A DNA stretch of 64,000 bases from Pedobacter psychrodurus (GTDB taxonomy: Bacteria; Bacteroidota; Bacteroidia; Sphingobacteriales; Sphingobacteriaceae). Under the pieces are notes generated by a model. It saw only the letters and a list, made by a program, of their open reading frames with translations, was not told the origin of the DNA and ran no database searches. Below, in pieces: positions 1 to 64,000 of this stretch (positions are counted from its first letter, which is position 1; every line of letters starts with the position of its first letter). The stretch is from NCBI RefSeq assembly GCF_004331735.1, contig NZ_SJSO01000008.1, forward strand, positions 124,001 to 188,000, in the 5' to 3' direction. The position numbers and the translations under genes were made by a program.

Positions 1-2
1 AT

Positions 3-374
3 AATTGGGGCTTAACGGCTAGTTATTCGGTAAAAGGTTATGCAGCACATAATCCTCAGGAAGATTTTGGTGTAATCTCTCCTACTGCTGCCATATCATC
101 TATCCCATACACCCCAAAAGAATCGATGAAGGTAATCAGACACCTTTACGAAAACCTAGGCGATAAAGTGTGGGGCAAATATGGCTTTTATGATGCCTTT
201 TCAGAGCAGGACAACTGGTATCCAAAAAGATATCTGGGGATCGACCAGGGACCAATAGTAGTAATGATCGAAAATTACCGTTCAGGGTTACTCTGGGAAC
301 TATTTATGAGGAATAAAGATGTTCAGAGCGGGTTAAACAAATTAGGCTTCGATTATCCAGCTTTAAAAAAATAA
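3..374 (+). CDS. Glucoamylase-like (PF10091/GH144-type) glycoside hydrolase, 5' end missing
   Basis: The open frame runs in from the left edge (first full codon at 3) and ends at TAA 372-374, so only about the last 123 residues are here. The piece begins NWGLTASYSVKGYAAHNP and carries PYTPKESM, FYDAFSEQDNWY and DQGPIVVMIENYRSG, which I recognise as the C-terminal half of PF10091 proteins. That family includes GH144 endo-beta-1,2-glucanases and secreted Bacteroidota enzymes named glucoamylase. An ATG at 126 is internal, not the start. The next gene begins one base after the stop, so the two are almost certainly cotranscribed. Substrate is not determinable from this fragment; beta-1,2-glucan is an inference from the family and the adjacent GH3. 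Confidence 0.85.
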   Translation, partial: NWGLTASYSVKGYAAHNPQEDFGVISPTAAISSIPYTPKESMKVIRHLYENLGDKVWGKYGFYDAFSEQDNWYPKRYLGIDQGPIVVMIENYRSGLLWELFMRNKDVQSGLNKLGFDYPALKK

Positions 375-375
375 A

Positions 376-2118
376 ATGAGAAGGCTAATTACAATAATAT
401 TTTTGGTCTGTACGGTTTCTGCATTGGCACAGAAACAAAAAACCTATTGCAACCCAATTAATGTTGATTATGGATATACACCCTTCGAATCTTTTACCGA
501 ATGGGGTAAACACCGCGCAACTGCCGATCCGGTGATTGTAAATTATAAGGGAGATTTCTATCTTTTTAGTACGAACCAGTGGGGTTATTGGCATAGTGCT
601 GATATGCTGAACTGGAAATTCCACGAAAGAAAATTTCTTCGCCCATGGAACAAAACAAAAGATGAATTATGTGCACCAGGCGTAGGCATTGTTGGCGATA
701 CCATGGTGGTTTTTGGAAGTACCTATACTAAAAACTTTACGTTGTGGGGAAGTACCGACCCCAAAGGGAACAAATGGTTTCCACTGGTCGATTCCCTAGA
801 AATTGGTGGCTGGGATCCGTCCTTTTTTACCGATGACGATGGCAAATTTTACATGTACAACGGAAGTAGCAATAACTACCCTATGTACGGCGTAGAATTA
901 GATCGTAAAACTTTTCAGCCTAAAGGCACCCGCACACCAATGTATTTGCTTCAAAGCTGGCGATATGGCTGGCAGCGTTTTGGTGAATACATGGACGATA
1001 CTTTTCTCGATCCTTTTTCCGAAGGCGCATGGATGACCAAACACAATGGCAAATATTACTTTCAATATGGAGCACCGGGAACCGAATTTAGCGGTTACTC
1101 TGATGGAGTGGTGGTTGGAACCAAACCTTTATTTTACGATAGTCCGTCTACCCCACAATCTGACCCTTTAAGCTATAAAGGCGGTGGATTTTCGCGGGGT
1201 GCAGGGCATGGCGCAACGTTTCAGGATAACAGTAAAAATTACTGGCACATTTCTACCAGCATTATTTGTGTAAAAAATACCTGGGAGCGCAGAATGGGTA
1301 TCTGGCCAACTGGTTTTGATAAGAACGATGTGATGTGGACGAATACCGCCTTTGGCGATTACCCACTCTATTTACCTTCCGAAAGAAAAGAAGGTGCTCC
1401 GGCTGGCCCAGGCTGGATGCTCATCAACTATAAAAAACCAGTAACTGTTTCTTCTACATTAGGAAGCTTTAATGCAAACAATGCCGTTGATGAAAGTATT
1501 AAAACCTATTGGAGTGCCAAAACCGCAAATAATGGCGAATGGATCCAGACCGATCTGGGTAGCCTCGCAACAGTGAACGCCATCCAGATTAACTATGCCG
1601 ATCAGGATGCCGAATTTATAGGTAAACAGACCGGGATTTATCATCAGTACAAAGTTCTATCCTCAACCGATGGAAAAAAGTGGACTAGCCTGGTTGATAA
1701 AAGCCAGAACAAAACCGATGTTCCGCATGACTACATCGAACTCCAAAAGCCAGTTAAAACAAGATTCATCAAAATGGTAAACATCCACATGCCTACAGGG
1801 AAATTCGCTATTAGCGGCTTACGTGTTTTCGGTAATGGAAACGGAGAAAAACCAACAAAAGTTAAAAACTTGATTGTACTGAGAACAGAAAAAGATAAAC
1901 GCAGCGCTTACATCAAATGGGAACCCGTTGATAATGCATTTGCCTATAATCTTTACTATGGTACAGCGCCAGATAAGCTATACAACTGCATCATGATCCA
2001 CGATTTTAACGAGTATTGGTTCAAAGCAATGGACAGCCAAAAAGCATACTATTTTGCTATTGAAGCGATAAATGAGAATGGGGTATCGGTAAAAACCGAA
2101 GTGAAGAAAGTTGAATAA
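376..2118 (+). CDS. Secreted GH43-like beta-propeller hydrolase with discoidin and FN3 domains
   Basis: 580 residues with a Sec signal peptide (cut near ALAQ, residue 19). Residues about 25-340 look like a five-bladed beta-propeller of the GH43 type: ATADPVIV puts an Asp (D51) at the usual catalytic-base place, and FSEGAWMTKHNGKYY near residue 215 offers the family-typical acid Glu. Residues about 345-490 resemble an F5/8 type C (discoidin, CBM32-like) module ending in ISGLRVFGN, and the last 90 residues resemble fibronectin type III. Such proteins cleave or bind plant or microbial glycans in the periplasm or at the surface. Start ATG follows the previous stop by one base. The propeller is divergent, so the exact GH family and the substrate are uncertain. 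Confidence 0.8.
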   Translation: MRRLITIIFLVCTVSALAQKQKTYCNPINVDYGYTPFESFTEWGKHRATADPVIVNYKGDFYLFSTNQWGYWHSADMLNWKFHERKFLRPWNKTKDELCAPGVGIVGDTMVVFGSTYTKNFTLWGSTDPKGNKWFPLVDSLEIGGWDPSFFTDDDGKFYMYNGSSNNYPMYGVELDRKTFQPKGTRTPMYLLQSWRYGWQRFGEYMDDTFLDPFSEGAWMTKHNGKYYFQYGAPGTEFSGYSDGVVVGTKPLFYDSPSTPQSDPLSYKGGGFSRGAGHGATFQDNSKNYWHISTSIICVKNTWERRMGIWPTGFDKNDVMWTNTAFGDYPLYLPSERKEGAPAGPGWMLINYKKPVTVSSTLGSFNANNAVDESIKTYWSAKTANNGEWIQTDLGSLATVNAIQINYADQDAEFIGKQTGIYHQYKVLSSTDGKKWTSLVDKSQNKTDVPHDYIELQKPVKTRFIKMVNIHMPTGKFAISGLRVFGNGNGEKPTKVKNLIVLRTEKDKRSAYIKWEPVDNAFAYNLYYGTAPDKLYNCIMIHDFNEYWFKAMDSQKAYYFAIEAINENGVSVKTEVKKVE

Positions 2119-2141
2119 TAAAAAAAAATAAAACACATATA

Positions 2142-4439
2142 ATGAAGAGAGCGAATATCCTGGTTGTTTTTTTAACCCTGCTTGTACTGAACGGATCAGC
2201 ACAAACCAAAAAACCTGTTTCGGCAGAAGATGTGAAGATGAATACCTTCATCAGCAAGCTCATGGCGAAAATGACCGTTGATGAAAAAATTGGTCAACTG
2301 AATTTGCCAAGTTCTGGCGATATCACCACCGGACAGGCCAATAGCAGCGACATTTCTAAAAAAATTAAAGACGGACAGGTTGGTGGTTTATTTAACATTA
2401 AAGGAGTAGATAAGATAAAAGCGGTTCAAAAGATTGCAGTAGAAAACAGTAGAATGAAAATTCCTTTGCTTTTTGGAATGGATGTGATCCACGGATACAA
2501 CACCGTTTTCCCCATTCCTTTAGGGATGAGTTGTGTATGGGACATGAATACTGTACAAAAATCGGCAAGGGTTGCTGCAATAGAAGCCAGTGCGAGTGGC
2601 ATTAACTGGACTTTCTCTCCTATGGTTGATATTTCAAGAGATCCGCGTTGGGGCCGCATCTCTGAGGGAAGTGGAGAGGATGCTTATTTAGGTTCGCAGA
2701 TCGCCGCAGCTATGGTAAAAGGCTATCAAGGTAAACTTCAGGCCAATAACGAAATTTTAGCCTGTGTAAAACACTATGCCCTTTATGGCGCTGCCGAAGC
2801 CGGTAGAGACTATAATACTACCGATATGAGCAAAGTGCGCATGTACAACGAATATTTCCCACCATACAAAGCCGCAGTTGATGCTGGTGCAGCCAGCATA
2901 ATGGCTTCTTTTAACGAGGTTGATGGCATTCCCGCAACTGGAAGTAAATGGTTAATGACTGATGTTTTACGCAAACAGTGGGGCTTTAAAGGTTTTGTGG
3001 TAACCGATTACACAGGTATTCCTGAAATGATTGCACACGGTATGGGCGATCTACAAACTGTTTCTGCCCTGGCTTTAAATGCTGGTATCGATATGGATAT
3101 GGTGGGCGAAGGCTTTTTAGGCACTTTAAAAAAATCATTGGCCGAGAAAAAAGTTGGCATAGCACAGATAGACAGGGCTTGCCGATTAGTACTTCAGGCC
3201 AAATACAAACTGGGTTTATTTACTGACCCCTATAAATTCTGTAACGCAGAAAGAGCAGAAAAAGAGGTTTTTAGTCCGGCTAACCGCCAGGTTGCACGCG
3301 AAATTGCTGCTGAAAGTTTTGTGCTATTGAAAAACAACAACAATGTACTTCCGTTAAAAAAATCAGGTACAATTGGTTTAATTGGTCCATTGGCCGATAA
3401 TACGGCCAACATGTACGGCACCTGGAGTGTTGCTGCCCTATTTGATAAATCGGTAACCGTGCTTCAGGGTTTAAAAAATGTACTGGGTGATAAAGCGAAG
3501 ATTTTAACCGCACGTGGTGCCAATTTTCTCGCTGATTCTACCATGGAACACCGTTATGTAAACATCCACAACCCGACATACAAACGCGACCCACGAACTG
3601 AGGCCGAAATGATTAAAGAAGCTTTAGAAGTTGCTAAAAAATCGGATGTTATTGTGGCTACCATCGGCGAGGGGTCTGAGTTTACAGGCGAAAGCAGCAG
3701 TGTAACCGATATCCAGATTCCCGAGACACAGAAAAACCTGTTAAAAGCTTTAGCTAAAACTGGCAAGCCAATAGTATTGGTGTTATTTACAGGCCGCCCG
3801 TTGGCATTGAATTGGGAACAGGAAAATATCCCCGCCATTTTAAATGTTTGGTTTCCCGGTAGTGAAGCAGGAAATGCAATTGCCGATGTGCTTTTTGGCG
3901 ATGTTAATCCTTCGGGTAAATTGAGTGCAACTTTCCCACAAAACGTGGGTCAGGTACCATTGTATTATGCACATAAAAATACTGGCCGCCCCTTGGCAGA
4001 AGGTAAATGGTTCGAAAAATTCCGTTCCAACTATTTAGACGTAAGCAACGATCCATTATATCCATTTGGTTTTGGCTTAAGCTATACATCATTTAATTAT
4101 AGTGATGTTAAACTGAGTTCAAATGCATTAACCAAAGGGAAATCGATCACAGCATCGGTTACTTTAAGCAATACAGGCAAATATGAGGGCAAAGAGGTTG
4201 TTCAATTATACATTCAAGATCTTGTTGGAAGCATTACCCGCCCGGTTAAAGAGCTAAAAGGCTTTCAAAAAGTGAATTTAAAAGCTGGAGAAAGTAAAAC
4301 CGTCACTTTTAATATTTCTGAAAACGATCTTAAATTTTACAATGCTGATCTAAAATTCGTAGCAGAACCCGGCGATTTCAAAGTATTTATTGGTACAAAT
4401 TCACGCGACGTAAAAGAAGCATCTTTTACGCTGAAATAA
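2142..4439 (+). CDS. bglX: Periplasmic beta-glucosidase BglX (GH3)
   Basis: 765 residues, the usual BglX length, with a Sec signal peptide (cut near GSAQ). The N-terminal TIM barrel carries KHYALYGAAEAGRDYN and the nucleophile motif VVTDYTG (D289). The second domain carries GEGSEFTGESS, whose Glu (E517) sits where the GH3 acid/base is expected. A C-terminal FN3-like domain closes the protein with GFGLSYTSFNYS. It should remove terminal beta-glucosyl units from oligosaccharides in the periplasm. Next to a PF10091/GH144-like enzyme, sophoro-oligosaccharides are a reasonable substrate guess, since that pairing is known in Bacteroidota; that is inference. It follows the GH43-like gene by 23 bases. 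Confidence 0.92.
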   Translation: MKRANILVVFLTLLVLNGSAQTKKPVSAEDVKMNTFISKLMAKMTVDEKIGQLNLPSSGDITTGQANSSDISKKIKDGQVGGLFNIKGVDKIKAVQKIAVENSRMKIPLLFGMDVIHGYNTVFPIPLGMSCVWDMNTVQKSARVAAIEASASGINWTFSPMVDISRDPRWGRISEGSGEDAYLGSQIAAAMVKGYQGKLQANNEILACVKHYALYGAAEAGRDYNTTDMSKVRMYNEYFPPYKAAVDAGAASIMASFNEVDGIPATGSKWLMTDVLRKQWGFKGFVVTDYTGIPEMIAHGMGDLQTVSALALNAGIDMDMVGEGFLGTLKKSLAEKKVGIAQIDRACRLVLQAKYKLGLFTDPYKFCNAERAEKEVFSPANRQVAREIAAESFVLLKNNNNVLPLKKSGTIGLIGPLADNTANMYGTWSVAALFDKSVTVLQGLKNVLGDKAKILTARGANFLADSTMEHRYVNIHNPTYKRDPRTEAEMIKEALEVAKKSDVIVATIGEGSEFTGESSSVTDIQIPETQKNLLKALAKTGKPIVLVLFTGRPLALNWEQENIPAILNVWFPGSEAGNAIADVLFGDVNPSGKLSATFPQNVGQVPLYYAHKNTGRPLAEGKWFEKFRSNYLDVSNDPLYPFGFGLSYTSFNYSDVKLSSNALTKGKSITASVTLSNTGKYEGKEVVQLYIQDLVGSITRPVKELKGFQKVNLKAGESKTVTFNISENDLKFYNADLKFVAEPGDFKVFIGTNSRDVKEASFTLK

Positions 4440-4460
4440 AGACAATTAGGTTTGGTTATG

Positions 4461-4500
4461 AACCCTGAGCTATTGTAAAATAGCCAGGGTTTTCTATTTT
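4461..4500 (+). terminator. Intrinsic terminator after bglX
   Basis: Inverted repeat AACCCTGAGCTATT (4461-4474), loop GTAA, then AATAGCCAGGGTT (4479-4491) followed by a T-rich run. The arms pair except for one bulged base. It overlaps the predicted promoter of the next gene. Confidence 0.75.
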
Positions 4501-4502
4501 TG
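4472..4502 (+). promoter_or_regulatory. Bacteroidota-type promoter of the esterase gene
   Basis: ATTG (4472-4475), 19 bases, then TATTTTTG (4495-4502), an exact TAnnTTTG -7 box. By the Bacteroides consensus geometry, transcription would start at about 4506, one base before the ATG at 4507, implying a leaderless message. No Shine-Dalgarno is present. Not tested experimentally. Confidence 0.55.
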
Positions 4503-4506
4503 TTAA

Positions 4507-5286
4507 ATGAAGAAGATTATTCTAACTATCTGCATTCTTTTTTCTGTACTCTTTTTAAACGCTCAAGACTTAAAAAAATACGACAGGGGAAGCTTTATAA
4601 AAGGAAAGGATTCTATTTACTATAGGATTTTATTTCCTGAGAATTTTAATCCCGACCAAAAATACCCGATCATCTTCTTCCTCCATGGAAGCGGCGAAAG
4701 AGGTAATGATAACGCTAGCCAACTGGTGCATGGTGGAAAATTGTTTTTAAAGAATGATTTACGCAAAAATTTCCCTGCTATTGTTGTTTTTCCACAATGC
4801 CCATCAAACGATTTTTGGGCGAATGCAAACTTTGAAAAAGATGCCAAAGGCAAAAGGAGAATAAGTTTTGTTGAGGGCGGTAAACCAACCAAAATTATGC
4901 ACGCCTTGCAGGGAATGGTTAAAAACTTCCTTAATAAACCTTACGTTAATAAAGAACAGGTGTATGTAGGCGGTTTATCTATGGGTGCAATGGGCACTTA
5001 CGAACTGCTAAGAAGAGAGCGCCGTAAATTTGCCGCAGCTATTGCCATCTGTGGTGGAGACAATACCAACAACATTAAAAAATATCAAAAAATACCCCTT
5101 TGGATTTTTCATGGTGCAAAAGATGATGTTGTTGATCCTGTATTTTCGATTGCCATTGCCGAACGTTTGAAAACTGTTGGCGATGAAGTAAAATTTACCC
5201 TGTATCCAAATGCAAACCACAATAGCTGGGATAGTGCATTTGCAGAACCAGAATTATTATCGTGGCTGTTTTCGCATAAGAAATAA
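4507..5286 (+). CDS. Secreted alpha/beta hydrolase (esterase/dienelactone hydrolase-like)
   Basis: 259 residues with a Sec signal peptide (cut near LNAQ). The fold is alpha/beta hydrolase: oxyanion region FFLHGSGERG, nucleophile elbow GGLSMGA (S158), likely acid in GAKDDVVDP (D206 or D207) and His in NANHNSW (H238). FPQCPSNDFWAN before the elbow is typical of the phospholipase/carboxylesterase-like enzymes often encoded in polysaccharide loci, where they remove acyl groups from glycans. It follows bglX but seems to have its own promoter. Substrate unknown. A related lipoprotein lies at the right edge (63343). Confidence 0.82.
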   Translation: MKKIILTICILFSVLFLNAQDLKKYDRGSFIKGKDSIYYRILFPENFNPDQKYPIIFFLHGSGERGNDNASQLVHGGKLFLKNDLRKNFPAIVVFPQCPSNDFWANANFEKDAKGKRRISFVEGGKPTKIMHALQGMVKNFLNKPYVNKEQVYVGGLSMGAMGTYELLRRERRKFAAAIAICGGDNTNNIKKYQKIPLWIFHGAKDDVVDPVFSIAIAERLKTVGDEVKFTLYPNANHNSWDSAFAEPELLSWLFSHKK

Positions 5287-5296
5287 TAGAACGGTC

Positions 5297-5374
5297 CGTC
5301 ATACTGAACTTTGTTTCAGTATCTATCTTGCAAGACCCTGAAATAAATCCGATAGCTATCGGATCAGGGTGACG
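5297..5374. repeat. Palindromic intergenic repeat, CGTCATaCTGAACT family
   Basis: Outer arms CGTCATACTGA (5297-5307) and TCAGGGTGACG (5364-5374) pair, and an inner palindrome CCGATAGCTATCGG lies at 5349-5362. A relative with CGTCATCCTGAACTTGTTTC sits at 41947-42008. The family is widespread between Bacteroidota genes as far as I recall. It may fold in the esterase transcript. Confidence 0.7.
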
Positions 5375-5394
5375 ATCAGAGATAAAAGAATTAG

Positions 5395-5622
5395 AAAAGC
5401 AGGATTCGGTATCCTATCCGCTCCGAAAGCCCTGCCGTCCACTTTATCCCGACTTTACGTCGGGATGCTCGCTTTTGTCAGGTTTAACTTACCCGGGTTA
5501 ACCTATTTATTAACCTAGACCCGACAAAATGGAAAGCCCGCAGGTTGAGGAACGATGCCGAGGACTTGAAGTGATGGCGGGACTGCTGTAACAGAAACGC
5601 AGTGGTCTTGCTCTTCAAAAAA
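5395..5622. repeat. Structured intergenic element, copy 1 of 3
   Basis: Most of a 400-base gap without a gene. It holds the hairpin ATCCCGACTTTACGTCGGGAT (arms 5444-5450 and 5458-5464), a GGTTTAACTTACCCGGGTTA near-palindrome, and a core at 5513-5622 with ATGGAAAGCCC, GAGGACTTG, GGCGGGAC and TTGCTCTTCAAA. The core words recur in the same order at 28671-28776 and 41528-41622. No ORF with coding character is present. Function unknown. Confidence 0.6.
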
Positions 5623-5633
5623 ACAAAAATTAC

Positions 5634-5665
5634 AAAAAAGGGCTTAAAGAAAAATCTTTAAGCCC
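5634..5665 (-). terminator. Intrinsic terminator of yebC
   Basis: Perfect 10-bp stem GGGCTTAAAG (5640-5649) and CTTTAAGCCC (5656-5665) with a six-base loop. Read on the minus strand it is followed by TTTTTT (5634-5639), about 20 bases after the yebC stop. Confidence 0.88.
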
Positions 5666-5686
5666 TTGTAAATTATTCAATTGCTA

Positions 5687-6415
5687 TTACTCAGCCATAT
5701 TATGGTAAACCGCCTGCACATCATCATCTTCCTCTAATTTGTCGATCAATTTCAAAACATCAGCAGCCTGCTCTTCAGTAACCTCGTGGTGAGATAAAGC
5801 AATGCGCTCTAACTTCGAGCTTTTTAATTCAATGCCTTTTTCTTCCAGTGCTTTCTGTAAAGAACCAAAGTTTTCAAAAGCACCCTGTGCAACGGCTATA
5901 TCATTTCCTTCTTCATCAGCCTCTACATAAAGTTCCTCTAAACCAGCATCGATTAATTCGAATTCCAATTCTTCAAGATCCAAGCCTTCGGTAGCTGCAA
6001 AACGAAAAATTGATTTACGGTTAAAAACAAAGTCTAACGATCCGGTTTTACCCAAAGAACCATCAGTTTTGTTAAAATAACTACGAACGTTTGCTACGGT
6101 ACGGTTGGTATTATCAGTAGCTGTTTCAATTAAAACGGCAACACCGTGTGGCGCATAACCTTCGTATACAATTTCTTCGTAGTTGGCCATCGATTTATCA
6201 GAAGCACGTTTAATTGCTGCCTCTACCCTATCTTTTGGCATATTTACCGCTTTTGCATTTTGCATAGCCGTACGTAAACGCGAGTTAGTTTCTGGATGAG
6301 GTCCGGATTCCTTCACTGCCATTACAATATCTTTACCAATACGCGTGAACTGGACCGCCATTTTGGCCCAACGCTTAAATTTTCTCTCTTTTCTAAATTC
6401 GAATGCTCTTCCCAT
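5687..6415 (-). CDS. yebC: YebC/PmpR-family protein
   Basis: 242 residues, standard family length. It starts MGRAFEFRKERKFKRWAKMA, the Bacteroidota form of the YebC N-terminus, and contains MPKDRVEAAIKRA, YEEIVYEGYAPHGVAVLIE and TDNTNRTVANVR, all family signatures, with an acidic C-terminal end. Members are cytoplasmic. They were long called transcriptional regulators; recent work links YebC proteins to translation of difficult peptide stretches, so the role here could be either. It is 74 bases downstream of tdh on the same strand and ends at a clear terminator. Confidence 0.95.
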   Translation of the reverse strand: MGRAFEFRKERKFKRWAKMAVQFTRIGKDIVMAVKESGPHPETNSRLRTAMQNAKAVNMPKDRVEAAIKRASDKSMANYEEIVYEGYAPHGVAVLIETATDNTNRTVANVRSYFNKTDGSLGKTGSLDFVFNRKSIFRFAATEGLDLEELEFELIDAGLEELYVEADEEGNDIAVAQGAFENFGSLQKALEEKGIELKSSKLERIALSHHEVTEEQAADVLKLIDKLEEDDDVQAVYHNMAE

Positions 6416-6489
6416 TTTTCGAGTATTGAGATATAAGATTTGAGATATGAGAGCTTATGCCTTCAACCTTCAAACCCTCTACCTTTATA

Positions 6490-7434
6490 TTATTTTTTTA
6501 AATTATTTAACATATCTGCTGTCAGTTTCGATAAATCGAACTCTGGTTTCCATCCCCAATCTTTTGCAGCATAGTTATCGTCGATAGAACGTGGCCAGCT
6601 ATTTGCAATTTGCTGACGAGGATCGTTAGCGGCGTAAGTTAATGTAAAATCTGGAATATGTTTTCTGATTTCGGCGGCTAAAACCTCTGGTGTAAAACTT
6701 ACCCCGCCAAAATTATAACTGCTACGCACCGAAATCTGATCAGCTGGTGCATCCATTAGTTCAATGGTTCCACGGATAGCATCGTCCATATACATCATTG
6801 GCAACTCCGTTTCTGCATTTAAGAAACTCTGGTAACTGCCTTTTTTCAACGCATCGTGAAAAATGTGGATCGCATAATCTGTTGTACCACCACCCGGAGC
6901 AGCTTTCCAGCTGATTAATCCTGGATAACGGATACTCCGCACATCCAATCCGTATTTTTGGTTATAATATTCGCACCAGCGCTCACCTGCCAGTTTACTA
7001 ATGCCGTAAACCGTATTCGGATCCATTACACAATATTGTGAGGTATTATCTTTTGGCGAATTTGGACCAAATACAGCGATAGAACTTGGCCAATATACTT
7101 TTGCTGTTTTATATTCTAAAGCTAAATCTAAAACATTCAATAAGCCGTTCATATTTAAATCCCAGGCCAATTTTGGATTTTGCTCTCCTGTAGCCGATAA
7201 TAAAGCCGCTAAAAGGTAAACCTGTGTTGGTTTGTATTTATGGAATATGCCATTGATCATTTCTTTATCCAGCACATTCACAAATTCAAACGGTGCAGAG
7301 TTTTTGATATCATAATCTGGCCTGCGGATATCGCATGCAACAACATGATCATCGCCATATATTTTACGTAACATGGTTACCAACTCGGTACCAATTTGCC
7401 CGTTAGAGCCTAAAACAACAATTTTTTCTTGCAT
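6490..7434 (-). CDS. tdh: L-threonine 3-dehydrogenase, SDR type
   Basis: Extended SDR of 314 residues when started at ATG 7434 (MQEKIVVLGSNGQIG). The frame can be extended to a TTG at 7455, but family members begin at the Rossmann motif. It has GSNGQIG for NAD binding and the YxxxK pair in VYGISKLAGE. The stretch YPGLISWKAAPGGGTTDYA followed by LPMMYMDDAIRGTIELM is characteristic of the epimerase-like threonine dehydrogenases known from Flavobacterium and other Bacteroidota. It would oxidise L-threonine to 2-amino-3-ketobutyrate. The usual partner, 2-amino-3-ketobutyrate CoA ligase, is not in this window. Confidence 0.85.
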   Translation of the reverse strand: MQEKIVVLGSNGQIGTELVTMLRKIYGDDHVVACDIRRPDYDIKNSAPFEFVNVLDKEMINGIFHKYKPTQVYLLAALLSATGEQNPKLAWDLNMNGLLNVLDLALEYKTAKVYWPSSIAVFGPNSPKDNTSQYCVMDPNTVYGISKLAGERWCEYYNQKYGLDVRSIRYPGLISWKAAPGGGTTDYAIHIFHDALKKGSYQSFLNAETELPMMYMDDAIRGTIELMDAPADQISVRSSYNFGGVSFTPEVLAAEIRKHIPDFTLTYAANDPRQQIANSWPRSIDDNYAAKDWGWKPEFDLSKLTADMLNNLKK

Positions 7435-7969
7435 AATTTTTTTGAGATTGAGCAAAGGTAAAAAAATGAGATAAAAGGCAATAAAATATTTATACTTAGT
7501 GTATAACTTCAGTTGTTATTATCAACATAATTATTAAATCATGTTAACTCAAATCTATAATCCTAAAACTTTCAACCTTCAATTTCTCCAGATATAAGCC
7601 CTTAATTTTAGCCATTTAAATATGCTGAGTTAAACACTTTAAAAGTGTATAACCAAAAGCTATAATTACTTCAAAAAAAATCTGCTATAGGCCGATTTTC
7701 TCCTTAAAAAATGTGCGTTTCGGAATTTATTAGTAAATAATACACTCACCTACACTAAATGTACTTTTTACACCAAGTTAAATCGATACAAAAACCTAAT
7801 CAGAACAGCAATAGAGCAATAAAAACATACTTATTTAGAATAATTATTCGGAGTAACAATCGCGTTGCGTATCAATAATTTAACTGTAAAAACTTAATCT
7901 TTCCGTTATATTTTTTCTAATATTACTAATTCAACACATATATAACCAATATATAAAATCATAAAGACG
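7435..7969. other. 535-bp divergent intergenic region between tdh and the sugar-oxidation cluster
   Basis: No ORF. It must hold promoters for both directions, but I find no exact TAnnTTTG box. Visible signals: imperfect palindrome TATACTTAGTGTATA (7491-7505), palindrome ACACTTTAAAAGTGT (7634-7648), and the 10-mer AGTGTATAAC in both (7498-7507 and 7644-7653). CTTAGTGTATA also occurs inverted upstream of eno. These are candidate regulator sites only. Confidence 0.45.
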
Positions 7970-8554
7970 ATGCACAGAAGAGAAGCACTCAAAAACGTTG
8001 CATTTTTGCTGGGAGGAGCAATCTCAGCAAGTACAATGGGCGTTTTATTTGAAAGTTTTACGCTCCCCGAAAACGAAAAAAACTTCGTCCTCTATTCGCT
8101 AGAAGACGAAAAGATTTTTGCTGAATTTGCTGATATTATTGTACCAACTACCAAATCATCTGCAGGAGCCAAAGCTGCAGGCTTAGGGAAGTTTATCCCG
8201 ATGATGATGAAAGATTGTTACCCTGCCACCATGCAAACCTCATTTGCGCAGGGATTTAAAGATCTTCAGACTAAATCAATGAAAGATTTTGGAAAAAGTT
8301 ATGTCACTTTAACACCAGCCGACCGTAAAAAATTAATGATCGATTTAAGGGCCATCGCGCTTGCACAAAAAGAAAGCAAATCGGAAGAAAACAAAGATTT
8401 AGCTTACTTTTTTATCACCGCAAGAGATTTAACCTTACTCGGTTATTATTCTTCAGAAATTGGTTGCACTAAAGCACGTGAATATGTGCTTATTCCGGGC
8501 CGATATGATGGCAATGCGCCATTAAAACCAGGTCAAAAATCTTGGGCAACCTAA
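7970..8554 (+). CDS. Gluconate 2-dehydrogenase subunit 3-like protein with Tat-type signal
   Basis: 194 residues. The N-terminus MHRREALKNVAFLLGGAIS reads as a twin-arginine signal. The body (FAEFADIIVPTTKSSAGAKAAGLGKFI) matches the gluconate 2-dehydrogenase subunit 3 family, small partners of membrane or periplasmic GMC dehydrogenases. In characterised systems this subunit carries the export signal and takes the signal-less GMC subunit through Tat with it. The GMC gene is 25 bases downstream and has no signal, which fits that role. It is the first gene of the proposed sugar-oxidation cluster. Confidence 0.88.
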   Translation: MHRREALKNVAFLLGGAISASTMGVLFESFTLPENEKNFVLYSLEDEKIFAEFADIIVPTTKSSAGAKAAGLGKFIPMMMKDCYPATMQTSFAQGFKDLQTKSMKDFGKSYVTLTPADRKKLMIDLRAIALAQKESKSEENKDLAYFFITARDLTLLGYYSSEIGCTKAREYVLIPGRYDGNAPLKPGQKSWAT

Positions 8555-8579
8555 TTTCTAACCACAACTACAAAACATC

Positions 8580-10280
8580 ATGAATTTAAATACAAATTTA
8601 AAAGCAGAAAATACTTACGATGCTATTGTTATAGGATCGGGGATTAGTGGCGGCTGGGCTGCAAAAGAACTTACCGAGAAGGGTTTACGCGTGTTGATGC
8701 TCGAAAGGGGAATGAACATTGAGCACATTACCGGTTACGAAACCGCAATGAAAAATCCTTGGGATTTTAAACATGCCGGAAAACTTACCGAAGAGCAAAA
8801 ACGTACCCACCCCGTACAAAAAAGAGATTACCCATACCAGGAAGCAAACGAAAAATGGTGGGTAAACGATTTAGAATGTCCATATACCGAAGATAAACGT
8901 TTTGATTGGTACCGCGGTTTCCACGTTGGTGGTAAATCTTTAATGTGGGGTCGCCAAAGTTATCGTTTTAGCGATCATAACTTTGAGGATAACAAAAAGG
9001 ATGGCCATGGAAATGATTGGCCAATTCGGTACGCCGAACTTTCTCCTTGGTATGATTATGCAGAACGATTTGCTGGAATTAGTGGTTCAAAAGAAAATTG
9101 GCCAACCTGTCCAGATGGTGAATTTCTACCCCCAATGGATTTAAACATTGTAGAAAAATCGGTAAAGGCCCGCGTTGAAGAGCATTATAAAAAAGAACGT
9201 ATCATTATGATTGGCCGTGTTGCCAATCTTACTGTTCCACATAAAGGCCGTGGCAATTGCCAGTACAGGAACTTATGTAGCCGCGGTTGTCCTTTTGGCG
9301 CTTATTTCAGTACGCAGTCTTCTACCCTACCTGCGGCGATGGCAACAAAAAGATTAACGGTTAGACCATACTCAATCGTAAATCATATCATTTACGATAA
9401 AGACACCAAAAAAGCAAAAGGTGTAATGGTAATTGATGCTGAAACCAACAAAACGATGGAATTTTATGCTAAAATCGTTTTTGTAAACGGTTCAACTTTA
9501 GGCTCAACTTTCGTTTTATTAAACTCAACTTCTGAGGCTCATCCAAATGGATTGGGTAATGGAAGTGGTCAGCTAGGCCATAACCTAATGGATCATCATT
9601 TCCGTTGTGGAGCAAATGGAGAAGCAGAGGGCTTTGAAGATAAATATACTTATGGTCGTCGTGCAAACGGAATTTACGTACCAAGATATCAAAACATCGG
9701 CAACGATAAACGCGATTATTTGCGTGGTTTCGGTTATCAGGGCGGCGCAAGCAGAAGCAATTGGCAAAATGATGTTGCCGAGTTATCATTTGGTGCAGAT
9801 CTGAAACAAAAAATGACTACCCCAGGAAAATGGACCATGGGATTAGGCGGTTTTGGAGAAATGTTACCTTATTATGAAAACAAGGTTTACATAGATAAAA
9901 CCAAAAAAGATAAATGGGGACAGCCTGTATTGGCAATTGATTGCGAATACAAAGAAAATGAGAAAAAAATGCGTGTGGATATGATGAACGATGCTGCCGA
10001 AATGTTAGAAAAAGCAGGCTTGAAAAACATCAAAACATTTGACAATGGCTGTTATCCAGGCATGGCCATCCATGAACAAGGAACGGCAAGAATGGGTAAC
10101 GATCCAAAAACTTCGGTACTGAACAAATGGAACCAGATGCACGAAGTAAATAACGTTTTCGTAACTGATGGATCTTGTATGCCATCAATTGCTTGCCAAA
10201 ACCCATCGTTGACGTTTATGGCTTTAACTGCCCGTGCTTGCGATTACGCTGTAAAAGAATTAAAGAAAAAGAACATCTAG
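8580..10280 (+). CDS. GMC-family FAD dehydrogenase, probable glycoside 3-dehydrogenase catalytic subunit
   Basis: 566 residues. FAD motif GSGISGGWAAKEL lies at residues 19-31; HEQGTARMG supplies the catalytic His of GMC enzymes and NPSLTFMAL the C-terminal signature. There is no signal peptide. GNCQYRNLCSRGCPFGA gives three cysteines spaced C-x5-C-x3-C (C227, C233, C237), resembling the Fe-S ligands in FAD-dependent glucose and fructose dehydrogenases that pass electrons to a cytochrome c. With the Tat subunit upstream and a cytochrome c in the cluster, I infer a periplasmic sugar dehydrogenase. Oxidation at C3 of glucosides is suggested by the DUF1080 and isomerase neighbours. Substrate unproven. 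Confidence 0.88.
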   Translation: MNLNTNLKAENTYDAIVIGSGISGGWAAKELTEKGLRVLMLERGMNIEHITGYETAMKNPWDFKHAGKLTEEQKRTHPVQKRDYPYQEANEKWWVNDLECPYTEDKRFDWYRGFHVGGKSLMWGRQSYRFSDHNFEDNKKDGHGNDWPIRYAELSPWYDYAERFAGISGSKENWPTCPDGEFLPPMDLNIVEKSVKARVEEHYKKERIIMIGRVANLTVPHKGRGNCQYRNLCSRGCPFGAYFSTQSSTLPAAMATKRLTVRPYSIVNHIIYDKDTKKAKGVMVIDAETNKTMEFYAKIVFVNGSTLGSTFVLLNSTSEAHPNGLGNGSGQLGHNLMDHHFRCGANGEAEGFEDKYTYGRRANGIYVPRYQNIGNDKRDYLRGFGYQGGASRSNWQNDVAELSFGADLKQKMTTPGKWTMGLGGFGEMLPYYENKVYIDKTKKDKWGQPVLAIDCEYKENEKKMRVDMMNDAAEMLEKAGLKNIKTFDNGCYPGMAIHEQGTARMGNDPKTSVLNKWNQMHEVNNVFVTDGSCMPSIACQNPSLTFMALTARACDYAVKELKKKNI

Positions 10281-10283
10281 ACA

Positions 10284-10357
10284 AGGTAAAAGGTGTAGGG
10301 TTTAAGGTATAAGGGAAATCGCCCTAAGCCTTACACCTTACACCTCACGCCTTTTAC
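10284..10357. repeat. Hairpin-forming repeat inside the sugar cluster
   Basis: Arms GTAAAAGG (10286-10293) and CCTTTTAC (10350-10357) enclose a second pair, AGGTGTAGGGTTTAAGG against CCTTACACCTTACACCT. It belongs to the AAGGTnnAAGGnGTAAGG word family seen in other gaps of this window. It sits between the GMC gene and the next cistron and could alter mRNA stability or readthrough. Confidence 0.7.
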
Positions 10358-10361
10358 AAAA

Positions 10362-11519
10362 ATGAAAAGAAAATTAAGAATGGGCATGATAGGCGGTGGA
10401 AAAGACGCTTTTATCGGTGCCGTACACCGTTTGGCTGCCAATATGGATGGCCTTATTGAATTATCTGCCGGAGCTTTAAGTGTAAATCCTGAAATTGGCT
10501 ACGAATCTGGAAAACTCCTTTTTCTTCCAGATAACAGAATTTACACCAATTACGAAGAAATGCTGACCAAGGAAAGTGAATTGCCAGCAGATGAAAGAAT
10601 CGACTTTGTAACTATCGTTACCCCAAACTTTGCCCACTTTGCTCCTGCAATGATGGCTCTTGATAAAGGTTTTAACGTGGTGATTGAAAAACCAATGACT
10701 TTAACTTTAGAAGAAGCAAAACAGCTTAAAGCGAAAGTAGAAGAAACGGGTTTAACACTGTGTTTAACGCACACATACTCTGGTTACCCAATGGTTAAAC
10801 AGGCCAAGCAAATGGTTAGCGAAGGTGCTTTGGGTGCAATCAGAAAAATTATAGTTGAATATCCTCAAGGCTGGTTAAGCACCCTTTCAGAACGCGAAGG
10901 AAATGCACAAGCTGCTTGGCGCACTGACCCATCTAAAACTGGGAAAAGCGGAAGCATGGGTGATATTGGTACACATGCCGCACACTTAGCAGAATATATT
11001 TCTGGTTTAAAAATCACTAAAATCTGTGCCGACTTAAGCATTGTTGTTCCAGGTAGAGCTATTGATGATGATGGAAACGTATTGTTAAAATTCGATAATG
11101 GTGCCAACGGTGTTCTTGTAGCATCGCAAATTGCAGCCGGAGAAGAAAATGCATTGAAAATTAAAGTTTATGGCGAAAAAGGTGGCATGGAATGGCACCA
11201 AATGGAACCTAATACTTTAATTGTAAAATGGTTAAATGCACCTGCTCAGATTTACAGAACAGGCAATAGTTATATGGGTAGTTTCGCTCAGCACAATACC
11301 CGTACGCCAGGCGGCCACCCAGAAGGTTACTTAGAAGCATTTGCAAATATTTATAAAAACTTTGCATTAACAGTAGATGCGAAGTTGAATAACGAACAAC
11401 CTACTGCTGCCATGTTAGACTTTCCAAGTACTGAAGATGGAATTAGAGGAATGGCGTTTATAGAAAACGTAGTGACCTCTAGCCAATCAGATCAAAAGTG
11501 GTTAGATTATAAATTATAA
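10362..11519 (+). CDS. Gfo/Idh/MocA oxidoreductase, cytoplasmic
   Basis: 385 residues without a signal peptide. The N-terminal Rossmann domain has MGMIGGGKDAFIGAVHR and the family EKPMTL motif (Lys proposed catalytic); the C-terminal half has the Gfo/Idh/MocA substrate domain with GDIGTHAAHLAEY, where His is expected in the active site. It should use NAD(P)(H) on a sugar or keto-sugar. In related Bacteroides 3-keto-glycoside loci, as I recall them, proteins of this type interconvert 3-keto-sugars and parent sugars. Here reduction of an imported 3-keto-sugar is the likely direction, by inference. It is 9 bases upstream of the TIM-barrel gene and probably translated with it. Confidence 0.88.
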   Translation: MKRKLRMGMIGGGKDAFIGAVHRLAANMDGLIELSAGALSVNPEIGYESGKLLFLPDNRIYTNYEEMLTKESELPADERIDFVTIVTPNFAHFAPAMMALDKGFNVVIEKPMTLTLEEAKQLKAKVEETGLTLCLTHTYSGYPMVKQAKQMVSEGALGAIRKIIVEYPQGWLSTLSEREGNAQAAWRTDPSKTGKSGSMGDIGTHAAHLAEYISGLKITKICADLSIVVPGRAIDDDGNVLLKFDNGANGVLVASQIAAGEENALKIKVYGEKGGMEWHQMEPNTLIVKWLNAPAQIYRTGNSYMGSFAQHNTRTPGGHPEGYLEAFANIYKNFALTVDAKLNNEQPTAAMLDFPSTEDGIRGMAFIENVVTSSQSDQKWLDYKL

Positions 11520-11528
11520 CAATCAAGC

Positions 11529-12581
11529 ATGACAACGATAAAAGGACCAGCAGTATTTTTAGCACAATTTATAAGCGATGAAGCCCCATTTAACTCTCTT
11601 GACAGCATTTGTAAATGGGCAGCGGGATTAGGTTTTAAAGGTATCCAGATGCCAACCTTGGATACAAGATTTATCGATCTTCAAAAGGCTGCTGAAAGCA
11701 AAACCTATGCTGATGAACTGAAAGGAAAAATCGCTTCTTATGGTTTAGAAATTACTGAACTTTCTACACACTTACAAGGTCAATTGGTTGCGGTACACCC
11801 TGCTTACGACGATCTCTTTGATGCCTTTGCACCAAAAGAAGTACACAAAAACCCAAAAGCAAGAACAGAATGGGCTGTGCAACAAATGAAATATGCTGCT
11901 AAAGCCTCTCAAAACTTAGGTTTAAATGCACATGCTACATTTAGTGGTTCATTATTGTGGCAATATTTCCACCCCTGGCCACAACGCCCAGCCGGATTGG
12001 TTGAAGAAGGTTTTGCAGAATTGGCAAAACGCTGGACCCCCATCTTAAACGAATTCGACCAATGTGGCGTTGATGTTTGCTACGAAATACACCCAGGCGA
12101 AGATTTATTTGATGGCGAAACATACGAAATGTTCCTCGCTGCAGTAAATAATCATCCTCGGGCATGCTTATTGTATGATCCATCACACTTTGTACTGCAA
12201 CAATTGGATTACATTCAATACATCGATTTTTACCATGAACGCATTAAAGCATTCCACGTTAAAGATGCAGAATTTAACCCTACAGGCAAACAAGGTACTT
12301 TTGGTGGATACCAGAGTTGGGCAAACCGTGCTGGTCGTTACCGCTCACCAGGTGATGGACAGGTTGACTTTAAAACCATTTTTAGTAAATTGGCACAATA
12401 TGATTTTAAAGGTTGGGCCGTTATGGAATGGGAATGCTGTATCAAAAACCAGCAAGATGGTGCCCGTGAAGGTGCAGAATTTATAAAAAAGAATATCATT
12501 AATGTAACCGATAAAGCATTCGACGATTTTGCAGCATCGGGTAGTGATAGCGCTTTCAATAAAAGAATATTAGGATTATAA
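11529..12581 (+). CDS. Sugar phosphate isomerase/epimerase family TIM barrel, cytoplasmic
   Basis: 350 residues, no signal peptide. It is an AP-endonuclease-type TIM barrel with metal-site motifs in order: CYEIHPGED, LLYDPSHF, AFHVKDAEF and VMEWE, matching the Glu-Asp-His-Glu divalent metal site of the family. It is longer than the three exported paralogue-like barrels downstream (about 290 residues), with extra sequence around FHPWPQRPAGLVEEGF. Paired with the Gfo/Idh/MocA gene 9 bases upstream, it probably isomerises, epimerises or eliminates across a keto-sugar in the cytoplasm. Exact reaction unknown. Confidence 0.87.
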   Translation: MTTIKGPAVFLAQFISDEAPFNSLDSICKWAAGLGFKGIQMPTLDTRFIDLQKAAESKTYADELKGKIASYGLEITELSTHLQGQLVAVHPAYDDLFDAFAPKEVHKNPKARTEWAVQQMKYAAKASQNLGLNAHATFSGSLLWQYFHPWPQRPAGLVEEGFAELAKRWTPILNEFDQCGVDVCYEIHPGEDLFDGETYEMFLAAVNNHPRACLLYDPSHFVLQQLDYIQYIDFYHERIKAFHVKDAEFNPTGKQGTFGGYQSWANRAGRYRSPGDGQVDFKTIFSKLAQYDFKGWAVMEWECCIKNQQDGAREGAEFIKKNIINVTDKAFDDFAASGSDSAFNKRILGL

Positions 12582-12604
12582 CAATAACAACACACACACA
12601 ACAA

Positions 12605-12991
12605 ATGAAAAAAACATTTTTAATTTTAGGCGCTGTAGTCATTTTTATGGCGTCGTTTTCAAAAGCAGATTTAACGAGAGAGAAAACGGTAGTTGCAACG
12701 GCAACAGTTGCCAATCACGCTGCCCTTCAATCAAATCCAGGAGAAAAACTGATCAACAAATCAGACTGCCTAGGTTGTCACAACAAGACCAACAAAATTA
12801 TTGGCCCTGCATATGTGGAAATTGCAAAAAAATATCCGGCTACCGAGAAAAACATCAACATGTTAGCTGATAAGATTATTAAAGGTGGAACCGGAGTTTG
12901 GGGCAATATGCCGATGACCGCTCACGCTACACTTAAAAAAGATGATGCAAAATTAATGGTAAAGTATATATTATCTTTAAAGAAAAAATAA
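12605..12991 (+). CDS. Periplasmic c-type cytochrome, single heme
   Basis: 128 residues with a Sec signal (hydrophobic stretch 4-18). Heme site CLGCH (C55, C58, H59) is followed by NKTNKIIGPAYVEIAKKY, and GVWGNMPMTAH supplies the Met axial ligand expected in class I cytochromes c. Cytochromes of this short form are usual partners of FAD sugar dehydrogenases, taking electrons from the GMC subunit and delivering them to the respiratory chain. Its place inside the cluster, 23 bases after the isomerase, supports that job. Confidence 0.9.
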   Translation: MKKTFLILGAVVIFMASFSKADLTREKTVVATATVANHAALQSNPGEKLINKSDCLGCHNKTNKIIGPAYVEIAKKYPATEKNINMLADKIIKGGTGVWGNMPMTAHATLKKDDAKLMVKYILSLKKK

Positions 12992-13021
12992 TCGAACCCA
13001 GTTAGCAAATCGATTTACTAT

Positions 13022-14479
13022 ATGAAAACAGAGCAAGAAAATAAAAACACGAGTAACCGCCGTGATTTTATTAAGACCACAGCTATTGCCGCTGCTGCAT
13101 TTATGATCGTGCCCCGCCACGTTTTAGGTGGACCTGGTTATTTAGCACCAAGCGATAGGTTATTGGTTGCCGGCATTGGTGTTGGCGGAAAAGGCCAAAG
13201 CGATTTAAGTATGTTTTACAAAAGCGGAAAAGCAGACATTGCTTTTTTATGCGATGTAGACGATCGCCGTGCAGCAAATAGTGTTAAAGCTTTCCCTAAA
13301 GCAAAATACTATAAAGATTGGCGCGAAATGTTAGATAAGGAACATAAAAATTTCGATGCAGTGTCTGTTTCTACTCCTGATCATAACCATGCCATCCAGG
13401 CTTTAGCAGCTATGCAATTGGGCAAACACGTTTATGTGCAAAAGCCTTTAACACATGATATTTATGAGGCGCGTATTCTAACCGCAGCAGCAAAAAAATA
13501 TAAGGTGGTAACCCAAATGGGAAATCAAGGTGCATCTAACGATGGTCCCCGCCAAATGAAAGAATGGTATGAAGCTGGTTTAATTGGCGATGTACATACT
13601 GTTTACGCATGGACTGATAGACCAGTTTGGCCGCAAGGCATTCCTCGCCCTACAAAAAAAGCCGAAATCCCGGCAGAATTAGATTGGAACTTATGGTTAG
13701 GTACTGCACCTGAAAAAGATTTTATAGATAAATTGGTTCCTTTTAACTGGCGTGGCTGGTGGGATTATGGCACTGGTGCCTTGGGCGATATGGGCTGTCA
13801 TTTAATCGAAGCTCCATTTAGCGTATTAAATTTAAAATATGCAAAAGAAGTAGAGGCAAGTGTAGGCTCTGTTTATGTAGATGAATTTAAACGCGGTTAT
13901 TTCCCTGAAAGCTGTCCTCCATCAAGTCATGTTACCTTAAAATTCCCCAAAACAAATAAAACCAAAGGTGATGTTACCTTACACTGGATGGACGGTGGTA
14001 TTCAACCAGAACGCCCTGAAGAATTAGAAGCAAACGAAACTTTTGGCGATGGTGGTAATGGTACCTTGTTTATAGGAACTAAAGGTAAAATGATGTCTGA
14101 AACTTATAGCGCAAACCCGAAATTATTGCCTTTAAGTAAAAACAAGGACATTAAGGTTGCACCAAAATACACTCGCGTACCAGATGGCGCAAATGGGCAC
14201 TATAAACAATGGGTTGAAGCTGCAATTGCGGGTTATGGCAAGCAAGAAGTAAGTTCGCCTTTCGAAATTGCTGGTCCACTAACAGAAGCTTTACTGATGG
14301 CGAATTTGGCAATCAGAAGTTTCGATATCCAAAAAACGGTAAACGGTAAGATTACTTACCCAGGCAGGTACACTAAAATGCTTTGGGATAACGACAATAT
14401 GAAAGTTACCAATTTTGACGAAGCAAACCAGTTTGTAAAACGCGAGTATCGTAAAGGCTGGAATAATTTAACGCTTTAA
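13022..14479 (+). CDS. Tat-exported Gfo/Idh/MocA oxidoreductase
   Basis: 485 residues. The N-terminus has NRRDFIKTTAIAAAAFMIVP, a twin-arginine signal, so this enzyme is probably folded with its cofactor in the cytoplasm and exported. The Rossmann motif AGIGVGGKGQSDL and QKPLTHDIYEA (KP motif with Gln in place of Glu) follow, then GDMGCHLIEAPF. Exported members of this family exist widely in Bacteroidota; some retain bound NAD(H) and catalyse redox-neutral chemistry such as glycoside hydrolysis (GH109-like). A role in acting on glycosides in the periplasm is therefore possible. Reaction not established. Confidence 0.88.
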   Translation: MKTEQENKNTSNRRDFIKTTAIAAAAFMIVPRHVLGGPGYLAPSDRLLVAGIGVGGKGQSDLSMFYKSGKADIAFLCDVDDRRAANSVKAFPKAKYYKDWREMLDKEHKNFDAVSVSTPDHNHAIQALAAMQLGKHVYVQKPLTHDIYEARILTAAAKKYKVVTQMGNQGASNDGPRQMKEWYEAGLIGDVHTVYAWTDRPVWPQGIPRPTKKAEIPAELDWNLWLGTAPEKDFIDKLVPFNWRGWWDYGTGALGDMGCHLIEAPFSVLNLKYAKEVEASVGSVYVDEFKRGYFPESCPPSSHVTLKFPKTNKTKGDVTLHWMDGGIQPERPEELEANETFGDGGNGTLFIGTKGKMMSETYSANPKLLPLSKNKDIKVAPKYTRVPDGANGHYKQWVEAAIAGYGKQEVSSPFEIAGPLTEALLMANLAIRSFDIQKTVNGKITYPGRYTKMLWDNDNMKVTNFDEANQFVKREYRKGWNNLTL

Positions 14480-14493
14480 TTAATAAGTATATT

Positions 14494-14587
14494 CGTCATT
14501 GCGAGGTACGAAGCAATCCTAAAACGGGCAAAAGGTTTAATCTATCTTTTATCTAACATTCAGACTGCTTCGTACCTCGCAGTGACG
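14494..14587. repeat. Long inverted repeat between cluster genes
   Basis: Arm 14494-14518 begins CGTCATTGCGAGGTACGAAG, and arm 14562-14587 reads AGACTGCTTCGTACCTCGCA then GTGACG. They pair over about 25 bp with two or three mismatches around a 43-base loop. Repeats of this CGTCATTGCGAGG type are dispersed in many bacterial genomes. It lies between the exported oxidoreductase and DUF1080. Confidence 0.8.
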
Positions 14588-14601
14588 ACAATTAAAAAAA
14601 C

Positions 14602-15282
14602 ATGAAAAAAATCTTTCTTTCAGCTTGCATCTTGTTAAGCTTAACACAAATATCTAAAGCTCAAAAGGGCTTTAAACCACTCTTTGATGGTAAAACAACA
14701 ACGGGTTGGCATACTTATAATAAAACTACAGTGGGTAGTGCCTGGCAGGTTCAGGATGGCGCGCTGCATTTAGATTTAGCTACCAAAGGTAAAGATGGTG
14801 GCGGCGATTTAGTTACCGATAAAGAATACGGCAATTTCCATTTAAAATATGAGTGGAAAGTGGCTCCTAAAGCAAATAGTGGTTTAATTTTTTATGTTCA
14901 CGAAGAACCTAAATTCCATGCTACCTATTCTACAGGTTTAGAAATGCAGGTTATTGATAATGATGGCCACCCAGACGGAAAAATCACTAAACACCGTGCC
15001 GGCGATTTGTACGATCTGGTAAAAAGTTCATCAGAACCTGTTAAAGCTGTTGGCGAATGGAATAAAGCAGAAATCATTAGCAAAAAGGGCAAATTAACAT
15101 TAATTTTAAACGGTGCTGAAGTGGTAAAAACTACCCTTTGGGATGATAACTGGAAAAAGATTGTTGCAGGTAGCAAATTTGCAACATGGGAAAACTGGGG
15201 ATCTTTTAAAACCGGCAAAATTGCCTTACAAGATCACGGAGATGAAGTTTGGTACAAAAACATCTCTATTAAAGAACTATAA
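14602..15282 (+). CDS. DUF1080 (3-keto-disaccharide hydrolase family) secreted protein
   Basis: 226 residues with a Sec signal (cut near ISKA). GFKPLFDGKTTTGWHTY is the classic DUF1080/PF06439 opening and the rest is the family's jelly-roll: GDLVTDKEYGNFHLKYEWKV, NSGLIFYVHE, TGLEMQVIDNDGH, KITKHRAGDLYDL and GKIALQDHGDEVWYKNI. The family is now associated with cleavage of 3-keto-glycosides, so this protein is the main reason for reading the cluster as a C3-oxidation route. It should act in the periplasm on the product of the GMC dehydrogenase. The catalytic residue assignment is not made here. Confidence 0.9.
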   Translation: MKKIFLSACILLSLTQISKAQKGFKPLFDGKTTTGWHTYNKTTVGSAWQVQDGALHLDLATKGKDGGGDLVTDKEYGNFHLKYEWKVAPKANSGLIFYVHEEPKFHATYSTGLEMQVIDNDGHPDGKITKHRAGDLYDLVKSSSEPVKAVGEWNKAEIISKKGKLTLILNGAEVVKTTLWDDNWKKIVAGSKFATWENWGSFKTGKIALQDHGDEVWYKNISIKEL

Positions 15283-15289
15283 CTGAGGT

Positions 15290-15425
15290 TGAAGGCGTAA
15301 GGTAGGAGGCTGAAGGTTTCCTTCCTTTCGCTTAACCAGACATTTAAGTTAAAAAGCGGGAAAGCATAAAGTTTATCCGCTTTCGCATTAACCTTACACC
15401 CTATACCTCTAACCTTAAACCTTAT
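15290..15425. repeat. Low-complexity hairpin region between DUF1080 and the permease
   Basis: Purine-rich words (GGTTGAAGGCGTAAGG) at the left and their pyrimidine complements (ACCTTACACC, ACCTCTAACC) at the right, with an internal hairpin AAGCGG (15353-15358) against CCGCTT. Same word family as 10284-10357. No gene. Confidence 0.6.
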
Positions 15426-15434
15426 ATAAACCAA

Positions 15435-16652
15435 ATGAATAGCACTACTCGCTTTAAACTCTCTGCCATGATGTTCCTGGAATTTTTTATCTGGGGCGCC
15501 TGGTTTGTAACCATGGGTACTTACCTAGGTAAAAATCTATTAGCAAACGATGTACAAATCGGCTCAGCCTATAGTACACAATCATTGGGCGCCATAATTG
15601 CGCCATTTATCATCGGATTAATTGCAGATAAATTTTTCTCTGCACAAAAAGTATTAGGTGTATTACATTTAGTTGGAGGGGCACTTTTATGGGTTGCAGG
15701 AACGTCTTTAAATTTTGACAGTTTTTTCCCATTCATTTTAGGATATATGATTGCTTACATGCCAACTTTAGCATTAGTGAACTCAATTTCGTTCAAACAA
15801 ATGAAAGATCCAGGGAAAGAATTTCCTTCAATCAGGGTATTCGGAACAATTGGATGGATTATTGCCGGATTGGTAATTGGATGGTTAAACTGGGAACAGA
15901 GCGGCAATTTAATATTTACGTTTAAAATGGCATCCGTTGCTTCAATCATTCTAGGATTGTTAAGTTTCTTTTTACCGGACACTCCTCCAGTTAAAAAAGG
16001 TGAAAAAACAACTTTTGGCGAGATCATTGGCTTAGATGCAATAGGCTTGTTAAAAAACAAATCATATCTATTATTCTTCTTAGCATCTGTTGCTATCTGT
16101 ATTCCACTAGCATTCTATTACAATTTTACCAATCCATTTCTTAATGAAGTTGGAATGAAGGGTGCAGCAGGAGTTCAATCATTAGGGCAAGTCTCTGAAA
16201 CCCTGTTTATGTTATTAATGCCTTTATTCTTTGCTCGGCTTGGTGTGAAAAAAATGCTTGCAATTGGTATGATTGCATGGGTAGTTCGTTACCTTTTCTT
16301 TGCATTTGGAAATGCAGATTCAAACTACTGGATGCTGATTGGTGGAATTGTTCTACATGGCATTTGCTATGACTTTTTCTTTGTTACCGGACAAATTTAC
16401 ACAGACAGATTAGCTGGAGAAAAATTCAAAAGTGCTGCTCAAGGTTTTATTACTTTGGCAACCTACGGTGTTGGTATGTTAATCGGCTCTATCATCTCAG
16501 GTATGGTAGTTAATAAATATGTTGTAGAAGGCGGCCATATTTGGCAAAGCATATGGATTATCCCAGCAGGTATAGCAGCATTAGTTGCGCTACTATTCTT
16601 ATTATTCTTCAGTGATAAAAATAAACCAGTTACTGAAACTAACACTATATAA
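15435..16652 (+). CDS. MFS permease, nucleoside:H+ symporter (NupG) family
   Basis: 405 residues, about 12 predicted membrane segments. The start MNSTTRFKLSAMMFLEFFIW followed by GAWFVTMGTYL is characteristic of the Nuc_H_symport family common in Bacteroidota. LIADKFFSAQK after segment 2 and SFKQMKDPGKEFPSIRVFGT between segments 4 and 5 are family-typical loops. Despite the nucleoside name, many members sit in sugar clusters. By context it should import the sugar or keto-sugar released in the periplasm. Two bases separate its stop from the next start, so they are cotranscribed. Confidence 0.87.
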   Translation: MNSTTRFKLSAMMFLEFFIWGAWFVTMGTYLGKNLLANDVQIGSAYSTQSLGAIIAPFIIGLIADKFFSAQKVLGVLHLVGGALLWVAGTSLNFDSFFPFILGYMIAYMPTLALVNSISFKQMKDPGKEFPSIRVFGTIGWIIAGLVIGWLNWEQSGNLIFTFKMASVASIILGLLSFFLPDTPPVKKGEKTTFGEIIGLDAIGLLKNKSYLLFFLASVAICIPLAFYYNFTNPFLNEVGMKGAAGVQSLGQVSETLFMLLMPLFFARLGVKKMLAIGMIAWVVRYLFFAFGNADSNYWMLIGGIVLHGICYDFFFVTGQIYTDRLAGEKFKSAAQGFITLATYGVGMLIGSIISGMVVNKYVVEGGHIWQSIWIIPAGIAALVALLFLLFFSDKNKPVTETNTI

Positions 16653-16654
16653 TT

Positions 16655-17545
16655 ATGTCTTCAAAACTGGATAGAAGAAATGCTTTAAAGAACATCATCG
16701 CAGGAACTGCTGCGATTGGTGTTTCTTCAGGATTTTCAGCATTAGCAATGGATAAATCAGAATCAGATCAGCCCCTAAGGCTGAAAGGAAATATTAATCA
16801 TGCCGTTTGCCGTTGGTGCTTTAGCAGCCTCGATGTAGAAACACTTTGTATTGAAGCTAAAAAAATTGGTATTAAAGGCATTGATTTAGTTGGACCAAAA
16901 GATTGGCCGACTTTAAAAAAACACGGCTTAGAATCTACCATGTGCAATGGCGCTGAGCTTAATTTAGTGGACGGTTTTAACGACGAAAAATTCCACGATA
17001 AGTTAATTCAAAACTACACGGCAATGATTCCGCTTGTTGCAGAAGCTGGATATAAATACTTAATCTGTTTTAGCGGAAACCGTCGCGGTAAAGATGACGA
17101 AACCGGTTGGAACAATTGCGTTAAAGGATTGAAACAATTAATGCCATTGGCCGAAAAACACAATGTGGTTCTGGTAATGGAGTTGTTAAACAGTAAGCTC
17201 AACCATAAAGATTATCAATGTGACAGAACCTCGTGGGGGGCTGAACTTTGTAAACGTTTAGGATCTGAAAACTTTAAGTTGTTATACGATATCTATCACA
17301 TGCAGATTGATGAAGGTGATGTGATCAGGAACATTAGGGATTACCACCAGTATATTGCGCATTACCATACAGCGGGTGTTCCAGGTAGAAATGAGATAGA
17401 CGATACTCAGGAACTATATTACCCTGCAATAATGAAAGCCATTGCCGAAACCGGCTTTAAAGGTTTCGTAGCACAAGAATTTATACCTAAAAACGCAGAT
17501 AAAATAGCCTCTTTAAAAAAGGCAGTTTCTATTTGCGACATCTAA
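16655..17545 (+). CDS. Tat-exported hydroxypyruvate isomerase-like TIM barrel
   Basis: 296 residues. DRRNALKNIIAGTAAIGVSS is a twin-arginine type signal. The mature part is a xylose isomerase-like TIM barrel of the hydroxypyruvate isomerase (Hyi) branch, with LVMELLNSKLNHKDYQCD, LLYDIYHMQIDEGDVIRNI, YIAHYHTAGVPGRNE and KGFVAQEFIP giving the Glu-Asp-His-Glu metal site. Cytoplasmic Hyi acts on hydroxypyruvate; an exported copy in a sugar cluster more likely acts on a keto-sugar. It is coupled to the permease (2-base gap) and followed after 10 bases by another exported barrel. Confidence 0.85.
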   Translation: MSSKLDRRNALKNIIAGTAAIGVSSGFSALAMDKSESDQPLRLKGNINHAVCRWCFSSLDVETLCIEAKKIGIKGIDLVGPKDWPTLKKHGLESTMCNGAELNLVDGFNDEKFHDKLIQNYTAMIPLVAEAGYKYLICFSGNRRGKDDETGWNNCVKGLKQLMPLAEKHNVVLVMELLNSKLNHKDYQCDRTSWGAELCKRLGSENFKLLYDIYHMQIDEGDVIRNIRDYHQYIAHYHTAGVPGRNEIDDTQELYYPAIMKAIAETGFKGFVAQEFIPKNADKIASLKKAVSICDI

Positions 17546-17555
17546 AAACACACCT

Positions 17556-18431
17556 ATGTTATCAAGAAGAAATTTTATATTAAATACGAGTATGGCTGCA
17601 GCGGCAGCACTTTTGGTTCCATCCTTCGCTTGTGTGGCTACCGATAAAAAATTAGTGGGTCTGCAATTATACTCTTTAAGGGATGAACTTCCGAAAGATG
17701 TAAAAGGAACATTAGCCAAAATAGCCAAAGCTGGCTTTAAAGAAGTTGAAACTTATGGTTTTTCTATAAAAGATCAATTTTGGGGCTTAACTCCTGTCGA
17801 ATTTAAAAAATTGCTTGATGACAACGGATTAACTGCACCAAGCGGTCACTACGGCTTAGGTAGCTATTTAACCGATGGGAACACCGAAGAATTAAAAGCC
17901 GCAATTGCGGCAGCTAAGGTACTTGGAAGCGAATATGTAACCATTCCCTGGTTAGATGAAAGCATCAGAAAAAGTGCTGAGGACTACAAAAAAATTGCGG
18001 TTAAAATTAACGAGGCCGGAAAATTAACGAAAGAAGCTGGAATCAGGTTAGCTTACCACAATCACAATTTCGAATTCGAGAAACAAGGTGATACCACTGG
18101 TTACGAAATCCTGTTAAAAGAAACAGATAAAAATCTTGTTGATTTTGAACTTGATTTATATTGGGTTGTACGCTCAGGAAACGATCCGATCAAACTATTT
18201 AAAGAAAATCCAGGCCGTTTTACCATGTGGCATGTTAAAGATATGGATAAAGCAGATCCTGCGTTAAACGCAGAAGTAGGAACAGGCTCGATTAATTTCA
18301 AACCTATTTTTGCTGATGCAAAACTTTCGGGTATGAAACACTTCTTTGTAGAGCACGAAACCAATTACAAACCAAACCCAATGGAATCTGTTGCAGCAAG
18401 CTGTGCATATATTAAAAAAGAAATTATTTAA
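17556..18431 (+). CDS. Exported sugar phosphate isomerase/epimerase-like TIM barrel, first of tandem pair
   Basis: 291 residues. MLSRRNFILNTSMAAAAALL is a Tat-like signal; a Cys follows in PSFACVA, but the lipobox is poor, so lipidation is doubtful. The barrel begins VGLQLYSLRDELPKDVKGTL and holds YHNHNFEFE, FELDLYWVV, MWHVKDMD and FFVEHET for the metal site. It is about 60 percent identical by eye to the next gene and nearly identical in the C-terminal half, so the two arose by tandem duplication. Related proteins have been proposed as epimerases, hydratases or lyases on 3-keto-glycosides; the reaction here is open. Confidence 0.86.
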   Translation: MLSRRNFILNTSMAAAAALLVPSFACVATDKKLVGLQLYSLRDELPKDVKGTLAKIAKAGFKEVETYGFSIKDQFWGLTPVEFKKLLDDNGLTAPSGHYGLGSYLTDGNTEELKAAIAAAKVLGSEYVTIPWLDESIRKSAEDYKKIAVKINEAGKLTKEAGIRLAYHNHNFEFEKQGDTTGYEILLKETDKNLVDFELDLYWVVRSGNDPIKLFKENPGRFTMWHVKDMDKADPALNAEVGTGSINFKPIFADAKLSGMKHFFVEHETNYKPNPMESVAASCAYIKKEII

Positions 18432-18440
18432 ATTTAAGAG

Positions 18441-19310
18441 ATGAATTCAAGAAGAACATTCTTAAAACAGGCAGGATTAGCTGCCGGAGCCGCATTGTTA
18501 ATCCCATCATTTGCTTTTGATAAAGTAACAAAAAATGTTGGCTTGCAACTCTATACCTTACGCAATGAATTGCCAAAAGATGTAAAAGGCATCATCGAAA
18601 AAGTGGCACAGGCTGGTTATAAAGAGGTAGAAACCTATGGATTTTCTAACGGAAAATTTTGGGGCTTAACACCTAAAGAATTTAAAGCATTATTAAATGC
18701 AAACGGTTTAAAAGCGCCAAGTGGCCATTACCATATGGACGACTTTGTAAAAACCGGAAAAACAGATAGATTAAAAGCTGATATCGAATCTTCAGCAGCA
18801 ATTGGTGGTAAATACTTTACCATTGCTGGTGCACACGTAGATATGAGCAAAGGTGTAGATGGCTTTAAGAAAACCGCTGATGATTTTAATAAGGTTGCCG
18901 AAATTGCAAAAGCATCTGGTTTAAAATTCGCCTACCACAACCACGATTTCGAATTTAAGAAATTAGGCGATACCACCGGTTACGATGTTTACTTAAGCGA
19001 AACCGATAAAAATCTGGTAAATTTCGAATTGGATTTATACTGGGTGGTACGCTCGGGTAACGATCCGTTAGCTTTGTTTAAAAAATACCCAGGCCGTTTC
19101 CCAATGTGGCACGTTAAAGATATGGACAAGGCCAAACCTGAATGGAATACCGAAGTTGGTAAAGGTTCTATTGATTTCAAAACCATTTTTGCTCAGGCAA
19201 AGTTATCTGGTATGCAGCATTTCTTTGTAGAGCACGAAACCAATTATCAACCTGATCCGGTTGGTTCGATCAAAACAAGCTGTGATTATATCAAAGCCAA
19301 TTTGATATAA
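18441..19310 (+). CDS. Exported sugar phosphate isomerase/epimerase-like TIM barrel, second of tandem pair
   Basis: 289 residues with Tat-like signal MNSRRTFLKQAGLAAGAALL. Same architecture as the preceding gene: VGLQLYTLRNELPKDVKG, YHNHDFEFK, FELDLYWVVRSGNDP, MWHVKDMDKA and FFVEHETNY. The pair differ mainly in residues 80-150 (HYHMDDFVKTGKTD here), the part of the barrel likely to line the substrate pocket, which hints at divided substrate preference. It ends the cluster; a nested hairpin follows at 19321-19401. Confidence 0.86.
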   Translation: MNSRRTFLKQAGLAAGAALLIPSFAFDKVTKNVGLQLYTLRNELPKDVKGIIEKVAQAGYKEVETYGFSNGKFWGLTPKEFKALLNANGLKAPSGHYHMDDFVKTGKTDRLKADIESSAAIGGKYFTIAGAHVDMSKGVDGFKKTADDFNKVAEIAKASGLKFAYHNHDFEFKKLGDTTGYDVYLSETDKNLVNFELDLYWVVRSGNDPLALFKKYPGRFPMWHVKDMDKAKPEWNTEVGKGSIDFKTIFAQAKLSGMQHFFVEHETNYQPDPVGSIKTSCDYIKANLI

Positions 19311-19320
19311 AACTTATCCA

Positions 19321-19401
19321 GACCTCGCAGTTTTTAAAACGGCGCAGCCCTCAATGAGGCCGTTAAAAACAACATTAACACCGAATTAAATCTGCGAGGT
19401 T
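19321..19401. repeat. Nested double hairpin downstream of the sugar cluster
   Basis: Outer arms GACCTCGCAG (19321-19330) and CTGCGAGGTT (19392-19401) enclose inner arms GTTTTTAAAACGGC (19330-19343) and GCCGTTAAAAAC (19359-19370). It lies 11 bases after the last cluster gene and may end the transcript, though a T tract is lacking on the plus strand. Confidence 0.65.
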
Positions 19402-19439
19402 TAAAAAAAGAATTTCTAATTGCAAACTGCAAACTGATA

Positions 19440-19555
19440 TGGGCGTTACCCAAGCTACGCAAGGGTCGGGCTTTTCAGGGCTCCGCTTCGCTCCGGTACC
19501 AATGAAAAATTGGCACTGAACCCTTACAATCCCTAACGCAGACCTATTGCACTAA
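19440..19555. repeat. Dispersed-type element, GGGCGTTACCC...CCCTAACGCAG
   Basis: Begins GGGCGTTACCCAAGCTACGC, continues GGGTCGGGCTTTTCAGGGCT and GCTTCGCTCCGG, and ends ATCCCTAACGCAG. I recall the same opening and closing words flanking variable centres in many Bacteroidota genomes; only one copy is here. The rest of the 490-base gap (to 19800) is AT-rich with no gene seen. Confidence 0.5.
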
Positions 19556-19800
19556 AAAGGATTTTTATGTTACAACGGCTGACTTAGGTTACTTAAACCT
19601 GCTTTCCAAAACAAAGAACAACAATTTTTAGTGTGTTTTTTTACTGCCCAAAACTTTATACTCCGAGCCGTATTATCTATCGAAAAATTAAGATTTAAAA
19701 TATTAAAAGCAAATTTAATTGGTAACAATGGGGATATAAGCTTAATTTTTAGCATATTTGGGCTTATATCAAATGTTTAATAATATAATTAAAATTTAAA

Positions 19801-20790
19801 ATGAAAGTAGCAGTAGTAGGTGCCACCGGATTGGTAGGCACTGTCATGTTAAAAGTATTGGAGGAAAGAAATTTCCCTTTAACAGAGTTGATTCCCGTAG
19901 CATCAGAAAAGAGTGTTGGTAAGGAAATTACTTTTAAGGGTAAGAAGTTCCCAATTGTTAGCATGGATACTGCAATCAGCATGAAACCAGATATCGCTTT
20001 GTTTTCTGCAGGTGGAAACACTTCATTGGAGCATGCTCCACGTTTTAAAGAAGCCGGAACAACCGTTATCGATAACTCTTCTGCATGGAGAATGGATCCT
20101 GCAATTAAATTAATTGTACCAGAAGTTAATGCACACGAACTTTCTATCGATAACAAAATCATCGCTAATCCAAACTGTTCTACCATTCAGATGGTGGTGG
20201 TTTTAAAACCTTTACACGATAAATATAAAATTAAACGTGTTGTGGTTTCTACTTACCAATCGGTTACCGGTACAGGCGTAAAAGCGGTTGAACAGTTAAT
20301 GAATGAACGTAAAGGTATTGATGGCCCGAAAGCTTATCCATACGAAATTGACTTGAATGTTCTTCCTCATATTGATGTTTTCATGGAAAACGGATATACC
20401 AAAGAAGAAATGAAAATGGTTAAGGAAACGAACAAAATCATGAGCGACGATAGCATTAAAGTTACCGCTACAACTGTTCGTATCCCGGTTATGGGTGGTC
20501 ACTCAGAATCAGTGAACATCGAGTTCGAAAATGATTTCGATTTAGCTGAAGTGCGCAGTATTTTAGAAAAATCACCTGGCATTATCGTTGTTGATGATGT
20601 GGCCAATTTAAAATACCCAATGCCGAAAGATGCACATGAAAAAGATGAGGTTTTTGTAGGCCGTATCCGTAGGGATGAATCGGCTCCTAAAGCTTTAAAC
20701 CTTTGGATTGTTGCCGATAACTTACGCAAAGGCGCTGCAACCAATGCAGTTCAGATTGCCGAATATCTAATTCAGAAAGAATTAGTTTAA
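19801..20790 (+). CDS. asd: Aspartate-semialdehyde dehydrogenase
   Basis: 329 residues, normal length. NADP site VGATGLVGTVMLKVLEER at the N-terminus, IDNSSAWRMDP, catalytic Cys in IANPNCSTIQM, and RIPVMGGHSESVNIEFE with the active-site His region. It reduces aspartyl phosphate to aspartate semialdehyde for lysine/diaminopimelate, threonine and methionine synthesis in the cytoplasm. It stands alone with a strong terminator after it. No clear TAnnTTTG box was found upstream; CATATTTG at 19752-19759 is one mismatch away. Confidence 0.97.
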   Translation: MKVAVVGATGLVGTVMLKVLEERNFPLTELIPVASEKSVGKEITFKGKKFPIVSMDTAISMKPDIALFSAGGNTSLEHAPRFKEAGTTVIDNSSAWRMDPAIKLIVPEVNAHELSIDNKIIANPNCSTIQMVVVLKPLHDKYKIKRVVVSTYQSVTGTGVKAVEQLMNERKGIDGPKAYPYEIDLNVLPHIDVFMENGYTKEEMKMVKETNKIMSDDSIKVTATTVRIPVMGGHSESVNIEFENDFDLAEVRSILEKSPGIIVVDDVANLKYPMPKDAHEKDEVFVGRIRRDESAPKALNLWIVADNLRKGAATNAVQIAEYLIQKELV

Positions 20791-20804
20791 TCAATAAATT
20801 CAAG

Positions 20805-20840
20805 AAAGTTCCCCGATGTAAAATCGGGGAACTTTTTTTT
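20805..20840 (+). terminator. Intrinsic terminator of asd
   Basis: 13-bp perfect stem AAAGTTCCCCGAT (20805-20817), loop GTAAA, ATCGGGGAACTTT (20823-20835), then T residues to 20840. Confidence 0.93.
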
Positions 20841-20856
20841 ATACCCGCTCTCCAGC

Positions 20857-21459
20857 ATGAAACATATTCCAATCGCCTTAATCTATTCCAGGTTACTGAT
20901 TGGTTTTGGAATAATCCTATTAAGCGTTTTCCACGTCAATCACTATTCTTTTCTTGCAATCACGTTATTATCGATCGGTTTATTAACTGATATTTTCGAT
21001 GGAATAATCGCCAGAAAACTCAATATCTCTTCTGAAAAACTACGCCGTTTAGATTCCGGCATAGATCAAGTGTTTTTCATTTCAGTCGCTGTTGCCACTT
21101 ATATTCAATGCCCCGATTTTTTCAAAGCTAACCTGATAAAATTAATTGTTCTTGGCGCTTTTGAGATTTCAACTTATGTACTGAGTTATATAAAATTTAA
21201 AAAAGAAATTGCTACGCATTCTATTGGCGCTAAAATCTGGACGTTAATTTTATTCTCAACCTTAGTCGAAATTATGGTTCATTGCGAGTCGGTTGTACTA
21301 TTTGAGCTTTGTTTTTGGATCGGGCTTGCAACCAGATTAGAAATACTAGCCATTGTTTTCACCCTAAAAAAATGGACGAATGATGTACCAACTATCTATC
21401 ATGCTGTAAAGCTGAGGCAAGGGAAAGAAATTAAGCGCAATAAATTGTTTAATGGATAA
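20857..21459 (+). CDS. CDP-alcohol phosphatidyltransferase family membrane protein
   Basis: 200 residues with about six membrane segments. DIFDGIIARKLNISS then LRRLDSGID matches the family motif DxxDGxxARx8GxxxDxxxD except that the conserved Gly is Leu (LRRLD). All four acidic residues remain, so metal binding should be intact. Members join a CDP-linked lipid to an alcohol at the inner membrane (PgsA, Pcs, PssA relatives). Which phospholipid this one makes cannot be told. It starts 17 bases after the asd terminator. Confidence 0.85.
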   Translation: MKHIPIALIYSRLLIGFGIILLSVFHVNHYSFLAITLLSIGLLTDIFDGIIARKLNISSEKLRRLDSGIDQVFFISVAVATYIQCPDFFKANLIKLIVLGAFEISTYVLSYIKFKKEIATHSIGAKIWTLILFSTLVEIMVHCESVVLFELCFWIGLATRLEILAIVFTLKKWTNDVPTIYHAVKLRQGKEIKRNKLFNG

Positions 21460-21478
21460 ATTCGATTTAAAAGAAAGC

Positions 21479-21570
21479 ATATAAAAAAGAGATTGTAATC
21501 ACTAAATTATATATAAAAAAGAGATCGTAATCACTAAATTATATATAAAAAAGAGATTACGACTTAAATT
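21479..21570. repeat. 32-bp tandem direct repeat, about 2.9 units
   Basis: Units start at 21479, 21511 and 21543, exactly 32 bases apart, each beginning ATATAAAAAAGAGAT and the first two ending GTAATCACTAAATTAT. Unit 2 differs from unit 1 by one base; unit 3 is diverged at its end and cut at about 28 bases. Each of the first two holds a near-palindrome GATTGTAATC or GATCGTAATC. The array ends 34 bases before the ATPase start codon. Confidence 0.9.
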
Positions 21571-21574
21571 TCAT

Positions 21575-21582
21575 TATATTTG
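21575..21582 (+). promoter_or_regulatory. Probable -7 box of the DUF4143 ATPase gene
   Basis: TATATTTG is an exact TAnnTTTG match, 22 bases before the ATG at 21605. The tandem repeat occupies the -33 region and no TTTG is found there, so the promoter may be activator-dependent or weak. Confidence 0.5.
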
Positions 21583-21604
21583 TAGTTAGATATACTATAG
21601 TAAA

Positions 21605-22729
21605 ATGATTATAAGGAGTTTACAAAACCATATCGAATCGAAGTTTTTTAAACAAAAAGCAATTATAGTTACAGGCGCGAGGCAGGTAGGTAAAACCACT
21701 ATGTTAAAGCAATTGGTAAAAAAAACAGAATTGCCCTTTGTTTTTCTGAATTGCGACGAAGCTAACATACGCACCACATTAACAGATATTAGCATTGAGC
21801 GGTTAAAATCAATTATTGGTTCGAATAAAATCGTTTTTATTGACGAAGCCCAACGCGTTACGAATATCGGTTTAACATTAAAATTGATAGTAGATAATTT
21901 TACCGATGTGCAACTTTTAGTTACAGGCTCTTCATCATTAGATCTGGCTGTTGGCATAAAAGAATCGTTAACCGGAAGAAAATTTGAATATCATCTCTTT
22001 CCATTTTCAGCAGCAGAACTTGCTGAAGATACCAATGTACTGATTGAGGAACAGGCATTAGAAAAAAGATTAATTTATGGCAGTTATCCCGATGCCATTA
22101 ATTACCCCGGAGAAGAAAAAGAGTTATTGCTAAACTTAACCAATAGCTATCTTTTTAAAGATATTTTATCACTTACAGGTATCAGAAAACCTTTGCAGCT
22201 CGAAAAATTAGTGCAGGCCTTAGCGCTGCAGATTGGCAACGAAGTATCGTATACAGAACTTGGCCAGATGATTGAAGCAGATAAATTAACTGTTGAGCGT
22301 TATATCGATTTATTGGAACAGTGCTTTGTGGTATTTAGGTTAGGCGCATACAGCAGTAACCTCCGTAATGAAATAAAAAAGAGCAAAAAAATATACTTCT
22401 ACGATACAGGGATCCGCAATGCCGTAATCGAAAATTTTAGTACGCTCGGATTGCGACAGGATGCCGGACAGCTTTTCGAAAATTATATTGTATCAGAATA
22501 TATTAAGGCCAGTAATAACAAAAGAAAGCATGCTAAGTATTATTTCTGGCGTAGTTTTCAACAGCAGGAAATTGATTTAATAGAAGAAATTGATGGTAAA
22601 ATAAATGCAATAGAGATAAAATGGAACGAAAATAAAAAAGTAAAGTTTCCGTCAACCTTTTTAGATGCATATAACACCAATGAAACATACGTTATAAATA
22701 AGTCTAACTATACCAGCTTTCTAATATAA
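21605..22729 (+). CDS. AAA ATPase with DUF4143 C-terminal domain
   Basis: 374 residues. Walker A GARQVGKTT at residues 24-32, Walker B IVFIDEAQRV near 75-84, and a sensor-like LLVTGSSSLDL. The C-terminal half has the DUF4143 pattern: ENYIVSEYIKASNNKRKHAKYYFWR and QQEIDLIEEIDGKINAIEIKW, which resembles a restriction-endonuclease-like fold core (D..E.K). Proteins of this class are abundant, often multicopy, patchily distributed and without a settled function. The 32-bp tandem repeat just upstream is unusual. The next gene starts 16 bases on. Confidence 0.9.
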   Translation: MIIRSLQNHIESKFFKQKAIIVTGARQVGKTTMLKQLVKKTELPFVFLNCDEANIRTTLTDISIERLKSIIGSNKIVFIDEAQRVTNIGLTLKLIVDNFTDVQLLVTGSSSLDLAVGIKESLTGRKFEYHLFPFSAAELAEDTNVLIEEQALEKRLIYGSYPDAINYPGEEKELLLNLTNSYLFKDILSLTGIRKPLQLEKLVQALALQIGNEVSYTELGQMIEADKLTVERYIDLLEQCFVVFRLGAYSSNLRNEIKKSKKIYFYDTGIRNAVIENFSTLGLRQDAGQLFENYIVSEYIKASNNKRKHAKYYFWRSFQQQEIDLIEEIDGKINAIEIKWNENKKVKFPSTFLDAYNTNETYVINKSNYTSFLI

Positions 22730-22745
22730 AATTTGTCAATAAAAA

Positions 22746-24152
22746 ATGAATTTTTTCAAATTACTAATCTTATTCGTTTTCTCAGCAACAGCTACAATTG
22801 CTCAAAACAGAATCCAAAATCTAGAAAGAGCTTTCAATAGTTTATTAAATGATGAACAGGCAAAACATGCCATTGCTTCACTTTGTGTTTTAGATGCCAA
22901 TACGGGTAAGACACTATTTGCCAAAAATGAGCAAATTGGTTTGGCTACCGCTTCAACATTAAAAACCATTACTGCAGCTACGGCTTTCAGCATTTTAGGG
23001 AAAGATTTTCAATTCCAAACCACATTAGCCTATACCGGAACGATTACTACAGATGGAACATTAAAAGGAAATCTGATCATTATCGGCAGTGGCGATCCAA
23101 CTTTGGGTTCTTGGCGCTATCAAAACAAAGAGAACGCTGTTTTAACACAATGGGTTGCTGCGGTAAAATCTGCTGGAATTAAAAGCATTGAGGGCACAGT
23201 AATAGGTGATGATCGCATTTTCGGTACGCAAACAACACCTGAAGGTTGGGTTTGGCAAGATATCGGCAATTACTATGGTGCTGGAACTTCTGGATTAGCC
23301 TGGCGAGAAAATCAATTCGATATTCATTTGAAACCTGGAAGTAGTACGGTAGATGGAGTTAAGGTATTAAAAACAGTTCCCGCTACACCCTATGTACAAA
23401 TTGTAAATGAACTAAAAACTGGTGATTCAGGATCTGGAGATCGGGCCTATGCTTTTTTGCCTCCATATAGCAATACAGCTTACATCCGCGGCAGCTGGGG
23501 CATGGGCATTAGCAAATCGGGCATTTCAGTCGCAACCCCCGACCCTGCTTTTGATTGTGCTTACCGTTTGCAGGATACTTTAAAAAGACTTGGGATTTCT
23601 ACAAACCAACAAGCCACTACAGCCCGGTTAATGGTGTTAAACAACCAGGTAATTCCTTCGGTTACACAGAAAATAAGCACGATAAGTTCGCCCAACTTAA
23701 GTGAAATCACTTATTGGTTTTTAAAGAAAAGCATTAACCTGTATGGTGAAACACTTTTAAAAACCATTGCGATAAAATCGGGCAAAGCAGGCACAACAAG
23801 TAAAGGAGCTGAAACAGAGATCAATTTCTGGGCGGATAAGGGCATCGATAAAACAGCATTAAACATTATCGACGGCAGTGGGCTTTCTCCAGGCGATAGA
23901 ATAACAACTTCGGCAATGGCAGGTGTACTTTTCCAGATCCAAAAGGAGAATTGGTTTCCTGATTATTACAAAGCGCTGCCAGAGTACAATGGCATGAAAA
24001 TTAAAAGTGGGACAATAAATGATGTTTCAGCATTTGCCGGTTACCATACCGATGCAGCTGGGAATAAATACGTGGTGGTAATCAACATTAATAATTATAG
24101 TGGAAACGGAATTAACAAAAAATTGTTTAAAGTATTGGATGAACTGAAATAA
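22746..24152 (+). CDS. dacB: D-alanyl-D-alanine carboxypeptidase/endopeptidase (PBP4 type)
   Basis: 468 residues with a Sec signal (cut near TIAQ). Penicillin-binding motifs: STLK (S70, K73), SIN in KKSINLYGE (S329-N331) and KSG in KIKSGTIND (K420-G422). The long insert between motifs 1 and 2, including GDDRIFG and GNYYGAGTSGLAWRENQFD, is the PBP4/DacB hallmark. It trims or cleaves peptidoglycan cross-links in the periplasm. GYHTDAAGNKYVVVININNY near the end is the expected last strand. Confidence 0.93.
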   Translation: MNFFKLLILFVFSATATIAQNRIQNLERAFNSLLNDEQAKHAIASLCVLDANTGKTLFAKNEQIGLATASTLKTITAATAFSILGKDFQFQTTLAYTGTITTDGTLKGNLIIIGSGDPTLGSWRYQNKENAVLTQWVAAVKSAGIKSIEGTVIGDDRIFGTQTTPEGWVWQDIGNYYGAGTSGLAWRENQFDIHLKPGSSTVDGVKVLKTVPATPYVQIVNELKTGDSGSGDRAYAFLPPYSNTAYIRGSWGMGISKSGISVATPDPAFDCAYRLQDTLKRLGISTNQQATTARLMVLNNQVIPSVTQKISTISSPNLSEITYWFLKKSINLYGETLLKTIAIKSGKAGTTSKGAETEINFWADKGIDKTALNIIDGSGLSPGDRITTSAMAGVLFQIQKENWFPDYYKALPEYNGMKIKSGTINDVSAFAGYHTDAAGNKYVVVININNYSGNGINKKLFKVLDELK

Positions 24153-24170
24153 AACCAACTGATAAAGAAT

Positions 24171-24530
24171 ATGGCACATTTTATAAGAAACCTGCAAACT
24201 GTTGATGGATTGATTTCGAATTTATACAAAGAAGTTTCTATTGAAGAAATGACTAAAAAAATTACTGATCTCATGGCAAAACAAGGTTATAATGTCTTCG
24301 ACCATCAATATGGAAATTTAATTTTAGAGAAAGGTAGCCGAACAAAACGACTTTTATTAGGCGCATTTGCAACGTATTATAAATTTAGTGTAACCATGTT
24401 ACCAAATACTGAAAACGAACTTACTGTAAATGTTTTTCAGCAGTCGAGTGGCATGTCGGGCGGTTTAATTGGTATGAATCAGATAAAAACAGAGCTTATA
24501 AGATTAAACTTTTTATTCGCGAATATTTAA
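24171..24530 (+). CDS. Hypothetical protein
   Basis: 119 residues, not recognised. It has no signal peptide; MAHFIRNLQTVDGLISNLYK is followed by a helical segment and then a beta-rich part (GNLILEKGSRTKRLLLGAFATYYKFSVTML). QQSSGMSGGLIGMNQIKTE is Gly-rich and may be a short amphipathic or membrane-touching stretch. Start ATG is 18 bases after dacB, so it is probably in that operon. Coding character is good (normal composition and codon use), but function is unknown. Confidence 0.7.
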   Translation: MAHFIRNLQTVDGLISNLYKEVSIEEMTKKITDLMAKQGYNVFDHQYGNLILEKGSRTKRLLLGAFATYYKFSVTMLPNTENELTVNVFQQSSGMSGGLIGMNQIKTELIRLNFLFANI

Positions 24531-24593
24531 ATAGACCAGAAAATAATGTCTGTATCAACAATGATAAAGTAAACTGAAGTAAAGCTACTTAGA

Positions 24594-24624
24594 CTTGATT
24601 TAAGTTTAAAATTGTGTATTTTTG
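24594..24624 (+). promoter_or_regulatory. Bacteroidota-type promoter of the toxin-antitoxin pair
   Basis: CTTG (24594-24597), 19 bases, TATTTTTG (24617-24624), then four bases to the ATG at 24629. Same spacing as the promoter at 4472-4502. Expected start site is about 24628, so the antitoxin message would be leaderless. Confidence 0.6.
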
Positions 24625-24628
24625 ATAT

Positions 24629-24865
24629 ATGGAAATAACAATCGACATAGGCTATGAACAATTGTTAGCTGCAATAAAAAAACTTCCTGCTGCAAAAATC
24701 AAGCAACTAAAATCGGTTTTAAATGAAGAGTTTATTGAACAAAAAGCTTCAAAAGACTTATCCGATTTTCAAGATTTTTTACTCAAAGCGCCGAGTATGA
24801 GTGAAGAACAATATAAGCAACATCAACAAAACAGAAAAAATTTCAACTCATGGAGAATGAAATAA
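24629..24865 (+). CDS. Antitoxin-like small protein of a PIN toxin pair
   Basis: 78 residues. EITIDIGYEQLLAAIKKLPA then AAKIKQLKSVLNEEF is a helix-rich start of the sort seen in small antitoxins encoded before PIN proteins in Bacteroidota; the second half (FQDFLLKAPSMSEEQYKQHQ) is polar and probably the toxin-binding tail. It overlaps the PIN gene by 16 bases, the arrangement expected for coupled translation of a type II pair. No DNA-binding motif is certain. Named as antitoxin by position and size, not by clear family match. Confidence 0.72.
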   Translation: MEITIDIGYEQLLAAIKKLPAAKIKQLKSVLNEEFIEQKASKDLSDFQDFLLKAPSMSEEQYKQHQQNRKNFNSWRMK

Positions 24866-25242
24866 TTTGTCTAGACACTTCTATTTTGATTGATTTTTAT
24901 CGAAAGCGGCTAAAGGAAAAAACCACATTTTATAAATTAACCAAAGTTTATAATCTTTTTGCCATATCAATTATCACCGAATATGAGATTATGATTGGTG
25001 CGAAAGCTGAGGAGATTGAATTTTGGAAAGATTTTTTCGGTCGGGTAACGATACTCCCTTTTGATAAACAGGCAAATGATATTGCTATAGAAATTACAAA
25101 ACAACTAAAGAAAAAAAGTAGTTTAATTGAAATTCCAGATATTTTTATTGGAGCAACTGCTCTATCCAGAAAAATAAAAATTGCTACACTCAATAAAAAA
25201 CATTTCGAAAGAATTACAGATTTAGAATTGGTTGCGGTATAA
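24850..25242 (+). CDS. PIN-domain ribonuclease toxin (VapC-like)
   Basis: 130 residues, typical VapC size. Acidic active-site residues are placed as expected: D9 in CLDTSILIDF, E46 in ITEYEIMIG, D97 in IPDIFIGATA, while the fourth position is Asn (N115 in ATLNKKHF), a common substitution. It should be a Mg-dependent endoribonuclease held inactive by the product of the overlapping upstream gene. Start ATG at 24850 overlaps the antitoxin's last codons. Nothing else mobile is adjacent. Confidence 0.85.
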   Translation: MENEIICLDTSILIDFYRKRLKEKTTFYKLTKVYNLFAISIITEYEIMIGAKAEEIEFWKDFFGRVTILPFDKQANDIAIEITKQLKKKSSLIEIPDIFIGATALSRKIKIATLNKKHFERITDLELVAV

Positions 25243-25332
25243 TCCAAACTATCGCCAAAAGTTATAACGGAATCCGAAAGCTATTCTCTCCGTTAAATAA
25301 ATTAAAATAACACTAAAACAAAACACTGTTAT

Positions 25333-26439
25333 TCAAATAATTACGCTTAAAAATGCCCAGGCAACAATAACATTCAATGGAATAAGGATTAAGCCGAAGC
25401 CAAACATGATGAACACATAAAAAAGGAAAAACAGGCTAAAAACCCGTATCAAAAATCCTTTGATCTGTATCGCATTTAACAAGAGCAGATTTCTAAATAA
25501 CAAAATTGTAGAAAAGGCAAATGCGATTAAACCAAACGATGTTAAAATACCGAAGTTGGTCAATATCCAACAGATTTCGGGCAGTAATAAGACGAGATAG
25601 TTTAAACAAAAGCTAAAAAAAATCTTCTCTTTGTTAAAAGGAAAATTCGGCAGGAAGGATAAGTATCGATCATTAAAAATCTTCTCCTGATAAATAAGTA
25701 CCACATGTGCCACAACAATACAGGAGGTAATAAGCATCAACAACCTAAAATTATCTTCAAGACCAGTAAAAACTACAAACACACTCGACATCAATACCCA
25801 CGAAAGTAATTTTGTGAGCACGTAAGCCAATTTCGATTGATTGAAAACCTGAAAACTATACAACAAGAAAACAGGTTTGTTCCATTTTCGACCGATCCTG
25901 ATCAACCAATTTGGCTTATTAGCCTCAATTAAACGATTACTTTCTTTAAGGTAGATATAAGCGCCAGCTAAAATCAGAAGCAGTTGAAACAGCAATATCC
26001 CGATAGAAATAAGATAATACCCAAATACAATTCCAATGGTTATGGCGTATAGCGTATAACACAATACAGGGATAAATATGTAGGTCTGCAAGGTACACCA
26101 AACCATAAACTGCCGCTTTTTGGTTGAAGAAGTGAAACTATAATATAGAAACTCCTGCTGGGGCAAAGCAAGCTGACTTAAAATATATTTCAAACTTTTA
26201 TAAGCATATAACGAACTGCCTATAAGATAGAAAGTCATCATTAGTGGATTACTCACTAAACTAATGGTAAAGAAAAACTGCCAGAAATCAATCTGGTCTG
26301 GCCGAACAGTCCCTAAAGTATTAATAAACAAACAGTAACTGATCAACATCACGAAGATGAATACCAACATAGCTGCATGGGTACGGTAAAACCCATCAAC
26401 AAATATTTTCTTTAAGGCAGTGTTTGAAAGCAAAGACAT
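25333..26439 (-). CDS. ABC exporter membrane subunit (unassigned family)
   Basis: 368 residues, about ten hydrophobic segments, no extracytoplasmic domain. RTHAAMLVFIFVMLISYCLF near the start and LLLPEICWILTNFGIL in the C-terminal third are clear membrane spans. Its ATG overlaps the stop of the ATPase gene upstream (TAATG), so the two proteins form one transporter. I do not recognise the cargo. Bacteroidota have similar two-gene ABC-2-like exporters next to unrelated genes. Confidence 0.8.
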   Translation of the reverse strand: MSLLSNTALKKIFVDGFYRTHAAMLVFIFVMLISYCLFINTLGTVRPDQIDFWQFFFTISLVSNPLMMTFYLIGSSLYAYKSLKYILSQLALPQQEFLYYSFTSSTKKRQFMVWCTLQTYIFIPVLCYTLYAITIGIVFGYYLISIGILLFQLLLILAGAYIYLKESNRLIEANKPNWLIRIGRKWNKPVFLLYSFQVFNQSKLAYVLTKLLSWVLMSSVFVVFTGLEDNFRLLMLITSCIVVAHVVLIYQEKIFNDRYLSFLPNFPFNKEKIFFSFCLNYLVLLLPEICWILTNFGILTSFGLIAFAFSTILLFRNLLLLNAIQIKGFLIRVFSLFFLFYVFIMFGFGLILIPLNVIVAWAFLSVII

Positions 26440-27071
26440 TAAAAATTCAGCGTTATTTTTTTATCTTCAATATTAATCTGTTTTAATCCAGGCAGTTTTA
26501 ACTCATCCAACTGCTGATGTGAGGATAATAGAAAACTGACTTTTTCATTTTGGTACTTTTCATCGATCCATCGGTATAATATTTCTAAAGATTCTACATC
26601 AATTGTATTTAAGGGTTCATCTAATAAGATCAGCTTAGGTTGCCCCAAAAAAGCGAGTACCAACGAGAGCTTTTTAAGCATACCGCTAGAGTAAGAACCC
26701 AATGGATTATTAATATAAGATTTCATGCCCATATCGGTAATTAATGTTTCTGCCTGACCTGAAATTGCACCTTTGGCTTCGGCAAAAAGCGTAATCATCT
26801 CTGATCCGGTTAAAAATTCTGGAAATAACGGCTCAGCTTCAGCGAAATTTACAAGCTTGCGATAGGAAACACCATGGTTTTTTAAATAAATATTGCCTAA
26901 GGAAATATCTCCTTCAAAAGACAGTATCCCTGCAATTGCTTTAAGCAGGGTACTTTTTCCAGATCCGTTGCTTCCTTTTATCCAGAAAATGCCTTCAGGA
27001 ATCTTAATATTATCTATCTTTAAAACAAGATGATTGAAATAAGATTTTTCAAATTGACTGAAGTGTAACAT
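26439..27071 (-). CDS. ABC transporter ATP-binding subunit
   Basis: 210 residues, a compact nucleotide-binding domain. Walker A GSNGSGKST near residue 34, signature LGSYSSGMLKKLSL, Walker B KLILLDEPLNT and the switch His in LLSSHQQ. The short length and the signature suit exporter or ABC-2 type systems. It is cotranscribed with the membrane subunit through a one-base stop/start overlap. Confidence 0.92.
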   Translation of the reverse strand: MLHFSQFEKSYFNHLVLKIDNIKIPEGIFWIKGSNGSGKSTLLKAIAGILSFEGDISLGNIYLKNHGVSYRKLVNFAEAEPLFPEFLTGSEMITLFAEAKGAISGQAETLITDMGMKSYINNPLGSYSSGMLKKLSLVLAFLGQPKLILLDEPLNTIDVESLEILYRWIDEKYQNEKVSFLLSSHQQLDELKLPGLKQINIEDKKITLNF

Positions 27072-27145
27072 AAAATCATTTTATTTCTGACTTTAGTTTT
27101 AATAAAAAGTTACATACCATATTCATCTTAATAAAATCTTACACG

Positions 27146-27655
27146 ATGCAATTCACCTTACGCCCTTATCAAGCCAGCGACCTCGAAAGTTTGGTTAAAC
27201 ATGCTAATAACGCAAAGATTTCGAAATTTTTAACCAATAAGTTCCCTTTTCCTTACGAAAAAAAAGATGGTGAAGCATTTATTCGATTAGCTTTAAGCCA
27301 CGAACCTTTACAAATCAAGGCTATTGTGGTTAACAATGAAGTAATTGGATCAATAGGTGTGCATCAACTGGCTGATATTTATAGCAAAAGCGCAGAAATA
27401 GGTTATTGGATTGCCGAAGATTTTTGGGGTAAGGGCATTGTTCCACTTGCGGTAAAAGAAATGTTGAAATATGGTTTCGAAACATTTGATATCGAAAGGA
27501 TTTTTGCGCGGACTTCTCATACCAACCTGGCCTCGCAAAAGGTTTTAAAAAAAGCTGGCTTTGTTTTCGAAGCGGAATTAAAAGGCACCATTTTTAAAAA
27601 TGGCGAATACTTTGACGAATTAATTTTTGGGTTTAGGAAGCACCAGCTGATCTGA
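27146..27655 (+). CDS. GNAT N-acetyltransferase (RimJ/RimL-like)
   Basis: 169 residues of the Acetyltransf_3 branch: FTLRPYQASDLESLVKHANN at the N-terminus, EIGYWIAEDFWGKGIVPLAV covering the acetyl-CoA loop, and TSHTNLASQKVLKKAGFVFE. These enzymes acetylate protein N-termini, amino sugars or antibiotics using acetyl-CoA. The substrate is not predictable here. It is divergent from the ABC genes with a 74-base gap. Confidence 0.9.
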   Translation: MQFTLRPYQASDLESLVKHANNAKISKFLTNKFPFPYEKKDGEAFIRLALSHEPLQIKAIVVNNEVIGSIGVHQLADIYSKSAEIGYWIAEDFWGKGIVPLAVKEMLKYGFETFDIERIFARTSHTNLASQKVLKKAGFVFEAELKGTIFKNGEYFDELIFGFRKHQLI

Positions 27656-27728
27656 GAACAGAATTAAATCATTTTGTTAAACTCGAAGCTTATTGCGTAA
27701 ATTCGTGCAAACCAAAAACAACAAAGCA

Positions 27729-28577
27729 ATGAAATTATCGATCAAATCAGTAGTGCTGTTTATTGCGCTTTTAGGCGCAGCAGATCTCGCAAATGCCCAG
27801 GGAGCCAAATTCCCACAAGCCAGTAGTGGACAAACCATTATCCAGGATTTTGGATTAGGCAAAATAACTTTAACCTACTCTCGCCCAAATGTTAAAGGCC
27901 GAAAAATTTTTGGTGGTATGGAACCCATGGGAGTAGTTTGGCGCACAGGAGCAAACGGAGCTACACGTATTAAATTTACCGATAATGTTAAAATTGAGGG
28001 TAAAGATTTGCCTGCTGGCGAATATGGCCTATTCAGTATCCCCGGCAAAAATGAGTGGACGGTTATTTTTAATAAAATTGCCGATCAATGGGGTGCATAC
28101 GAATATAAAGAAAGCGATGACGTGTTACGTGTAAAAGTAAAAACGACAACGCTAAAAGATAAAGTAGAAACCCTTAGCATGCAATTTTCTGCTGTTAGCG
28201 AAACTTCTGCAACGTTAAATATGATCTGGGAGAACAATGCCTTTGCCATCAATATTACTACATCTATAGATGAGAAAGTGATGGCTAATATTGCAGAGGC
28301 GATGAAAGGCGAAAAAAAACCTTATTTTAATGCTGCATTGTACTATTATCAAAATGGAAAAGATTTAAAAACCGCATTAGAATGGATGACAGAGGCGGAA
28401 AAGTCGGATATGAAAGCGCCTTGGTTTAAATTGTGGAAAGGCCGTATCCAATTAAAAATGGGCGATAAAGCTGGCGCAGCAGCTACGGCGCAACAAGGCA
28501 TTGATGCTGCAAAAGCACAAAAGGTTGATGAATATGTACGCTTAAACTCAGAACTTTTGGCCGAAGCTAAAAAATAA
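27729..28577 (+). CDS. DUF2911 secreted protein
   Basis: 282 residues started at ATG 27729, giving a good Sec signal (MKLSIKSVVLFIALLGAADL, cut near ANAQ). The frame opens upstream at a TTG (27693), which would put a charged extension before the signal and is rejected. FGLGKITLTYSRPNVKGRKI, MGVVWRTGANGATRI and LPAGEYGLFSIPGKNEWTV are the DUF2911 signature. Residues about 195-282 are helical and TPR-like (AMKGEKKPYFNAALYYYQNG). Function of the family is unknown; it is abundant in Bacteroidota. Confidence 0.9.
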   Translation: MKLSIKSVVLFIALLGAADLANAQGAKFPQASSGQTIIQDFGLGKITLTYSRPNVKGRKIFGGMEPMGVVWRTGANGATRIKFTDNVKIEGKDLPAGEYGLFSIPGKNEWTVIFNKIADQWGAYEYKESDDVLRVKVKTTTLKDKVETLSMQFSAVSETSATLNMIWENNAFAINITTSIDEKVMANIAEAMKGEKKPYFNAALYYYQNGKDLKTALEWMTEAEKSDMKAPWFKLWKGRIQLKMGDKAGAAATAQQGIDAAKAQKVDEYVRLNSELLAEAKK

Positions 28578-28591
28578 GAAGGTAATGTTTC

Positions 28592-28776
28592 GGTCGGTGA
28601 GACACCGACCGATAGTATATTACAATCAGGCCTGGCTTAACCCCTAAAAATTACAGAACCTAAGTAATTTAAACCCGATTGCAATGGAAAGCCCCGAATG
28701 AAGAACTAGTGAGGACTTGTAATGGAAAGCAGGACCAGCCTAAACCGATGTATTACTGAAATTGCTTTTCAAAAAA
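28592..28776. repeat. Palindrome and structured element copy 2 of 3
   Basis: GGTCGGTGAGACACCGACC (28592-28610) is a near-perfect hairpin and may end the DUF2911 message. From 28671 to 28776 lies the second copy of the element at 5513-5622: ACCCGATTG, ATGGAAAGCCCC, GTGAGGACTTG, AGCAGGACCAGC and TTGCTTTTCAAA follow in the same order. These fill most of the 417-base gap before eno. Confidence 0.6.
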
Positions 28777-28892
28777 GTAATATGTAACTAAGCTTCTAAA
28801 GATCTCATGCAACACACGGGTTTACCAACCAATATTAAGTTAAAATTAACGATCAGTTAACTCAAACAACTATCGTAACATTAAGCCCTTAA

Positions 28893-30290
<1,398 letters not shown>

Positions 30291-30300
30291 ACCCCTAAAT

Positions 30301-30425
30301 CCCCTTAAGGGGACTTCTTTTCTCTTCTTTAGGAGAGATGCCGCAAGGCAGAGAGGAGTGTTAACAAGTTGAAAAACTTATTTGCAAAACATCTGGAGAT
30401 TTTAAATCTTCGGATGTTTTTATTT
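30301..30425 (+). terminator. Two hairpins after eno, the second an intrinsic terminator
   Basis: The palindrome CCCCTTAAGGGG (30301-30312), of the CCCCTTTAGGGG repeat type also at 42021, follows the stop. At 30386-30420, arms AAAACATCTGGAGATTT and AAATCTTCGGATGTTTT pair with few mismatches and a T-rich run follows to 30425. Confidence 0.8.
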
Positions 30426-30493
30426 TAATACTATATTTGTTTGTTGGATTTGATCTTCTCAAATCTCACATCTAAAATCTCATATCAAAATAT

Positions 30494-30793
30494 ATGAAAC
30501 GTTTAATAGATCTTTTCCGCAATAAATATTTCCTTGCTACTGTCGCTTTTGCGATGTGGATGCTATTTTTCGACAAAAATGATATGATGTCGCAATACGA
30601 ATACCGCAGTCAGGCCAATAAATTGCAGGAAGAAAAAGAATATTTTGAGAAAGAAACTGAACAGGTTAAAAAAGATTTAAACGAGCTGAATACCAACCTC
30701 AATACCGCTGAAAAATTTGCACGTGAAAAATACTTCATGAAAAAAGATAATGAAGATGTTTTTGTGATTATTCGGGAAGAGAAAAAAGACTAG
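30494..30793 (+). CDS. Septum formation initiator (DivIC/FtsB-like)
   Basis: 99 residues. A short cytoplasmic start, one membrane span (residues about 11-26, YFLATVAFAMWMLFF), then a coiled coil (YRSQANKLQEEKEYFEKETE) and FAREKYFMKKDNEDVFVI, the conserved end of the DivIC/FtsB family. It should join the FtsQ/DivIB-FtsL cell-division complex at the septum. Location next to eno supports the call. Confidence 0.9.
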   Translation: MKRLIDLFRNKYFLATVAFAMWMLFFDKNDMMSQYEYRSQANKLQEEKEYFEKETEQVKKDLNELNTNLNTAEKFAREKYFMKKDNEDVFVIIREEKKD

Positions 30794-30794
30794 C

Positions 30795-30816
30795 TGGGAG
30801 TTGGGAGTTTGGAGTC
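30795..30816. repeat. TTGGGAGTTtGGAGT word repeat
   Basis: GGGAGTTGGGAGTTTGGAGT (30796-30815) after the stop of the DivIC-like gene. The same words recur at 31507-31535, 47135-47150, 54112-54140 and, as complement, 54330-54356. Origin and role unknown. Confidence 0.5.
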
Positions 30817-30889
30817 GCCCAACAATTCAACAATAAAGCTATAGAACAATTCCCACCAATTTGCCAATCCAACTTTACAACTCTTCCGC

Positions 30890-31504
30890 ATGCTCCACAT
30901 CCTCTACATTATCGCCATAACAGCTGAAGCGATGACCGCTGCACTTTCTGCAGGCAGGCGTGATATGGACTGGGTTGGTGTTTGTATTATTGCCTGGGTT
31001 ACTGCTTTGGGCGGTGGTACGGTTAGAAATGTATTATTTGGCCATTATCCGATGAGCTGGGTAGAACATCCAGAATATTTGGTGATTACCGCGGCAGCAG
31101 CCTTACTTGCTGCCTTTATTGCATCAATCATGACCAAGCTCAAAAAGCTTTTTCTTTATCTCGATGCATTAGGCTTAGTGGTTTTTACTATTATTGGCTG
31201 TCAGGTTGCACAAGAAATTCATTTGCCTTATTTAATTGTACTCTTCAGTGGAATGATTACAGGCTGTGCAGGTGGTGTGCTTCGCGATGTACTTTGTAAT
31301 GAAGTTCCATTCCTTTTTAGAAAAGAGATTTATGCCAGTGCAGCAATAGTAACTGGTGCTGTGTATATCGGCATAGAACATTTTCACGGAAGCGAGATGC
31401 TGGCTACCATTACAGCTGCTATTATCGGATTAGCGCTGCGGTTACTTTCTATCCGATTCGAATGGCACATGCCCAAATTTGTTTATAGGGATGAATGGCA
31501 CTAA
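30890..31504 (+). CDS. TRIC-family cation channel (UPF0126)
   Basis: 204 residues with about seven membrane segments in two similar halves. Each half has the family Gly motif: ALGGGTVRNVLFG in the first, GMITGCAGGVLRDVLCNEVP in the second. Prokaryotic TRIC homologues form trimeric potassium-permeable channels in the inner membrane. The pair of UPF0126 domains is complete. A short repeat-rich spacer precedes it. Confidence 0.93.
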   Translation: MLHILYIIAITAEAMTAALSAGRRDMDWVGVCIIAWVTALGGGTVRNVLFGHYPMSWVEHPEYLVITAAAALLAAFIASIMTKLKKLFLYLDALGLVVFTIIGCQVAQEIHLPYLIVLFSGMITGCAGGVLRDVLCNEVPFLFRKEIYASAAIVTGAVYIGIEHFHGSEMLATITAAIIGLALRLLSIRFEWHMPKFVYRDEWH

Positions 31505-31506
31505 TT

Positions 31507-31565
31507 CAGTTGGGAGTTTTCAGTTTAGAGTTTTGAGTCTCCAAACACCACACCCAACTCAAAAC
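31507..31565. repeat. Inverted word repeat between TRIC gene and convergent membrane-protein gene
   Basis: AGTTGGGAGTTTTCAGTTTA and GTTTTGAGT on the left, then ACACCCAACTCAAAACTTAG on the right, giving complementary arms. It lies between two convergent genes and probably acts as a bidirectional terminator. Confidence 0.5.
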
Positions 31566-33650
31566 TTAGAGTTCCCCATTCCTCTTTCTCAAAAACCACT
31601 CTACTCCTAGCAAAATCAAAATTAAGCCGAACAGCCATTTTATGCTAATTAATTCGTCGTATTTACGGTCTTCGTAACTGATGGTTTTAATATTTTCATT
31701 TTTAGCAATCTCATCGGCTATTTTGAGCAGGTTTTCAGGCATAAACAGTTTGCCATTACTTTGTTTAGACATCGAATTTAAAAGCTGATGATTGGCTGTT
31801 GTTTGCTGAAATTCCGCAATCAGTGCATTTACATAGAAGCTACCTGTAGCGATGAATTTCTTCCCTCCCAGTTCGGTATTGGCTAAATAAGAATAATTAC
31901 CTGCAGGCATGGTTCCTGCATCTAGTTGATAACCATTTTCGGTTTTAGAAAAAACATAGTTAAATACTTTGCCCGCTTCATTTTTAACCTGAAGATTAAC
32001 TTCTGGCTCGTTTACAGGCTGATAGCTATCGTTATAAAGTGTGCCGTTAAACTGGATCGCTTCATTTTCATCATAAGCAGATTTCGATGTAAAAACCTTA
32101 AATCTCCGTTTATCATCCTTAACAGATAAATATTGAACTGTTTTTGAAATCAGGTCGTTTAAAACCGGTTGATTACTTTCATTTTCAGCCTCCGAAAGTT
32201 TCCAGCGCCAAAGCCCCTCTCCCGTTAAATAACCAGCTTTTAAGCCATTTTCATTCGCAAAGAAGAGTAATGGTTGCTGTGTGCTTACTTTGCCGATACG
32301 CTGGTTAAAAACGGGTGTTGCGCCTGCATTTACTGTTAATCTTCCAAACGGACTTAACAAAGGGTCGAAAGTTGAAAACTGTTTTTTATCTTCTTCAGAG
32401 AGATTGAAACTGGTAAAGCCATTAGCAAAATCGGCATATACTTCTTGAATGGAACCATTAGCAGCGCCTAAGTTGACCTGATTTTGGATCTGATTGAAAG
32501 CATTTACATTACTTTGCGCACCCAAAATGTACCAGATCGGTTTCTTTAAACCAGTTAATTTCTTTAAAAAAGCAGCTGAAACATTCTGCACATCCGGTAG
32601 TTGATATAATATGATTAAATCGAATTTAGACGGATCTGTTGTATTTAAGTCATCAGCAAGGGCTAGTTTAGCTTCATAGTGCTTATTAATCGAAATAGCC
32701 TCCTTTAAAACCCCTAAATCGGGATGTGGTGCAACGGCTGCAAGCAATACTTTCTGCCTGCCATCAATAACTTCGACATAAAAGGTCTGAACATTATTTC
32801 TGGTCGTAATTTCATTTGGTAAGGATCCCAACTGCACAGTATATTTCTGAACGCCGATTTTACCCGCATGAATCTTAACAGGAACCGTTTTAACGAAAGA
32901 ACTTCCATTAATGACTATATTCTGTTGCTCAACCTTTGCGCCATTTTGGCTCACCGTTAAAGAAGTACTTTCGCCATTACTTTGAAAAGCCTGAACCTGA
33001 ACTTCGATGGTAAAATCGTCATCCAGGTACACAATGTTGTTATAATTTACATTCGAAATTAATACATCACGTTTTGGAATACTATCGCCTAAAGCAATGG
33101 TATAAACCGGGGCATTAATCTGATTTACACTATACAGTGGATTTCCTCCATGATTAAAAATGCCGTCGGTTGCCAAAATAATTGCCCCAACATTTCGGTT
33201 GGTATATTCATCTCTAACTTTCTGAAAAAAGGCCGAGGCATCCGTTGATTTTCCTAGATTTTTAAAATCGAAACCATCTGCAACCTGATCTCCAAAGTGA
33301 AGCGTTTTCACCTCGTACTTATCTGATAGTTTATCTTGTAATGTTTTAAGGTTTTGCTCGTATAATTTTTGGTCGAAACCAGCTGCTTTAACCTGACCTA
33401 CAGAGAGAGAATTATCCTGTCCGATAATAATTACAGGTTTATCTAAGGTATAATTTAATGTTTTGATGAGGGGTGCAAATATTAACCACGCAATAGTTGT
33501 AACCACAATAATTCGTAATGCAGTTAAGCCATACTGAAGTTTTTTATCTAAATTTTTGTTGCCACGATAAAGCAACCAAGCATACAACACGCCCAACGCC
33601 AAGCAACCCAGAAAAAATAAAATAGAAGTACCCGAAAAAAAACTATTCAT
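31566..33650 (-). CDS. Large inner-membrane protein with VWA-like domain
   Basis: 694 residues. Two membrane spans at the N-terminus (residues about 8-26 and 38-60), one at the C-terminus (LFGLILILLGVEWFL). Between them, PVIIIGQDNSLSV begins a region like a von Willebrand A fold, and VGAIILATDGIFNHGGNPLY is its typical second strand with a TDG motif. GRQKVLLAAVAPHPDLGVLK and LIILYQLPD suggest a second Rossmann-like part. Proteins like this sit in the Bacteroidota envelope and are usually annotated as hypothetical; the cargo or role is unknown. Confidence 0.8.
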   Translation of the reverse strand: MNSFFSGTSILFFLGCLALGVLYAWLLYRGNKNLDKKLQYGLTALRIIVVTTIAWLIFAPLIKTLNYTLDKPVIIIGQDNSLSVGQVKAAGFDQKLYEQNLKTLQDKLSDKYEVKTLHFGDQVADGFDFKNLGKSTDASAFFQKVRDEYTNRNVGAIILATDGIFNHGGNPLYSVNQINAPVYTIALGDSIPKRDVLISNVNYNNIVYLDDDFTIEVQVQAFQSNGESTSLTVSQNGAKVEQQNIVINGSSFVKTVPVKIHAGKIGVQKYTVQLGSLPNEITTRNNVQTFYVEVIDGRQKVLLAAVAPHPDLGVLKEAISINKHYEAKLALADDLNTTDPSKFDLIILYQLPDVQNVSAAFLKKLTGLKKPIWYILGAQSNVNAFNQIQNQVNLGAANGSIQEVYADFANGFTSFNLSEEDKKQFSTFDPLLSPFGRLTVNAGATPVFNQRIGKVSTQQPLLFFANENGLKAGYLTGEGLWRWKLSEAENESNQPVLNDLISKTVQYLSVKDDKRRFKVFTSKSAYDENEAIQFNGTLYNDSYQPVNEPEVNLQVKNEAGKVFNYVFSKTENGYQLDAGTMPAGNYSYLANTELGGKKFIATGSFYVNALIAEFQQTTANHQLLNSMSKQSNGKLFMPENLLKIADEIAKNENIKTISYEDRKYDELISIKWLFGLILILLGVEWFLRKRNGEL

Positions 33651-33691
33651 ACTTTTATAAAGATGGTAATTTTGGGGAAATTTTCAAGAAT

Positions 33692-33811
33692 TTAACCACA
33701 AAGGGCACGAAGAAATTACACCGAGTTTCACAGAGCCATTACCATAGCCTTATTATTTTCTGTTCTCTGTGTTAAACAACAAAAAAACGCTATGGCCTAT
33801 GTGGTTAATTA
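33692..33811. repeat. AACCACAAAGGnCAC-type repeat with inverted ends
   Basis: TTAACCACAAAGGGCACGAA at the left and TATGTGGTTAATTA at the right are complementary at their ends (TTAACCACA/TGTGGTTAA). Words of the same type occur at 41628-41655, 47434-47535 and 54280-54312. The region precedes the L,D-transpeptidase start. Confidence 0.55.
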
Positions 33812-33836
33812 CTTATTTTTAACCAAACCAAAATTT

Positions 33837-34571
33837 ATGAAATTAATCTATTTAACCTTTTTGCTAGCGCTAAGCTTTATGGTGAATGCCCAAAATAATT
33901 TTAAAGCCACACAAATTAAATTTGAAAGAGTAGAAAAGGCTTACAACGAAAAGTGGGAAACACTGAAAAAATTTGTTCAAGCTGGTGGTTATGGAGATAG
34001 ATTTTCCATGGTAATCAATGCTTATAAAACAGAAGGAAAGCTTGAAGTATGGTTAAAGAATAATTCGGCTAAAACCTATTCTTTATTTAGAACTTACGAT
34101 TTCTGTGCGCATTCTGGCACCATTGGCCCAAAAGTAATTGAAGGTGATGGGCAAACACCCGAGGGTTTTTATTATATTAATGTTTTTAACCCGATGAGCA
34201 ATTTTCACTTATCACTAGGTGTAAACTATCCAAATACCGTAGATTATGCGAGAACCGGAAAAGATAGAAAACCAGGAAGTGACATCTACATTCATGGTAA
34301 TTGTGTAACGATTGGTTGTATCCCTTTAACAGACGAAAAGATTAAAGAGGTTTATATTTTAGGGATTGAGGCCAGAAATGCTGGACAGGAAAAGATTCCT
34401 GTTAACATTTACCCTTTCAAAATGACCGATGGAAATATGAAGAAATACATTGCTCAATTCCCTGCACAAGCCAACTTTTGGAAATCCTTGCAACCAGGAT
34501 ATTTAGCTTTCGAGAAGAATAAAATGCCAGCGAAGATTACTGAGTTTAAAGGAAAATATGTTGTAAAATAG
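33837..34571 (+). CDS. L,D-transpeptidase (YkuD) family protein
   Basis: 244 residues from ATG 33837, which gives a clean Sec signal (MKLIYLTFLLALSFMVNAQ); an upstream ATG at 33792 adds 15 residues inside a repeat and is less likely. The YkuD core has VIEGDGQTPEGFYYINVFNP and the catalytic motif IHGNCVTIGCIPLTDEKI, with the nucleophile Cys in TIGCIP. It resembles the ErfK/YafK branch. Such enzymes cross-link peptidoglycan or attach proteins to it in the periplasm. Confidence 0.92.
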   Translation: MKLIYLTFLLALSFMVNAQNNFKATQIKFERVEKAYNEKWETLKKFVQAGGYGDRFSMVINAYKTEGKLEVWLKNNSAKTYSLFRTYDFCAHSGTIGPKVIEGDGQTPEGFYYINVFNPMSNFHLSLGVNYPNTVDYARTGKDRKPGSDIYIHGNCVTIGCIPLTDEKIKEVYILGIEARNAGQEKIPVNIYPFKMTDGNMKKYIAQFPAQANFWKSLQPGYLAFEKNKMPAKITEFKGKYVVK

Positions 34572-34644
34572 TTGGAATGTTCTAACGTTGAAATGTTAAA
34601 AGTTGGAATGTTGAAAGGTTCTGATCTTAAATAAGGTAAAAGCT

Positions 34645-34686
34645 AAAAGGCGTAAGGTTTAGGGTTATTACCCACCTTACGCCTTT
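34645..34686. terminator. Hairpin between convergent L,D-transpeptidase and fabG
   Basis: AAAGGCGTAAGGT (34646-34658) pairs with ACCTTACGCCTTT (34674-34686). A T-rich stretch follows on the plus strand. It is made of the same word family as 10284-10357, and CCACCCTAAACCCTCCACCC type words fill the rest up to fabG. Confidence 0.6.
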
Positions 34687-34761
34687 ATTATTTTAGTATT
34701 TAGGTAAAGAAACCCTCCACCCTAAACCCTCCACCCTAAACCTTCTAACCCTCTACCTTTC

Positions 34762-35505
34762 TTACAGCATTCCGCCGCAAACAGATAGGGTTTGACCAGT
34801 TACATAAGCGCTCATATCTGATGCTAAGAACACACAAACATTCGCAATATCTTCAGTTTCGCCAGCACGTTTTAAAGGAATATCCTTTTCCCAACCGGCA
34901 ACAACTGCTGGATCTAAAATATCTGTCATTTCGGTACGGATAAATCCTGGAGCAACAACGTTGGCACGGATATTTCTCGAACCCAATTCTTTAGCGATTG
35001 ATTTAGTAAAACCGATGATCCCAGCTTTAGATGCAGCATAATTTGCTTGTCCGGCATTGCCTGTAGTACCAACAATAGAACCCATGTTGATAAAAACACC
35101 TTTACGGGCTTTCATCATTACTTTAGAAGCTGCCTTGGTTACGTTGAAGATCGATTTTAAGTTAATATTGATCACATCATCCCAGTTTTCTTCGCTCATA
35201 CGCATCAATAAGCCATCTTTAGTAATACCTGCGTTATTTACCACGATATCTATGGTACCGAACTCAGCTACAACATCGTTGATTAACTGCTCTGCTTCAG
35301 CAAATTTAGACGCATCAGAACGATAACCTTTAACCTTTGTTCCAAAGCTCTGTAATTCCTGTTCTAAAGCTTCACCCTTTTCTACTGATGATAAATATGT
35401 AAAAGCCACATTAGCGCCCTGCTCGGCAAATTTTTCAGCTATTTTACGGCCAATTCCTTTAGATGCGCCTGTAATTAATGCTGTTTTTCCTTCTAATAAT
35501 TTCAT
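34762..35505 (-). CDS. fabG: 3-oxoacyl-[acyl-carrier-protein] reductase
   Basis: 247 residues, classic SDR. TGASKGIG for NADPH, NNAG in IVVNNAGITKDGLLMRM, catalytic Ser in NMGSIVG and YxxxK in YAASKAGIIGF, then VAPGFIRTEMTD. ITKDGLLMRM is specific to FabG among SDRs. It reduces 3-ketoacyl-ACP in fatty acid elongation in the cytoplasm. No other fab gene is adjacent. Confidence 0.95.
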   Translation of the reverse strand: MKLLEGKTALITGASKGIGRKIAEKFAEQGANVAFTYLSSVEKGEALEQELQSFGTKVKGYRSDASKFAEAEQLINDVVAEFGTIDIVVNNAGITKDGLLMRMSEENWDDVININLKSIFNVTKAASKVMMKARKGVFINMGSIVGTTGNAGQANYAASKAGIIGFTKSIAKELGSRNIRANVVAPGFIRTEMTDILDPAVVAGWEKDIPLKRAGETEDIANVCVFLASDMSAYVTGQTLSVCGGML

Positions 35506-35520
35506 TTGTTATTTTATTGT

Positions 35521-35550
35521 CTGTCAGTCTGAGCTTGTCGAAGACCGAAC
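35521..35550. repeat. Half copy of the GAGCTTGTCGAA palindrome
   Basis: CTGTCAGTCTGAGCTTGTCG matches the left arm of the repeats at 35902 and 37092; the right arm is missing. Confidence 0.6.
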
Positions 35551-35556
35551 TTGTTA

Positions 35557-35853
35557 TTAATTTTTATAGTTTGATAATCTTAAAATTTCATCCCAATCTT
35601 CTTTGAATAAAGCTTCTTTTTTCTTTCTACTCCATCCTTTTACCTGCTTCTCAAAATCTATTGCGTCTTCTATTTGATCAAATCTTTGGTAATACATTAA
35701 TACTACCGGCTTCCTTGAAAAAGTATAAGCGAAAACATTTTCTCCATTATTGTGTTCTGAAAGTCTGGTTTCTAAATCATTTGTTACTCCAACATAATAA
35801 CTCTTATCCGAACATTCCAGAATGTAGACAAAATAGTTATGTATTCTAGTCAT
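35557..35853 (-). CDS. GIY-YIG domain nuclease-like protein
   Basis: 99 residues from ATG 35853 (MTRIHNYFVYILECSDKSYY). The frame continues upstream to 35931, but that part overlaps a repeat and would add an atypical leader. FVYILECSDKSYYVGVTNDL corresponds to the GIY-YIG core (YIL..YVG), followed by RLSEHNNG and FEKQVKGWSRKKKEAL, typical of the short YhbQ/UPF0213-like branch. Members are single-domain and of unsettled role, perhaps structure-specific DNA cleavage. Confidence 0.88.
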   Translation of the reverse strand: MTRIHNYFVYILECSDKSYYVGVTNDLETRLSEHNNGENVFAYTFSRKPVVLMYYQRFDQIEDAIDFEKQVKGWSRKKKEALFKEDWDEILRLSNYKN

Positions 35854-35901
35854 AATGATCTTTAGGAACATAAAGTTACTAAAAATATTTCTTGCTAAAA
35901 C

Positions 35902-35959
35902 TGTCATGTTGAGCTTGTCGAAACACCACAAATAAGTCCTTCGACAGGCTCAGGATGAC
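35902..35959. repeat. Palindromic repeat GTCATGTTGAGCTTGTCGAA
   Basis: Left arm GTCATGTTGAGCTTGTCGAA (35902-35921) and right arm TTCGACAGGCTCAGGATGAC (35940-35959) pair with few mismatches around an 18-base loop. A second full copy is at 37092-37146. Members are common between genes in many bacteria. Confidence 0.85.
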
Positions 35960-35989
35960 AACCGGGCAAAATTGACTAATGACTTTTGA

Positions 35990-37066
35990 CTAAACCGCTG
36001 GTTCCTGCTGACTCAAACAATGAAAACTTCCCAAGCCCCAGATAATATCTACTGAATTGATACCGATCACCTTCCTATCGGGAAAACAGCCTTGAATAAT
36101 CTCTAATGCTTTTTCATCGTTCACATCATCAAAAACCGGAACAATTACGGCCGCATTAGCAATGTAAAAGTTGGCATAGGATGCAGGTAAACGGGTATCC
36201 TCGTAAATCACTGGTGATGGCATAGGCAGTTCAACAATGTTCAATGATCTGCCATCTTTTAGTTTAAGTGTTTTTAAAGTCTCCAGATTCTCTTGTAACA
36301 GGAGATAGTTTTCATCCAGCGGATTACTTTCTACAACAGTTAAAACCGTATCCTCGTTTACAAAACGCGTGATATCATCAATGTGGCCATCAGTGTCATC
36401 ACCAACAATTCCATCGCCTAGCCATAACACTTGTTCCTGTCCGTAATATTCAAGCAAATATTGTTCTATCTGTTCTTTGGTTAAATGTGGATTACGATTT
36501 TCGTTCAACAAACAAGCAGTGGTGGTTAAAACCGTTCCAGCGCCATTAAATTCTACCGAACCACCTTCCATCACAATATCAGGCGTAAATAAGGGGAGTT
36601 TAAAATGATTGGCAATTTTTGTTGGCACCACATCATCCAAATCAAAGGGAGGGTATTTACCGCCCCAGGCATTATAGCCCCAATCAACCACTGCCTTTTC
36701 ATTTCCTTTTAGCACAAATGCAGGTCCGTGGTCGCGGCACCAGGCATCGTTGGTTTCATTGAAATAAAATTCAATCTGGCTTAAATCCGCATCTACTTTC
36801 GTTAATTCAGAAATAGCAAAAGCTTTCATTTCTTCATCTTTAACATTGATGCGTACTTTCTCGCCTTCCGCAACAGCTTTGATAAACTTGCAGTAGGGTT
36901 CGTAAATGGTTTCGATTTTACCAGGCCAGCTTTCTTCTTTATGTGGCCAGCTTAACCATGTTGCTTCATGTTTTGCCCATTCGGCAGGAAAAGCATAACC
37001 TTGTTGTTTCGGTGAATAATCGAATTGATTAATATTTAAATCTTTTCTTGGAGGAAATTGTGACAT
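35990..37066 (-). CDS. aguA: Agmatine deiminase
   Basis: 358 residues of the peptidyl-arginine deiminase fold. EWAKHEATWLSWPHKEESWP, DAWCRDHGPAFV, DIVMEGGSVEFNG and GDDTDGHIDDITRF give the substrate and catalytic acids; the nucleophile Cys is at the end in GSFHCLSQQEP. It turns agmatine into N-carbamoylputrescine and ammonia. The next enzyme of the route, AguB, is encoded 125 bases upstream on the same strand, so the two make putrescine from agmatine. Confidence 0.95.
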   Translation of the reverse strand: MSQFPPRKDLNINQFDYSPKQQGYAFPAEWAKHEATWLSWPHKEESWPGKIETIYEPYCKFIKAVAEGEKVRINVKDEEMKAFAISELTKVDADLSQIEFYFNETNDAWCRDHGPAFVLKGNEKAVVDWGYNAWGGKYPPFDLDDVVPTKIANHFKLPLFTPDIVMEGGSVEFNGAGTVLTTTACLLNENRNPHLTKEQIEQYLLEYYGQEQVLWLGDGIVGDDTDGHIDDITRFVNEDTVLTVVESNPLDENYLLLQENLETLKTLKLKDGRSLNIVELPMPSPVIYEDTRLPASYANFYIANAAVIVPVFDDVNDEKALEIIQGCFPDRKVIGINSVDIIWGLGSFHCLSQQEPAV

Positions 37067-37091
37067 TCGTTTAAGTCTTATAATTTAAAGG

Positions 37092-37146
37092 TGTCACATT
37101 GAGCTTGTCGAAATGTTTTAGTCCTTCGACATGCTCAGGATGACAC
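37092..37146. repeat. Palindromic repeat between aguB and aguA
   Basis: GTCACATTGAGCTTGTCGAA (37093-37112) and TTCGACATGCTCAGGATGAC (37125-37144) pair with a 12-base loop. Second full copy of the family at 35902. It lies in the aguB-aguA spacer and could attenuate aguA. Confidence 0.85.
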
Positions 37147-37191
37147 CTGTATTTACTTTTCGCTTTAAGCTTTGGTCTTTAATCTTTCAGC

Positions 37192-38067
37192 TTAGTCCCC
37201 GTCAATATATCTTTTAGTAATCGGCTGGTAAGAATCAATTCTTCTATCCCTTAAGAAAGGCCAATGTTTGCGGAAGAAATCAGATTCAGACAGATCCAGT
37301 TCAACTACTTCAGTTTCTTCTAAATCATGTGAAGCTAAATAAAGTAGTTTGCCTTGTCCGTTTGTAGCGAAACTTCCGCCCCAGAATTTCATAGCGCCAT
37401 CTTGTTCAAAACCTACACGATTTACACTTACTACAGGAACACCGTTTGCGACTGCATGTGAACGTTGGATGGTCTGCCAAGCATTGTATTGATCTTGATT
37501 GGTTTCTTCATCCTGATCGGTAGCCCAGCCAATTGCAGTTGGATAAAACATGATATCTGCCCCCATTAACGCTGTAATACGCGAAGCTTCAGGATACCAT
37601 TGATCCCAACAGATCAGGATACCGATTTTAGCAAACTTGGTTTCAAAAACCTTATAACCCAAATCGCCCGGTGTGAAGTAAAATTTTTCATAGAAAGCTG
37701 GATCATCAGGAATATGCATTTTGCGGTATTTACCTAAATATGAACCATCAGCATCTAAAACAGCCGTTGTATTGTGGTATAAACCTTCAGCGCGTTTCTC
37801 AAACAATGAAGCAATAATTACCACGCCCAATTCTTTGGCCACCACTTGTAAAGCATCAGTAGATGGTCCTGGAATAGCCTCAGCTAAATCGAAATTGTCG
37901 TAGTCTTCAACATCGCAGAAATACAGCGAAGTAAAAAGCTCTTGTAAACACACAATCTGCGCACCTTTTGCAGCTGCTTCTCTTACTTTCGCAATCGCTT
38001 TATCTAAATTTTCCTGCTTATCTTTAGTACAACTCATTTGCACTAAGCCAACTTTTACTTTCTTCAT
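37192..38067 (-). CDS. aguB: N-carbamoylputrescine amidase
   Basis: 291 residues, nitrilase superfamily. Catalytic triad: Glu43 in CLQELF, Lys in YRKMHIPDDP and Cys in ILICWDQWYPE. LFTSLYFCDVEDYDNFDLAE and NQDQYNAWQTIQRSHA are specific to carbamoylputrescine amidases. It hydrolyses N-carbamoylputrescine to putrescine, CO2 and ammonia, completing the agmatine route with AguA. It is the upstream gene of the pair. Confidence 0.96.
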   Translation of the reverse strand: MKKVKVGLVQMSCTKDKQENLDKAIAKVREAAAKGAQIVCLQELFTSLYFCDVEDYDNFDLAEAIPGPSTDALQVVAKELGVVIIASLFEKRAEGLYHNTTAVLDADGSYLGKYRKMHIPDDPAFYEKFYFTPGDLGYKVFETKFAKIGILICWDQWYPEASRITALMGADIMFYPTAIGWATDQDEETNQDQYNAWQTIQRSHAVANGVPVVSVNRVGFEQDGAMKFWGGSFATNGQGKLLYLASHDLEETEVVELDLSESDFFRKHWPFLRDRRIDSYQPITKRYIDGD

Positions 38068-38391
38068 GTTTTTTGAAATGAGAGAATGATTAAATGATTA
38101 AATGATTGAATGCTTAACGTGTAGCCTTTCACTCATTCAAAACTCAGTCATTCAAAATTAGGCTGCAAAGTTACTATTTTGTTTAAAAGTAGAACTGCAT
38201 AATTATGTAATTGTTTTTAGAAAAGTGTATGTAGATAAGGAGTTTTAGAATGTGAGCGATTGATAGTGCAATAAATGAAACCTATAAACATAATGAACCT
38301 AAAATCACTTATACTACCAAGCACATAAATTGATTGATCACTAATATTATAATGATAATTTTTGTATCATTATAAAAAAATTAACCTCAAA
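38068..38391. promoter_or_regulatory. 324-bp divergent region with operator-like palindrome (38347-38375)
   Basis: Next to aguB are ATGATTAAATGATTGAATG words and their complements (38087-38155). Further right, TTATAATGATA (38347-38357) and TATCATTATAA (38365-38375) form a perfect 11-bp inverted repeat with spacer ATTTTTG, which overlaps a near TAnnTTTG box (AATTTTTG). It ends 16 bases before the DUF4328 gene. An operator or leader hairpin is plausible. Confidence 0.5.
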
Positions 38392-39093
38392 ATGAATCTC
38401 ATCAGACCCAACGAAAAAAGGGCAAAAATTGCCATTATAATGATTTGGATTGTTCTAACATTAGAAATTATCTCATTTTTTTCGAGTTATCTCCAATATG
38501 ATCTTTTAAAAACCGTTTCGTCTGGAAGTAGCATTTCAAATAGCGAAATTAATGCTAACGATATAAGAGAGCGCATTATTGCGATATTATATTTTGGTGT
38601 ATACCTAACCTCCTGTATCACTTTTATCAGATGGTTTAGAAGGGCGTACTTTAATCTTCAGCTAAAAACGGATTATCTTTCCAGTTCTGATAATTGGGCT
38701 GCACTAAGTTGGTTTATACCTTTTATCTGTCTATACAAACCGTATCAGATAATGAAAGAAATGTATACAAAAACCAATGAAATCTTATTTGAAGAAACAA
38801 ACCAGACAAAAGCGATTACAACTTCATATTTAGGCTGGTGGTGGGGCCTATGGATTATCAGTAATATTATTGGCCAAGTCGTTTTCCGTACAACATTGAA
38901 TAGCGACAATATCGATTCGCTAACAAATGGAACTATTGCCAGCATGGTAGGAAATCTTATTGGCTTACCCCTCTCGTTAATTACCGTAAAAGTGATTAAA
39001 GATTATTCAGATATTGAAAATTTGTTGATAGAGGTAAAAGGTGACAAAATTATAATATCAACTGAAAATACTTACTTAAATCCTGAATTTTAG
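38392..39093 (+). CDS. DUF4328 membrane protein
   Basis: 233 residues from ATG 38392; the frame opens 30 bases upstream at a TTG inside the palindrome, which is rejected. About five membrane segments (IAIIMIWIVLTLEIISFF first). FIRWFRRAYFNLQ, SWFIPFICLYKPYQIMKEMY and LGWWWGLWIISNIIG are the DUF4328 signature. Function unknown; the family is widespread in Bacteroidota and Actinobacteria. Confidence 0.88.
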   Translation: MNLIRPNEKRAKIAIIMIWIVLTLEIISFFSSYLQYDLLKTVSSGSSISNSEINANDIRERIIAILYFGVYLTSCITFIRWFRRAYFNLQLKTDYLSSSDNWAALSWFIPFICLYKPYQIMKEMYTKTNEILFEETNQTKAITTSYLGWWWGLWIISNIIGQVVFRTTLNSDNIDSLTNGTIASMVGNLIGLPLSLITVKVIKDYSDIENLLIEVKGDKIIISTENTYLNPEF

Positions 39094-39131
39094 AAATATG
39101 GCCTCTTGACAAAATCAAGAAGCCATATTTT
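39094..39131. terminator. Bidirectional terminator between DUF4328 and flotillin genes
   Basis: ATATGGCCTCTTGA pairs with TCAAGAAGCCATAT around CAAAA (one bulge), with A residues on the left and T residues on the right. Serves both convergent genes. Confidence 0.85.
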
Positions 39132-39143
39132 GATTAAAACCAA

Positions 39144-41111
39144 TTATGGATTAATATTATCCTTTTTAGGCTTTGTTTTTGTTTCTACAATTTCTGCAAC
39201 CGCTACCACTTCTTTACGTGCTTGAGGATCCATTAATTCCATCAGTTTCAGTCCCAATAGGCCATCCATTGCCGAACCACCATGATTCCCACCATTGCCA
39301 CCAATTAATACATCAGGAATTAGTTTCACATTACCTTTTGATAACTCTTCGGTAATTTTGTAACGGGTAAAGTTTTCGCCTCCCAAAGCTTTCACAGCAA
39401 GTTCGTAAGCTTCGGCGGTTGATTTACCTACGGCTAAGATTTTACCTGCTTCGGCACTACCTGTTAACGAAATCTGCTCAGCCTCTGCCGAAGCCCTTAA
39501 CTTAATGGCTTCCGAATCGGCCTGTGCCCTTGCTTTGGTGGCTTCTGCTTCGGCATGTGCCCTCATTTTAGTGGCCTCAGCTTCTGCACCCACAGCTAGT
39601 TTTACACCAGCGGCATCACCTTCAGATTTTTTAACGGTTGCACTTGCGGTACGTTCGGCTATCTCTACACTTTGTTGTGCTTTCACAATATCTTTCTGCA
39701 TATCGGCAATCGCAGTTTCTTTCTCCATCCCCTGGCGCGTTTCCTGTGCCTGTTTCTGGGTTTCGTAAGTAACCTTCTGCTCTTCTGCAATTTTACGGTC
39801 GGTTAAGGTTTTCATTAACGATTCTGGCGGAACAATGTCACCGATCAACGTATCAACCGCATTTACGTTATATTCGTCAAGCACCTTGCGGATATGCTCT
39901 TTTGCCGATTCCTGACGCTCTTTACGTGTACTTAAAAAAGCAATTACATCACTTCCTTGTGCCGAGTTACGGAAATAGTTACCAATTGTAGGCTCTAAAA
40001 CCTGCGAAACCAGGTTAACCATGTTACCAAAACGTGCAATTACTTTAGGGGCTTCTGTAGTTGGTACATGGATAATCTGCGCCACATCCAAATTGAAGGG
40101 GAAACCATCTTTTGAACGTACTGTAATGGTCGACAGGTTTTTATCCAAATTGTGCGCTTCGCTACGTGCCGATGCCCAGTTTAACACCAGATTAGTTGTT
40201 GGCACCAATTCTACCTTCATAATGTATTTGTTAATCGGATATTTACCCGGGCCAAGCGGTTCGAGCCAAACACCTTTAGAACCTTTACCAACGATATTAC
40301 CGTGTTTAAAATCGGCACCAGTTAAGTCATTTCCATCTGTACCAATAAACGAGATCACAACGCCTACATAACCGATTGCGATTTCAGTCATCGGGATTTC
40401 CTCTAATTGAATTGCCCATGGGTTAAGGTTGTAAGATCCTGCTAAAATTACCTGAGGTTGTAAACCACGATTACCACCTTGTTTGATAAAGGCATCGAAA
40501 TCCTGAAAATTGTTGTGTCCATCAACCAGTTTACCAGCAATCTGGTTGGCCTCAATCGGCAGACCATCTAACGTGGTTACAATACCCACCATACTTTCCT
40601 GGATCCTGATCATATCGGTAACGGAAACCTGAAACAACATCGTATTGATACGATAAGAACCCGAAGTGATATAAGAGGTTTGCCGGCCTCGCTGACCGCC
40701 GTTATCAAGAAACTTCACCGCATCCTGAAAATTATCAGATTCTACCCGCTGTCCGAGGATATTTCCCGTCGGGATTTCCGAACCATCTTTAGCCATAATG
40801 AGCCCAATTTTACCTTCAGGAATGATGGTAAATTGTTCCATGGTTACGCTGTACTGCCAGAACCACATTCCGAAATACAATCCCGGCGCCAGTGTTTTTC
40901 CCTGGAAACCAGCTTCGCCTTTAACGGCGATAATGCGGCCATCGGGCAGCTCTCGGTCGGAACCGAAGAGCACAAATTTTTTGGTAATCAATCCGATCCT
41001 ATCTTCGGGAACAATAACCATCCCGAATAAGAAACGTAAAATATATTTGTATAAAACTACGCACAACAGTGCCACTAAAACCCACCAATAGTTAGAAATG
41101 AGCGATTCCAT
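39144..41111 (-). CDS. Flotillin-like SPFH-domain protein
   Basis: 655 residues. One N-terminal membrane span (residues about 8-30), an SPFH/Band 7 region through about residue 400 (EDRIGLITKKFVLFG and later ITVRSKDGFPFNLDVAQIIH), then a long Ala/Glu coiled coil with repeated AEAEATKARAQADSEAIKLR, and a Gly-rich turn GGNGGNHGG near the end. It resembles YqiK-type flotillins that form membrane microdomain scaffolds. The Ala/Glu repeats create long antisense ORFs that are not genes. It is single, with no NfeD partner next to it. Confidence 0.9.
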   Translation of the reverse strand: MESLISNYWWVLVALLCVVLYKYILRFLFGMVIVPEDRIGLITKKFVLFGSDRELPDGRIIAVKGEAGFQGKTLAPGLYFGMWFWQYSVTMEQFTIIPEGKIGLIMAKDGSEIPTGNILGQRVESDNFQDAVKFLDNGGQRGRQTSYITSGSYRINTMLFQVSVTDMIRIQESMVGIVTTLDGLPIEANQIAGKLVDGHNNFQDFDAFIKQGGNRGLQPQVILAGSYNLNPWAIQLEEIPMTEIAIGYVGVVISFIGTDGNDLTGADFKHGNIVGKGSKGVWLEPLGPGKYPINKYIMKVELVPTTNLVLNWASARSEAHNLDKNLSTITVRSKDGFPFNLDVAQIIHVPTTEAPKVIARFGNMVNLVSQVLEPTIGNYFRNSAQGSDVIAFLSTRKERQESAKEHIRKVLDEYNVNAVDTLIGDIVPPESLMKTLTDRKIAEEQKVTYETQKQAQETRQGMEKETAIADMQKDIVKAQQSVEIAERTASATVKKSEGDAAGVKLAVGAEAEATKMRAHAEAEATKARAQADSEAIKLRASAEAEQISLTGSAEAGKILAVGKSTAEAYELAVKALGGENFTRYKITEELSKGNVKLIPDVLIGGNGGNHGGSAMDGLLGLKLMELMDPQARKEVVAVAEIVETKTKPKKDNINP

Positions 41112-41527
41112 AATTTATATTATTTTCTGTTTTTTTTACCCTAATAAACCATTTATTAAGCATGATATTGATAGCAAACGATGTGCTTTGTTACCATTTT
41201 CAACACTTATTTTTAAACTATTTTTTATTGATTTTAAGCCCTTAAAGATGGCTCAAGATTGATTTTAACCGAAATACCAAGTACAGATGACATTTTTGCA
41301 AATAGCCAAACTGAACGCTTATAAAGCACAAAAACTAACCTTTTAGGTTTTAGCGAATAGCTCCGGAAATTTTAAATGTATAATTAACAATTAATAAGGA
41401 AAAAGCTGTCCTTTTTTAGACCTATACAATTGACCAAATTGGAGTACAGTATTTCATCAAAATTTGGAACCAAATAGAGGTGAGCAGAAATAAAGAATTT
41501 TCAGAAAAGAGCAGGACCCAGGTTAAC
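41112..41527. other. Gene-free region upstream of the flotillin gene
   Basis: AT-rich. It should hold the flotillin promoter on the minus strand, but no exact TAnnTTTG box was found. AAAACTAACC (41330-41339) and AGGTTTTAG (41345-41353) form a small hairpin. Nothing else seen. Confidence 0.4.
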
Positions 41528-41622
41528 TAAACCCGATTGTACGAATGCCGATTCCTTCCAATCGGCAGAAGGAAAAGCGGGACAGGAACCGCCCCAAAAG
41601 CATGGAACCTTGCTTTTCAAAT
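41528..41622. repeat. Structured element copy 3 of 3
   Basis: AAACCCGATTG at the left, a hairpin GCCGATTCCTTCCAATCGGC (41547-41566), AAGCGGGACAGGAACCGC and CTTGCTTTTCAAATT at the right. Shares the end words with the copies at 5513 and 28671 but has a different centre. Short ORFs through it look random. Confidence 0.6.
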
Positions 41623-41657
41623 TATTTTAACCACAAAAACACGGAGATCACAAAGTT

Positions 41658-41879
41658 TTATGCGCCTATTTCTACACGATATTCCTGTTGCAGTTCGAAT
41701 AAGCACTTGGCACACAGGCAGCCATCGTATAGCTCTGAGATATACTGTACCTCGTTAATACTTAACTGCACTACGCTGCACTGACATTTGGTATAAGAGT
41801 TTGCTTTGCATTCAATAGCACCATTACATCGCTCGCAAGGAATGATTTCGTGTTTGGCGCTATGGATGTGTGAAGACAT
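41658..41879 (-). CDS. Cysteine-rich CWC family protein
   Basis: 73 residues from ATG 41879 (MSSHIHSAKHEIIPCERCNG). A longer frame to 41924 runs through the terminator hairpin and is rejected. Cysteines are paired as CERCNGAIEC, KCQCS and GCLCAKC, which fits the cysteine-rich CWC family, a likely zinc-binding fold. It is cytoplasmic and of unknown function. It lies downstream of nrdA behind a terminator. Confidence 0.82.
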   Translation of the reverse strand: MSSHIHSAKHEIIPCERCNGAIECKANSYTKCQCSVVQLSINEVQYISELYDGCLCAKCLFELQQEYRVEIGA

Positions 41880-41902
41880 ATACAAAAGTATAAACAAAAA
41901 AT

Positions 41903-41930
41903 AAGGTTTTGAGCGTTTGCCCAAAACCTT
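41903..41930 (-). terminator. Intrinsic terminator downstream of nrdA
   Basis: AAGGTTTTG (41903-41911) and CAAAACCTT (41922-41930) form a perfect 9-bp stem; on the minus strand ATTTTTTG follows. It separates nrdA from the CWC gene. Confidence 0.8.
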
Positions 41931-41946
41931 ACGATATTATTAGATT

Positions 41947-42045
41947 CGTCATCCTGAACTTGTTTCAGGATCTTATTTGATAGATGCTGAAATAAATTCA
42001 GCATGACGGCCACTCTTAAAAGTCCCCTTTAGGGGATTTAGGAGT
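41947..42045. repeat. Two palindromic repeats between nrdA and its terminator
   Basis: CGTCATCCTGA (41947-41957) with TCAGCATGACG (41998-42008) is a relative of the 5297-5374 repeat. AGTCCCCTTTAGGGGATTTA (42021-42040) belongs to the CCCCTTTAGGGG type also found after eno. Both lie in the nrdA 3' region. Confidence 0.75.
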
Positions 42046-44430
42046 TTATCCAGAGCAGCTAATGCATCCTTCTTCCATTGAACAAACTGGTCCGTCAACG
42101 ATTTCTTCTGCAACCTGATCTTGTGTCATCTCAGCAGGAATAACCGCTTCGATGGCTTTACCACCCTGGTTTTCTACTGTAAATTTAACCGCCTGAGAAG
42201 CTGCCTGAGTACGTAAGTAGTACATACCCGTTTTCAAACCTTTCTCCCATGCGTAGAAGTGCATTGAAGTTAATTTTGAAGTATTTGGTGCATTGATAAA
42301 CAAGTTTAATGATTGCGATTGGCAGATATAAGCACCGCGATCGGCAGCCATATCGATGATGTTACGCATCTTGATCTCCCAAACCGTTTTGTACAATTCT
42401 TTGATGTAATCTGGAATCGAATCAATTGCCTGAACTGAACCGTTAGCCAATATGATCTGGTTTTTCATATCGTTGTTCCACAATCCTAATGCTACTAAAT
42501 CTTTCAATAAGTGTTTGTTTACCACTACAAACTCCCCGCTTAATACACGACGGGTGTAAATGTTAGAAGTATATGGTTCGAAACATTCATTGTTACCTAA
42601 AATTTGAGAAGTAGAAGCAGTTGGCATTGGTGCAACCAATAATGAGTTGTACACACCATCTTTAACTACTTTTTTGCGCAATGCATTCCAATCCCAACGG
42701 CCACTATCTGGTGTAACATTCCATAAATCGAACTGGAATTTTCCTTTTGATAATGGAGAACCTTTAAAAGTTTGGTAAGGACCATTTTTCACAGCCAAAT
42801 CGTGCGAAGCAGTCATTGAAGCGAAATAAATCGTTTCGAAAATATCTTTATTTAAACGTTTAGCCTCATCACTTTCGAAAGGTAAACGCAATAAGATAAA
42901 GGCATCAGCCAAACCTTGTACACCTAAACCAACCGGACGGTGACGCATGTTTGAATTTTCGGCTTCTGGTACCGGGTAATAATTATGATCGATGATCTTG
43001 TTCAGGTTTAAAGTAGCCTGATAAGTTACATCATATAATTTTTGGTGATCGAAAGCACCATTGATTACGAAACGAGGCAATGCTAACGATGCTAAGTTAC
43101 AAACCGCAACTTCATCTTTAGAAGTATACTCAATAATTTCGGTACACAGGTTAGAACTCTTAATGGTACCTAAATTTTGTTGGTTAGATTTGCTGTTCGC
43201 AGCATCTTTAAATAACATGTATGGTGTACCAGTTTCAATTTGAGAATCTAAGATAGCAAACCAAAGTTCTTGTGCTTTAATGGTTTTACGGCCACGGCCT
43301 TCTGCTTCGTATTTAGTATACAAGACTTCGAACTCAGCACCGAAACAATCTGCTAAACCTGGTGCTTCGTGCGGACAGAATAATGTCCATTCGCCATTAT
43401 CTTTAACGCGTTGCATAAACAAATCGTTAATCCAAAGGGCATAGAACAAATCACGCGCACGCATTTCTTCTTTACCATGGTTTTTACGCAAGTCTAAGAA
43501 TTCGAAAACATCGGCATGCCAAGGCTCCAAATAAATCGCAAACGCTCCTTTACGTTTACCTCCGCCTTGATCTACGTAACGGGCAGTATCGTTAAATACA
43601 CGTAACATTGGAATAATACCATTACTTGTACCGTTTGTACCACCAATGTACGATCCTGTAGCACGGATGTTGTGGATACTTAACCCAATACCACCAGCAC
43701 TTTGCGAAATTTTAGCCGTTTGCTTTAAAGTATCATAAATACCTTCAATACTGTCATCTTGCATGGTTAACAAGAAACATGACGACATTTGAGGTTTTGG
43801 GGTAGCTGCATTGAACAATGTTGGTGTAGCATGTGTAAACCAACGCTCGCTCATTAAGTTATAGGTTTTGATTGCGCTATCGATATCTTCTTTGTGGATA
43901 CCAACAGAAACACGCATAAACAAATGCTGAGGGCGTTCTACAATCTGACCGTTAACTTTTAAAAGGTAAGATTTTTCTAAAGTTTTGAAACCGAAATAAT
44001 CGAAACCAAAATCGCGGTCGTAAATGATAGAACTATCTAAAATATCCTTGTTTTTTTCTATAATCTCATAAACATCATCAGCGATAAGCGGTGCTGCCTT
44101 CTGCGCTTTCGGGTCGAAATATTCGTACAACATTTTCATCGTACCCGAGAATGATTTAGTGGTGTTTTTATGCAGGTTGGAAACCGCAATACGCGATGCT
44201 AGCAAAGCATAATCAGGGTGCTTCGTTGTTAACGATGCAGCAGTTTCTGCAGCAAGATTATCCAACTCAGATGTGGTTACACCATCATATAAACCTTCAA
44301 TAACCTTTTTGGCAACATCAATTGGATCTACTAGATCTGAATTTAAACTATAGCACAACTTTTGAATACGAGCTGTGATTTTGTCAAATTGCACCGCTTC
44401 TTTGCGGCCATCTCTTTTTAGTACGAACAT
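42046..44430 (-). CDS. nrdA: Ribonucleoside-diphosphate reductase, class Ia alpha subunit
   Basis: 794 residues. An ATP-cone ([20 protein letters not shown]) sits at the N-terminus, giving dATP control. Active-site elements: [16 protein letters not shown], the thiyl Cys in SSNLCTEI, and [20 protein letters not shown] with the radical-path tyrosines expected later. The C-terminus ends [12 protein letters not shown], the redox cysteine tail. It reduces ribonucleotides for DNA synthesis with NrdB, encoded 160 bases upstream. The sequence is of the eukaryote-like subgroup usual in Bacteroidota. Confidence 0.98.
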
Positions 44431-44590
44431 ATTTTATGAGATTTAAGTTTTATTATTAAGTCGTGATTATCAAGCATCAAGACTTAATCATCACTTTTGT
44501 ATTTTTTGTTATTTTATTTGATTGGTATCAAGTAATGAGTATCGGGTATTGATATTTAAACCTTATGCCTTACACCCTCTACCTTTTACC

Positions 44591-45562
44591 CTAAAAGTCC
44601 TCGTCTAAAGAAAACGCCTGTTTGTTATTATCAGCAGAGGTTAATACACCGCTTTTTTGATAATCGCCAACACGTTTCTCGAAGAAATTGGTTTTACCCT
44701 GCAATGAAATCATTTCCATAAAATCGAATGGATTTGTGGCGTTGTAGATTTTTTTGTAACCCAGCTCTTGTAACCACCTGTCGGCTACAAACTCAATGTA
44801 TTGGCTCATTAACTTGGCATTCATACCAATTAAGGCAACAGGCAATGCTTCGGTAATAAACTCTTTTTCAATTTCTACAGCATCGCTGATAATGCCATGA
44901 ACTTGTTCTTCGCTCAATTTATTACTCAACATGCTATACAACAAACAAGCAAATTCACAGTGCGAACCTTCATCTCTCGAAATTAATTCGTTACTGAAAG
45001 TTAATCCTGGCATTAAGCCACGTTTCTTTAACCAGAAAATAGAGCAGAAACTTCCGCTAAAGAAAATACCTTCAACCGCAGCAAATGCCACTAAACGTTC
45101 GGCAAAGGTACCGTTGTCGATCCAGCGTAAAGCCCACTCCGCTTTTCTTTTTACTGCAGGAACAGTATCAATAGCGTGGAACAAACGGTCTTTTTCTTCG
45201 GGATCTTTAATATAAGTATCGATTAACAGGGCGTAGGTTTCGGCATGAATGTTTTCCATCATAATCTGGAAACCATAAAAACAACGTGCTTCTGGCAATT
45301 GAACCTCACTCATGAAATTTACTGCAAGGTTTTCGTTCACGATACCATCACTAGCAGAAAAGAAAGCAAGGATATGAGAAATGAAATGTCTTTCGCCATC
45401 ATTTAAATTATCCCAGTGTTTCTGGTCGTCAGAAAGATCAATCTCTTCTGCAGTCCAAAAACTAGCTTCGGTCTTTTTATACATTTCCCAAATTGCCGGA
45501 TACTTAATCGGCAAAAGCACAAATCTATCTTTGTTTTCTTGTAGTAGTAATTCCTGTTCCAT
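44591..45562 (-). CDS. nrdB: Ribonucleoside-diphosphate reductase, class Ia beta subunit
   Basis: 323 residues. Di-iron and radical residues are in place: D72 in [11 protein letters not shown]103 and H106 in [10 protein letters not shown] with the radical Tyr at Y110, Glu in [10 protein letters not shown], and [10 protein letters not shown]. The C-terminal FSLDEDF matches the tail of eukaryotic R2 (FTLDADF) that docks on R1. It supplies the tyrosyl radical to NrdA. It is upstream of nrdA; the 160-base spacer carries TTATGCCTTACACCCTCTAC type repeat words. Confidence 0.98.
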
Positions 45563-46017
45563 ACGCTGATATTTTTAATTCTATTTTTTTAACAGAGCCG
45601 ACAAAGGCACGCATCCATCAATTTTATATGATGATTGTAATGTCTTTTATCAAAACGCTGTTGTGAAAGTGCTAACCCTATTGCCCGACAAACAACTGAA
45701 TTTTTAGTTAGGGAAATTTAAAATAGTAATCAGGATGATATACGTGTAAATTACTAAAAACTAAGCTTTTATATTTGTTTTCAAGCGCAAGAAGTTAAAG
45801 AACTTTGTTATAACAAATATATATACGGTGGCCCTTTTTTGTGAACCAAAGTTGTTAACACCTCACCCAATTGCTGGGGAAAAACGATCAGTCGAATATC
45901 ATTTTCAAGCGAAAAAAAAGCTAATCGTTTCTTTTCAAGGGTTTAGCAAACAAAAATGAGTGTTAATAACTTAAATTTGAGGGGTATAATAAGCCCTAAA
46001 TAGAGCTAAAAAGAGTG
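45563..46017. other. 455-bp region upstream of nrdB
   Basis: No ORF. It must hold the nrdB promoter on the minus strand. I looked for an NrdR-box-like pair (ACACnATATATnGTGT) and found none convincing. GTTATAACAAATATATATAC (45808-45827) and TGTTAACACCTCACCC (45851-45866) are the most structured words. Loose pairing of AAACGAT with ATCGTTT is possible at 45883 and 45924. Confidence 0.35.
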
Positions 46018-46398
46018 TTACTCAAGCGTATAACTAAGGCTTACTTTAGCTATGCCTTTACTATAAATACCAATCTGTTTTGCTGCACGTTCAGACAGAT
46101 CTATAGCTAATCTTTTAGAGAAAGGACCACGGTCATTTATTTTCACTACTACTGATTTTCCGTTATCAGGATTGGTTACTGTAACCAAGGTGCCAAATGG
46201 CAAAGTAAGGTGGGCGGCCGTTAATTTTTTTGCCCTATATTTGGCGCCGCTGGTGGTTCGGCGGCCTTCGAATTTTCTGTGATAATAAGTGGCGAGAACT
46301 GTTTTTTTAATGCTATCTGGTTCGTTTGATGAATCAGAGTCTTGTGCTTTACCTTGTAAAAACAGGAAACAAAAACTTAATAACAGCAGATACTTCAT
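46018..46398 (-). CDS. rlpA: RlpA-like double-psi beta-barrel lipoprotein/secreted protein
   Basis: 126 residues with a Sec signal (cut near GKAQ). The DPBB domain is complete: TYYHRKFEGRRTTSGAKY, LTAAHLTLPFGTLVTVTN, VVVKINDRGPFSKRLAIDLS and the catalytic Asp in NDRGPF. No SPOR domain, so it is the short form found in Bacteroidota. RlpA proteins cleave naked glycan strands at the septum. Whether this short form is catalytic is not known. Confidence 0.92.
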   Translation of the reverse strand: MKYLLLLSFCFLFLQGKAQDSDSSNEPDSIKKTVLATYYHRKFEGRRTTSGAKYRAKKLTAAHLTLPFGTLVTVTNPDNGKSVVVKINDRGPFSKRLAIDLSERAAKQIGIYSKGIAKVSLSYTLE

Positions 46399-46491
46399 AG
46401 GCTAAATTTTCTTTATCGAGCCTGCAAATATAAGCATTTAGTTTATAATCAATAATTTGGGGAAAAACAGCCTTATTTTGTGCATTAAAAA

Positions 46492-46518
46492 AGGCGTACA
46501 ACTTATTGCTGTACGCCT
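46492..46518 (-). terminator. Intrinsic terminator of msrB
   Basis: AGGCGTACA (46492-46500) and TGTACGCCT (46510-46518) form a perfect 9-bp stem; on the minus strand TTTTTTAATG follows. Lies 24 bases after the msrB stop. Confidence 0.88.
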
Positions 46519-46542
46519 CTACCTAACCCTACTATACCCACC

Positions 46543-47046
46543 TTATTTTTTATCCGGCACGAAATTCATTGAGATAGAATTTACACAATGACGGGTGTCT
46601 TTATTGGTAAATCCTTCGCCTACAAATACGTGACCAAGATGCGCGCCACAATTGGCACAAACTATTTCTGTACGTGAACCATCTGCATCAGGAATACGCT
46701 TTACAGCGCCTTTAATTTCGTCGTCGAAAGCAGGCCAGCCACAACGTGCATCGAACTTGCTCTCAGAACGGTATAGGGCTGCATTACAACGTTTGCAGGT
46801 ATACGTTCCTTTATCTGTTGTATGCTCGTATTTACCTGTACCAGGGTATTCTGTACCTTTATTTACAATTACTCTTTCTTCTTCGGGTGTTAATGGATTC
46901 CAGTTCATTTTCTTCTTTGGTATGATTTGTTCTGTTTCCTTCGATTGTTTTACGGCTTTCTTATCTTGCTTTTGTGCACAAGCTGAAAGACCTGTTATTA
47001 AAACAACAGCAGAAAGCAAAAATAGTTTATTTAACATCGTTTTCAT
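46543..47046 (-). CDS. msrB: Peptide-methionine (R)-S-oxide reductase, lipoprotein
   Basis: 167 residues. A signal with lipobox LSAC (Cys about 23) means it is an envelope lipoprotein rather than cytoplasmic. MsrB core: EYPGTGKYEHTTDKGTYTCK, two CxxC zinc pairs in CKRCNA and CANCGAHLGHVF, and the catalytic Cys in DTRHCVNSISMNF. It repairs methionine-R-sulfoxide in exported proteins. Electron donor would have to reach the periplasm. Confidence 0.95.
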   Translation of the reverse strand: MKTMLNKLFLLSAVVLITGLSACAQKQDKKAVKQSKETEQIIPKKKMNWNPLTPEEERVIVNKGTEYPGTGKYEHTTDKGTYTCKRCNAALYRSESKFDARCGWPAFDDEIKGAVKRIPDADGSRTEIVCANCGAHLGHVFVGEGFTNKDTRHCVNSISMNFVPDKK

Positions 47047-47607
47047 ACCTCAATATACGCTATAGATTTTGTTTTGGTTTGCTGGTTTTGAATTATGGCG
47101 TACAGTTTACAGAGCGATGATAAATGTGTGTTTTTAGTTGGGAGTTTTGGGTGCAGAACCTCACCCTAACAAAGTTTGGGTGGTATGTTCTTTTTCTACA
47201 CGTCCCTCTCCTGGAGGAGAGGAAACGAGGGTTAGTGGTTTTAACCCATAGCCTAACCACTCCTATAGCCTCTTCCACACATGGTTATGGGGAAATTGGG
47301 TTCAATGGATTCAACCTCGTAGTTAAGCTTAGTCAAAAGCTTTAAGATTAGCTTACCTAAGCACTTGCGTGGTTCACACCTGCGCGAGAACGACGGAATG
47401 AAAACGAAAAAAGACAGGAATGAAAGCCCAGCTTTGTGTGCTTTGTGCCTTAGTGGTTAACAAACCTTAGCGCTCTCTGCGGTTAAACGATGTGAGATCA
47501 AAAACCAATTCTTTTCCGTGCCTTCAGTGCTTCCGTGGCAAAATCACAAACAAAAAGCGTCCCGAAATTAATCGAAACGCTTCTTTTTATAATGAGACTT
47601 TTAAACC
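47047..47607. other. 561-bp gene-free region with repeat words and the sucD terminator
   Basis: Patchwork of repeats: AGTTGGGAGTTTTGGGT (47136-47152), CCTCTCCTGGAGGAGAGG (47205-47222), and CTTTGTGCCTTAGTGGTTAA (47441-47460) with CTTCCGTGGCAAAATCAC. At 47554-47582 a GU-containing stem (AAAGCGTCCCGA with TCGAAACGCTT) reads on the minus strand as the sucD terminator with TTTTTG after it. ORFs at 47124-47345 appear random. Confidence 0.55.
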
Positions 47608-48480
47608 TTATTTTGCTAATTCTTCTGCCATTGCAGCACCAATTTCAGCAGGGCTTTCTACTACACGAATACCACACTCACGCATGATTTTCATTTTAGC
47701 AGCTGCAGTATCATCGGCACCGCCAACAATAGCACCAGCATGGCCCATTCTACGTCCCGCAGGCGCAGTTTGACCAGCGATGAAACCAACAACAGGCTTA
47801 GTACCGTGTTCTTTGATCCAACGGGCAGCTTCAGCTTCCATTCCACCACCAATCTCACCAATCATGATGATACCGTGTGTTTCAGGATCGTTCATTAATA
47901 ATTTAACTGCTTCTACAGTTGGTGTTCCGATAATTGGGTCACCACCAATACCGATAGCCGTTGTAATACCTAAACCAGCTTTAACCACTTGGTCTACCGC
48001 TTCGTAGGTTAAAGTTCCTGATTTAGAAACCACGCCTACATGACCTTTTTTGAAGATAAACCCTGGCATGATACCAATTTTAGCTTCATCGGCAGTAATT
48101 ACACCTGGGCAGTTAGGGCCTATAAGGGTAACATCGCGATCAGCAATATATTCTTTAACCTGAATCATATCCTTAGTTGGGATACCCTCAGTAATACAAA
48201 CAATAACTTTAATACCGCCTTCGGCAGCTTCCATAATTGCATCAGCAGCAAAAGCTGGTGGTACAAAAATGATAGATACATTTGCACCCGTTTTATCAAC
48301 GGCATCTTTAACAGTATTAAAAACAGGCTTTTCTAAATGCAATTGCCCACCTTTGCCAGGCGTTACACCACCAACTACGTTTGTACCATAGGCCAGCATC
48401 TGCTCAGCATGGTAAGTTCCTTCGTTTCCGGTAAAACCCTGAACGATAACCTTAGAATCTTTATTTACTAAAACGCTCAT
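47608..48480 (-). CDS. sucD: Succinyl-CoA synthetase alpha subunit
   Basis: 290 residues. [19 protein letters not shown] and GGVTPGKGG for CoA binding, [20 protein letters not shown], and the phosphorylated His in [13 protein letters not shown] near residue 250. It makes ATP or GTP from succinyl-CoA in the citric acid cycle, with a beta subunit (sucC) that is not in this window. Upstream lies the long repeat region. Confidence 0.98.
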
Positions 48481-48639
48481 GTATCAATATTTTTTTGTGC
48501 AAAGCTAATATTATTGTAATGGAATTCAAATCTAAAACCATATTATTTAGTCCGTTTTTTCAGGAAAATGTAAGGAAATGCTTTATGGCGGCTATAGCCC
48601 GTCATACGCTTTATCCAGAAGTAAAGTTGAGAGTGCCTT

Positions 48640-49191
48640 TATAGCGCTTAGATACAAAAAAGAAATCCTTTTTGCACCATATCAGGAGCAAGCCTTTCGG
48701 TTATAAACAGGAGTGTAGTAACATAAAGCGGATTGAAGAGCTTCAAACAGCAAAAACGGTAAACTGTTCGTTCTCAAATAAAAAATGTTAATGTTTAGGA
48801 AATGAACAGTTCAGTTCTTTTGGCGGCTTTCAGTCCCGCTCCCGCTTCTGCCGATGAAACCTGTGAAAAAGCAAGCACACCATAAAACAAGAAAAACAAG
48901 TGCTTAAATCGGCATCACGCTTTGATCGGGTTTAGTTACAGCGGTTAAATGATTTTGGCCACATGCTAGCAGCAAACCATTCGGTTATAAACCTGACAGG
49001 AACGGCAGCCTCCGATTTAAGCACCGGTTTATGTTATATTTTGGTGTGCTTGCTTGTTTCACAGGTCTTCTATCGGAGCTATAGTGGATGGCAGGGCTTC
49101 AAACGCCAAGAACTACAGCCCGTTCGTTTTCAAATCAAAAACATTAATGCCTAGGGTTAAGAAATAAGCAGTCTGGTTCTTTTGGAGGTTT
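48640..49191. repeat. Composite repeat: two direct copies plus two inverted mini-elements
   Basis: Direct copies D1 (48640-48830) and D2 (48937-49191) share, in order: TATAGCGCTTAGAT / TACAGCGGTTAAAT, TTCGGTTATAAAC, GCTTCAAAC, CTCAAAT / TTCAAAT, TTAATG, GAAAT and TTCTTTTGG. D2 is 64 bases longer because it contains arm B. Arms A (48851-48912) and B (49012-49076) are inverted copies (about 80 percent by eye), each with CCGAT/ATCGG ends and an AAGCAC...GTGCTT hairpin inside. The whole 815-base gap around it (48481-49295) has no convincing gene. Confidence 0.7.
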
Positions 49192-49295
49192 AGTAACAAA
49201 GTGCTGGTGCTTGTGGCAACATCCATGCAAAACGCTTAAATTTATCTTTTGAGCTTAAAGATTAAAGACCAAAGCTAAAAGACTAAATATACATA

Positions 49296-49721
49296 ATGAA
49301 AAAATTAATTCCAATCGCAACCATTTTTGCAAGCTTTTTTGTTTCAATAAATGCCCATGCGCAAAGTACCGACACTACTAAATATATTCTCCAAAACGAT
49401 GTTGAAATAGCCAAAGAAGAACCAGGAACACATAATGGTGGTGGTAAAACAATTGGTTTTAACTTTTTTGGCGATGCTAAAAATCTGAAAACAGCATTCC
49501 GTAAAAGGATTTTAAAACCAGGCTCTTCTATTGGTTACCATTTACAAAAAGAAGATGAGATTTATTATGTGATCAGCGGAAACGGAACCATGCAGATGAA
49601 CGGAAAAACCTTTGCTGTTAAACCTGGTGATGCCATTTTAACCCGGCCAGGGAGTTCGCATGGTATTACCCCAAATGCGGGTAACGACTTGACCATTTTA
49701 ATTGTTTACGAAAAGAAATGA
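49296..49721 (+). CDS. Secreted cupin-domain protein
   Basis: 141 residues with a Sec signal (cut near HAHAQ). The cupin barrel is of the small single-domain type: SIGYHLQKEDEIYYVISGNG holds the first motif (H, then E) and GDAILTRPGSSHGI holds the second with His. These supply a metal site. Function is not predictable; mannose-6-phosphate isomerase-like binding proteins and quercetinase-like enzymes share the fold. It is the first gene after the repeat region. Confidence 0.88.
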   Translation: MKKLIPIATIFASFFVSINAHAQSTDTTKYILQNDVEIAKEEPGTHNGGGKTIGFNFFGDAKNLKTAFRKRILKPGSSIGYHLQKEDEIYYVISGNGTMQMNGKTFAVKPGDAILTRPGSSHGITPNAGNDLTILIVYEKK

Positions 49722-49744
49722 TGATATTCGGACCTAAGCCATTT

Positions 49745-49810
49745 CCTCCCCCTTCGGAGGGGATAAGGATAGCGCTATTTTTCATCCCCCTGCCCCCTTC
49801 AAAGGGGGAC
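49745..49810. repeat. Hairpin repeat of CCCCCTTCGGAGGGG type
   Basis: CTCCCCCTTCGGAGGGGAT and later GCCCCCTTCAAAGGGGGAC form two hairpins. They lie between the cupin and transporter genes and may terminate the first. Confidence 0.6.
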
Positions 49811-49845
49811 GTTGGATACTACAACTAGAGAACAGATAACCAAAA

Positions 49846-50535
49846 ATGGAACTAGAAAAACATTATACCAATAGAACGGGCTGGCTAAGGGCTGCCGTAC
49901 TTGGTGCCAACGATGGCATTATTTCTACAACCAGTTTGGTTATTGGTATTGCCGCAGCCAGTGATACGAGGAGTCCGATTGTACTGGCAGCCCTGGCTGG
50001 ATTAGTGGCTGGTGCACTATCTATGGCTGCTGGCGAATATGTTTCGGTAAGCTCACAGGCCGATATTGAAAAAGCAGATCTGGCACGCGAGCAAATAGAA
50101 CTCGAAACCATGCCTGAGGTAGAGCTGAAAGAACTTGCCAAGATATATGTAGCGCAAGGCTTAGATGAAGATTTAGCGATGCAGGTGGCCATAAAATTAA
50201 CCGAGAAAGATGCTTTATTAGCACATGCAAGAGACGAACTGGGCATTAACGAGATTACCCAGCCAAAACCACTTCAAGCTGCTTTTGCATCTGGAGCATC
50301 TTTTATCAGCGGCGGCATCTTACCCTTTCTTGTTGCTTTTCTTGCTCCGATAAAGTCGATGGTATTTTATCAATACGGTTTTGCCATCGTATTCTTGGCT
50401 TTATCGGGTGCAATTGCAGCAAAGGCAGGTGGCTCAAGTATGATTAAAGGGATATTACGAATTTGTTTCTGGGGAACTGTTGCCATGGTAATAACTGCTT
50501 TAGCCGGATATCTCTTTGGCACTAAGATCAGTTAA
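49846..50535 (+). CDS. VIT1/CCC1 family metal transporter
   Basis: 229 residues. RAAVLGANDGIISTTSLVIG is the family signature of the first span, and AGEYVSVSSQADIEKADLAR the conserved part after span 2. A charged cytoplasmic helix with EQIELETMPEVELKEL, the metal-binding domain, follows, then three more spans. It should move iron or manganese out of the cytoplasm. The charged helix is the short bacterial form. Confidence 0.93.
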   Translation: MELEKHYTNRTGWLRAAVLGANDGIISTTSLVIGIAAASDTRSPIVLAALAGLVAGALSMAAGEYVSVSSQADIEKADLAREQIELETMPEVELKELAKIYVAQGLDEDLAMQVAIKLTEKDALLAHARDELGINEITQPKPLQAAFASGASFISGGILPFLVAFLAPIKSMVFYQYGFAIVFLALSGAIAAKAGGSSMIKGILRICFWGTVAMVITALAGYLFGTKIS

Positions 50536-50696
50536 GAGTTCTCCGCAGGCATTTTAAGGTTTTGAGTTCTGTACTCGCAGTAGCTCATCACCTAACGGCT
50601 TTTAAAAATCACACAAACGTTTGTTCTAATTTTTAATTAAAATTTTACCTAATTTTCATTAACATCAATAATCTAACAACGTAAACTCAACATCAC

Positions 50697-52964
50697 ATGA
50701 AAAAAGCATTTCTGTTCTTTTGCAGTTTTAGCACCTGGGCAATATCTTATGCGCAACAATTTAAAATGCCTGCAAATAAAGTTTTCGAATATGTAAACGA
50801 GCAGCGCATTGATGCACAAAAAAAAGAACTTGAGCGATTCTCTTATACCTTTCATTCCTTGGATAAAAAAGAAGGAGAAGATAATTTATTTGAATTTAAA
50901 ATCTCAGGGGCAGTGATTAAGGGAGGTCAAATTTTCAAAACAATACTTCATACAGACAGCATCAGGAATGCCCATTTGAATTCCAGCAATGGCTTAATTA
51001 CGCTGGCATTATTAAACAAACCCCTGGTTGTGCAAGTAAGCCCAAAAGGTAAAGTAGTCAGTATTAAAGGAGCTAAAGAAGCCCTGGAATTAGCTTTCAA
51101 AAAGTGGGAAATAAAAAAAGAATTTTCTGCCTCCTTTATAAACGAAGGCTGTAAATCGTTAGATAAAAAAATACAGGAATTATTTTTTAAGTTTCCTAAT
51201 TTACCTCTAAAAGCATCTACCAAATGGCTTGATGAGAGTGGAAACCTGACCTACACGGTTGATAAAATTAAAGATAACGTTTATTACATCAGCGCAATCA
51301 ACACAGAATACAAAAATTATGATGTAAAAGCAGTATACCAGCTTGAATACCCATCAGGTTTGATCAGAAATTACAAGTTTAAATCAAATAACGCTTCTAC
51401 CAATAAAGAAGCTGGAGAATTTAAATTAAACCGATCAATTAGTATCAGCAATATAATTAGTAATAAAAAGATAGATACAGCCTGGATTAATATGGCCGCA
51501 AAGTTGAGCTATTGGAGCAGCAGTTTAAGAAAGGCAGGCAATGAATATGACTCCATTAAAGCAGTAACGGCTTTTAAAACTTATGATAAACTATTTGCTA
51601 ATGACCAATATTATGCAGTTCAAAAATTAGCGATTATTCAGCAATTGGGGAATTATAAAATCTATGATAGCTTATTGTTAAAAACACCAAACGAATACAT
51701 TAAAAATGAAGGTTCACATCTCCACAACAAATTACAAGAGGTTATAGATCAAGGCAATGCAACTGAAGCTTACGAAATATGCAAATACCTTTATAAAGCA
51801 AACCCAAATTCGTTTAGAGATTGGATACAGAATTCCCTTGCTCAGAAATTCATCATGTCGCATCAGTTTGAAGGAAGGGATAAAATAGAAAAAAACAGCT
51901 ATGAGCTTTTAACGCTGTTCCAAAAAGACAAAGCAATGTACAATAAAAACATTGCTCCCTTGTACTTATGGACATTGGCCAAGAAAAACCCAGATAATAT
52001 CCTTGCGCTGCTTCAAACAGCGAAAGATATAAGTACATTTGATGTTAAAGACGGCAATGCTGGCAGATACGCGCTGCTTACCTGCCAAATGTTATTTAAC
52101 AATGGCAAACTGGCCGAAGCCGAAAATTTGCTTGTAAGCACTACAGAAAAACTGTACAAAGCAACAATAGATACATTAAACAATATACGTTTTGCACAAC
52201 AAAATCTATTGGCTTATGCCTACTATCTTAAATATCAGCAAGAGGCGGAAAAAGACAGTGTTAATGCAGTAAAATACCTTGCCCTGGCAGCTAAATTTTC
52301 TCCTAAAAACACGAAAGAAAAATCTCATGACAGCTTTTATGACCGTGCGTTTTTAAAGTCGAAGGAAAATTACCGAGAAGATTATCTAAACAAGATATTG
52401 GCCAGTAAAGATGACGATCAGTTTTTAAGCTTAGTTAAGGAAGATATTAATACCAATCCAGATAACTTAACTACCATGCAAGCCCTTTTTACAAAAAGAT
52501 TCGCTGAAAAAAGTTTTAAGGCTTTTTTTGTAAACGATGTAGTTGAGAACTGGCAAAAAGCACCGGATTTCTCATTAAAATATGGCGACAGTATTTCATA
52601 CCATTCCGAATCGTTTAAAAATAAGTGGACGGTACTCGATTTTTGGGGTACCTGGTGTGGTCCATGTAGAGAAGAGATGCCTAAGGTGAATAAGTTTTAC
52701 GAGGAGTCGAAGTCAGGCAAACATGGCAAGGTTAATTTTTTAAGCATTGCTTGCCAAGACACAGAAATAGCGGTTGCAGGCTACCTTAAAGAAAATAAAT
52801 TTTCTATCCCCGTAGCCTTATCAGATGGCATTGTACAAAGAAATTATAAAATTGACGGTTATCCTTCGAAAATTTTAATCTCTCCAAGTGGTAAAATGAT
52901 CAATATCGAATTTGGAAAAGATTGGCTGGATATTTTAAAATCTTTTCAGTCTATTTCGGAATAA
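50697..52964 (+). CDS. Secreted TlpA-like thioredoxin-fold protein with long N-terminal region
   Basis: 755 residues with a Sec signal (cut near ISYAQ). The last 140 residues are a TlpA/ResA-like thioredoxin domain: WGTWCGPCREEMPKV with CxxC at C654-C657 and the cis-Pro in DGYPSKILI. About 570 residues precede it: a beta-rich part (residues about 30-260) and a helical, TPR-like part (270-600, e.g. DTLNNIRFAQQNLLAYAYYL). Many Bacteroidota encode such fusions; the thioredoxin part should keep periplasmic thiols reduced. Role of the N-terminal region is unknown. Confidence 0.85.
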   Translation: MKKAFLFFCSFSTWAISYAQQFKMPANKVFEYVNEQRIDAQKKELERFSYTFHSLDKKEGEDNLFEFKISGAVIKGGQIFKTILHTDSIRNAHLNSSNGLITLALLNKPLVVQVSPKGKVVSIKGAKEALELAFKKWEIKKEFSASFINEGCKSLDKKIQELFFKFPNLPLKASTKWLDESGNLTYTVDKIKDNVYYISAINTEYKNYDVKAVYQLEYPSGLIRNYKFKSNNASTNKEAGEFKLNRSISISNIISNKKIDTAWINMAAKLSYWSSSLRKAGNEYDSIKAVTAFKTYDKLFANDQYYAVQKLAIIQQLGNYKIYDSLLLKTPNEYIKNEGSHLHNKLQEVIDQGNATEAYEICKYLYKANPNSFRDWIQNSLAQKFIMSHQFEGRDKIEKNSYELLTLFQKDKAMYNKNIAPLYLWTLAKKNPDNILALLQTAKDISTFDVKDGNAGRYALLTCQMLFNNGKLAEAENLLVSTTEKLYKATIDTLNNIRFAQQNLLAYAYYLKYQQEAEKDSVNAVKYLALAAKFSPKNTKEKSHDSFYDRAFLKSKENYREDYLNKILASKDDDQFLSLVKEDINTNPDNLTTMQALFTKRFAEKSFKAFFVNDVVENWQKAPDFSLKYGDSISYHSESFKNKWTVLDFWGTWCGPCREEMPKVNKFYEESKSGKHGKVNFLSIACQDTEIAVAGYLKENKFSIPVALSDGIVQRNYKIDGYPSKILISPSGKMINIEFGKDWLDILKSFQSISE

Positions 52965-52981
52965 AAAGAGACTAATGTAAA

Positions 52982-53014
52982 AAGCCGTTCTGATATAAAA
53001 TCGGAACGGCTTTC
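52982..53014. terminator. Bidirectional terminator between TlpA-like gene and rlmF
   Basis: AAAGCCGTTCTGAT (52982-52995), loop ATAAA, ATCGGAACGGCTTT (53001-53014); one GU pair. T-rich on the plus strand, A-rich before it. Confidence 0.88.
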
Positions 53015-53033
53015 TTATTAAGTATATTTCAGA

Positions 53034-54050
53034 TTAAAGACTTTTGGCTTCAGCCTTAGGATTATCTGCTTTAGGTTTCGGCTCGGTTTTCCAAGCTTTT
53101 ACCCATTCGGCCTGCGCAGCTTCATCATGGAAGGTCCATGCTACGAAACGGCTTATTTTTTGCCCCTGGCTCATTTGCACTGTGGTTACCTCAAAAGCAT
53201 TTGCTTTAACCAATGCGCTATAGATACTTTTTAAGTTGGCACTTTTCGACACCAATGAAGTAAACCACAACACCTGGTTTTTGATCTGCTCGCTCTGGAT
53301 AATCATTTGCTCTACAAAAGCACGTTCACCACCCGGACACCAAAGCTCAGCCTTATTACCCCCAAAGTTTAATACGTGTTTTACTTCTTTTTCGTTACCA
53401 CCCAGGTTACGCCATTTCTGGCGGGTACCCTGCTCTGCCTCTTTTAACGAAGCGTGAAACGGTGGATTACAAACCACAGCATCGAACCTTTCTTTACCAC
53501 CTACAACACCTCTAAAAATACCCATTTTTGAAGATTGCTGACGGATTTCTACTGCCCCCTGTAGTGGCTTATTTGCTTCAATAATGCGTTTTGCCGAATC
53601 AACTGAAAGTGGATCGATCTCAGAACCTACGAAACTCCAGCCATACTCCTGGTGACCGATGATCGGATAAATACAGTTGGCGCCAACACCAATATCCAAT
53701 ACATTAATGTTAGCTCCTTTAGGGTTTTTACCTTTATTGCTTGATCCTAACAGATCGGCAACATAGTGGATATAATCAGCCCGGCCCGGAATAGGTGGAC
53801 AAAGAAAATCCTGAGGAATATCCCACTGCGAAATGTTATAGAAATATTTTAACAATGCCCTATTAAGCGCTTTAACGGCATTTTGATCAGCAAAATCGAT
53901 AGAATCATCATTGTGTTCGTTTTTAAAAACGAAACGTTTTAATTCTTTTGAGGTTGCGATAAGTTGTTTGAAATTGTAACGCGAACGGTGTTTGTTGCGT
54001 GGGTGTAACTCGCTTTTTTCCTTGCGGTTATTTTGTTCTTCTTGAGCCAA
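53034..54050 (-). CDS. rlmF: 23S rRNA adenine(1618)-N6-methyltransferase
   Basis: 338 residues. ELHPRNKHRSRYNF at the N-terminus is the RlmF signature, SAM site VLDIGVGANCIYPIIG, and catalytic NPPF in VVCNPPFHASL. It methylates A1618 of 23S rRNA. The start is a TTG at 54050 (MAQEEQ): no ATG or GTG lies in frame between the upstream stop and the conserved ELHPRNKHR. It is read toward a shared terminator. Confidence 0.93.
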   Translation of the reverse strand: MAQEEQNNRKEKSELHPRNKHRSRYNFKQLIATSKELKRFVFKNEHNDDSIDFADQNAVKALNRALLKYFYNISQWDIPQDFLCPPIPGRADYIHYVADLLGSSNKGKNPKGANINVLDIGVGANCIYPIIGHQEYGWSFVGSEIDPLSVDSAKRIIEANKPLQGAVEIRQQSSKMGIFRGVVGGKERFDAVVCNPPFHASLKEAEQGTRQKWRNLGGNEKEVKHVLNFGGNKAELWCPGGERAFVEQMIIQSEQIKNQVLWFTSLVSKSANLKSIYSALVKANAFEVTTVQMSQGQKISRFVAWTFHDEAAQAEWVKAWKTEPKPKADNPKAEAKSL

Positions 54051-54356
54051 TGTGCTATGGATTAATTAAACAAGCTGTGTGCATGTTTCTGCTGCAAAGA
54101 TAGGTAATTAGTTGGGAGTTCGGAGTTTTTAGTTGGGAGTATCAAGCGCAGAAATAAAGCGATTGCCACCTTGAATTTGTTTCAAGAATTAAACAAAGAG
54201 GTTGAAGGCGAGAAGGTTGAAGGTGTGAAGGTTTCTGCATACGCTAAAAACAACGATTACTGCAACATGAATAGCGAAAATTCTCCGTGGCTTCTGTGCT
54301 TCCGTGGCTAGATTATCTGCTCGCAAAACTGAAAACTCCGAACTGAAAACTCCAAA
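54051..54356. other. 306-bp repeat-rich gap between rlmF and the symporter gene
   Basis: TTGGGAGTTCGGAGTTTTTA (54112-54131) at the left and ACTGAAAACTCCGAACTGAA with ACTCCAAACTAA at the right are complementary word sets. In the middle are GAGGTTGAAGGCGAGAAGG and CCGTGGCTTCTGTGCTTCCG words. No gene. Confidence 0.5.
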
Positions 54357-55643
54357 CTAAGCCTCCTCTGCTTTTTCTATCATCGCGGGTTGAATAGCTT
54401 TTAAATACTTCTCCTCATCAAACTGGTTTTCACTTTTAGCAATCACAATCGTAGCCACACCGTTTCCGATTACATTGGTTATGGCTCTGGCTTCGCTCAT
54501 AAAACGATCTACACCGATTAATATTGAAATATGCTCTATGGGCATAATTTTTAAAGCAGTTAAGGTTGATACCAAAACGATAAAACCACTTCCCGTTACG
54601 CCAGCAGCACCTTTTGAGGTAACCATCAGCACTCCTAAAACGGTAATCTGCTGTCCTAGTGTTAAATCGACATGAAAAACCTGGCAAAGAAATATAACGG
54701 CCATGGCCAGGTAAATTGCTGTTCCATCGAGGTTAAATGAATAACCGGTAGGGATAACCAAGCCAACAACCGATTTATCACAACCAATGGCCTCCATTTT
54801 TTGCATCATACTTGGCAAGGCTGATTCTGATGAAGAGGTACCCAGCACAATTAAAATTTCCTGGCGGATATACTTCAGGTAAGCCCATAAGCTAAAGTTA
54901 TAGTAACGGCAAATTCCGTTTAAAATCACAAAAATAAACAAGAAGCAGGTTAAATAAACAGAGCCCATTAGTTTAGCCATGCCTACTATACTTTCTAAGC
55001 CATGCGTACCGATGCTGAAAGCCATCCCGCCGAAAGCACCAATTGGCGCTAAACGCATAATCAGCTTCATAATTTTAAATAACACCTTTGATATTTTATC
55101 AAAAGCATTCAAAACTACGGTACCTTCACCACCCAGTTTATTCAGGCCATAACCAAAAAGAATGGCAAACAGCAAAATCTGCAAAATATTGCCTTCTGCA
55201 AAAGCAGCAATTACGTTATGCGGAATAATATGCAGAAAGAATTCTGCCCAGTTCATATCTTTAGCTTGCTCAGCATAACCTGCAATTTTTGTAGCATCAC
55301 CAGTCTTAGCGATCATGCCGGCACCTGGCTTTAAAACATTGGCCACCAATAAACCAATCGCAATAGCTACCGTACTTACAATTTCGAAATACAATAATGC
55401 TTTGCCTCCTACCCTGCCCACCTTTTTCATATCGCCCATGTGTGCGATGCCTAAAACAATGGTAAAGAATATAATTGGCGCAATTAACATGCTAATCAGG
55501 TTGATAAAACCCTGACTGATTAATTTAGCAGTGGGTGCAAAACCAGGAAAGTAAGCACCGACATAGATTCCTATTATGATGGCAAGTAAAACCTGAAAGG
55601 TTAAATTGGAGAATACTTTCTTTACAAATTCTATTAATGTCAT
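54357..55643 (-). CDS. Dicarboxylate/amino acid:cation symporter (GltP/DctA family)
   Basis: 428 residues with the family's eight spans and two re-entrant loops. GTSSSESALPSMMQKMEAIG is the Ser-rich first hairpin, GYSFNLDGTAIYLAMAVIF the conserved span with the sodium or proton site, and TSKGAAGVTGSGFIVL the second hairpin. LIGVDRFMSEARAITNVIGN completes the substrate site; Arg in EARAITN fits dicarboxylate or glutamate/aspartate. Adjacent to isoaspartyl peptidase, so aspartate uptake is a fair guess. Confidence 0.95.
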   Translation of the reverse strand: MTLIEFVKKVFSNLTFQVLLAIIIGIYVGAYFPGFAPTAKLISQGFINLISMLIAPIIFFTIVLGIAHMGDMKKVGRVGGKALLYFEIVSTVAIAIGLLVANVLKPGAGMIAKTGDATKIAGYAEQAKDMNWAEFFLHIIPHNVIAAFAEGNILQILLFAILFGYGLNKLGGEGTVVLNAFDKISKVLFKIMKLIMRLAPIGAFGGMAFSIGTHGLESIVGMAKLMGSVYLTCFLFIFVILNGICRYYNFSLWAYLKYIRQEILIVLGTSSSESALPSMMQKMEAIGCDKSVVGLVIPTGYSFNLDGTAIYLAMAVIFLCQVFHVDLTLGQQITVLGVLMVTSKGAAGVTGSGFIVLVSTLTALKIMPIEHISILIGVDRFMSEARAITNVIGNGVATIVIAKSENQFDEEKYLKAIQPAMIEKAEEA

Positions 55644-55730
55644 TTACTTGGTATGAGTAAGGAAATATATACGTATTTTTCTATTTAGTGGCACAATAGC
55701 TTAAAGTTCGACTTTAAAATAGCGATTTCG

Positions 55731-56756
55731 TTATTTATAAATACTGACTTCAACTTTGCCATCATCGGTAATTGTTCCACGGTACATTCCTTCGGTATTA
55801 AATGGCATGGCCACATTGCCTTTTTTATCTAAAGCAATTAAACCACCATCGCCGCCCATTTTACCCACTTTATCTAAGGCAATTTTCGAAGCTTCGGCAA
55901 CTGACAGACTTTTGTATTCCATTAAATCGGAGATAGTTTTAGCCACCACATTACGGATATAAAATTCGCCCCAGCCTGTACAGGAAATACCAGCCGTTTC
56001 GTTATTGCAATAAGTACCTGCGCCAATAATAGGCGCATCGCCCACACGTCCATATTTTTTATTCGTCATACCACCTGTTGAAGTTCCTGCAGCTAAGTTA
56101 CCCGCTTTATCTAAAGCTACACAACCCACAGTACCAAATTTATAATCGTGATTTTTACTTCCGAGCAATTCCGATTTCTTGTTTCCATGGTCTAATACCG
56201 CTTTTGTAGAATCCTCCTTAATGGCTTTTTGCAAACCATCCCAACGTTCTTTAGTCCAGAAGTATTTTGGATCTACAATTTCCAACCCCACTTCTTTAGC
56301 AAACTGCTCAGCACCAGTGCCAACCATCATTACGTGTTCTGATTTTTCCATTACAGCCCTTGCTGCAGAAATTGGATTTTTAATAGTTGTTACTCCAGCA
56401 ACCGACCCTGCCATTAAAGTTTTACCATCCATTATTGCCGCATCAAGTTCGTTTCTGCCATCATGTGTAAAAACGGCACCTTTACCTGCATTAAAATGGG
56501 GATCGTTTTCCATGATATGAATAGTTGCTTCTACGGCATCCATACTGGTTTTTCCTGCTTTAATTTCGGCATAACCAGCCTGCAAGGCCTGTGTTAAGAC
56601 AGCGATATAGGCGGCCTCCTTTTCAGGGCTCATATTTTTCTTGAGAATGGTGCCGGCACCACCGTGAATAACCATTACATATTTTTTCTGCTGTGCAGAA
56701 ACTTGTAGGGTTAAAGCCGAAAACAAGAGTAAGGCGAGTAATTTTAACGGTTTCAT
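55731..56756 (-). CDS. Isoaspartyl peptidase/L-asparaginase (Ntn hydrolase)
   Basis: 341 residues with a Sec signal (cut near VSAQ). HGGAGTILKKNM at the N-terminus of the mature protein and DAAIMDGKTLMAGSVAGV are family marks. The autocleavage site is in FGTVGCVALD, where the Thr becomes the N-terminal nucleophile; RVGDAPIIGAGTYCNN and CTGWGEFYIR line the pocket. It hydrolyses isoaspartyl dipeptides and asparagine. Export to the periplasm fits the nearby symporter taking up aspartate. Confidence 0.94.
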   Translation of the reverse strand: MKPLKLLALLLFSALTLQVSAQQKKYVMVIHGGAGTILKKNMSPEKEAAYIAVLTQALQAGYAEIKAGKTSMDAVEATIHIMENDPHFNAGKGAVFTHDGRNELDAAIMDGKTLMAGSVAGVTTIKNPISAARAVMEKSEHVMMVGTGAEQFAKEVGLEIVDPKYFWTKERWDGLQKAIKEDSTKAVLDHGNKKSELLGSKNHDYKFGTVGCVALDKAGNLAAGTSTGGMTNKKYGRVGDAPIIGAGTYCNNETAGISCTGWGEFYIRNVVAKTISDLMEYKSLSVAEASKIALDKVGKMGGDGGLIALDKKGNVAMPFNTEGMYRGTITDDGKVEVSIYK

Positions 56757-56813
56757 CTTCCTATGGGGTTTAAGAAGCTGTTAAATTAAGAAAATCCTTG
56801 ATAATAATTACGG

Positions 56814-58583
56814 TTAAACTTTAGCTATCCCTTTGGATGAGAATTGAAGATCGTAAAGCTTTTTATAGTAGCCGTTTAACTTTAACAACTGTTGATGGGT
56901 TCCTTTTTCTTTGATCTCCCCTTTATCGAGCACAATAATCTGATCGGCTTTTTGAATGGTGGATAAACGATGGGCAATTACGATCGAAGTGCGCCCTTCC
57001 ATTAAATTATCAATGGCTTTCTGGATCAATAATTCGGTTTCAGTATCAACTGATGAAGTGGCCTCATCTAAAACTAAAATAGCAGGATTGTGCACCAGGG
57101 CACGGATAAAAGAAATTAACTGCGCCTGACCAGCCGAGAGCGTAGCGCCTCTTTCCATCACATTGTACTGATAAGCACCAGGTAAACGTTCGATAAAATC
57201 GTGTGCGCCAACTTTTTTCGCCGCATTAACCACTTCTGCTATCGTAATTTCTGAATTGTTAAGTGTGATATTGTTTAAAATCGTATCTGAAAACAAGAAA
57301 ACATCCTGAAGTACAGTGGCAATATTGCTTCTTAGGTAATCGAGGTCAAAATCTTCAATACGGATGCCATCTACCGTAATATCTCCCTTCTTTACTTCGT
57401 AAAAGCGGTTGAGGATATTGATGGTAGAAGATTTACCAGCACCTGTAGCACCTACTAATGCTACGGTTTCGCCAGCCTTCACTTCAAATGTAAGGTCTTT
57501 CAGCACGTAGTTCTCGTCGTTATAGGCAAACCAAACCTTTTCGAATTTAATATTTCCTTCTAATTTAGCTGGTTTCTGCTCACCCTGATTTGGCGTAGTT
57601 TCGTCGGTATCTAAAACTTTAAAAACACGTTCGGCACCAACCATACCCATCTGCAGCGTATTAAACTTATCCGCCAGCTGGCGGATTGGCGTAAATACCA
57701 TACCCAGGTACATGATAAACTGAGTGATGGTTCCCGGGGTTACATCCAAGGGTTTAGAAAGGATACTTCGGGCTCCGTACCACACCAATAATCCCAGCGA
57801 CATGGCAGAGATTAACTCAACCACTGGAAAAAAGATAGAATAATACCAGTTAGAACGGATATTGGCATCGCGATAACGTTTATTAATGGCGTAGAATTTT
57901 CTGTATTCCTGTTTCTCTCTCGCAAAGTATTGAACAATAGAAACGCCTGTAATGTGTTCTTGTAAAAAGGTATTCAAGTTAGAAACCTCGTTCCTGATTT
58001 CCTGAAATGCAACTTTAATCGCCTTCTGGAATTTTCGGGTAGCCATGATTAACAAAGGAATGGGCAAAAGCACCACCAAACTCAATTGCCAATCAGTGTA
58101 CAGCATTACACATACAATCACCACCACCTGCAAGCTATCTCCGATCATAGAAATTAAACCTTCCGAAAAAATATCCGCAATGGTTTCCAAATCAGAGACT
58201 GTTCGGGTAATCAATTGCCCTATGGGTGTTTTATCGAAAAATTTTAGGCGGAGTTTGGTAATGTGGTTAAAAACATTAATCCGCAAATCGCGGATAACCG
58301 ATTGACCTAATGTATTGGTTAAGAGCGTATGGTTATATTGGATCAGTGTCTGCAAAATCAACATAAAAACCATCAGCATGGTCATATTTACCAGGCCAGA
58401 ATAATTGCCTGTTAAAATATAATGATCGAGCGTATATTTAATTAAAAACGGACGTACCGGAGAAATGGCCGCAAGTAGAATGGTTAAAATAACCGACCAT
58501 ACAAAAACAGCACGATAAGGCTTTACATATTGAAAAATACGTTTCAGTAATCCGGTGTTGTATACGTCGCCTGTAACTGCCAT
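56814..58583 (-). CDS. ABC exporter, fused membrane and ATP-binding domains (MsbA-like)
   Basis: 589 residues. Six membrane spans in residues about 20-310, then a nucleotide-binding domain with Walker A GATGAGKSST, Q-loop VLQDVFLFSD, signature ATLSAGQAQLISF and Walker B ILVLDEATSSVD, ending with the switch in VIAHRLSTIQKADQI. The signature has LSAGQ in place of LSGGQ. It works as a homo- or heterodimer exporting lipids, peptides or drugs; which one is unknown. A second half-transporter is not adjacent, so a homodimer is likely. Confidence 0.93.
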   Translation of the reverse strand: MAVTGDVYNTGLLKRIFQYVKPYRAVFVWSVILTILLAAISPVRPFLIKYTLDHYILTGNYSGLVNMTMLMVFMLILQTLIQYNHTLLTNTLGQSVIRDLRINVFNHITKLRLKFFDKTPIGQLITRTVSDLETIADIFSEGLISMIGDSLQVVVIVCVMLYTDWQLSLVVLLPIPLLIMATRKFQKAIKVAFQEIRNEVSNLNTFLQEHITGVSIVQYFAREKQEYRKFYAINKRYRDANIRSNWYYSIFFPVVELISAMSLGLLVWYGARSILSKPLDVTPGTITQFIMYLGMVFTPIRQLADKFNTLQMGMVGAERVFKVLDTDETTPNQGEQKPAKLEGNIKFEKVWFAYNDENYVLKDLTFEVKAGETVALVGATGAGKSSTINILNRFYEVKKGDITVDGIRIEDFDLDYLRSNIATVLQDVFLFSDTILNNITLNNSEITIAEVVNAAKKVGAHDFIERLPGAYQYNVMERGATLSAGQAQLISFIRALVHNPAILVLDEATSSVDTETELLIQKAIDNLMEGRTSIVIAHRLSTIQKADQIIVLDKGEIKEKGTHQQLLKLNGYYKKLYDLQFSSKGIAKV

Positions 58584-58589
58584 ATTGTG

Positions 58590-58700
58590 GTTAACTGATT
58601 AATTGTTTAAATTGGTTAACTGCCATTTAACTAAATGTGCTAAAGATTATATTGGTTAATTGAATTTCGCTTCAATTAACCGATTAACCAGTTTATACAG
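58590..58700. repeat. GGTTAA word repeats with an 11-bp hairpin
   Basis: GGTTAACTG, GGTTAATTGAA, TTCAATTAACC, GATTAACCAG and GTTAACCC recur within 110 bases. GGTTAATTGAA (58654-58664) and TTCAATTAACC (58671-58681) form a perfect hairpin with loop TTTCGC. It follows truA on the minus strand and could act as its terminator. Confidence 0.65.
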
Positions 58701-59453
58701 TTAACCCAAATACGGGTATTCTATCTTCACTAAATACAAACCGCAGGCAGGCACAGATTGTCCGGCATTGCTGCGGTTTTTACTTTCTATAATTGCTTTA
58801 AAATCTGTTAAATTTATTTCTTTTTTACCGATCTGTACCAAAGTACCCATAATGGCCCTTACCATATTCCGTAAAAAGCGATCGGCCTGGATGGTAAAAA
58901 CCAATCCATTATCCTGCTGTTCGAAAACGGCTTTGGTTACTTTACAATTATTGGTAAAGGTTTGGGTATTGGATTTACTAAAGCACGAAAAATCGGTATA
59001 ATTTAATAACAGTGTCGCTGCACTATTCATCGCTTCCAGATCCAGTTTATCTTTAACCAACCAAGATCGGTTAAGTTTAAAAGGATTTTTTTCGAAGTGG
59101 ACATAATATTTATAAGCACGGGCGGTGGCATCAAAGCGGGCATGGGCATCATCATGTACAGGTATAATTTTTTTTGCTGCAATTTGATAGGGCAACATGG
59201 CGTTGATACCCGTTATCGCACTTAAAACCTTTACCTCTTCTAAACCTTCAACATCAAAATGGGCATAAAAATCAGTGGCATGCACGCCAGCATCTGTTCT
59301 ACCGCAACCCAAAGTTTCGATGGGCTGCCTAAAAAAAGTAGACATAGCCTTATCTAACAATTCCTGAACGGTGATTGCATTAGGTTGTGTTTGCCAGCCA
59401 TGGTATAAGCTGCCATCGTAAGCCAATTGGATGAAATACCTTTTTTTATTCAA
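58701..59453 (-). CDS. truA: tRNA pseudouridine(38-40) synthase
   Basis: 250 residues. Catalytic Asp in LGCGRTDAGVHA; FDATARAYKYYVHFEKNPF and ADRFLRNMVRAIMGTLVQIG are TruA signatures. It modifies the anticodon arm of several tRNAs. The start is a TTG (MNKKRYFIQLAYDG), because no ATG or GTG in frame precedes the conserved YFIQLAYDG. No partner genes nearby. Confidence 0.94.
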   Translation of the reverse strand: MNKKRYFIQLAYDGSLYHGWQTQPNAITVQELLDKAMSTFFRQPIETLGCGRTDAGVHATDFYAHFDVEGLEEVKVLSAITGINAMLPYQIAAKKIIPVHDDAHARFDATARAYKYYVHFEKNPFKLNRSWLVKDKLDLEAMNSAATLLLNYTDFSCFSKSNTQTFTNNCKVTKAVFEQQDNGLVFTIQADRFLRNMVRAIMGTLVQIGKKEINLTDFKAIIESKNRSNAGQSVPACGLYLVKIEYPYLG

Positions 59454-59525
59454 AGCGATGCAAAAATACTTTTTTCATTTTATTTAGAAGGAGAGCACGC
59501 CACATTTATTCGTAAGTAGCCCTAA

Positions 59526-62015
59526 CTAAGGTTTAGCAGTATTTTTTTCATCAAACTGCCATTTATTATCGTAAAAACCAGCCAGTTTAATTCCTTTACT
59601 TCCTTCTTTTGGCAACTCAGATGAAAATATCATAAAATCAGGGAAACCGCTACCACCAGCAAAATATTGGTTGGCATACGCAGCTCTCATTCCTGTTACT
59701 CCAGTACTGGCCACTACGCCTATCAATAGTTTATTATCCTGTTGTGGCCAAATATAATATGCAGCTAAATCATCACCTTTCCATGCGTGTTCTTTTGTGG
59801 TTATTTGCGAATTGCTTACCTGTATAGGGCAATCATTAAGTAATTTTTTCCAAGCGGTATTATTTTCGGAGTTTCCGTACAAAATAATATTACGCCCCTG
59901 ATATTTTGATGCTGAAAATTCTTTATCCATAATGATATCAACGGCTCCGTTACCACGATAATACCAACTTTCGGCATCGTATTTGGCTTTATTTAAATTA
60001 GCCAGATTGGCTTCGGCAGTGCCGTTTGCTCCCACTACAAAAATCATTTTATGATTAAAAGCTTCTTTAAAAGTGCCATATCGCAACGGGTTTTTATCTC
60101 TTTTATCAATTTTGGTGACGATTTGCCAGGCCTCGTTATTTTTCTCTAAAAACAGGGTATCGTTAACGCTTTGCGTGGTATAATTAATAACTGTTAAACT
60201 ATCTAAAGTAATTTTTACAGGTGTTTTTGCACCAAAATCTGTTAAAGCCAATTTTAAAAGCGCAACGTTCTCGGTTTTACCAACAATGGATGATAGTTTC
60301 CTGTCTCGTGTTAAAATGATGCGGCTATATTGTAAAGGCTGCGTTTGCTGGTAAATAGTAGCCCAACGATAAGTAGCCGAAATTCCTGGACTGGATGTAG
60401 TAAAATCGATGCGATTTACAGCAGAATCGGCAGCAATAGTATGCCATTTAAAAAAACTAAAAATAGGTGGCCAATCTACACTTTGATCGCCGAACCAGTG
60501 TTCACCTCCTGGGTATTCGTAATAACTAAAATCGGCATGAAACCCTGAAAGTAATTTCTTCATTTGCCTAGCGTAACTAACCGGCACCACCCTATCGGCA
60601 TCGCCATGCAAAATATAAACCCCTAATGGCGTATAATTAGTCGCCAATTTCGGAACATCGCTTTGATTACCAGCCCTTAACAGCATTCTTTCTACTATAT
60701 TTTTACTGCTATCAGGAATTTTTCCATCGGCAGAACCGTAATCTTTAAGCGAAGCATAACCTGCAGCGGGCGCAATAGCTGCCCATTTATCAGGGTAAGT
60801 GGCGCCTAAAAACCAGGTGCCGTGCCCACCCATAGAATGACCCGTGAGGTAAATCTGTTTATCGCTTGGTTTAAACTGGTCTTTTGCCAGTGCCAATACT
60901 TCTAAAGCATCCTGACGGCCCCAATCTTCCCAATTAAAACCACGTGGCCTGCGGTTAGTGGCTGCAACTAAGGTTCCCCAATCTTTAGATTTATAGGCTT
61001 TTGCCTGACCAATGGCTTCTACACCGGCACCATGTACGGAAAGAAATAATGCTGAATTTGGTTTCCAGCCATTAAGCTGCGGGGTAACTGCGAAATACTG
61101 CAAGCTGCCATCAATTTTACTTACAAAGGTCTGCTTATGGGTTGATGAATTGGCTAAGGCTTCAATTACGATCGTTTTCTGATCGACTTTTGTCTTGTTC
61201 TGCACCAGTTGTATTTCCAGATTATAATTACCTGGAGTTGTTATCGCATTTGCATCTAATTCAAAAATCACCTTCCGCATACTCAGTTTTGCAATGCGCG
61301 AAATGGCTACTTCCTGCTGTTTGCCGTTTAAAACGGTTTTGATATGCAAATCGTCAAAATCTTTTAAAGAAGAATTACTTACCGTTAATGCACCTTTTAG
61401 CACACCGTTTGCCTGATTGAGCACAATGCTCGGCATGGTAACATCATCTGTATGGATGAGTAATTTTTTAGTATTAATAATGATCATTGGTACTATACTG
61501 GCGCCTCTTACAAAAAGTTCGTTTATACCTTTTTTTAATTGAACCGGAATATTCATATAACCAGATGCATAAGGATCGCCCATATGTGGAGTACCATTAA
61601 AAAACAAACTATTGCCCCCAATTACATTTAAAATTGCGGTTTGTTCTTTAGCGGAAGTATAGGTAATGTAGATATAATCAGAGCCTCTATCTATGCCCCC
61701 CGGATTTAGGAAGGGGTTATTTGTTGTCTGAAAAGATCTCCTCGAAAATGCACTAAAACGGCCATTAACATCTGCTTTAATTGCTTTCCATAATACTTTC
61801 TGTCCATCTTTACCTGCTGAAAACGCTCCGTTTTCCGTGGGCTTTTCTAATTTTCCATTAGCCATTTGCCAGGCCAGTAAATCGGTATAAGTGGCTTCAC
61901 GGCCGTAGCGACTGCCACTGGCTACGGTTAATGCTTTTTCAAATTTAAGGGTATCTTGTGCAAAGGTGTTGGTTGCAGCAAGTATGAGAACCAGAAAAAG
62001 TAAGTTTTTTAGCAT
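59526..62015 (-). CDS. Large secreted alpha/beta hydrolase (prolyl oligopeptidase-like)
   Basis: 829 residues with a Sec signal (cut near NTFAQ). The N-terminal 300 residues are beta-rich and not recognised. From about residue 310, SALFLSVHGAGVE, the nucleophile elbow YLTGHSMGGHGTWFLG, YILHGDADRVVPVSYAR with the acid, and YPGGEHWFGDQSVD with the His make an alpha/beta hydrolase. The last 250 residues form a further domain (NIILYGNSENNTAWKKLLND) resembling the C-terminal part of some S9-like secreted peptidase/esterases. Substrate unknown: peptide or acylated glycan. Confidence 0.85.
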   Translation of the reverse strand: MLKNLLFLVLILAATNTFAQDTLKFEKALTVASGSRYGREATYTDLLAWQMANGKLEKPTENGAFSAGKDGQKVLWKAIKADVNGRFSAFSRRSFQTTNNPFLNPGGIDRGSDYIYITYTSAKEQTAILNVIGGNSLFFNGTPHMGDPYASGYMNIPVQLKKGINELFVRGASIVPMIIINTKKLLIHTDDVTMPSIVLNQANGVLKGALTVSNSSLKDFDDLHIKTVLNGKQQEVAISRIAKLSMRKVIFELDANAITTPGNYNLEIQLVQNKTKVDQKTIVIEALANSSTHKQTFVSKIDGSLQYFAVTPQLNGWKPNSALFLSVHGAGVEAIGQAKAYKSKDWGTLVAATNRRPRGFNWEDWGRQDALEVLALAKDQFKPSDKQIYLTGHSMGGHGTWFLGATYPDKWAAIAPAAGYASLKDYGSADGKIPDSSKNIVERMLLRAGNQSDVPKLATNYTPLGVYILHGDADRVVPVSYARQMKKLLSGFHADFSYYEYPGGEHWFGDQSVDWPPIFSFFKWHTIAADSAVNRIDFTTSSPGISATYRWATIYQQTQPLQYSRIILTRDRKLSSIVGKTENVALLKLALTDFGAKTPVKITLDSLTVINYTTQSVNDTLFLEKNNEAWQIVTKIDKRDKNPLRYGTFKEAFNHKMIFVVGANGTAEANLANLNKAKYDAESWYYRGNGAVDIIMDKEFSASKYQGRNIILYGNSENNTAWKKLLNDCPIQVSNSQITTKEHAWKGDDLAAYYIWPQQDNKLLIGVVASTGVTGMRAAYANQYFAGGSGFPDFMIFSSELPKEGSKGIKLAGFYDNKWQFDEKNTAKP

Positions 62016-62241
62016 AAATCGTTTTATTAGTATGTTTTATCAAAGTTAATCGATTTAAAAGACTGCCATCGTTGAACTGTTGGATGTAATACCTTTTTTA
62101 CCCAAAGCGATATAAAAATACTTTTTTCCTTTTACTAGATGGTGTTGCAAATTGGAACTAAGTATATTTTACTGTAAAACATTAAATAGTTACAAAAAAT
62201 TATAATTTTATAATCTCTCAGTACCAAGAATCTAAAGCGCT

Positions 62242-62760
62242 ATGAAAATTAAAAACACTATTATTTTACTTATCTTTTCTTGTATTGTTGTTGCCTGCGC
62301 GGGTTCCAAAACAGCTTCGAAAAAGGGAAAACAAAAAGACCGATTTTCATTAGCAAAGGTTGATAGTGTAAGAGATTATTTATCCGCTATATCCAACAAA
62401 CCAGTAAAAGACACCGTGATCATTAAATACGATTTCAATTACGAAAGCTGTTGGAATGCCCTTGATGAGCAGCCTGACAACTATATCGCCAGGATTATCA
62501 TTTCTACAAACGATTTTATTTCAAAGTATAAAATTGCGCACCCCGGCACTTCTGTATACCAAATAAAGGAAAGCGGTAAAAACTTTAACAAACTTGTACT
62601 CTGGAATAACAAAATTCTCACTGATGGTGGTTACCTAAGGAAAAATATATTCACAAAGAAAACGACTTGCGGAACATCGCTAGTACTATATCCCGATGGT
62701 TCCTATAAATTCTTTTACTCTGATCCTCACTTCATGCCACTACAGCCTGCTAAAAAATAA
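62242..62760 (+). CDS. Hypothetical lipoprotein
   Basis: 172 residues. MKIKNTIILLIFSCIVVACA gives a lipobox (VVAC, Cys 19). After a short Lys-rich linker come KPVKDTVIIKYDFNYESCWN and CGTSLVLYPDGSYKFFYSDP. No family recognised. The two later cysteines (NYESCW and TTCGTS) might pair in the periplasm. It is single and followed by a promoter-like sequence for the next gene. Confidence 0.8.
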   Translation: MKIKNTIILLIFSCIVVACAGSKTASKKGKQKDRFSLAKVDSVRDYLSAISNKPVKDTVIIKYDFNYESCWNALDEQPDNYIARIIISTNDFISKYKIAHPGTSVYQIKESGKNFNKLVLWNNKILTDGGYLRKNIFTKKTTCGTSLVLYPDGSYKFFYSDPHFMPLQPAKK

Positions 62761-62786
62761 TGCATCACAATTATGAGTTTAGTTAA

Positions 62787-62818
62787 ATTGCAAGCAAAAG
62801 CAATTTTATCTAAGTTTG
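62787..62818 (+). promoter_or_regulatory. Bacteroidota-type promoter of the DUF4293 gene
   Basis: ATTG (62787-62790), 20 bases, then TAAGTTTG (62811-62818), an exact TAnnTTTG box. Start site about 62822, leader about 19 bases. Confidence 0.55.
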
Positions 62819-62840
62819 CTTTTAAATTATTAAACCCAAC

Positions 62841-63308
62841 ATGATACAAAGAATACAATCGATCTGGCTTTTTTTAGCAGCAATAACCTTAGCTTTAATG
62901 TTGTTTTTACCAATTGCAACCAAAGTCGGCAGTGGAACAGAAGTTGCAATATATACAACAGGGCTACGTGAAACCTTTATTGGAAAATCTGGAAATGGGT
63001 TTAAGGTGGCATTTTATCTACCTTTACTAATCACCAATATCGCTGTTGCATTTATTTGTTTAATGAATATTTTTAACTACAAAAGAAGAAGTTTTCAAAA
63101 ACGCATTGCAATTGTATCGATTATATTAATTGCTGGCTTTGCTTTTTGGTGCAGTGTTTATGCTAAAAAACTACCAGGCGGTATTGAAGGTGCAAATTTT
63201 GGCGTTGGAGCGTACCTACCTGCCTTAGCTATTTTATTTGTTTTCCTAGCCATTTTCGGCATCAATAAAGACGAGAGATTAATCCGTTCGGCTGAAAGGC
63301 TGCGATAA
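62841..63308 (+). CDS. DUF4293 membrane protein
   Basis: 155 residues with four membrane spans. MIQRIQSIWLFLAAITLALM then LFLPIATK is the characteristic opening of the DUF4293 family; YKRRSFQKRIAIVSIILI and LPALAILFVFLAIFGINKDE mark the later spans. Function unknown; it is nearly universal in Bacteroidota and usually near rho or unrelated genes. Probably cotranscribed with the next gene 34 bases on. Confidence 0.9.
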   Translation: MIQRIQSIWLFLAAITLALMLFLPIATKVGSGTEVAIYTTGLRETFIGKSGNGFKVAFYLPLLITNIAVAFICLMNIFNYKRRSFQKRIAIVSIILIAGFAFWCSVYAKKLPGGIEGANFGVGAYLPALAILFVFLAIFGINKDERLIRSAERLR

Positions 63309-63342
63309 CTTCTTAATTTAGCAGAAAAATCAATTACCGAAC

Positions 63343-64000
63343 ATGCAAATTAAGTTAAATCATGCAGTTTATGTTTTTTCCGTGGTTTTGCTTTGCGGAA
63401 TCTTATCATGCAACAAAAGCATCCATACTTTCGGAAGAACCAAAATCGCTAAAAGTGTTGATTCTATCTACCTCAAACAGAGAATAGCGGAAATAAAAGG
63501 TTTAAATACCGACGTTTTTACCAAAGGATCATTCAAGGGCACTGCCGATATGCCGATTGTATACCGCTTATTAAAACCAAAAAGTACGAACAGAAAACTT
63601 CCACTGGTAATTGTATTTCATGGATCAAACGCGGTTGGAAACGACAATACCAGCCAGCTGGGTATTTTGGCAAAACTATTTGCCACGGATGAAATACAAG
63701 CTAAATACCCTGCTTTTGTTTTGGCGCCGCAGTTCCCTTCACGTTCGTCGAATTACGTTTTAGACCGGAGCAGAAATCTATTGACTTCGGTACCACAACC
63801 CTGTTTAACAAGCGCCTTACAACTGATTGATAGTTTGAAAAATACTTTAAATATTGATGAGAAAAGGATTTACCTCATCGGTTTTTCGATGGGTGCTTCT
63901 TCAGTGATCAATGCATTAGCGTTAAAACCCGATTTATTTGCTGCAGGTATCAGTATTTCGGGCATACCGCAATTCGACCAGGTAAACGTACTGGCGAACA
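63343..64000 (+). CDS. Alpha/beta hydrolase lipoprotein, 3' end missing
   Basis: ATG at 63343 opens a frame that is still open at the right edge (219 residues seen). A signal with lipobox LSCN makes it a lipoprotein. LVIVFHGSNAVGNDNTSQLG, APQFPSRSS and the nucleophile elbow LIGFSMGAS follow, the same layout as the esterase at 4507 (HGSGERGNDNASQL and GGLSMGA). Acid and His would lie past the edge. It is a dienelactone hydrolase/phospholipase-type esterase; substrate unknown. Confidence 0.85.
   Translation, partial: MQIKLNHAVYVFSVVLLCGILSCNKSIHTFGRTKIAKSVDSIYLKQRIAEIKGLNTDVFTKGSFKGTADMPIVYRLLKPKSTNRKLPLVIVFHGSNAVGNDNTSQLGILAKLFATDEIQAKYPAFVLAPQFPSRSSNYVLDRSRNLLTSVPQPCLTSALQLIDSLKNTLNIDEKRIYLIGFSMGASSVINALALKPDLFAAGISISGIPQFDQVNVLAN

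Follow-up and report, generated by a model that had tools for sequence, protein, structure and literature searches.

A BIME-like array in Pedobacter psychrodurus with a possible nested mini-element in its hairpin loops

A palindromic array in the sucD–cupin gap

The gap at 48481–49295 of the window (the whole 64,000-nt stretch of Pedobacter psychrodurus DNA analysed here) lies between a sucD-like gene (47608–48480, minus strand) and a cupin-like gene (49296–49721, plus strand). The sole open reading frame (ORF) of at least 60 aa in the gap, 63 aa long (48963–49154), crosses repeated sequence. An earlier note on this DNA had described two tandem copies of one sequence here, D1 (48640–48830) and D2 (48937–49191), one of them split by an inverted mini-element with arms A and B. 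The gap contains a BIME-like array of five palindromic units, U1 to U5, of alternating orientation, spanning about 48572–49226; the same alternation is seen by eye in the orthologs of the window. Unit boundaries in the window were set by eye against these orthologs. G and L numbers are our labels for genomes and loci. The features are as follows.

48572–48665, plus strand: U1, decayed, left half AAGGAAATG..GGCGGCTATAGCCCGTCATACGCTTTATCCAGAAG; compared with the orthologous gaps of G334, G150 and G230, limits by eye
48667–48786, minus strand: U2, hairpin top lost, the core of D1; aligns with U4, and orthologs retain the top (by eye)
48794–48960, plus strand: U3, complete, with a filled tip; own-genome matches and alignment, limits by eye
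48850–48913, plus strand: inner stem of U3, GCCGAT/ATCGGC, enclosing the module (arm A); sequence, shuffle-tested alignment and covariation among 45 copies
48860–48905, plus strand: module in the U3 tip, 46 nt, without one base (indel); alignment
48961–49142, minus strand: U4, complete, with a filled tip, the core of D2; own-genome matches, alignment and orthologs, limits by eye
49010–49078, minus strand: inner stem of U4, CTCCGAT/ATCGGAG, enclosing the module (arm B); sequence and shuffle-tested alignment
49019–49065, minus strand: module in the U4 tip, 47 nt; matches, alignment and orthologs
49156–49226, plus strand: U5, entire hairpin deleted, left and right flanks remaining; hairpin kept in G325, G150, G266 and G334 (by eye)

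Complete units measure ~165–180 nt, and aligned copies share one layout. A left flank (TTTTGGAAANGA..) is followed by the outer stem, CCCGCT..ATCGGG or a version with compensating changes; within it come the inner stem (CCGAT..ATCGG) and the loop, and the unit closes with its right flank (GGTTTA..). The similarities reported in the earlier note are real. D1 and D2 resemble each other in the same order (their local alignment scores 66, where 500 dinucleotide shuffles reach 26 at most, and a repeat search gives stretches of 76 nt at 74% and 46 nt at 72%), D2 is the longer by 64 nt, and arms A and B form an inverted repeat of 47 nt, 83% complementary, with a spacing of 99 nt. D1 consists of U2 and the head of U3, and D2 of U4 and the head of U5, so that what had been read as a tandem duplication with one split copy is a pair of successive minus–plus parts of an alternating array, D1 being the degraded copy; arms A and B correspond to the tops of the hairpins in U3 and U4, two mutually inverted units. 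The 64-nt excess of D2 comprises a conserved insert of 47 nt (46 nt in its arm A counterpart), the remainder being mainly, by eye, the hairpin top lost by U2 in D1. The inverted mini-element within the repeats, the other part of that claim, stands: U3 and U4 both hold a module, and orthologous units occur with and without it. The interval separating the cupin-like gene from the gene that follows holds a further palindromic stretch, CCTCCCCCTTCGGAGGGG..CCCCCTTCAAAGGGGG (49740–49815).

Sequence, copy number and range of the tip module

Common to the loops of U3 and U4 is a module of ~47 nt, CCTGTGAAACAAGCAAGCA...TGCTT, the two copies aligning with a score of 52 against a shuffle maximum of 27. 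The repeat recurs elsewhere, whereas the earlier note would have counted a lack of other copies against its reading: with the gap as BLAST query the own genome gave 77 matches at 34 places besides the window. The 77 take in the window's own matches, count the two strands of a place separately, and include eight that touch only a purine-rich run. This run (49249–49287) lies just ahead of the cupin-like gene, recurs elsewhere in the own genome and, by eye, also precedes several orthologs of that gene. The module core alone has 22 matches at up to three mismatches in the own genome, against none for a reversed control; with the indel copy in U3 the total is 23. Overlap with a coding gene, which the earlier note had named as evidence against its reading, was not found in the data searched: none of these 23 copies lies inside an ORF of at least 120 aa.

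Among 301 genomes of the family, the module (up to one mismatch) occurs in 31: 30 of the 69 Pedobacter genomes and 1 of the 232 others, where the single match apparently falls within coding sequence. A search of a named genome collection agrees, 78 of 79 matching stretches being titled Pedobacter and one a Sphingobacteriaceae MAG. The exact module pattern had no match in viral contigs, nor did blastn with a 73-nt consensus find one among plasmids and phages. With up to two mismatches allowed, the module has 32 matches in G325, the most among seven genomes, and several of these form close pairs 312–426 bases apart.

The 125 non-redundant copies are conserved at both ends, over the first 22 bases (AAACCTG..) and the final 7 (TGCTTAA), with an AT-rich middle that varies; the search key was the first 19 bases of CCTGTG.., so that conservation there stems partly from hit selection. 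The 3' end lies outside the key, yet at most one mismatch to it was demanded for the 125-copy set, a filter that 146 of 152 copies passed. The distance from CCTGTG to TGCTT is 44–50 nt, and exactly 47 in 80 of the 146. In the alignment the module ends in CCTGTG and TGCTT, without terminal inverted repeats. Near one terminus it bears a hairpin, AAGCAY/RTGCTT (96.3% of cells paired), single and not one per end. The 152-copy set excludes copies with less than 90 nt upstream or 160 nt downstream before the end of the locus. Three rows were dropped as well: L083 (a coding chance match, G086), L254 (G329 at L022, partial and judged paralogous) and a contig-edge match of G150 at L026. The six copies without a TGCTTAA-like end were left out of the length, outer-stem, family, empty-site and correlation counts.

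Covarying stems around the module

Of 152 non-identical module copies in fetched Pedobacter DNA, 138 sit directly within a stem that is 5 bp or longer; by eye, the other 14 have mostly decayed stems, with L312 resembling a chance match and L094 a truncation. In 45 copies hand-picked from the 125, 88.7% of stem cells are paired against 80.5% after shuffling, and 45 cells are changed on both sides against 12.6 shuffled. The terminal pair of the module's own hairpin is C-G in 28 of these copies and U-A in 13. For the outer stem, a count over a fixed list of 4-mers and rows with one candidate gave CCCG/CGGG in 39, CCTG/CAGG in 36, CGGG/CCCG in 3 and mismatches in 6. Compensatory changes, whose lack the earlier note would have counted against its reading, are present in the data searched, in inner and outer stems alike.

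Unrelated backbones share the module

Sorted by their flanks, the 146 copies fall into family 1 (92), 1b (13), 1c (4), family 2 (19) and others (18), the last including two loci, L327 and L348, with yet another, third hairpin (CTCCATTTCG..CGAAATG). Pairs from different families whose modules reach 92% identity or more in the variable part number 111; 51 of them join families 1 and 2, and 58 join 1 and 1b. Arm identity between families 1 and 2 averages 49% on the left and 46% on the right, and 47% and 46% after shuffling (a sample of 247 pairs); judged from this shuffled level of similarity, the arms of the two families are unrelated. Family 1b was likewise considered as an unrelated backbone and rejected: its arms match those of family 1 at 55% and 54%, above the shuffled 49% and 47%, and it is treated as a subfamily.

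Within the own genome, similarity of module and backbone is correlated (r 0.38, 0 of 2000 permutations), which suggests that some filled units spread as units; without the four family 2 copies, which share one module lineage, the correlation is 0.12 (p 0.16). The units of G209 and G094 at the window locus give no module match at up to one mismatch, so that the backbone is older or more widespread than the module.

Filled and empty sites

For 38 of the 146 filled copies, an empty counterpart of at least 85% identity was found in the fetched DNA; these represent only 18 distinct loci, many counterparts are paralogs, and for most the direction, insertion or excision, is not polarised. The length of the empty site minus that of the joined flanks is 0 in 12 cases, −1 in 20, −2 in 3, +1 in 2 and +2 in 1. 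A typical pair reads CCGATGAAAAAATCGG when empty and CCGATGAAA-module-AAATCGG when filled. With net lengths so near zero, target duplication in its usual form, which the earlier note had proposed to look for around arms A and B, is absent.

The same presence and absence is seen at orthologous positions in sister species. The ortholog of U4 is empty in G150 and filled in G306 and G325, with nearly identical flanks in G150 and G306. At L022, a filled unit of the own genome, nine orthologs comprise, by eye, six with the same inner stem and an empty loop, one with another stem and an empty loop, and two without a hairpin. The ten orthologs of L041 comprise seven empty, two filled and one filled within an inverted element (by eye). 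In this last case, the orthologous site of G325 (L284) holds an entire family 2 element, along with its module, in the opposite orientation to L041 (own), L128 and L112. Slippage deletion was considered as a cause of empty tips and is unlikely where the empty loop retains the bases of both flanks (GAAAAA).

When eight filled loci of the own genome were compared with 7–10 sister species each, any module was present in 5 of 71 orthologous intervals, and one at the same site and orientation in 2 of 71, a figure biased downward by hand-picking the eight from 21 filled own loci and omitting L027, which clusters with filled loci of G266 and G230. A looser position test, which may miss indel cases and may count similar arrays, found that 10 of the 23 own copies have a filled counterpart, syntenically placed, in one or more of the relatives fetched. 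Many sites thus appear to predate the own species.

A candidate loop-inserting mini-element

The array belongs to a family of known kind, with REP/BIME elements the nearest, and the nested loop module is its new part. Our tentative reading, held with somewhat less than even confidence, is that a non-autonomous mobile mini-element of ~47 nt is nested in the hairpin loops of two units of this BIME-like array. The clean presence and absence of the module may point to an enzyme acting on loops. A fuller proposal, which we regard as doubtful, is that the gene-free 47-nt module, mobilised in trans, enters single-stranded loops in unrelated hairpin families with precision and without duplicating the target; the tips would then form a class of landing site, and the modules would be nested parasites on REP-like parasites.

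Possibly, an extruded or single-stranded palindromic unit exposes its A-rich loop (GAAAAA or GAAGA) as a single-stranded target. A putative enzyme could recognise the conserved 5' strand of the module, AAACCTGTGAAACAAGCAAGCA, together with the small terminal hairpin AAGCAY..RTGCTT, and insert a copy in the loop. The host hairpin would be retained, since its stem could still form with a larger loop, and the array would spread and rearrange as other BIMEs do. Speaking against the proposal, the fold of single units as DNA is weak (z 0.31 and −1.31). If the module is indeed self-mobile, as the clean empty sites suggest, it would be a very small mobile DNA and would point to a hairpin-loop enzyme.

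Lacking terminal inverted repeats and target duplication, the module was rejected as a MITE of a DDE transposon. These same two features liken it to a mini-element derived from IS200/IS605, from which it differs in having no autonomous relative in the fetched DNA and no lagging-strand orientation bias. No autonomous relative with the same ends appeared in that DNA, a TGCTTAA-like end standing at the expected distance in 146 of 152 copies; two of the six end-less copies, L094 and L312 (the truncation and the chance match), were inspected by eye. In five complete genomes, 42 of 78 modules are co-oriented with replication (p 0.57), with origin and terminus assumed at the start and middle of the record and with G284 and G334 left out, their rRNA strands giving no clear replichores by eye. 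This absence of strand bias argues against a fork-linked mechanism of the IS200/IS605 type, which would lead to such a bias.

Alternative explanations

The main rival, which we consider unlikely as an account of the whole, is that recombination exchanges entire hairpin tops, module included, when cleaved palindromes are repaired from another dispersed copy; SbcCD is an example of a palindrome-cleaving enzyme. By eye, entire upper stems differ between orthologous units at L034 and L038, and the second unit of L022 has three kinds of top among sister species; bacterial repeat hairpins can evidently change their whole tops between sister species, and for this part of the data recombinational exchange is still a rival. 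One top, CAAGTCC..GGGCTTT, occurs in both a family 1 copy (L105) and a family 2-like copy (L108), and the single module lineage of the own-genome family 2 copies would also fit an exchange. However, the filled and empty orthologs at L022, L026, L041 and U4 keep the same or nearly the same stem bases beside the module, and the 51 pairs of near-identical modules in families 1 and 2 sit between arms at the shuffled level, where the only shared homology, by eye, is that of the inner-stem bases. A structured regulatory RNA, or a transcript element under selection, would account for the covarying stems, and the RNA folding of the U3–U4 pair is strong (−138.2 kcal/mol, z −9.84), although this is largely an effect of the inverted pairing. 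We regard this explanation as very improbable. Presence is often unconserved at orthologous sites and both orientations are found, and at the 19 filled own loci that have ORFs to the left and right, the neighbouring genes are variously divergent (3), convergent (3) or tandem (13). A search of 46000–52000 against Rfam at E of at most 1 gave two hits below their gathering scores, both off the repeat, and no match on the gap. The large structured RNA that the earlier note had offered as one of its two readings is not supported as the main one on these grounds, together with the alternation of units, their unconserved orientation to genes and the inverted element of G325.

The loop-inserting mini-element has also to be weighed against an ordinary REP/REPIN moved by a RAYT (TnpA-REP), with the module as the tip of one successful subfamily spreading as a whole unit. 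We consider this improbable, even though the alternation is BIME-like, the family 2 copies have their one module lineage, and the own genome encodes five Y1 transposases of the RAYT type (L078–L082). The ortholog of L082, broken copies counted, is found in 17 of 30 genomes with the module and in 2 of 39 without it; for L081-like proteins the figures are 29 of 30 and 18 of 39. All these associations are confounded by phylogeny. L078-like proteins, taken as a control, are not associated with the module (15 of 30 against 15 of 39), and the L082 ortholog is missing from 4 of 11 genomes with at least seven module copies. By eye, at least L079 and L081 have small REP arrays of their own that are unrelated to the units (GTCTTAGCG.. 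and GTCCGTAGAG..), and two or more backbone families whose arms are at shuffled similarity hold the module, as does the third hairpin of L327 and L348. No unit lies within about 1.5 kb of the five own RAYTs, one match at L081 being another dispersed repeat. Among 46 fetched RAYT loci, three of which are own ones again, one unit match exceeds 100 nt and three others are at most 48 nt. As cognate transposases, the RAYTs are thus unsupported by their flanks. Bacteroidetes RAYT genes of subclass 2.6 are described as flanked by atypical structures (PMC6006769); the present family does not stand beside the fetched RAYT genes, with one exception.

Comparison with known elements

Like REP, BIME and REPIN sequences, the units are multi-copy, intergenic, palindromic and covarying, and they alternate in orientation. 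They differ in length (~165–180 nt against 20–40), in their exchangeable tip with a nested module, and in that no cognate RAYT was found beside them. Elhai and colleagues are said to have described the small dispersed repeats of cyanobacteria in 2008 as very small mobile DNA. REP-targeting insertion sequences carry their own transposase and measure about a kilobase or more, whereas the module, for which REP palindromes would likewise be landing sites, is 47 nt long and non-coding.

Such palindromes are reported as preferred landing sites of IS1397, IS621 and ISKpn1 (PMC1525189), and ISPpu9 is reportedly another REP-targeting insertion sequence (PMC8450116). For the module itself, the nearest kind is boxB of the streptococcal BOX elements. 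This is a small inner module that in S. suis lies between two different kinds of flank, varies in copy number or may be absent, has a predicted fold that is largely independent of the flanks, and forms tandem arrays between boxA and boxC, with BOX elements causing target duplications (PMC3049150). The likeness lies in a small inner module within different flanks; in contrast to boxB, a loop here holds one module and there is no duplication. No described Pedobacter repeat of this kind surfaced in our literature search, which drew on partial texts, and we claim no wider absence from print.

Ends like TGTGGACACA and TGTGTCCACA mark another, longer insertion that lies in or beside the hairpin tips of array units: in the sucD–cupin gap at L211 (G212) and L209 (G303), at the own locus L031 near 1700, and at L112 (G150). 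Its occurrence at tips suggests that loops may attract more than one element.
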